27,352 nucleotides of DNA, from positions 1-27,352 of the IMG/VR virus record IMGVR_UViG_3300021139_000114; one strand, written 5' to 3'. The translations under genes were made by a program, and so were the position numbers. The DNA is from a virus. The notes beneath the pieces are model-generated. The model made no database searches, was not told where the DNA came from, and was given only the letters and a program-made list of their open reading frames with translations. Numbering within the stretch: the first letter of the stretch is position 1; the number at the start of each line of letters is the position of its first letter. Shown here piece after piece: positions 1 to 27,352 of this stretch.

Positions 1-20
1 CCTGTTGCTATTGTACTCAT
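1..20 (-). CDS. Start of a downstream gene (cut by window edge)
   Basis: An ATG at 20-18 on the minus strand opens a frame reading Met-Ser-Thr-Ile-Ala-Thr to the window edge. GGAA lies six bases upstream of it, just after the stop codon of the short fibre gene. Too short to identify; probably another fibre or structural gene. Confidence 0.4.
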
Positions 21-29
21 TGTTATTCC

Positions 30-737
30 TTAGATAATAATCCAACGAGCACCATTGCCCAAAGACACGTTCGCACCATTAGAAATCTGCAATGGACCAA
101 CCGATAGTGCAGAGTAACCAGCAGGTATGGCATAACTTGATTGTACGTTCTGGCTGTTCAACAATAGACCATTTGATGCCACGATTTCTGGACCAGACAA
201 GGCACCAGAGAAAGCAAACGTACTGAGTGTGGTCGTACCAGTTACTGTCAAGTTACCGGCTGTAATATTACCTGGTACTGTAACTGTTGTTGATGTGACT
301 AGAGAAGAAGTAATATTTGTTGCGGTAATATTACTACTGTATAAGTTACTTGTTGCCACATTGGTTGCTGTGGTAGTACCAGTAAATATCAGGTTAGATT
401 GTAACTTAGTAGATGATATAGAACTGTCCGCAATCGCACCTTGAGTCACCGTATTGGCGCCAGGTGCAATGCCTGTCTGTACGAACTGTCTGTATACAAC
501 CGAGATATTATTGGCACCAATAGATGGTGTACCAATAAACTGTAGGTTGTTTAGGTTATACACATAGTATGCAACACCAGGATCCTGTATAACGTTGTTG
601 ACTACCACCTGTATGTCGGAGTTGGCTGTTACGTTACGAGATAGGAAAAATAAAGACGTTACACCATCGCCAGAGAAATGGTCGTATGCTGTTGATGAAA
701 CCCCTAAAGCGTCCGGGCGTTGGCCTATGTAAGAAAT
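30..737 (-). CDS. Short fibre-like protein, probable ATT start
   Basis: The first ordinary start in frame is GTG at 608, giving 192 residues. The frame continues upstream without a stop to 737, however, and those 43 codons encode a typical phage fibre N-terminus: ISYIGQRPDALGVSSTAYDH, then FSGDGVTSLFFLSRNVTAN, continuing into DIQVVVNNVIQDP. A stop TGA lies three codons upstream of the ATT. The sequence GAGGTG sits five bases before the ATT at 737-735, an ideal ribosome binding site. I therefore call a 235-residue protein starting at ATT. The middle is a Thr/Asn repeat shaft (TATNVATSNLYSSNITATN), and the C-terminus is ISNGANVSLGNGARW. It may be a short fibre or fibre connector. An undetected indel is the alternative. 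Confidence 0.75.
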   Translation of the reverse strand: MSYIGQRPDALGVSSTAYDHFSGDGVTSLFFLSRNVTANSDIQVVVNNVIQDPGVAYYVYNLNNLQFIGTPSIGANNISVVYRQFVQTGIAPGANTVTQGAIADSSISSTKLQSNLIFTGTTTATNVATSNLYSSNITATNITSSLVTSTTVTVPGNITAGNLTVTGTTTLSTFAFSGALSGPEIVASNGLLLNSQNVQSSYAIPAGYSALSVGPLQISNGANVSLGNGARWIII

Positions 738-742
738 TTTAT

Positions 743-748
743 CACCTC
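743..748 (-). promoter_or_regulatory. Ribosome binding site that decides the ATT start
   Basis: GAGGTG on the minus strand, five bases before the ATT at 737-735. It lies just downstream of the previous gene's TAG stop. No such site is found before the GTG at 608. Confidence 0.55.
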
Positions 749-750
749 AC

Positions 751-1089
751 CTAGGATATTTGTAATATGGACGCAATCGCATCCGCTGAACCATTAACAG
801 AAGAAACTACCTGAATAGAATCATTAGCTTTGATAACCAATTTCTGGTCACCACCAACCACCACTAATGTACCACCAATCGGTACAGTTGCATTAGTAAC
901 AATGTTAGTTGCTACGTAGTTGTTTGCCGAGTCTAAGATATAGGCCGATACTTGAATAGTATTAGCTGTTGTTCTATTTGCTATAGAAAGACCAATAACC
1001 GTAGATTGGGTCGCATTTGGTCCTTGGTATACCGTTGTGTTTGCGGTACCAATACCTGGTTTTAGACTGTTTGTAAATACGTTTGGCAT
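751..1089 (-). CDS. Small beta-rich virion protein
   Basis: 112 residues, almost certainly an all-beta fold. TVIGLSIANRTTANTIQVSA (30-49) and VVVGGDQKLVIKANDSIQVV (75-94), followed by SADAIASILQIS, resemble a family of small phage tail or fibre-associated proteins with the pattern GDQKLVL...DSI.V.SS....D...S..EI. Function is not established to my knowledge; attachment or decoration of tail fibres is likely. The stop TAG at 751-753 is followed directly by the ribosome binding site region of the next gene. Confidence 0.72.
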   Translation of the reverse strand: MPNVFTNSLKPGIGTANTTVYQGPNATQSTVIGLSIANRTTANTIQVSAYILDSANNYVATNIVTNATVPIGGTLVVVGGDQKLVIKANDSIQVVSSVNGSADAIASILQIS

Positions 1090-1112
1090 TTCTTTTTCTT
1101 ATTGTTATGGTC

Positions 1113-1120
1113 TATTTATT
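1113..1120 (-). promoter_or_regulatory. Late-promoter-like AATAAATA before the 112-residue gene
   Basis: The minus strand reads AATAAATA, ending 23 bases before the next ATG and touching the cupin stop codon. A start about 6 bases downstream would give a leader with an AAGAAAAAG purine tract before the ATG. The layout fits a T4-like late promoter. Confidence 0.45.
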
Positions 1121-1628
1121 AGAATACTTTTTCTTTATCCCAAGGTCTATGGTACCTATTTCCTGTAAAGATATCAAATGCTGGTGCAGGAGGCATCAAC
1201 ATTTTACCGGTAGTTTTTCTGTATTCTTCTATGGTTATTGGTAAAGGAGTTGGTACTGGGAACATACTAGGGTCTATAATTTCTTCATCATTGTCCCTCA
1301 GCGCATGAATACAACAAACTTCTGTATTATCTTCTAAAGAAGTAATTTGGTGTACCTTACCTTTGGCAATAAAAATCATAGCCGGTGCTTTGAATTCTTT
1401 AGGCGGTGCCATCTCACGAGTTTCTTCATCATAGACTTGTACATTTACTGAACCTGAACCTACAAAACTAACATGGTCATAGATATGTGTATGGCCCAAT
1501 TCAATAATACCTTTCTTTTTAAAACTCATACGTCTAATATAAACATTTGAGCAACAAGATATTTGTACTTCTGGTCCTAAATCGGTTTGAGAAGCTTGTT
1601 TATTATAATATGTGGTTTCATTATTCAT
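1119..1628 (-). CDS. Cupin-domain protein
   Basis: 169 residues with a single cupin barrel. Motif 1 is IIELGHTHIYDHVSFVGSG with His46, His48 and Asp51 or His52 as probable metal ligands. Motif 2 is APAMIFIAKGKVHQI with His93 as the last ligand. The arrangement (HxH about 45 residues before a single His) is that of metal-binding cupins. The C-terminal tail (PMFPVPT-like, then FDIFTGNRYHRPW) is Pro-rich. There is no signal peptide. It lies in the fibre block, so it could modify fibres or host sugars, or be a structural barrel in the virion. No substrate can be named. No ribosome binding site is evident. Confidence 0.8.
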   Translation of the reverse strand: MNNETTYYNKQASQTDLGPEVQISCCSNVYIRRMSFKKKGIIELGHTHIYDHVSFVGSGSVNVQVYDEETREMAPPKEFKAPAMIFIAKGKVHQITSLEDNTEVCCIHALRDNDEEIIDPSMFPVPTPLPITIEEYRKTTGKMLMPPAPAFDIFTGNRYHRPWDKEKVF

Positions 1629-1632
1629 AATA

Positions 1633-1641
1633 TATTTTATA
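1633..1641 (-). promoter_or_regulatory. Near-match to late promoter (TATAAAATA) before the cupin gene
   Basis: The minus strand reads TATAAAATA in the 14-base gap before the cupin ATG. It differs from TATAAATA by one extra A. No Shine-Dalgarno sequence is visible for this gene. AT-rich DNA makes chance matches likely. Confidence 0.2.
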
Positions 1642-1642
1642 A

Positions 1643-2212
1643 TTAATTTGATTGTACAAAATCTTTAGGCAATGCGGGGCCCAATATCTTTGCAACTGCT
1701 GGTGTTATGGTTGGAAAAACATCTTGCCATTGTATATCTCTAGTTATACCACCATTGTGTGGCATAATATCTACGTGCCATTGTTTAAATGTTGCTGCTG
1801 ATTGTAGTGCAGAATGTTTAGTGAAGTCCCTGAGACCTTGTCTAAAAGTCACCACTTCGGCCTTGACCGTCGGATCAATTGTACTACTATTCTCAACCCA
1901 ATCTGTTGCTTGCAACATCTGAGCTCTCAATGGTTTCCATTTCATACTGATGGATTGATTTAAAAAACCAGTCCAGTTTGGTTCCCAATTCACAACACTA
2001 AATGTCTTGGTGTCATAGTTGTATTCTAATATTTGACTAGAGTAACCTCTTTCAATATTATTTAATCTAAATGTTAAATGTTCATCCGGAAATGGTACCT
2101 TGGATATTTGTGTCCTATCCGCACTATAATATACATTAGCTTCATCTTCGGTAGAATGGTTAACCACTACACCGGGGTCATTCATAACCCAAGCTAAATT
2201 AATCAATGCCAT
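1643..2212 (-). CDS. Tail-assembly-chaperone-like protein of the fibre block
   Basis: 189 residues. Residues 92-130 (WKPLRAQMLQATDWVENSS, VVTFRQGLRDF) match the pattern of the Phage_tail_APC family (W..vRa.R...L..tDW....YRq.LRD), often found in small proteins next to fibre genes. The N-terminus (LINLAWVMNDPGVVVNHST) and residues 30-90 are different and give no clear hit in memory. Such proteins are thought to help fibre assembly. The ribosome binding site is the best in the window: AAGGAG eight bases before the ATG. It lies between the adhesin and the cupin gene. Confidence 0.75.
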   Translation of the reverse strand: MALINLAWVMNDPGVVVNHSTEDEANVYYSADRTQISKVPFPDEHLTFRLNNIERGYSSQILEYNYDTKTFSVVNWEPNWTGFLNQSISMKWKPLRAQMLQATDWVENSSTIDPTVKAEVVTFRQGLRDFTKHSALQSAATFKQWHVDIMPHNGGITRDIQWQDVFPTITPAVAKILGPALPKDFVQSN

Positions 2213-2235
2213 GTTAAAAACTCCTTGTTAAACTA

Positions 2236-2991
2236 TTAGGTTGCTTCTTGGTAAAAATAACCTTGAATTGCGTGTGGTCCGCAATTACCGTATTGGCTAT
2301 ATATACTGAAGCATAAAAAGGTAGCTCCACCGCCAGAGTTACAACCTTTTCCAACCGAAATTACTGTGCCACCACCGTGAGGAATTTGTCCTCCATTACC
2401 TGCCGAGTTAGCAAGACCCCAAAATGATGTAAAGTTTCCACCCCAACCTGTCCAATAATCTTGGTTACAAGCTACGATACCCATTTGAGTATCAGCACCA
2501 TAATAATCAGTACCTCCAATACCAACAACAAAGTCATACCAAAAAGCAGTTTGACCAGAATTGATTGGTGTTGTGTATACTCCTGTAGTTAATGCTCTGT
2601 AAGGTATACCACCTGGTTTTGATGAAACATTACTCCACGATACACTACCTGCACTAGATGCATAATTAGCATTGCTAGCATTAGTGGCATTAGTAGCATT
2701 AGTGGCATTAGTGGCATTTGCAACCGAGCCTGAACTTGTTTGATAACCAGGTCCATTAGTAAATTGATTTAGGTTTGTTGGTGTACCAGACAAATCACCA
2801 TATGCACCTGAGTGTGCAACTGTAGATAGACCACTAACTTGCGTATAAGCAATTGCTGGTGTAGCTGCACCTGCGGATGTAATACGACCTTGTTGGTCTA
2901 CTGTAACAGTAGGAATAGAATTGGATCCACCATACGAACCTGGTGTTACTGCTGTATTTGATAATACTGACGCACTTACCTTTGTTGTCAT
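2236..2991 (-). CDS. Small fibre or adhesin with NAT tandem repeat
   Basis: 251 residues. The N-terminal part has two motifs of T4-like long fibre proteins: IPTVTVDQQGRITSAGAA (26-43) and YGDLSGTPTNL (64-74). Residues 91-112 are a triplet repeat, ANATNATNATNATNASNA and then NYASSA, a likely beta-helical shaft. From about residue 128 the sequence changes to a compact domain rich in Gly, Trp, Tyr and Cys (FWYDFVVGIGGTDYYG, DYWTGWGGNFTSFWG, GGGATFLCFSIYSQYG), which looks like a receptor-binding tip. No S74 domain is present. It is translated with the S74 fibre through an ATGA overlap and has an AAAGGA site. It may be a separate tip protein or an alternative adhesin. Confidence 0.82.
   Translation of the reverse strand: MTTKVSASVLSNTAVTPGSYGGSNSIPTVTVDQQGRITSAGAATPAIAYTQVSGLSTVAHSGAYGDLSGTPTNLNQFTNGPGYQTSSGSVANATNATNATNATNASNANYASSAGSVSWSNVSSKPGGIPYRALTTGVYTTPINSGQTAFWYDFVVGIGGTDYYGADTQMGIVACNQDYWTGWGGNFTSFWGLANSAGNGGQIPHGGGTVISVGKGCNSGGGATFLCFSIYSQYGNCGPHAIQGYFYQEAT
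2668..2721 (-). repeat. 9-base tandem repeat encoding Asn-Ala-Thr units
   Basis: On the minus strand, near-identical copies of AATGCCACT (with single-base variants) follow each other, in register with the reading frame. They encode the NAT/NAS part of the adhesin shaft. Gain or loss of a 9-base copy keeps the frame and would change shaft length by three residues. Confidence 0.8.
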
Positions 2992-3287
2992 TTATTATTT
3001 CCTTTTAATGATTCAATTTCTTGTTTTAATTCTTTGATTGCTTCAACGATTAAAGGAATCATTCTGTCATAATGAATGGTTAAATATTTTGGATCAATCG
3101 GTGCAGGTACAACAATCTCTGGCATAACCTTTTGAGTTTGTTGTGCAGACAATCCAACTTGACGATGTTTCTTATAACCTAAAGACTCTGCTAATGGACT
3201 TTCTTCATAATAAAAACCATCTAAAGTCATTATTTTATCTAAGGCATTTTCAATTTTACCTAAACGAATCTTCAAATTGTCGTCAGA
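2988..3287 (-). other. Peptidase_S74 chaperone domain
   Basis: Residues 685-783 of the fibre. The nucleophile Ser685 and the Lys690 base are both intact, and the GLSAQQ strand, the HYDRMIPLIVEAIKEL helix and the terminal coiled coil are complete. Autoproteolysis is therefore expected. Confidence 0.9.
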
Positions 3288-5339
3288 GTAATAAGATGTG
3301 ATTGCATTAGTTGCACGAATCTCACCTGTAGTACCTGAACCAGCAGTACCAATACCAATTGAATTGAATTGTACATCACTACTTGTAGCAACGGCCTGAT
3401 TCATTGAGTATTGTAGTCTAGATGCAGACAAAGTACCTGAAGTAATATTACTTGCACTTGTTGTATCTGTTGTTGCAGATGTTGCTAAGCCAGATACGTT
3501 AGCTGCAGGTATTGTGCCTGTAATTTTTGTAGAAGCAAGACTTGTAATCCATGTTGGATTAGAATATGATACTAATGTGTTTGCATAATTTGTAACAACT
3601 TTACTGGTCAAACCATCAATTGCCAACTGAATTGTATTTGCACTTGAACCAATGTTGGAGTTAACTGTGTATGCAATGTTGTTTGCATAGTATGGATTGA
3701 TAATGTACCCATCAACTTCAGCAAGAATAGATATACCAGAAGGTACTGCTGAACTAAATGTTACAATACCATAACCACTTGAACCGCCAGTATTACCAGT
3801 TGTTTCTGTGTATTGGCCTGGATGTTGACGAACACCATCAAAGTAAATCTTTAATTGGTCTGTACCAGCAACATATACGGGAGTTGTATAAGAAACACCT
3901 GAACCGTTTGCTGTATATTGGTTGTATGTAGAACTAATTGTTGTACCTGGTGTAGCACCACCGCCACCACCTGTACCGCCTGCAGCCCAATAGAAACTAC
4001 CTGGACCACCAGTTGCAAGAACATAACCTGCGGTTGTACCTGTTGGTAATAAATTTGTTAGTGCCTGACCGGCTGATGTTGCACCTGTACCACCTTGAGT
4101 GATTGCTAAAGGTGCAGTTAAAGATAACCCTGCAAAAGTTGGTGATGCGGTTGTTCGAACATCTTGTGGTGTATTATATGTAAATGTATTACCTGAACCA
4201 ACGATTGTTACACCATTTGTACTTGTAAATGTAATTATACCTGAGTTAGGTGTTACGGTACCTGATGTACCAATAAATGAATTGGCTGCTGTATTGGCTT
4301 GATTATATGCTGAAGTAACGGCTGCATACAATGTAGTTGCATTAGAAGATATCTGTGATTGTAATGATGCAACATTAGCTGTCAAGTAAGTGTATAATGT
4401 ATTGGCCGCTTTCTGTGAAGCTACATAAGGTGTAGATAACGTGGAACTTAAACTATCACTAATTAAGTTTGCAGTAACAATCTGAGAGTAATTATTACCA
4501 TTGTTTACATCTAAGATATCCCAATACTTTGATGATTCATTCCATCTGATAGATGCATTTGCACCAGATGAACCTCTGTTGACTGCAAAGGTACTGTTTA
4601 TACCTGTACTAGATCCAGCATTAATAACAAATGTGTTTGCATTATATACTGTAGAACCATTTAAAACAAAGTTACCACCAACAACAAATTGGCCAGTTGT
4701 TTGTACAGTATTGAAAAAGGAAGGACCAATAACTGTTAATGATCCACTTAATGTTTCATTGACCGCAGTAATATCATTACCAACTGACAAGTAATGTGTT
4801 ATTGCTGTGTTCTGTGTTACTGTTAAGTTGTTTGATACTGTAGTTGCACCAGATATACTTACAGTATTTGAAATGGTTGTGGCACCATTAACTGTTGTTG
4901 CACCAGTAACACTTAAAGTATTAGAGATGTTTGTATTACCACCAACAGTCAAATAACCACCCATCGTGGTATTATTTGCTACAGCCAAACCTGTAGAAGG
5001 TGCAAGAGCGTATATGATACCGCCAATATTTGCTTGACCAGTATTCGTAATACCTAGTATAGTATTTGTAAAGTATACTTGACCATCAACTCTTAAATTA
5101 TTTTGTACATACCCAGCTGAACCTACACCAGTTACTTGAAAATAGCCTTGAACGTTTGTGTTTGAAGTCTGTAGTGCAAGTGTTGGGTCTGAAAGGTACA
5201 AAGTACCTGCACTTTTTACATAGTTATTAGAAGCAAAATTATTATGGTCCAATACCAAATTATTGGTCGTAGATACCCATTGACCAAAAGTATTTGAATA
5301 ACTAATGTTAGGAATTGGTGAGCTTGTAAAAATTGACAT
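2988..5339 (-). CDS. Tail fibre with C-terminal S74 self-cleaving chaperone
   Basis: 783 residues. The N-terminal 250 residues are a Thr/Ser/Asn repeat shaft (TISNTLSVTGATTVNGATTI and many variants), expected to form a trimeric beta-helix. The middle has a knob-like segment (YFDGVRQHPGQYTE) and a Gly/Ala-rich hinge. Residues 685-783 are a Peptidase_S74 intramolecular chaperone: YSDDNLKIRL, VGLSAQQTQKVMPEIV, LTIHYDRMIPLIVEAIKELK and a final coiled coil. Ser685 and Lys690 are five residues apart, as in the endosialidase NF dyad Ser911/Lys916. The chaperone drives trimer folding and then cuts itself off near Ser685. The stop overlaps the next start as ATGA. Likely a receptor-binding or side fibre. 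Confidence 0.93.
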   Translation of the reverse strand: MSIFTSSPIPNISYSNTFGQWVSTTNNLVLDHNNFASNNYVKSAGTLYLSDPTLALQTSNTNVQGYFQVTGVGSAGYVQNNLRVDGQVYFTNTILGITNTGQANIGGIIYALAPSTGLAVANNTTMGGYLTVGGNTNISNTLSVTGATTVNGATTISNTVSISGATTVSNNLTVTQNTAITHYLSVGNDITAVNETLSGSLTVIGPSFFNTVQTTGQFVVGGNFVLNGSTVYNANTFVINAGSSTGINSTFAVNRGSSGANASIRWNESSKYWDILDVNNGNNYSQIVTANLISDSLSSTLSTPYVASQKAANTLYTYLTANVASLQSQISSNATTLYAAVTSAYNQANTAANSFIGTSGTVTPNSGIITFTSTNGVTIVGSGNTFTYNTPQDVRTTASPTFAGLSLTAPLAITQGGTGATSAGQALTNLLPTGTTAGYVLATGGPGSFYWAAGGTGGGGGATPGTTISSTYNQYTANGSGVSYTTPVYVAGTDQLKIYFDGVRQHPGQYTETTGNTGGSSGYGIVTFSSAVPSGISILAEVDGYIINPYYANNIAYTVNSNIGSSANTIQLAIDGLTSKVVTNYANTLVSYSNPTWITSLASTKITGTIPAANVSGLATSATTDTTSASNITSGTLSASRLQYSMNQAVATSSDVQFNSIGIGTAGSGTTGEIRATNAITSYYSDDNLKIRLGKIENALDKIMTLDGFYYEESPLAESLGYKKHRQVGLSAQQTQKVMPEIVVPAPIDPKYLTIHYDRMIPLIVEAIKELKQEIESLKGNNK

Positions 5340-5340
5340 T

Positions 5341-5562
5341 TTAACCTTTGTCCAGTAATTGCTTCATCATCTGTTTAATTTCTCCCAAATCATCCTTGAG
5401 TGAATTAATTTCAGAATTTATTTTATTTATTTCTTCTTTCTGTGTTTTCATCATACGAATTTTGGAATAATACTCATTCTTTTCATTAATATCTGTGTTC
5501 ATTAAAGCCATAGAACGAGTATCTCTCACCAGATTTGTGCCGGTAACTCTAACTAAACTCAT
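5341..5562 (-). CDS. Small conserved coiled-coil protein
   Basis: 73 residues. The N-terminal part (LVRVTGTNLVRDTRSMALMN) has the sense of a short anchor motif, with RD and MNTD as likely conserved points. Residues 28-70 form a heptad-like coiled coil (EEINKINSEINSLKDDLGEI, MMKQLLDKG). Proteins of this size and pattern occur in T4-like phages of aquatic bacteria between the baseplate and fibre genes, from memory; their function is not known to me. Trimerisation at a fibre attachment site is a reasonable guess. The stop overlaps an AAAGG site that serves the next gene. Confidence 0.75.
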   Translation of the reverse strand: MSLVRVTGTNLVRDTRSMALMNTDINEKNEYYSKIRMMKTQKEEINKINSEINSLKDDLGEIKQMMKQLLDKG

Positions 5563-5564
5563 AA

Positions 5565-7739
5565 TTAAATACCTGTACCTGGTGGTAATGCCAATGCACG
5601 AATGTCTGTTAAGAAAGGTGGGTTCGTTTTATCGCTTGTAGCCAATATAACCTTGATTGCAAACTGACTAAACGTTGTAAATGTTTGGCCATTATTGTTT
5701 GTGTATGCAATAGTGTTATTAGCCGCACCACTTCCATAAACACCTGGAGCCACCTCATATTCAATTAAATTATCCATTGATGTGGAATATACCGTTTGGT
5801 TGGTAACAGGTGCCATTAATTGCCACTTACCATCTTCAAATTTCTGTGTATCGTTTCGGTTTAGAATCTTATAGTATACCAGAACCTTGGTGCCTAGTGG
5901 TTGATATGCTGTATAGAATACTCTCAAGTCACCAGAATCATTTCCTGGTGTCAATATGACCTTCTTGGTGAAGTATCTTGCGTATGAATTACCACCAGAA
6001 GATGATGTTTCTCCAGATACCACAACAGAAGCATTGGCTATACCAGTTGTTCTTGTAGTTGGATCGGAGATGGTAATCTTAGGTGTTGTTAAGTAACCAG
6101 AACCTGTGTATGTTGTGTATACAGATGTAATATTACCTGTGGCTGTATTGGTTGAGAAACCTAGTACAGGGTAATCTGAACCTACATCAGGTGGTGTGAT
6201 AGAAATTGTTGCTGTCTGTACGTTATAACCAGTACCTGTATTGGCTAGAGATATACAGTTATTACCAATACCCATGTTGTTAATAATATATCTGATAGCA
6301 TACAATGAAACACCGTCATCAGAAATAATAGGACTTACATTAGGGTCTGTTGATGTTAGTGTTGCATATAATGAGAATGAACTAGAAGAATTCTTCAACA
6401 AAATTCTTTCGCCTTGATTGTCATTCAAGTATACATTCTCAGGTGTTGGTGAACCATATTTGCCTGGATTAATTGGTGATAATCCTGCAGGTAAGTTACC
6501 GTTAGCTAGTGTAGCATTGTATGAATAACTTGTTCCTGTTCCTGATGGTACAAAGTCTGTTGTTGTTACATTGATTGCATCAACAAACATATTCTTAGAG
6601 AAATTACCGTGTAGGTTTGATACAGAATTTGCTGACAACTTAAACAGAATATCATCTTTACCTAATTTTCTATATGGTAAATTCTGTGGTACTACAAAAC
6701 TAATTTGTGGTGATTGTGTAGTATCAAATACACAACGGTCAATAACGAACATCAAATCTTTAGATTGATCCGCAGTCCATGTAATTGCGTTTTGTGATTC
6801 AAACAATGCACCAACATATGGAGCCGCACCAATCTTGGATGGATTAGATGGGTTTGGATCTGTTGGTTGAGCTTTAGCTGTAGATGGTACTGCTATTTGA
6901 TTTTGCTGTGCATAATATAATTGATAGTCAGTTGAACTCGCTTGAACCATAAATGCATACAAAACACCAGGTTGAATATAAACTGGTGCAGGGAACATAA
7001 ACTCGGTATATGTGGCCGGATCTAAGTAGTGTGGATTACTAGATGTTATAACTTGATTTGGATTTAATACAACAGTTGAGTAATCTAATACTTGGCCGTT
7101 TGGATAACCATTCAAAGTACCAACAATAGACAATTTGATTGGTATATTTGTACTTGGTTTTGAATAGAAAAATAATTTAACGGAACTTAAAAAGATACCG
7201 TTTGGATAATTATCTTTAGATACAATAAATGTTTGTGCAACAGGATCATATGGTGTATATGTCGTAATTGTACTAATTAATTGATTACTTACTTGATTTA
7301 CTTGAGTAAATGTAGTTGCAGAAGCATCTACTGAAGGTGCAAAATCTAATGCCTGTGAGTTTGTTTGCAAACCAGATGCAGTAAATGTTGCTTCAGAATA
7401 TGTTGTTGCAGTAGTTGGGTCTGTTGCAACACTTCTATTGTCAACACGAAATATTCTTTGGCCTGTTTGAAATTTACCTGACGGTACATTAAAGATACCT
7501 ACAAAATTACCACCTTCATCCGTAGATAATTTAGGTGGTGCTGTACCGTTTGTTATGGCTGTTGCAATGTTGGTTACTGTACCGTCAATACTATATTCAG
7601 ATGTAACTCCACCAAAATTATCGTTTGTTCCCAAAGATAAATTAACAGGCGTAGCTAGATAGGCAATCTTGTTGGTTGCATCATAAGATGTGATGACTGC
7701 CTTGTAGTTGTAAATACTTGATAGAACTTGTGTTGTCAT
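5565..7739 (-). CDS. Peripheral baseplate structural protein, gp9/gp10-like position
   Basis: 724 residues. Residues 163-275 carry a pattern common in phage baseplate and tail proteins: YDPVAQTFIVSKDNYPNGIF, LSSVKLFFYSKPSTNIPIKL, then FMFPAPVYIQPGVLYAFMVQ. A second conserved block comes near 330-370 (FVIDRCVFDTT, PQNLPYRKLGKDDILFKLS). The C-terminus (FSQFAIKVILATSD, PPFLTDIRALALPPG) resembles the end of some DUF4815 proteins. Residues 493-575 hold a GxGY repeat insertion (NTGTGYNVQTATISI, YTGSGYLTTPKITIS). By position it stands where T4 has gp9 and gp10, so it may connect fibres to the wedge. Not assignable to a single T4 gene by sequence. Confidence 0.78.
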   Translation of the reverse strand: MTTQVLSSIYNYKAVITSYDATNKIAYLATPVNLSLGTNDNFGGVTSEYSIDGTVTNIATAITNGTAPPKLSTDEGGNFVGIFNVPSGKFQTGQRIFRVDNRSVATDPTTATTYSEATFTASGLQTNSQALDFAPSVDASATTFTQVNQVSNQLISTITTYTPYDPVAQTFIVSKDNYPNGIFLSSVKLFFYSKPSTNIPIKLSIVGTLNGYPNGQVLDYSTVVLNPNQVITSSNPHYLDPATYTEFMFPAPVYIQPGVLYAFMVQASSTDYQLYYAQQNQIAVPSTAKAQPTDPNPSNPSKIGAAPYVGALFESQNAITWTADQSKDLMFVIDRCVFDTTQSPQISFVVPQNLPYRKLGKDDILFKLSANSVSNLHGNFSKNMFVDAINVTTTDFVPSGTGTSYSYNATLANGNLPAGLSPINPGKYGSPTPENVYLNDNQGERILLKNSSSSFSLYATLTSTDPNVSPIISDDGVSLYAIRYIINNMGIGNNCISLANTGTGYNVQTATISITPPDVGSDYPVLGFSTNTATGNITSVYTTYTGSGYLTTPKITISDPTTRTTGIANASVVVSGETSSSGGNSYARYFTKKVILTPGNDSGDLRVFYTAYQPLGTKVLVYYKILNRNDTQKFEDGKWQLMAPVTNQTVYSTSMDNLIEYEVAPGVYGSGAANNTIAYTNNNGQTFTTFSQFAIKVILATSDKTNPPFLTDIRALALPPGTGI
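6015..6263 (-). repeat. GxGY beta-repeat module inside the 724-residue protein
   Basis: Residues about 493-575 contain ISLANTGTGYNVQTATISIT and SVYTTYTGSGYLTTPKITIS, two units of the same turn-plus-strand pattern found in gp6, gp7 and gp8. Boundaries are by eye. Confidence 0.55.
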
Positions 7740-7753
7740 TTATTTTTCCAATA

Positions 7754-10700
7754 TTAACTATTTATCGTCTTAGATTGGAAGGTATCCTTAAACCAACCTT
7801 TGATTTTATTTACAACCGCATTTGCTGTGGATATTGTTGTGATTGTGACCAACAACACAGTTGTAATACCCCAAATAGATAGGATCTTAACAGGCATTGC
7901 CATCTTTGTATTACTTTGCCAACGGCCAATTGTACGACACATTGGTAAACCAATATCCATCACCAACTTACCAGCAAAGTTTGACTTCTCATAACCTTTT
8001 GCACCCATTCTGAAGGCCATTTCTTCTGCCCATGGTTTTGCAAGAATGTTAATGTATGTAGTGGTAATATTCTTTTGCATTTCAATACGCTTCTCAGCAT
8101 TTCTTTCCCAGAAGAATACAACCTTACGTAGACCTTCAGAACCTTTACCTTCCATCAGGTCAACAACTGTTCTTGCCCAACGCAGATAGCCTGCATATGC
8201 ATCACGGTCATTCTTTTGTAGTTCTAATCCGAATCTTTGGTCGGCTTCATTCATTTGTGTATCAAAGTAACCTAGCTCAGATAGTTTCTGGCAAATAATC
8301 TTACCGCCACCGCCACCACCTGATGGTGCAGGAGGAGGTGGAACATATGTGGCTGCATATGTATGGTTGTAAACATAATTTGATGTGATATTTATTGTAG
8401 ATCCTGCATAATAGTTTGGTACAGAAGATGCAGAAGCTTCTAACTTAATAGCAGTAACTCCTGTGAACCATGCACCACCGCCAGGCATAACAATCTCAGA
8501 TGATGAGTTACCATAAGATAAATTTGGTGGAGCTGCCGTATCAAACATATTGGCACCACTTGGATCTCTAATCGTCAATGCAAATGCAGGACCTCCTGTA
8601 GCAGACCACTTAACATAATGGTAACCAGCAGTAACAGTTTCTAGTTGTACTATTGGTAGTGTAGGATCTGTTACAGATGAGAAGACTGTTGTTGTGTCTA
8701 ATGTTACTGAAGCAGTACCTTGGCAAGCAGCTGTAAATGTGTATGTTCCGGTAGTTGCAAAATAAACAGGTAAGTTTGCACTAAAAGGAGCTGCATATGT
8801 TGTATCACCCCAAACACCATATTGATTTAAGAACGAACAAAATGCCTGATTAGTTTGTGAGAAATACAAATTACCAATGCCTGTGTTTGCGGAGATAGGT
8901 GTGTAAGCACCACCAACACCTGCAATTTGACCGGATTGGTGTACAGAATTGATTGCACTGCTTGAAATAGTACCACTTGCAGTTGAACTTACATAGTTAC
9001 CATTGGAATCAAATGTAGCATTGATTAATGTTGTAGTTGCAACTGTTGTTGGTGGGTTAACAATCTTAGCCACATACAGACGAACATTTCCGTTCGAATA
9101 ATTGTATACGGAAACTACACGAGCAACAGGATAGAATTGACCAATGTTGGCCACATAGAAACCGACAACATCGTCTTCATTGAATGTACCAGATACGCCA
9201 GATAACTCAATTGTATTTGGTGATGTGATGTATTGGTCTACATTTTGACCATCGAACCAAGTAGATACTGGTGTGTTGACCAATAGACCTTTAGACTTAA
9301 CAATAATTTGTTGTGGTCTAATGTAAGGTAGAACAGCAATGTTAGTTAAGTAACCGTTGTTTGTACCAAATGTAGATGATACCTGTGATGTACCAGCTGT
9401 TGTTGTAATGTTTTGTAACTGACTACCATATGTTTGTGTAGTTGTTGCAGTATAACCTACAACAGAACCGTATGGACTGTTAGATAGTGTGCCGTGATTT
9501 ACAAAACTTTGTGATGGACCAGAAACTGTTGTTGTGGTACCTGGAATAGTTTGGAAGTCACCCGCATTTGTCAAATTAACACCAGATGTTTGCTGGTAAA
9601 TTTGCATATTAGGATCAGTAATCAACAATGAAGGAGCCTGAACGTTATCTACCCAATTGTCCATCGGAGGATTTAACTGTTCAACACCTTGTACAATCGT
9701 AACTTGGAATGGATTAACTGATACTGTTGAACTTGCCAATGGCTGAACAATAGTATTAGAAGTTGTATAAGGCAATGTATAAATGTTTGTTTGTGTACCA
9801 TTTATACTGTTGATAGCATATGCTGATGTTGCTGGTAATGTACCTAATGAATTCAGTACAACCGGATTCTGCAATTGGAAATTATCAACAATAGAAATAG
9901 GACCTAAACGACCTTTTCTGATATTGATATTAGCACCATAGTCGGCATTTTGTGTATCAGCCGCAGCGAATGAACTGAAGTCATCAACTAAAATACCGTT
10001 TTTGAAACGATTCAAACCGTTTTGGTCTGGTACTTGTAATGATTGTGCATTTTGTTCCAATAAATTCAATGAAGTATAATACTCCATATTATTAACACGA
10101 GTCTCTAGGTCGGTGATATCACTCTTGACCCAACGCTTGTGTATAACTTTATTGATGGATAAGTTTGAAGGTATACCAGGTTGACCTTCACCTGGTACAA
10201 ATGCTGTATATGGATCTAATGTCAAGTCAGCAATGACCAATGAACCATTTGGTTCAACTGGTGGAACTGGAGTAACAGCTGGTGTACCTTCTACGATTGA
10301 GAACTGTTTATCTTTAGTTAAGACTAATTTATCTTTTCTTCCCAAATAATAGTAATAGTTACTAATAAAGTTGGTCAAGTTTGTAGGTATTAATACACCT
10401 TCATTTGCATCACCTGAATGGTAATCCCAAACGTAGGCTGTTTGTGCATTAGTTCTTGTTGGTCTAAAGTCAATACTATCTGATAACTTATACACAGTAC
10501 CTGCACTTGAAGTGTAGATTGGTATCTGTGAATATGTTTCAGGTGATGAAGACTTTGGTGACAAGTAAGACATCACAGAGAAGTAACCATCACCAGAACT
10601 TGAGTGTGAATAGTAATCGTATACAATTAAAATATTACCAGTAGGTAATGGTGCACCAGGAATTAATGTAATGCCTGCGTGGTCATAGTAGTTATCTTTT

Positions 10701-13099
10701 TGGCCGTTATCAAACTTGAATGATGTTGTGATATCGTATTGTGAAGATGTCAATATACCAGAAATGGCTGCAGGTGCCAAAGCTGGATTCTGTGTATCAA
10801 CAATCTTCTTAATTTTCTTAACGTCAGAAACATATAATGATAAACGTGAAGAAGAAATACCTGCAGCTGTAATGTATGCCTGGCCTTTAGTCAAGTCTAA
10901 TGATACGTTTGTACCACTAACGTTTGTCAATGATGCACTTACATTACCTGTATCACCAGTTACAAGGTTCTTAATCTTTAATACTTGGCCAGAATCAGTT
11001 AAGTTATCACCGTTTGATACAAATACTTTTGCAATAACGTTAACTGTTTTACCTGAGTATGCTGATGTTGCAAAGTTAACTGTTGTACCACCTGTTACGG
11101 TCACGGTAGTTGCAGTCATATCTAAAACATTACCTGTCGCATTATCAATAACTGTAAAGTTTTGTTGTACAGCATTGTTAGCCAATGTACCATTACCAAT
11201 AAACTTTAATGGTCCAGATGTAATACTCAATGATAAACCAGAACCTGAGAATGTTTGACTACGGAATATTTTAGTAGAGTAGTAATCAGAATTTGAAATG
11301 CTTGCTACATATGGATAACCAACAGTAAACAATAGTTCAGGAGAACCTGGAACATTTAGTATCGTATCACCAGTCACCAAATTGTTTTGTTTACCAGATA
11401 AACTGATGTTAGCATTAGCGGTAAAAGAACTACCACTTGGTCTAACAATAGATTCTACATCAAATGTTTGGAACAATATTGTAAATTGTGTTGTAGAATC
11501 TGGTACTACTGTGAAAGCTATGTCAGTTGTAATTGTTTTTACACCACCAGCAACTGTATAAGATACAATGTTTCTAATATCACCGATGCTTGTACCACCA
11601 GTTACTTTGACTGTGGCATTGAAGTATGCATTGGCTGATGTTGAGAATGTATCTGTTGGATCATTGATAATGATTGTGTTTGTTGTACCAGATAATGCAG
11701 AACCAGACAATGTAGTTGTATTGATATCAGAAACGTATGCATTAAACACATATGATTTTGTGTTTGAATTGGTTGTACTTGAAACAAAATCTAAGTTTCT
11801 TAAGAAACCAGAACCAACTTTTGTAGAATTGTATGTGGTTGTATTGGCCGTATTAATACTTACAGCAGGCACACAATGGAAATCAACTTGTGGTACTGAA
11901 GTAGGATCAAAACCTGTAGAAGAACTACCACCTACAGTATCAACAATGAAATAGTTTCCGTAATCCATGTATACGGAATTTGTGGATATATTACCTGTTG
12001 CTTGTGCTCTATCACTTGTCAATACTTGGTTAGATTGGTTCTCTACTCTATAACCGTGTACATATGCAACACCAGGACCTACAGATAGGTCATACTTGGC
12101 TGAATTTCCACCCGCATTTGATGATGGTGTTAATTTAAAATCTTCAACAATATAATCACCGTTGGTTTCATAATCACGCTTTGCAAAGTAATCATCAATT
12201 GTGGAGTATACTGTACCATCTACTTGCTTAACGACTGAACCATTTTCAATGCGAAGAAGTTCAATAAATTGGTCATCATTACCTAATGTCAATGGCAATG
12301 TAGTTAGTGTTAATAAAATTGTATAACGGTCTGCACCTGGTGCCTGATAGTTGGAAGCACCAACAGCTGGATCTAATAGTGTTGCATCAGCCACATAATC
12401 AGTTACTGTTTCAGTAATAGAAAGACCAACACGATAAGATGGACTATTACTATACTTGTTTAAGATAACTGTTTGTGGTTGAACCGCAACAAAATTACCA
12501 ATAGAATATGTTGTGAAAGAACCGTCTGCGTTTTGTGTGGATGATTTAGAATAACCATTAACAACATAGAAAACACCATCAGAGATAGATGCAACAGAAG
12601 AATAACCTGTTGATGGGTTTAATGTTGTTGATGTGGCTACTGTGGCACCAATGTTTGTACCATCAGTTGGTGTTACAGCCATGTTGTCGGTGAATTGTGG
12701 ACCAGATAAGTAAGTCACAATCAATGTTGGAGGATCACCTGCAACAGAACCAGAACCAGTTGCCTCAGCTGTTGCAATAACTTTTGCAAGAACAGTACCG
12801 TCTGCGTTTGTGATTGTCTTATTTAAAAATGAACTGGCTGTAACTACGACATTGTTGTACTGTGTATTTAATCTGATGTAGTAACAGTATAAGTTTGTTG
12901 TTACTTTACCGCCAGAAACTGGTGTATTCTGTGTAAAGATATTACCAGCAAACTTGGAGATTTGGTCTTGTAATATTGTTTGAGATTGTGTTAACTCTCT
13001 TGCCTGTACAGCTGCACCCGGTTTAAATAAAATGCGATGGAAGTTCTTTGATGGATCAAAGTCATCATAGTATGGTGATACATTAAAATTCAGAGACAT
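7754..13099 (-). CDS. Giant peripheral baseplate protein, DUF4815 family
   Basis: 1781 residues, the largest gene here. The N-terminus is the hallmark of DUF4815 virion proteins of T4-like and other phages: PYYDDFDPSKNFHRILFKPG, then VQARELTQSQTILQDQI. Further family marks are SIDFRP near residue 876, a DITDLETRVNNMEYYTSLNL segment near 995-1015 and RFKNGILVDDF near 1030. Residues about 1430-1525 look like a jelly-roll or carbohydrate-binding-like beta domain. A Pro run and a Gly linker (SGGGGGGK) near 1593-1600 lead into a separate 181-residue C-terminal domain with a hydrophobic segment. Position after gp8 corresponds to T4 genes 9 to 10, so it probably forms the peripheral platform that holds fibres. 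An AAAGGA site precedes the ATG. Confidence 0.88.
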   Translation of the reverse strand: MSLNFNVSPYYDDFDPSKNFHRILFKPGAAVQARELTQSQTILQDQISKFAGNIFTQNTPVSGGKVTTNLYCYYIRLNTQYNNVVVTASSFLNKTITNADGTVLAKVIATAEATGSGSVAGDPPTLIVTYLSGPQFTDNMAVTPTDGTNIGATVATSTTLNPSTGYSSVASISDGVFYVVNGYSKSSTQNADGSFTTYSIGNFVAVQPQTVILNKYSNSPSYRVGLSITETVTDYVADATLLDPAVGASNYQAPGADRYTILLTLTTLPLTLGNDDQFIELLRIENGSVVKQVDGTVYSTIDDYFAKRDYETNGDYIVEDFKLTPSSNAGGNSAKYDLSVGPGVAYVHGYRVENQSNQVLTSDRAQATGNISTNSVYMDYGNYFIVDTVGGSSSTGFDPTSVPQVDFHCVPAVSINTANTTTYNSTKVGSGFLRNLDFVSSTTNSNTKSYVFNAYVSDINTTTLSGSALSGTTNTIIINDPTDTFSTSANAYFNATVKVTGGTSIGDIRNIVSYTVAGGVKTITTDIAFTVVPDSTTQFTILFQTFDVESIVRPSGSSFTANANISLSGKQNNLVTGDTILNVPGSPELLFTVGYPYVASISNSDYYSTKIFRSQTFSGSGLSLSITSGPLKFIGNGTLANNAVQQNFTVIDNATGNVLDMTATTVTVTGGTTVNFATSAYSGKTVNVIAKVFVSNGDNLTDSGQVLKIKNLVTGDTGNVSASLTNVSGTNVSLDLTKGQAYITAAGISSSRLSLYVSDVKKIKKIVDTQNPALAPAAISGILTSSQYDITTSFKFDNGQKDNYYDHAGITLIPGAPLPTGNILIVYDYYSHSSSGDGYFSVMSYLSPKSSSPETYSQIPIYTSSAGTVYKLSDSIDFRPTRTNAQTAYVWDYHSGDANEGVLIPTNLTNFISNYYYYLGRKDKLVLTKDKQFSIVEGTPAVTPVPPVEPNGSLVIADLTLDPYTAFVPGEGQPGIPSNLSINKVIHKRWVKSDITDLETRVNNMEYYTSLNLLEQNAQSLQVPDQNGLNRFKNGILVDDFSSFAAADTQNADYGANINIRKGRLGPISIVDNFQLQNPVVLNSLGTLPATSAYAINSINGTQTNIYTLPYTTSNTIVQPLASSTVSVNPFQVTIVQGVEQLNPPMDNWVDNVQAPSLLITDPNMQIYQQTSGVNLTNAGDFQTIPGTTTTVSGPSQSFVNHGTLSNSPYGSVVGYTATTTQTYGSQLQNITTTAGTSQVSSTFGTNNGYLTNIAVLPYIRPQQIIVKSKGLLVNTPVSTWFDGQNVDQYITSPNTIELSGVSGTFNEDDVVGFYVANIGQFYPVARVVSVYNYSNGNVRLYVAKIVNPPTTVATTTLINATFDSNGNYVSSTASGTISSSAINSVHQSGQIAGVGGAYTPISANTGIGNLYFSQTNQAFCSFLNQYGVWGDTTYAAPFSANLPVYFATTGTYTFTAACQGTASVTLDTTTVFSSVTDPTLPIVQLETVTAGYHYVKWSATGGPAFALTIRDPSGANMFDTAAPPNLSYGNSSSEIVMPGGGAWFTGVTAIKLEASASSVPNYYAGSTINITSNYVYNHTYAATYVPPPPAPSGGGGGGKIICQKLSELGYFDTQMNEADQRFGLELQKNDRDAYAGYLRWARTVVDLMEGKGSEGLRKVVFFWERNAEKRIEMQKNITTTYINILAKPWAEEMAFRMGAKGYEKSNFAGKLVMDIGLPMCRTIGRWQSNTKMAMPVKILSIWGITTVLLVTITTISTANAVVNKIKGWFKDTFQSKTINS
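7757..8299 (-). other. C-terminal helical domain after Gly linker, with hydrophobic segment
   Basis: Residues 1601-1781 of the DUF4815 protein. They read IICQKLSELGYFDTQMNEAD, YAGYLRWARTVVDLMEG and ILAKPWAEEMAFRMGAKG, then VKILSIWGITTVLLVTITTI, a plausible membrane-spanning helix, and an amphipathic end (VVNKIKGWFKDTF). I recall similar domains after Gly-rich linkers at the ends of unrelated phage fibre proteins, but cannot name the family. The composition is charged and helical, unlike the Thr/Asn beta sequence before it. Confidence 0.6.
7759..7766 (-). promoter_or_regulatory. Late-promoter-like GATAAATA before the 724-residue gene
   Basis: The minus strand reads GATAAATA, matching NATAAATA. 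It overlaps the last codons of the DUF4815 gene and ends 19 bases before the next ATG. A start about 6 bases downstream would leave a short leader containing GGAAAA, a usable ribosome binding site. Of the four motif sites this spacing is among the most promoter-like. Confidence 0.45.
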
Positions 13100-13109
13100 T
13101 TTATTCCTT

Positions 13110-14477
13110 TTAGTAACCTAATACAACTTTAAATTGTTCAATACCATCCGCACTTCTATTAATACCTACTCGGTTTTCAATGTAAGCCATGAAACCAGTA
13201 AATAAAACAAATTTTGGTGTACTGTATGACAGTAAAGTTCTTGTTGTTTTTGATGAGTTTCCGAAAACCGAACCGTTAATCGTTGGAGTTCCTGTTATAT
13301 TTATCAAGTTCACCACATTGGTTGCTTGATTAAAACTCAATACTGTGGCAGTAAATGTTGCAGTTGCTAAACTTGAACCTTGATATATCACTTCATCGTT
13401 TGTAAAAGCACCAAAACCTGGAGCCACAATAAAGTCTGTAGTCGTTTTATAGACTGCACTATTGGCCGGGTATGGATTGGTATCGTAACTGCTTGGGTTG
13501 ATTATAATACCAAATTGTCTGTACTCAATGTTGGTAGGTATATTACCACCTTCAGAACCATCAAACTCCATAGAATACATGACATGAGATGGTGCCAAAT
13601 CAATGGTTGGATCCCACCCGTGACCAAAAATAGGAGAAGTTGGTGCAATTGCTTGAGCACCAGAACCTATTGTAGAAGATATAGATACATTGGCATAAGT
13701 ATAGTTTTGACCAGGGTTTGTAACAAGAACATCTGTAACAGTACCATTGTTAATCACAGCAGTTCCTGTTGCACCGGTTCCATCACCAGTTACAGTAACA
13801 ACAATGGCTGCATTAGCTGGATCATAACCGCTACCTGTATTCGTTACATTAATTACATCAATTGAACCGACACCTGCAGCTGATTGTAATGGATCTTCTG
13901 CAAGAGGTGCAAGAGGTACTGGCATCCATGTGGTGTCCATGAATTTAACTTTTGAACCTGTGTCAATTGTGTATAAGTATTTCCACTTATAACCATCACC
14001 ACCAATATAGAGGTTGTTTGTAGTGTATGAGCCTGGTTGGAAGTATGGTTCGTATACAGACTGAACGCCTCCACCATTCCATAAACACTTGAACACTTGG
14101 TCGTAACGATTCTTTACATAGAAATTATAGACCAAGAAACCATTAGAATCTGTTTGAAACATATCCACATCATCACGATACGGATCATATACAGAATTTG
14201 GTTCCCAATCTATTCTCTGTACGACAGGTGAAATGTCATTAGATGTAAACAATTTAACCGCAAATATATTTTTATATACATTCTTAATATATTTGGTATC
14301 TTGTGTAGGTGTAGGTGGATTATTTTCGTCAGCCCATGGGTCAGTTCTAGCTATAAAAGCATAAGTTGTACTTAACGGTATGTTATAGTATGGTGGTAGA
14401 GCCGCCACAGGAGCATAGTATTGCTCCGCAACTTGAACTACCTTAGAATTATATGTAAGTAATGATTGATTAGCCAT
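13110..14477 (-). CDS. 8: Baseplate wedge subunit gp8
   Basis: Wedge protein of the T4 gp8 family. Strong family segments are YAFIARTDPWADENNPP (39-55), YIKNVYKNIFAVK (63-75), DISPVVQRIDWEPNSVYDPY (81-100), FYVKNRYDQVFKCLWNGGG (119-137) and DGYKWKYLYTIDTGSKVKFM (161-180). The C-terminus ends in GIEQFKVVLGY. It has 455 residues against 334 in T4. Much of the excess is a GxGY repeat insertion at residues about 203-279, just after WMPVPLAPLAEDPLQ. The gene follows the fibre-like gene by 12 bases. There is no evident Shine-Dalgarno sequence; an AATAAATA motif lies just upstream. Confidence 0.94.
   Translation of the reverse strand: MANQSLLTYNSKVVQVAEQYYAPVAALPPYYNIPLSTTYAFIARTDPWADENNPPTPTQDTKYIKNVYKNIFAVKLFTSNDISPVVQRIDWEPNSVYDPYRDDVDMFQTDSNGFLVYNFYVKNRYDQVFKCLWNGGGVQSVYEPYFQPGSYTTNNLYIGGDGYKWKYLYTIDTGSKVKFMDTTWMPVPLAPLAEDPLQSAAGVGSIDVINVTNTGSGYDPANAAIVVTVTGDGTGATGTAVINNGTVTDVLVTNPGQNYTYANVSISSTIGSGAQAIAPTSPIFGHGWDPTIDLAPSHVMYSMEFDGSEGGNIPTNIEYRQFGIIINPSSYDTNPYPANSAVYKTTTDFIVAPGFGAFTNDEVIYQGSSLATATFTATVLSFNQATNVVNLINITGTPTINGSVFGNSSKTTRTLLSYSTPKFVLFTGFMAYIENRVGINRSADGIEQFKVVLGY
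13641..13871 (-). repeat. GxGY beta-repeat module inside gp8
   Basis: Residues about 203-279 of gp8 read IDVINVTNTGSGYDPANAAI and then VTGDGTGATGTAV, followed by a second unit ending NPGQNYTYANVSIS. The GDGTGAT core is shared word for word with the module in gp6. It interrupts the canonical gp8 fold and accounts for about 77 of the roughly 120 extra residues. Confidence 0.65.
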
Positions 14478-14483
14478 AATATG

Positions 14484-14491
14484 TATTTATT
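14484..14491 (-). promoter_or_regulatory. Late-promoter-like AATAAATA upstream of gp8
   Basis: The minus strand reads AATAAATA, matching the NATAAATA form of the T4-like late promoter. It overlaps the stop codon of the upstream fibre-like gene and ends six bases before the gp8 ATG. No Shine-Dalgarno sequence is visible before gp8. Because the motif shares bases with a TAA stop, chance is a real alternative. Confidence 0.35.
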
Positions 14492-16055
14492 AAGAGTGTG
14501 TAACAGATACAAAAGTATTTGCAAGTGTTCCATCAATACACATATATCTTACCAAGATTGTTGATGTTCCCGGTATTGCATAATTGGTTGCATTGAGTGT
14601 TGAATTTGTTGCAGATAGTCCGTGTGTAAATGTTTGGTTAGTTCCAGAAGTGTTAGTAATCCATGCTACAACTTCTTTACCTGCCAATAAATTCGATAAT
14701 GTTACTGTTAAACCTGTTGCGGTCTGAGCACGAACCAATGAATTGTTTGTAAAATCAATTGTGATAGCCGTTTGAGAACTTGGATATACTGTTGGTGTAT
14801 ATACAAATCCTTTTTGTGGGTTAACATATCCATAAAACTGAGCATCTACTGCATTAAATGTTGCAATATTAATTAATGTGTTTGTTCCGACCTGTGTATT
14901 CCAGAATTGAATCTGCGAACCTTTTGATGAGTCTGTATAATTTTCTGTAGCAACAATATCAATACGACCAACACCAAGCGGACTAAATCCTGTAGAACCC
15001 CATCCATTACCAGATAATCTCATTAATATATCACCATTTGCTGATGATGCTGGTGCAGCTGCAGAACCTCTAGCACTACGACCTGCCAATACACCATAAG
15101 TATTGGCACCAAATGAATCAAATATTACTCTGGTTGATGTGTTTGCAACACCAGTGATTTGCATCATGTAACCTTGTTGTAAAGGTGGTTGTACAATAAA
15201 ATTATTTGATCCTGTAATTTTAATAGCTGGCACATTTGAGATTGGTGCAACTGTATTTGCAGATATTGTACCTACAGAATTAAGATTACCGGTTATTGCA
15301 AAATTACCAGCCGTAATTATGTTTGTTGTATTTTGTAGTGATGTATTAGCTTCATTCCATGCTGATTGAATCCATGTATTCTGTATTGCATTGACACCAG
15401 TTTGATAGATAGTATTTGCAGCTGCTGAGTTTGCTTGTGCAAAAGCGGCCGCAATATATGCAGAATTTGAACTTCTGTGAATTGAACCGTCTGGGTATTG
15501 AATGTAACTATTTGCAGGTAATACAATACCGTTTGCAGTAATATAAGCGGAAATATTACTAGATAGATAACCACCAACCGCAAACACCACATTCGTACCT
15601 GGATTTGCAGTACCAATCACCAAATTACCTGTTGCAGTAGAACCAGGACCATCAACAATTAAGTAACCATCTAATGGATACTGAGATGTTTGGCCGTTTG
15701 TTACTGGGTTCCATTGTGAGTTGTTGATACCCAAATCAACATAACCACCTGTATCTGTGCCAGTATCAGCCGTCAAAATGAAATCAGATGTGCCAACAGA
15801 ATTAAAGTTCTGCTGATTAATTTGCATATAACTTGCAACATTACCCGAGAACTGAGCTACTGTATTAGGTAACTGTATATTATTATTACCAACAGCCAAT
15901 GAATTATTTAAATATAATTGGTTAGCAATAGTGGTTGCTGAATATTGGCCAGTTGTATTTAATGTAGTATCAACACCGATAAAAACAACATTTGATGTAT
16001 TGTAATTATCTAGTGTTGTAAACTTTGGTAGTTGGGAAATCTTTGTCGTTGCCAT
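14490..16055 (-). CDS. Fibre-like structural protein between gp7 and gp8
   Basis: 521 residues. It begins MATTKISQLPKF, the kind of N-terminal motif seen in many aquatic phage fibre or appendage proteins. Residues 196-240 are Ala/Asn-rich (AYIAAAFAQANSAAANT), suggesting a trimeric coiled shaft. Residues 325-345 have GRSARGSAAAPASSANGD, a tail-fibre motif usually written RARG...P...GD, followed by IDIVATENYTDSSKGSQI. The C-terminal 110 residues (VRAQTATGLTVTLSNLLAGK, WITNTSGTNQTFTHG) form a beta domain that I recall from uncultured freshwater and marine phages. In T4, gp7 and gp8 are adjacent, so this gene is an insertion in the wedge cassette. An AGGA site precedes the ATG. Exact role unknown. 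Confidence 0.8.
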   Translation of the reverse strand: MATTKISQLPKFTTLDNYNTSNVVFIGVDTTLNTTGQYSATTIANQLYLNNSLAVGNNNIQLPNTVAQFSGNVASYMQINQQNFNSVGTSDFILTADTGTDTGGYVDLGINNSQWNPVTNGQTSQYPLDGYLIVDGPGSTATGNLVIGTANPGTNVVFAVGGYLSSNISAYITANGIVLPANSYIQYPDGSIHRSSNSAYIAAAFAQANSAAANTIYQTGVNAIQNTWIQSAWNEANTSLQNTTNIITAGNFAITGNLNSVGTISANTVAPISNVPAIKITGSNNFIVQPPLQQGYMMQITGVANTSTRVIFDSFGANTYGVLAGRSARGSAAAPASSANGDILMRLSGNGWGSTGFSPLGVGRIDIVATENYTDSSKGSQIQFWNTQVGTNTLINIATFNAVDAQFYGYVNPQKGFVYTPTVYPSSQTAITIDFTNNSLVRAQTATGLTVTLSNLLAGKEVVAWITNTSGTNQTFTHGLSATNSTLNATNYAIPGTSTILVRYMCIDGTLANTFVSVTHS

Positions 16056-16063
16056 TTATTATC

Positions 16064-18952
16064 CTATTCTATGAGGAGTATGTTGTTTGATTCATCGGTT
16101 ATTGAAGTTATACCATCTTCTGCAACAAGTTCTACCAGATATGGTATACCAATTGAATTGAAAATCTGTATCTGTGGTGCATTAGCTGTATAACTTCTAT
16201 TAACAGACATTAGACTATTTGTAATGGTTGATGTTAAGTTTGAAGTAAAGTATACAATATTATTAATTGTATCAACATTGTTTACAACATATGTATTTGC
16301 ACCAGTAAATCTTACATTGTCACCAGTTCTTACGATATCACCTAGAGTAATATTTGGTGATAGGTTATAGTATAGACCATCCGCACCACCTTTAACTAGA
16401 CCGTAACTGTTGGTTATGTTCGTGATATTTATGTGGTTTTGGCCAGAATTACCAGAAGCATACGCCACATTTCCAAATACAACCCATGTGTTACTGGTTA
16501 AAGTAATTGTATTAGATACATCGTTGGCTGAGTTTACAAATCCACCTAGTTTATCACCTTGTGGTGTAGTAAATCTAATGGTACTTCCGACAGGCACTAA
16601 TGTACTCATTGTTTCACCTGAAGGTATATTGGTAAAACTAATTACATTTGTACTTGGATTACTGAAACTACCATTCAACAACAGTCTTGGGTTGTTTGTG
16701 CCGGCATAATCAGAGAAGTTATTACCTGTGTATAATGTATCAACAATACTAAAATTGTTATTCGCCTGTGATTTTAAAGAGTATCTACCGATAACTTTAG
16801 TTCCGGCTGGGTGTAATAGGTTCAATAGTATATCACGGTACTTCTCAATCTCTTTTTCGACCGTGATTTGGTATGTGTAATTATTATAGTTTTCACTTTG
16901 CAACACGTCAAAAGAACTTGGTTGACCTTTGTTGTTTAAGTATTGGCCTTGACCAATAACCAAACCGTTTAAGAATTTGGCAGAACCTTTTGCTGTTCCG
17001 TCACCATAATTTCTAATACCATTAGAATTGTAGTTAGAATTAAATGCCGAATTAGCCATCACCATATTGATATTGTTGTTTGCAACTTTCAATACCAAAC
17101 TTGGATTTGGATTAGAACTATAATTAAATACTCTTAGGTTATATAAAGAGTTACCTGCTAATGCATTAGGTTGTAGTAATGTTATTGATGATACTGTTGA
17201 AGTATAAGTGGCATTACCAATGTTGGCGCCTTGGTATACTTGTTGGCCACTTTGTGGTAAAGAAGAAATGAATACATTTGACACCACAATATCTTGTACC
17301 TTCAATGATACATTCGGTGTTGCTATGTAATCTTCACCAGGATCGGTCAGGTTAATAGAAGTAATAGAACCAACTCTGTCAGTAACTACAGAGAATTGTG
17401 CGCCTTGGCCAAGTATACCTGGTACAAATAGACTTGCATTAGCTGCCTGGTTATTTGCAGATGACACAGACAATGTTGGTAAATTACCTAATGTATAACC
17501 TAATCCACCTAATGGAAATAATTGAGGACCATATACATAGGCCACGTTTGCGATTGCACCATTACTTGTTACATTAATAACGTTTGCGTATGCACCGTAA
17601 CCTGAACCACCAGAAATTATAATCTTGTCATTGGCTCTATAACCTAAACCACCATTACTGATTTGTATAGGCGCTAAGATGCCTAAAGAACCCAGGTCAT
17701 TTAAGTTGCCAGTATTGTCCACATATACAGACTCTGGTGAAACGGTAGGTAATTGTGAAATTCCTCCGCCACCATTGTTAACATACACGGAAGAAATTGG
17801 GTATGTTGTAAATGATGTGAAATTAAAAGCATTAGCCAAAGTTGTATTGGCATTTGCACTCATGTTGTGTGAGAAGAATGAGTATACACTATTACCAATG
17901 GTTGTGCTCTGAGACAACACAATAGAATCAATTGGTATTAATGTTACATTAGCAGAAGTTTTTGGAGTAGGATCAATACTGGCTACTGTTGCATTGGCTT
18001 TAGATACATCAGAACCAGAAATATTAATAACAGTATAGTCACTACCTGCCGGTTCTGCTTGACCTAAAGTAGGCGACAATGAGTAACCATATCCACCACT
18101 AATAACATTGATACGTTGAATTGAACCAGCAGTAACTGAACCTACAGATGCTTGTGCACCTACCGGGAATTGAATTTCTGGATTCAAACCACCATAAACA
18201 ATTACAGGGTCACCAACTTGATATGTTAGTCCACGATTTAGTGGATCAATATTGACTTGACTTAATTGACCAACCAATTTGGCTCTGAGTACTTCAGCAC
18301 CATTTGTTCCAGCTGGAACTTGTTGTTCATTTAGAAAGTATACATCTTGATTATTACTATCAACAATACGAACAAACTCACCAGATTGGAATAGTCTTTC
18401 AATATTTGAGATGAAAATTTCTGTCTTAACACCAGCCAATACTGAAGTTTCTATTGTTGCAATAGATTTAGTTGTCTCGCCGAATACTCTTAAGTTGGCA
18501 ATATTTAAGAAGTTTGGATCTGTTGTCGCCAACTTTAAACTCTTAGCAACATACCAATTACCTGAAGAAGCCTTTAGTACGGCATCACCAGTATTGAACA
18601 AATCAAATTCAGAATTATATAATATTCTAAACAGGAATTGGTAAGATGCCAATGTACCTTTAGATTGGTATAATTGCCTTGCGGCTTTGACTGCTGTTTC
18701 TTTACTGATTAATGAATTCTGTGGAAAGTATTGTAGAAAATCATTAATAAAGTACTGTAGAAATTGATCCGTTGTGGTGTCAATATCTTTATATGCGAGT
18801 AGGTTTTTGGCCGCATCTGATACGTTACCTGTTTCCTCCATCCACTCATAGTAAGCCTTTAGAAACAGGACAAAATTGGCGTAGTCTGGGTTCTCAGTTA
18901 CAAATGCAGGTAACTGAGACGCTACTAATAGTGAATTCTTATTTGGTGTCAT
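16064..18952 (-). CDS. 7: Baseplate wedge subunit gp7 (rearranged)
   Basis: 962 residues. Residues 14-116 (LPAFVTENPDYANFVLFLKA, YYEWMEETGN, then QLYQSKGTLASYQFLFRILY) match the part of T4 gp7 near its C-terminal third (YSTKGIEASYKFLFKVLYNEE, from memory). Residues 692-716 (YTYQITVEKEIEKYRDILL, then LLHPAG) match the later T4 segment with SYYVMKIKS and FVHPVGFG. The long N-terminal half of T4 gp7 is absent, and about 500 residues of Gly/Asn/Val-rich beta repeats separate the two conserved blocks. It lies directly between gp6 and the gp8 region, as in T4. It probably serves as the wedge initiator holding gp10 and gp8. The start overlaps the gp6 stop. Confidence 0.83.
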   Translation of the reverse strand: MTPNKNSLLVASQLPAFVTENPDYANFVLFLKAYYEWMEETGNVSDAAKNLLAYKDIDTTTDQFLQYFINDFLQYFPQNSLISKETAVKAARQLYQSKGTLASYQFLFRILYNSEFDLFNTGDAVLKASSGNWYVAKSLKLATTDPNFLNIANLRVFGETTKSIATIETSVLAGVKTEIFISNIERLFQSGEFVRIVDSNNQDVYFLNEQQVPAGTNGAEVLRAKLVGQLSQVNIDPLNRGLTYQVGDPVIVYGGLNPEIQFPVGAQASVGSVTAGSIQRINVISGGYGYSLSPTLGQAEPAGSDYTVINISGSDVSKANATVASIDPTPKTSANVTLIPIDSIVLSQSTTIGNSVYSFFSHNMSANANTTLANAFNFTSFTTYPISSVYVNNGGGGISQLPTVSPESVYVDNTGNLNDLGSLGILAPIQISNGGLGYRANDKIIISGGSGYGAYANVINVTSNGAIANVAYVYGPQLFPLGGLGYTLGNLPTLSVSSANNQAANASLFVPGILGQGAQFSVVTDRVGSITSINLTDPGEDYIATPNVSLKVQDIVVSNVFISSLPQSGQQVYQGANIGNATYTSTVSSITLLQPNALAGNSLYNLRVFNYSSNPNPSLVLKVANNNINMVMANSAFNSNYNSNGIRNYGDGTAKGSAKFLNGLVIGQGQYLNNKGQPSSFDVLQSENYNNYTYQITVEKEIEKYRDILLNLLHPAGTKVIGRYSLKSQANNNFSIVDTLYTGNNFSDYAGTNNPRLLLNGSFSNPSTNVISFTNIPSGETMSTLVPVGSTIRFTTPQGDKLGGFVNSANDVSNTITLTSNTWVVFGNVAYASGNSGQNHINITNITNSYGLVKGGADGLYYNLSPNITLGDIVRTGDNVRFTGANTYVVNNVDTINNIVYFTSNLTSTITNSLMSVNRSYTANAPQIQIFNSIGIPYLVELVAEDGITSITDESNNILLIE
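17288..18280 (-). repeat. GxGY beta-repeat region inside gp7
   Basis: Residues about 225-555 contain at least four units such as INVISGGYGYSLSPTLG, ISNGGLGYRANDKIIISGG, PLGGLGYTLGNLPTLSV and INLTDPGEDYIATPNVSL. Each has a turn with GxGY or GxxY followed by a Pro and an alternating hydrophobic strand. This resembles the shorter copies in gp6, gp8 and the 724-residue protein. Boundaries are by eye. Confidence 0.6.
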
Positions 18953-21030
18953 TTACTTTGTGCAGTAACATTAACATTAACAGCTAATGAATCATACGGA
19001 TCAACTGTAATGATTCTATTAAAAGAAGATGAAATGATTGTGGTTGTTGGACTAGCTGTGATTGTTAATTCACCTAATGGGTTATCAATATTTTCTGGTG
19101 CAAAACTGTTTAGAGTAACAATACCATTAACGTAATCTATAGTACCTACATTATTGTTGTATATAGTTTTAACATTTTGTGCATTGTTATAATAAGACCT
19201 TAGTTGTCCGTATTGACCTTCTAATATAACAACTGCAGCTGCAAGTTGACCCGTAGTATCGTTAGCCGCATTAGTTATAACTGCCAATGCACTTGTATAA
19301 CCTGTACCAGCATTTGTTATTACAATTGATTTAACTTGACCGTTACCACTCAATACAGCTTCTGCGGTTGCGCCTGTACCATCACCAAGTATTGTTACTA
19401 CTGGTGGGTATTGATAACCAAAACCTGGATTAATAACTGATACTGAAGCAACACCAACAGATTGGACTGGAACTTCTTCAATATAAACACCATCAATTGT
19501 ATTTGTAGGTGTTACCGGGTCTTTAAATACTGCACCAGGAGAACTATTAACACCACTTAATAATATACCTCTTTGCAATGGTGTATTGTAATAAAGGTTA
19601 TATGTTGTTGCGTTAACTAAGTTTGGATAAAACTTCTTCTGTAGTTGTATATCAAATTCTGCGGTCGTAATTGATGGATCTGCATTAATAATGGCCGTAT
19701 TCAATGCAGACGAACTGAATGTTGAATTGAATGTGTTTAATGTACTTGATGAAAAATTATTGATTGCATTAACAACTAATGATTGTATCTGTGTTGCAGT
19801 ATAGTTAGTTTTCTTAGGATCATACTGTACATTGGCTGTAATTTTTATGTAAGTATAATCTGGGTCCACAATAATTGGTCGAACTGTCATTACCGAAATT
19901 GGTGTAATGACTTCATCAACGATTCTTTGTTTCTGTGTATCGGTTAAAGTATAACCACCAGAAGGTTTCAAAGCCACATAGACTGAACCGTATACTGGTG
20001 GGTTGTTTTCTTGTCCACCCCATACACTAACTGCATCAAATTTAATACCTAAACTATTCTGATTGATTAAAGTAATGTAATCATCTTTGGTTACTGCACG
20101 ATTCTGTGCCGCAAAAGCCTTAGGTGCTTGAAATTTAATTGATGCAATAGATTCTTTTGAACCACCTTGACTTGTGGCTATCTGAGAATAAGTGGATGTG
20201 TTTGAGTAACCAGAAATAGAATCTAGCAATACAAAATTATTGGCACCCGCAGCTGCCGATCCTGATGTAACAAGGTATGATATGTTTACCAAATTACCAT
20301 CAGTCAATTGATTGCCTAATATACCATCACCAAAATATATTTGGTAAGTTCCGTTTAAACCTTCTTGTAAGAAATAAACTGTAGAAGAACCATCTAAATT
20401 CAAATAACTATCAGACTGTGTATAGACTTGGTAACTTGTGTTTGTACTACTTTGTTGTACTGCAACTCTTAATGTGGTAGTATCTACATTAGCATCTGGT
20501 ATAGTAAAAACATAATTAGGATTAGTAGCCGAATCTACCAGAAAGGTCTGTGTTGTTGGTGTACCTTGTTTAATTACAACATTTGTAAATAAAGCCGTAT
20601 TGTTTGAAACATTTACAGTATAAGAATCTGTTGTTACAAAATTATAATTTGTACCATTAATTGCTTCAGATAAAAAGTTTGTAAATTTAGGCAGAGTCAA
20701 TGAACTTGAAGTAACTTGATTGACTTTAAGATTAATAGTAGCCGCAGGTGCAATTGCAGATTGTGGTATATAATCTAACAATTTGGCTTGAGATACTACA
20801 GAGTTACGATTCAATGCGGTGTCCAAGAACATTTCATTGGCAACCATATTCAAATAGAACGCATTATATTGTGTATTATATGCTAATACATCTAATAGGG
20901 TTGATAGTGCAGAACCATCATAGTTATAATCCTGTAGGACAGGTTGTGATTGCAGGAACGTTTTTAGATTTGTCTTAATTGAATTAAAATCTAAGTCTGC
21001 TATTTGAATATTACTATTAGCACCTGCCAT
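18949..21030 (-). CDS. 6: Baseplate wedge subunit gp6
   Basis: gp6 forms the inner ring that ties baseplate wedges together and changes shape during sheath contraction. 693 residues, against 660 in T4. Diagnostic segments are YDGSALSTLLDVLAYNTQYNA (first 20 residues: YDGSALSTLLDVLAYNTQYN) at 37-57, NEMFLDTALNRNSVVSQAK at 65-83, YFGDGILGNQLTDGN at 232-246, and AVTKDDYITLI at 312-322, all typical of the gp6/gpJ-like wedge family. Residues about 524-603 carry an inserted beta repeat (FGYQYPPVVTILGDGTGA, then TGYTSALAVI) of a type also found in gp7, gp8 and the 724-residue protein of this window. The stop TGA overlaps the gp7 ATG as ATGA. Confidence 0.94.
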   Translation of the reverse strand: MAGANSNIQIADLDFNSIKTNLKTFLQSQPVLQDYNYDGSALSTLLDVLAYNTQYNAFYLNMVANEMFLDTALNRNSVVSQAKLLDYIPQSAIAPAATINLKVNQVTSSSLTLPKFTNFLSEAINGTNYNFVTTDSYTVNVSNNTALFTNVVIKQGTPTTQTFLVDSATNPNYVFTIPDANVDTTTLRVAVQQSSTNTSYQVYTQSDSYLNLDGSSTVYFLQEGLNGTYQIYFGDGILGNQLTDGNLVNISYLVTSGSAAAGANNFVLLDSISGYSNTSTYSQIATSQGGSKESIASIKFQAPKAFAAQNRAVTKDDYITLINQNSLGIKFDAVSVWGGQENNPPVYGSVYVALKPSGGYTLTDTQKQRIVDEVITPISVMTVRPIIVDPDYTYIKITANVQYDPKKTNYTATQIQSLVVNAINNFSSSTLNTFNSTFSSSALNTAIINADPSITTAEFDIQLQKKFYPNLVNATTYNLYYNTPLQRGILLSGVNSSPGAVFKDPVTPTNTIDGVYIEEVPVQSVGVASVSVINPGFGYQYPPVVTILGDGTGATAEAVLSGNGQVKSIVITNAGTGYTSALAVITNAANDTTGQLAAAVVILEGQYGQLRSYYNNAQNVKTIYNNNVGTIDYVNGIVTLNSFAPENIDNPLGELTITASPTTTIISSSFNRIITVDPYDSLAVNVNVTAQSK
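19222..19461 (-). repeat. GxGY beta-repeat module inside gp6
   Basis: Residues about 524-603 of gp6 hold two units of the form Val-x-Asn-x-Gly-x-Gly-Tyr followed by a Val/Ile-rich strand and GDGTGATAEAV. The nearest equivalents in the window are in gp8 (13641-13871), gp7 (17288-18280) and the 724-residue protein (6015-6263). Boundaries are by eye. Confidence 0.6.
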
Positions 21031-21031
21031 G

Positions 21032-21424
21032 TTATCTGTCTCTCTCTAGTAAAAGTGTTACTGTTGTAGGTAATGTTGCGTTGACCAAATAATATGTCAG
21101 AGTGACATAATAACCATTTTCTTGTGGTGATGGAGTAACATTGACCGTTGTAAGTGTGGCTCTTGGTTCATAATTCTTAATCATATTCAAAATTTCTAAT
21201 TCCAATATTGATGCCGAAACAGGACTAACATTCTCAAATAAAATGGCATCTAAACTAGAACCAATATCAGGATTAAACAACCTGTCAAAATGTTTTGTCT
21301 GTAAAAGATTACGAATAGAACGTGTTACGGCCGTAGAATCATAACTCAAAGCAACATCATTCGTTACCGGTTTCTTGGTAAACGTGAAGTCTAGGTCGGA
21401 ATAGATTTTGTTTAAGGTTGCCAT
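21032..21424 (-). CDS. 25: Baseplate wedge subunit gp25
   Basis: Sheath-like wedge protein of the gpW/gp25 family, homologous to TssE of type VI secretion. It has 130 residues, against 132 in T4. It starts MATLNKIYSDLDFTF, has the RLFNPDIGSSLDAILFENV segment (residues 48-66) and the family's conserved EPR motif at residues 86-88, then ends in beta strands (GYYVTLTYYLV). It probably seeds sheath polymerisation and joins the gp6-gp53 ring. There is no Shine-Dalgarno sequence upstream; a TATAAATA motif lies four bases before the ATG. The stop codon is one base before the gp6 ATG, so the pair is translationally coupled. In T4 itself gene 25 lies elsewhere; here it heads the wedge cassette. Confidence 0.95.
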   Translation of the reverse strand: MATLNKIYSDLDFTFTKKPVTNDVALSYDSTAVTRSIRNLLQTKHFDRLFNPDIGSSLDAILFENVSPVSASILELEILNMIKNYEPRATLTTVNVTPSPQENGYYVTLTYYLVNATLPTTVTLLLERDR

Positions 21425-21512
21425 TGTTTATTTATAGTAGGAGTAAAAACGCTTTTTTAGTTCCTTGGATTCGTCTCCAAAATTTCTAGCCCCGGACAAG
21501 GATTTCGAAATT
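21425..21512 (-). other. 88-base non-coding gap with competing inverted repeats
   Basis: This is the longest non-coding stretch in the window. Read on the minus strand, AAAATTTC just after the upstream stop codon can pair with GAAATTTT about 20 bases later. The same right arm runs into TTTTGGA, which can instead pair with TCCAAGG over a 6-base loop (two G-U pairs). TCCTTG and CAAGGA form a third possible stem. The stems compete with each other. An AAAAAAGCGTTTTT element follows, then the late-promoter-like TATAAATA. There is a local GC-rich core (CCGGGGC) in otherwise AT-rich DNA. It may be a terminator, attenuator or processing site between the hub and wedge cassettes. Confidence 0.5.
21429..21436 (-). 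promoter_or_regulatory. T4-type late promoter motif TATAAATA upstream of gp25
   Basis: The minus strand reads TATAAATA, an exact match to the T4 late promoter -10 element recognised by the gp55/gp33-modified RNA polymerase. It ends only four bases before the gp25 ATG. In T4 late promoters transcription starts about 6 bases after this element, which would place +1 at or near the ATG. No Shine-Dalgarno sequence lies in between, so a leaderless transcript is possible. Confidence 0.5.
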
Positions 21513-22307
21513 TTAGGAATTGATTCTACTTTGCAGTTTTGGTGTTCCAATGAAATTATTGAGTAAATATGATTGAGATTCACCTAAATTACTAAATTGT
21601 TTGACACTATTGTATTGTGTAATAAAGTTTTGCACATTATTGAAGAAAGTCACATCTTTTGATTGTTGGCCGAATAAATTAGCAGCCGTTGAAAAATCTT
21701 GAGTGATTTGTATTATTTGAGCCGAAGTTAAATTACTTGTTAGTGTTCCGGTATTAATACTATGTATAATGGTATTCGCATCAGCGAGCAAAGTATTCGC
21801 ACTATTACTTAACTGCGGACCTATTAAAATACTACCAAAACTACCCATAACAGGAGAAGTATTTGATATTCCGTCTGTCTGATTCGTAACATATAAGGCA
21901 ATTCTACCAACAGATGTGGCACTTTGGTAATAAGGTACCGTATTATCTCCTGTCCAAGAATTGACTCCGGAAAGATTATTTGTATGTGTTAGAAAAGAGA
22001 AAACTTCTGATGAAATTGTATTGGCTATAGCGACAATTGCATTTAATGATACTACCGAATTGGCGGATAAAAGTACACTATTTGCAGAATTTCCAATAGA
22101 AATAATTGAATTGGCTACTGGATTTTGAAAATAACCACCAACATTATTGTTTAATATGTCTTGTGCCTGCCATGTTTCTATAAATGGAGGCATTGAATTT
22201 AGATGCGATAATGTATTATTTGAAAGAGGTTGTACATAACCATTAGGGTCACTAAAATTATATCCTAAAGTATTATATACACCTACTGCATTATTAACTG
22301 TTGTCAT
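21513..22307 (-). CDS. Unrecognised hub-cassette protein
   Basis: 264 residues, not recognised. The N-terminus is Asn/Tyr-rich (GVYNTLGYNFSDPNGYVQPL), followed by PPFIETWQAQDILNN. Residues 66-100 contain an Asn-Ser-Ala pattern (NSIISIGNSANSVLLSANS), probably helical. The C-terminal third (QIIQITQDFSTAANLF, FFNNVQNFITQYNS) looks alpha-helical. There is no signal peptide, membrane segment or enzyme motif. A clear AAAGGT ribosome binding site precedes the ATG. It sits between the spike gene and gp25, so a role in hub assembly or as a baseplate component (the place of T4 gp26, gp28 or gp51) is possible but unproven. It is the last gene before the 88-base structured gap. Confidence 0.75.
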   Translation of the reverse strand: MTTVNNAVGVYNTLGYNFSDPNGYVQPLSNNTLSHLNSMPPFIETWQAQDILNNNVGGYFQNPVANSIISIGNSANSVLLSANSVVSLNAIVAIANTISSEVFSFLTHTNNLSGVNSWTGDNTVPYYQSATSVGRIALYVTNQTDGISNTSPVMGSFGSILIGPQLSNSANTLLADANTIIHSINTGTLTSNLTSAQIIQITQDFSTAANLFGQQSKDVTFFNNVQNFITQYNSVKQFSNLGESQSYLLNNFIGTPKLQSRINS

Positions 22308-22322
22308 GTTTACCTTTCATAA

Positions 22323-23144
22323 TTAAGCGCTCAAAAATTTATCAGGTGTTGGACCAGAAGGTCCCATTGGAGTAGGATGCCAATGTAATATATATTGTAA
22401 AGTATTCACCACATCGAACATTAATACCGCATCCATAACACCAAAATTTCCTATTGGTGAAATAACTGATGTTGTAGCTATAACTGTTCCCGGTACTGCC
22501 ACAGGTGGACCACCAACTGATAAACCACCAGTCTGAGATACAAAACCTGCAAGACCAGCAGATACACCACCTAGTGCTTCTGTACCGATTCTAGATTCGG
22601 CAGTAATTACGTCAGCTTTTATAGTACCTGCAACGACCAAATCTGAATTCAAATAAAAATGGTCGCCAGCTGTTAGTGACATTGTACCACCAAATCCTGG
22701 GTTACAAGAGATGTCCATATCATTGTCAGATATCAAAGACATCCCTTGAACACCTTTGCATCGAGCAATCATATTACCAGTCACTTGTATGTTATAATCA
22801 CCATCAATGACTTCATTCTTATTGCCAGCCACATGAAGGTTGTAATCTCCTAAAACTTCGACCGTACATTTACCTTGAACCTGTATATGTTTGTCTTTTA
22901 CGGTGATTTCATAACCATCACCATAGACTTTGTGTACCTCATCACCATTAGGATGCATCTCAATAAATGTTCCTGTACGGTGGTTCAACCTGATTCGTTC
23001 CCTAGTGGGAGTGTCATCCATTTCAAAAGTATGACCAGATTCAGTTTGTTGTATATTATTATATGGATAAACTGGTTGGTAATTTGTATTGGCGGCCGAT
23101 TCTGGTTCCAACCATATATTTGCGCCTGATGGTAAAGTACTCAT
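22323..23144 (-). CDS. Membrane-piercing spike, gp5 C-terminal beta-helix type
   Basis: 273 residues resembling the C-terminal part of T4 gp5 as a free-standing gene. Residues 37-130 carry the typical pattern GHTFEMDDTPTRERIRLNH, GTFIEMHPNGDEVHKVYGDGYE, and then short repeats (KHIQVQGKCTVEVLGDYNLH, EVIDGDYNIQVTGNM) of a trimeric triple-stranded beta-helix. Residues 145-175 continue it (MSLTAGDHFYLNSD). The C-terminus has HWHPTPMGPSGPTP, with His254 and His256 forming an HxH motif. In P2 gpV and phi92 gp138, an HxH motif from each of three chains binds iron at the spike tip. The tip would then be part of this chain, and no separate PAAR protein is needed or seen. There is no strong ribosome binding site, so translation is probably coupled to the upstream gene. 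Confidence 0.85.
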   Translation of the reverse strand: MSTLPSGANIWLEPESAANTNYQPVYPYNNIQQTESGHTFEMDDTPTRERIRLNHRTGTFIEMHPNGDEVHKVYGDGYEITVKDKHIQVQGKCTVEVLGDYNLHVAGNKNEVIDGDYNIQVTGNMIARCKGVQGMSLISDNDMDISCNPGFGGTMSLTAGDHFYLNSDLVVAGTIKADVITAESRIGTEALGGVSAGLAGFVSQTGGLSVGGPPVAVPGTVIATTSVISPIGNFGVMDAVLMFDVVNTLQYILHWHPTPMGPSGPTPDKFLSA

Positions 23145-23147
23145 AAT

Positions 23148-24317
23148 TTAAGGTATATTTTTATTTTGACTTGAAGATTGTGCTGAACTTGCCGTTGAAT
23201 TTGCACTAGGTAAAAGACTTCCGACATTAGAAACACTTGATGTTGCTACTCCAATTGTTGCAGCCGTGGCAATCGTACCAGCACTAGATACCACGGAAAC
23301 TAATTGTTGTGGTACTTGTAATCCTTGTCCTGCCAATTGCACAGTAGATTGTGCTGACGAAAGAACTGTTTGTGCACCACCAATAGCGGTTATTGTAGTT
23401 TGTGCTAGACTTTGACCTAAACTGACTACATCTTTAGCGGCCGACACCAAATCACCAAAACCACTTCCGCCACCTGTGCTCACTTGTGAAATAACATCAG
23501 AAAGTACATTCTTAATACCTTGTATTAATTTATATAGACACTCTGCCAATAGGGCTTGCAACTGTGCAGGAAGACTTAAAATCCATTGAATAATTTTTTG
23601 TATTTCCGCAATATATTGCAAAACATATTTTTCAAAATCCACAATTCTTTGTATTAATTTTTGTAAGAATTTTAATGTTCTTGCAATTTCTTTTAACTGA
23701 TTGGTTAATGTTGTAAGTGTACCACTTGTATCACTAAGTCCAAGTGCTTTCATAACTGCACGAATTGCGTTTCTAATCGCTTGTGCACCAGCAATTAAGA
23801 ATTCTTTCAGTTTGTTATTCTTCAATAGGTCTGTAACAAAATCACAAGTATGTGCACGATTTGCATTAGTGTATGCAATATTAGTGTTTTGTATCTGTCC
23901 TCTTGCCAAAGCCGGAGTTGTTGGTTGACCATCAGTATATCTTATCTGGCCAGCAGGCATTTGTGGTCCAGCAGCTTTTTGCTCATCGGTCCTAACATCT
24001 TGGAAACCTTTATCACCACCAGACGACCTAAAAATTCCTGGCATTACACCAGTCATAATAGGCATTTGCGCTGATAAACCATCACCAAAGAAACCAGTTA
24101 CATATTCACCAAAGTTGGGTACTGACCATTTGTTTGATCCATTAGGTGAGAAACTTGCCTGAGCCCAAGGCAACTCGGTAGTAGGAATATCTTGTTTGTT
24201 TTCTGAATGCCAGCCAAATATACGAACTTGGCATCTACCCAATTGTAATGGATCATTATTGTTTTCTACGACACCGACCCACCAAACATAATTATCTTTT
24301 CCTAAAAAATTATTCAT
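23148..24317 (-). CDS. 5: gp5-like hub OB-fold protein lacking a lysozyme domain
   Basis: Residues 10-95 form the gp5-type OB-fold: WWVGVVE, DPLQLGRCQVRIFGWH, LPWAQASFSP, GEYVTGFFGDG and PIMTGVMPG. In T4 gp5 this domain is followed by a T4-lysozyme domain and then a beta-helix. Here residues 100-150 are a Gly/Pro/Gln linker, and residues 155-280 are amphipathic helices (CDFVTDLLKNNKLKEFL through QYIAEIQKIIQWILSLPAQ). The C-terminal 100 residues are rich in Ser, Ala, Gln and Val. I see no Glu/Asp/Thr lysozyme signature. Marine T4-like phages have a similar helical region in gp5, as I recall. The spike beta-helix is encoded by the next gene, three bases downstream. The start is preceded by AAGG overlapping the hub stop codon. 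Confidence 0.82.
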   Translation of the reverse strand: MNNFLGKDNYVWWVGVVENNNDPLQLGRCQVRIFGWHSENKQDIPTTELPWAQASFSPNGSNKWSVPNFGEYVTGFFGDGLSAQMPIMTGVMPGIFRSSGGDKGFQDVRTDEQKAAGPQMPAGQIRYTDGQPTTPALARGQIQNTNIAYTNANRAHTCDFVTDLLKNNKLKEFLIAGAQAIRNAIRAVMKALGLSDTSGTLTTLTNQLKEIARTLKFLQKLIQRIVDFEKYVLQYIAEIQKIIQWILSLPAQLQALLAECLYKLIQGIKNVLSDVISQVSTGGGSGFGDLVSAAKDVVSLGQSLAQTTITAIGGAQTVLSSAQSTVQLAGQGLQVPQQLVSVVSSAGTIATAATIGVATSSVSNVGSLLPSANSTASSAQSSSQNKNIP

Positions 24318-24319
24318 AA

Positions 24320-25696
24320 TTAACCTTGATTGATAATAGTATCAGCTTGTTTACTTGAAACACCACCAGTAAATTGAGTTGGTGATGAATTTTTAGCAAT
24401 TTCTAAAACAGTTATAAAGTCACCGCCAGGATGTATAACGTGTCTGACTGACGTTACCAAATAATTACCTGAATAGAATTTATCCAAATCTTTTGCTGAA
24501 TTATCTTTATTTAAACTGTATAGATTAAAAGCGATTACACACCCTGCAATTACACTAGAATCGCCAGGTATTGTTAATTTCAATACGGTGTAATTGGCTA
24601 AAGATAGTTGCGCTGTCCTAGATGGAACATAGGTTTCAATGTATATATCCTGAGCTGCACCGGCTTCTGCTTCTTTGACAAAAGGATCTCTTTTTTCGTC
24701 TGCATTACCAAAAGCAACTTTGATTACACTATCGTATGCCTGGTTTTGTGTGAATCCTAATCTATTTTGTACCTTATTTAATACACCATAAGGATTTGAT
24801 GAACCCATTTGTGATGTAAATGCATCATAATCAAAAACTGTTACCTTGTATTGTCTTGTTAAAGGGTCAACCGAGATTAATTTGTTTGCATATGTACCTG
24901 CACTAATTTCATTTAAAGTATCAAATACCTTAACAAATTCATACTTCAATACAGTAGAAGTTTTGTCTTCAAATGTGGTCTCAGTTAAGTTTTTAACTTG
25001 ATATTTGTATGTTCTATAGACATTTCCTGTGAACATAGATTGCAAAGACCTAAAATTAAATCCAAATTTTGTTTTAAAGAACAACATATCGGCACCCATA
25101 GGTGCAGCTGTTGGTCTTGCATATGTTGATAACCAACTAATTGCTTCAAGTGGTTTAAGTCTAGGTATTATAAAATCATATACACCATAGGTACTTTCTA
25201 AGTATAATAAACTAGGGTCTATTTTTAGGTTATTAACCAATATATCATTGATGATATAATTAATTGCTTTACCTTTGTATGACTTTGATATTTTGATTTG
25301 TTCTGAAAGTAACATTTCTTCCGAACAAAAGTGTAACTTATATGTTTCAGCCATCAAGTTACCTGTAGGTTTTCTTTCAGATATCTTATATAATTTAAAT
25401 GTCTGTGTATTAAAATTGTTTATTGGTGCATTGGATGTTTTACTAAATTGTATTTCAAGTGTTTCAGTACCATTCAATCTAAAGGCTTCAATATAACCTT
25501 CAGAATCTTTAATTGTTATATAACCAGAAACAATTGGTCGATAGATATCTTCAAACAAACAAAATTCAACCATCAGGTCTTTTAAATAAAATACCTGGCC
25601 AGCATTGGTTACAATATGTAATTTTTCAAAGCTATAATCTTGTGGATTATATGCTCCGGAATTTTGTACGGGTTGTGCTAAAACGTCAGTTGCCAT
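24320..25696 (-). CDS. 27: Baseplate hub protein, gp27-like
   Basis: Probable central hub ring protein that links the tail tube to the gp5 spike. It has 458 residues, against 391 for T4 gp27. The N-terminal part (FEKLHIVTNAGQVFYLKDL, then FEDIYRPIVSGYITIKDSEG) looks like the first beta-barrel of gp27/gpD/VgrG-type hub proteins. A middle segment with PRLKPLEAISWLSTYARP and FFKTKFGFNFRSL is typical of hub proteins in marine T4-like phages as I remember them. The C-terminus contains YLVTSVRHVIHPGGDFITVLEI, also a hub-type beta strand pattern. Position between gp53 and the gp5 OB-fold gene supports the call. Sequence similarity to T4 gp27 itself is low, so the name is by family and position. Confidence 0.72.
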   Translation of the reverse strand: MATDVLAQPVQNSGAYNPQDYSFEKLHIVTNAGQVFYLKDLMVEFCLFEDIYRPIVSGYITIKDSEGYIEAFRLNGTETLEIQFSKTSNAPINNFNTQTFKLYKISERKPTGNLMAETYKLHFCSEEMLLSEQIKISKSYKGKAINYIINDILVNNLKIDPSLLYLESTYGVYDFIIPRLKPLEAISWLSTYARPTAAPMGADMLFFKTKFGFNFRSLQSMFTGNVYRTYKYQVKNLTETTFEDKTSTVLKYEFVKVFDTLNEISAGTYANKLISVDPLTRQYKVTVFDYDAFTSQMGSSNPYGVLNKVQNRLGFTQNQAYDSVIKVAFGNADEKRDPFVKEAEAGAAQDIYIETYVPSRTAQLSLANYTVLKLTIPGDSSVIAGCVIAFNLYSLNKDNSAKDLDKFYSGNYLVTSVRHVIHPGGDFITVLEIAKNSSPTQFTGGVSSKQADTIINQG

Positions 25697-25697
25697 A

Positions 25698-26294
25698 TTA
25701 TTGTGTCATCAATTTAAAAAATTCACCTTCAATTTGACTTACATATTGGTTATTTAATAAACTAATATTTCTTTTTGATTCGTTTACACTTACCTCATAA
25801 TCATAGTAACTGATAGCATTTACTGTTTTAGTGACGGACACATTACCTGTCGGTAATGTTACTGTTTTTGAGTATGGAACAAAATTGTTATATGTATTTT
25901 GACTGATACTAACGGTGTTTACCGTTGTGGTTTGTGTATTAAAATCGTATTGTGTTGTTGTTTCAGAATACCCTTGTATTGTATTATACGGATTAAAATC
26001 TTGATATTTGTCAACAATATAGTCTTGAAAAGTTCTAGAATCTAATGGCCAATCCCATTGTGGATCTATAATTTCATTAGAAAATAATACAATCCAATAA
26101 CGATATACATCACCGTAATACTTGTATGCAACAGTTTCTGGTGTATCACCGTCTTGTATATCATACTTATAAAATACCAAAGAATTTTGCAAAAGACTCT
26201 GTACAATACTGGATCTGGCCAGTAAATTGGTCATTACAGAAGAATTGCCGTCTTTTGTTAATAATAATTTGGGAAGCGTACTAAAATATTGCAT
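25698..26294 (-). CDS. 53: Baseplate wedge subunit gp53
   Basis: In T4, gp53 joins neighbouring baseplate wedges around the hub. This protein has 198 residues, against about 196 in T4. The family signature is clear at residues 43-85: a LysM-like segment (YDIQDGDTPETVAYKYYGD), then YRYWIVLFSNEIIDP and DWPLD. The N-terminus (MQYFSTLPKLLL) also fits. The second half is rich in Thr, Asn and Tyr and is less conserved. The gene starts just after the tube-cap stop and ends one base before the hub gene ATG, so it is embedded in the hub operon. Identification rests on motif and length, both of which agree. Confidence 0.9.
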   Translation of the reverse strand: MQYFSTLPKLLLTKDGNSSVMTNLLARSSIVQSLLQNSLVFYKYDIQDGDTPETVAYKYYGDVYRYWIVLFSNEIIDPQWDWPLDSRTFQDYIVDKYQDFNPYNTIQGYSETTTQYDFNTQTTTVNTVSISQNTYNNFVPYSKTVTLPTGNVSVTKTVNAISYYDYEVSVNESKRNISLLNNQYVSQIEGEFFKLMTQ

Positions 26295-26296
26295 TT

Positions 26297-27352
26297 TTAA
26301 TAACCACTTTCTATATCTGCTCTTGTGACAAGTTCCATTTCTTGGAATTTTAAAGTCATTTTTGTCTGTACTGGTTGTCCATCAACATATGCGGACCAAC
26401 CATTTGGTGCATAATCTACAGTTACGCTTGTCAAAACACTTCTCTTTAATTGGTTAATATTTGGATTAGTTTTGCCATTAAACATAAAACTAATATTAAA
26501 AACCGAAGGAGGAATGAAAAACATACCTTTTGTAGCAGTTACTAGTTGTGGTGCAGCTGCTCGTCTAAATTCTTTAATGATATTATTTACTGTTTGTGCT
26601 TCTTGTGCGGAATATGGAGTAAATGTAAAATCTAATTGATACTCACGGAAATCTATACCTTTAAATAACAATTGTTGTTGTGGATTAAAAGCATAACCTA
26701 ACTTATTTAAAAGTGCGTTTGTTGCTGGGTTATCCACAGCTTTAACTATGTTTTCCATAACACCACCAACCAAAGGCAAACTTGTTGCAACTTCTTTTGT
26801 GTTTAATGTGGTATAGGCCGCATCATAGGAAAAGTTTACAGTTTCAGGCATATACAGAGAAATATATCGTGCGTTTGTAGTGGTTGGTGCACTAAGATTT
26901 AATCCTTGCGGAGTAAATGCACTAGATACTACACCTAATAAATTTTTACCAAATTCAACAGCACTATTACCAAAACTTGCAAGCGAAGGCTGTATATCAG
27001 TCGCAGCCGTCTTAAGAGCATTTACATCTGTTGTGATTCCACCCTCAGTTAATGGGTTTGTGGATCCAATCGTAGCACCTGCTTGAATACCTGACTGTAA
27101 TAGTTGTGAAGTTAATCCTACTGTTGAAGAAGCAACATTCGTTAAAGCAGTTACTGTTGCTTCCGAAGGTTTAATATCATAAATTGCAAACTGTACCACA
27201 TGACCTTTGGATGCACTGGTCAAATCTCTAGGATACTGGTAAACATTTGATTGAAAACTGTTACTATACAATGAGGACAATGGACCACCTGGTGAATTGG
27301 GTGATACACCAGGTACAGATACGCCAGCAATTGAGGTTGGAATCGAAATAAT
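26297..27352 (-). CDS. 48: Tail tube cap protein, gp48-like (5' end outside window)
   Basis: Caps or initiates the tail tube on the baseplate hub in T4-like phages. The last third (FRRAAAPQL, GMFFIPPSVF, DYAPNGW, then LKFQEMELVTR and a C-terminal GY) follows the pattern I recall for T4 gp48: a tube-protein-like fold with FDGKT..., TPNG and an ending of the EITMREIITL type. A TTG at 27280 could be read as the start, but the frame stays open for 24 more codons to the window edge (ending SPNSPGGP before the TTG), so the gene is 5'-truncated by the window. At least 351 residues are visible; T4 gp48 has 364. Its stop lies two bases before the gp53 start, so the two are probably co-translated. The related gp54 tube initiator is the alternative; the C-terminal motif favours gp48. 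Confidence 0.8.
   Translation of the reverse strand: MISIPTSIAGVSVPGVSPNSPGGPLSSLYSNSFQSNVYQYPRDLTSASKGHVVQFAIYDIKPSEATVTALTNVASSTVGLTSQLLQSGIQAGATIGSTNPLTEGGITTDVNALKTAATDIQPSLASFGNSAVEFGKNLLGVVSSAFTPQGLNLSAPTTTNARYISLYMPETVNFSYDAAYTTLNTKEVATSLPLVGGVMENIVKAVDNPATNALLNKLGYAFNPQQQLLFKGIDFREYQLDFTFTPYSAQEAQTVNNIIKEFRRAAAPQLVTATKGMFFIPPSVFNISFMFNGKTNPNINQLKRSVLTSVTVDYAPNGWSAYVDGQPVQTKMTLKFQEMELVTRADIESGY

What the first reader, a model, noticed from the sequence alone, without database searches (positions are those of the whole stretch)
30..750. Gene that seems to start at ATT, or has a frameshift at its 5' end
Strong fibre-type coding sequence extends 43 codons upstream of the first normal start (GTG 608) with no ATG, GTG or TTG in frame. 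GAGGTG sits at ideal distance from an ATT at 737. A GTG at 750 in another frame would join this frame if one A were added to the AAAA run at 737-740. So this is either natural ATT initiation (known for infC), a -1 slip at AAAA, or a homopolymer error.
Basis: partly seen in the sequence, partly recalled or inferred. Interest (0 to 1): 0.6.

Follow-up and report, generated by a model that had tools for sequence, protein, structure and literature searches.

The report
Phage tail-fibre gene starting at ATT
An uncultured T4-like phage carries a tail-fibre gene whose start codon, always ATG or GTG in 57 related genes, is ATT here and sits behind an unusually strong ribosome-binding site, so the gene probably starts at this rare codon, although a sequencing error cannot be ruled out.

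Summary
The minus-strand fibre ORF (stop at 30) is open 43 codons past the first canonical start (GTG 608), back to an ATT at 737-735, with GAGGTGAT three bases upstream. One detail is wrong: the GTG at 750 reads GTG-AGG-TGA and stops. The GTG that one extra A would bring into frame is at 745, inside the Shine-Dalgarno (SD) element.

Homologues settle where the protein begins. In 57 distinct IMG/VR loci, alignment starts at this codon, which is ATG (54) or GTG (3). Codons 2-43 are under purifying selection and form the first strands of a confidently predicted N-terminal fibre domain. A start at GTG 608 or a frameshift is therefore unlikely.

The ATT gene's SD (predicted -15.2 kcal/mol) is stronger than those of the 19 other genes in the window (best -8.0) and all 57 homologues (best -8.6). 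A strong SD with a weak start codon is the known design of S. aureus cvfC1 (AUU start, extended SD), and a sequencing error would not predict the coincidence. My best explanation is genuine, attenuated AUU initiation (about 0.62). The main rival is an ATG-to-ATT error or private mutation. Reads and near-identical genomes were unavailable, so this is not excluded.

The parts
30..737 (-). Fibre-type CDS read from the ATT (235 aa plus stop; first residue expected to be fMet, then SYIGQRPDA...)
   Evidence: Open frame; homologues aligned from residue 1
735..737 (-). ATT, proposed start codon
   Evidence: Aligns with ATG (54) or GTG (3) in 57 distinct homologous loci
741..748 (-). Extended Shine-Dalgarno element GAGGTGAT, 3-nt spacer AAA to the ATT
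   Evidence: Predicted -15.2 kcal/mol; strongest of 20 genes in the window and stronger than at all 57 homologues
606..608 (-). GTG, first canonical start in frame (codon 44); rejected as the main start
   Evidence: Falls inside predicted strand 42-46; codons 2-43 are conserved
743..745 (-).
   Evidence: Reads GTG ATA AAA TTT CTT ACA TAG
751..1089 (-). Upstream 112-aa gene; its stop TAG (753-751) is 13 nt before the ATT
   Evidence: 79-80% identical in L009-L011, 48% in L012; same gene order in L010-L012
438..737 (-). N-terminal fibre domain (residues 1-100), related to PHROG 18673 and the T7-type fibre N-terminus
   Evidence: Matches of relatives; residues ~21-80 predicted at pLDDT block means 93-97; Foldseek

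Best explanation
The fibre protein is translated from the AUU at 737 by initiator fMet-tRNA. The 30S subunit is placed there by an unusually long SD pairing (GAGGUGAU, 3-nt spacer), and ribosomes finishing the upstream gene 13 nt away may help. The weak start codon lowers output (roughly tenfold for the measured S. aureus non-canonical starts), and the strong SD partly compensates. Shown: the position of the start, the SD and its rank, and the coding and conserved state of codons 2-43. Inferred: that ribosomes really start at AUU in this phage, that the ATT is the true genomic base, and any regulatory benefit.
For: Homologues at the same operon position start exactly at this codon: 16 ATG and 3 GTG of 19 in a scan whose patterns exclude the start codon, 54 and 3 of 57 overall. 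pN 0.28 against pS 0.77 in codons 2-43 compared with L010. SD -15.2 kcal/mol against a best of -8.0 at the window's 19 other genes and -8.6 at 57 homologues. The same leader GTGAGGTGATAAA is directly followed by ATG in an unrelated viral gene (L105). Precedents: S. aureus cvfC1, AUU with conserved extended SD (PMC13009471); E. coli infC and pcnB (PMC9410913); Yersinia RcsD-Hpt, AUU and RBS needed (PMC10191623). No other gene of the window shows a frameshift or premature stop.
Against: No homologue has ATT. The base rests on one metagenomic record; reads and near-identical genomes were not available. The host and its anti-SD sequence are unknown (a standard 16S end was assumed).
Confidence: 0.62

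Rival explanations
1. The native codon is ATG (or GTG). The T is a consensus or assembly base error, or a private start-codon mutation that lowers or abolishes expression of a dispensable fibre in this one genome.
For: All 57 homologues have ATG or GTG; ATT differs from ATG by one base; ATT after a perfect SD seems very rare in viruses.
Against: It does not predict that the affected gene has the strongest SD of the 77 compared. The record shows no other sign of errors, although substitutions are mostly invisible outside start and stop codons.
Confidence: 0.28
2. Translation starts at GTG 608 and the 43 upstream codons are no longer translated.
For: It is the first canonical start in frame.
Against: It would cut the N-terminal domain within predicted strand 42-46. 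Homologues are conserved through codons 2-43.
Confidence: 0.04
3. A ribosome starting at GTG 745 slips -1 on A-AAA (or the genome really has five A's), fusing VIK to the fibre frame.
For: GTG ATA AAA TTT is open up to the run, and a -1 shift there enters the fibre frame.
Against: GTG 745 lies inside the SD and has no SD of its own. The A-site re-pairing after slippage (UUU anticodon partner on AUU) is poor. Homologues have no matching extra N-terminal residues.
Confidence: 0.04

Closest known systems
Staphylococcus aureus cvfC1 (AUU start with extended SD; PMC13009471)
   Same: AUU start; very strong SD whose pairing extends towards the start codon; a weak start guided by a strong SD
   Different: Cellular gene, conserved across staphylococci and mapped by ribosome profiling; here a single metagenomic phage record with no expression data and no conservation of ATT
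Escherichia coli infC and pcnB (AUU starts)
   Same: AUU start codon that limits expression, sensitive to IF3 (from the literature)
   Different: Feedback control of IF3 or control of plasmid copy number; no evidence of feedback here
Yersinia pestis RcsD-Hpt (AUU start; PMC10191623)
   Same: AUU start that needs its RBS
   Different: Internal start within a frameshifted gene; here the AUU is the main start of an intergenic-spaced ORF
Tail-fibre family of PHROG 18673 and the T7-type fibre N-terminal domain (PF03906)
   Same: The family N-terminus (M[SAP]YIGxxP..., F.GDG.T..F.L.R.V...DIQVVVNNV.Q.P) aligns from codon 1; Foldseek hits include T7 gp17 (7boz, probability 1.00)
   Different: The window protein misses the PHROG and Pfam thresholds itself; Foldseek E-values are weak (0.0035-0.05); the homologues have ATG or GTG starts

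Membership tests
Natural AUU-initiated gene | AUU occupies the translation start position | tested here: met
   57 homologues start at this codon
Natural AUU-initiated gene | SD at a suitable distance | tested here: met
   GAGGTGAT, 3 nt before ATT, -15.2 kcal/mol
Natural AUU-initiated gene | AUU conserved in independent genomes | tested here: inconclusive
   Relatives at 73% N-terminal identity and below have ATG or GTG; nearer ones are withheld or absent
Natural AUU-initiated gene | The base is supported by reads | not testable with these tools
   No reads available
Natural AUU-initiated gene | Initiation at AUU shown by ribosome mapping, reporter or N-terminal peptide | not testable with these tools
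   Experiment needed
IF3-type autoregulated AUU gene (infC) | The product is IF3 | tested here: not met
   The product is a fibre-type protein
PHROG 18673 / PF03906 fibre N-terminal domain | Profile match by the protein itself | tested here: not met
   0 families at E 0.001 for the window protein; 29 of 32 aligned members match PHROG 18673 and 10 of 32 match PF03906. Filed as a relative of those members, not as a profile member.
Programmed -1 frameshift gene | Zero-frame start and slippery heptamer in the correct phase with stimulator | tested here: not met
   GTG 745 frame reads A AAA TTT, which does not re-pair at the A site; the local hairpin is not clearly above shuffles

The most novel reading that the evidence does not exclude
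A T4-like phage sets the dose of an accessory tail fibre by pairing a deliberately weak AUU start with a near-perfect extended SD, making its synthesis sensitive to host IF3 and possibly to translation of the upstream gene.
Probability: 0.2. Interest if true: 0.6.

Novelty: new member of a known kind. Interest (0 to 1): 0.4.

Why it matters
AUU initiation is experimentally supported for only a handful of bacterial genes, and I found no phage structural gene described with it in the open papers searched. If real, it would be a phage example of the strong-SD/weak-start trade-off. In any case it shows that gene callers restricted to ATG, GTG and TTG would truncate this fibre by 43 residues and lose part of its N-terminal domain.

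Tried and rejected
Searching for close relatives by DNA (phages, distant mode: no match), by the SYIGQRPDA codons with any third base in the start codon (0 hits), through the 169-aa gene further upstream (no relatives) and in bacterial genomes (none). The genome search 'relatives' is not available for virus records. Readthrough or fusion with the upstream gene was rejected: that frame reads TAG GTG AGG TGA TAA. The hairpin over the SD was noted but does not exceed shuffles clearly (z -1.57). A survey of GGAGGTGATAAAAT sites for further ATT-start phage genes found none convincing; the non-ATG cases were mostly inside reading frames or had a start shifted by one or two bases. GAGGTGATNNNAT does not occur in the records of the four nearest relatives. 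No paper on phage genes with ATT starts was found.

Full report
WHAT IS THERE. The window is a complete 27,352-base IMG/VR virus record from the tail and baseplate region of a T4-like myovirus: one gene matches PHROG 230, baseplate tail tube cap, and another is a fibre with a Peptidase_S74 domain. Every gene I take as real runs on the minus strand. The fibre-type ORF that ends at 30 is open upstream of GTG 608 for 43 codons to ATT 737-735. An in-frame TGA at 749-747 closes the frame, with only GGT GAT AAA between it and the ATT. There is no ATG, GTG or TTG before codon 44. The GTG that one extra A would bring into frame is at 745, inside the SD-like element.

WHERE THE PROTEIN STARTS. Searching with the upstream 112-aa gene gave L010 and L011 (80% identity), L009 (79%) and L012 (48%). 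In L010, L011 and L012 the next gene is the fibre homologue, and it begins with ATG overlapping or abutting the upstream stop (ATGA or TAATG). L001 and the isolated Methylophilales phage Melnitz have homologues that also begin with ATG at this position. A scan with patterns that do not include the start codon returned 23 loci, all aligned from residue 1. The 19 distinct ones have 16 ATG and 3 GTG at codon 1. A second scan raised this to 57 distinct loci, 54 ATG and 3 GTG; one of its two patterns includes M, so its ATG share is biased. Several relatives share the layout stop, short spacer with GAGG or AAGGA, ATG (L038, L039, L045, L095). So ATT 737 occupies the start position.

CODONS 2-43 ARE PART OF THE PROTEIN. 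Against L010 they show pN 0.28 and pS 0.77, with 26 of 50 differences at third positions. The AlphaFold2 model is confident for residues ~21-80 (block means 93-97). Strands 11-23 and 29-31 lie wholly upstream of GTG 608, which falls within strand 42-46. The rest of the protein is modelled poorly. Relatives match PHROG 18673 'tail fiber protein' (29 of 32) and PF03906 Phage_T7_tail (10 of 32). Foldseek hits are mainly podophage fibre and tail proteins, including T7 gp17 (7boz), with weak E-values.

THE RIBOSOME-BINDING SITE. GAGGTGAT occurs once in the window and lies three bases before the ATT. Its predicted pairing with a standard 16S 3' end is -15.2 kcal/mol. The other 19 genes checked, all ATG, have -8.0 at best, and the 57 homologues have a median of -5.8 and a best of -8.6. 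The one gene without a canonical start thus has the strongest SD of 77 compared. If the T were a random error, the chance of it falling on the top-ranked site would be about 1 in 20 within the window, or about 1 in 58 among the homologues. An unrelated gene in another virus has the identical leader GTGAGGTGATAAA directly followed by ATG (L105), which shows that this leader places a start at that spacing.

HOW IT PROBABLY WORKS. The 30S subunit is recruited by the long SD pairing and uses AUU as a weak start. This matches S. aureus cvfC1, where an AUU start behind a conserved extended SD was seen by Ribo-Ret, and non-canonical starts gave about 10% of AUG expression in poor medium (PMC13009471). 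E. coli infC and pcnB are the classical AUU starts (PMC9410913), and an RBS-dependent AUU start was shown for Yersinia RcsD-Hpt (PMC10191623). IF3 discriminates against such codons (PMC2268962). The upstream stop is 13 nt away, so re-initiation may contribute. A hairpin over the SD is possible but not clearly above chance.

WHAT SPEAKS AGAINST. No homologue uses ATT. Collections withhold near-identical records, and no reads were available. An ATG-to-ATT base error or a private mutation therefore stays the main rival, at about 0.28. A start at GTG 608 and a frameshift from GTG 745 are unlikely, at about 0.04 each.

VERDICT. The codon is the start position (about 0.9). That it is a genuine, functioning AUU start is my best explanation at about 0.62. 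It would be a new member of a known kind: AUU initiation guided by an extended SD, here in a phage tail-fibre gene.

Noticed in passing
33-206 (minus strand): The C-terminal ~58 residues (LSGPEIVASNGLLLNSQ...GNGARWIII) recur at 33-47% identity at the C-terminus of fibres in otherwise different phages (MW202796, Methylophilales phage Venkman, Synechococcus phages S-N03 and S-H34), like a shared fibre tip module.
   Followed up: no
1119-1628 (minus strand): A 169-aa protein in the fibre module reads like a cupin (GHTHIYDHVSFVGSGSVNV...AKGKVHQI). No Pfam match and only weak PHROG matches, one of them 'short tail fiber protein'.
   Followed up: partly
L009:5337-6014: In L009 the conserved 112-aa gene (79% identical) is followed by an unrelated repetitive, glycine-rich fibre gene instead of this one, which points to modular swapping just downstream of that gene.
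   Followed up: no
724-754 (minus strand): A 10-pair hairpin (-8.6 kcal/mol) holds the upstream stop and part of the SD in one arm and leaves the AUU in the loop, as in translational coupling; 17 of 200 shuffles fold as well.
   Followed up: partly
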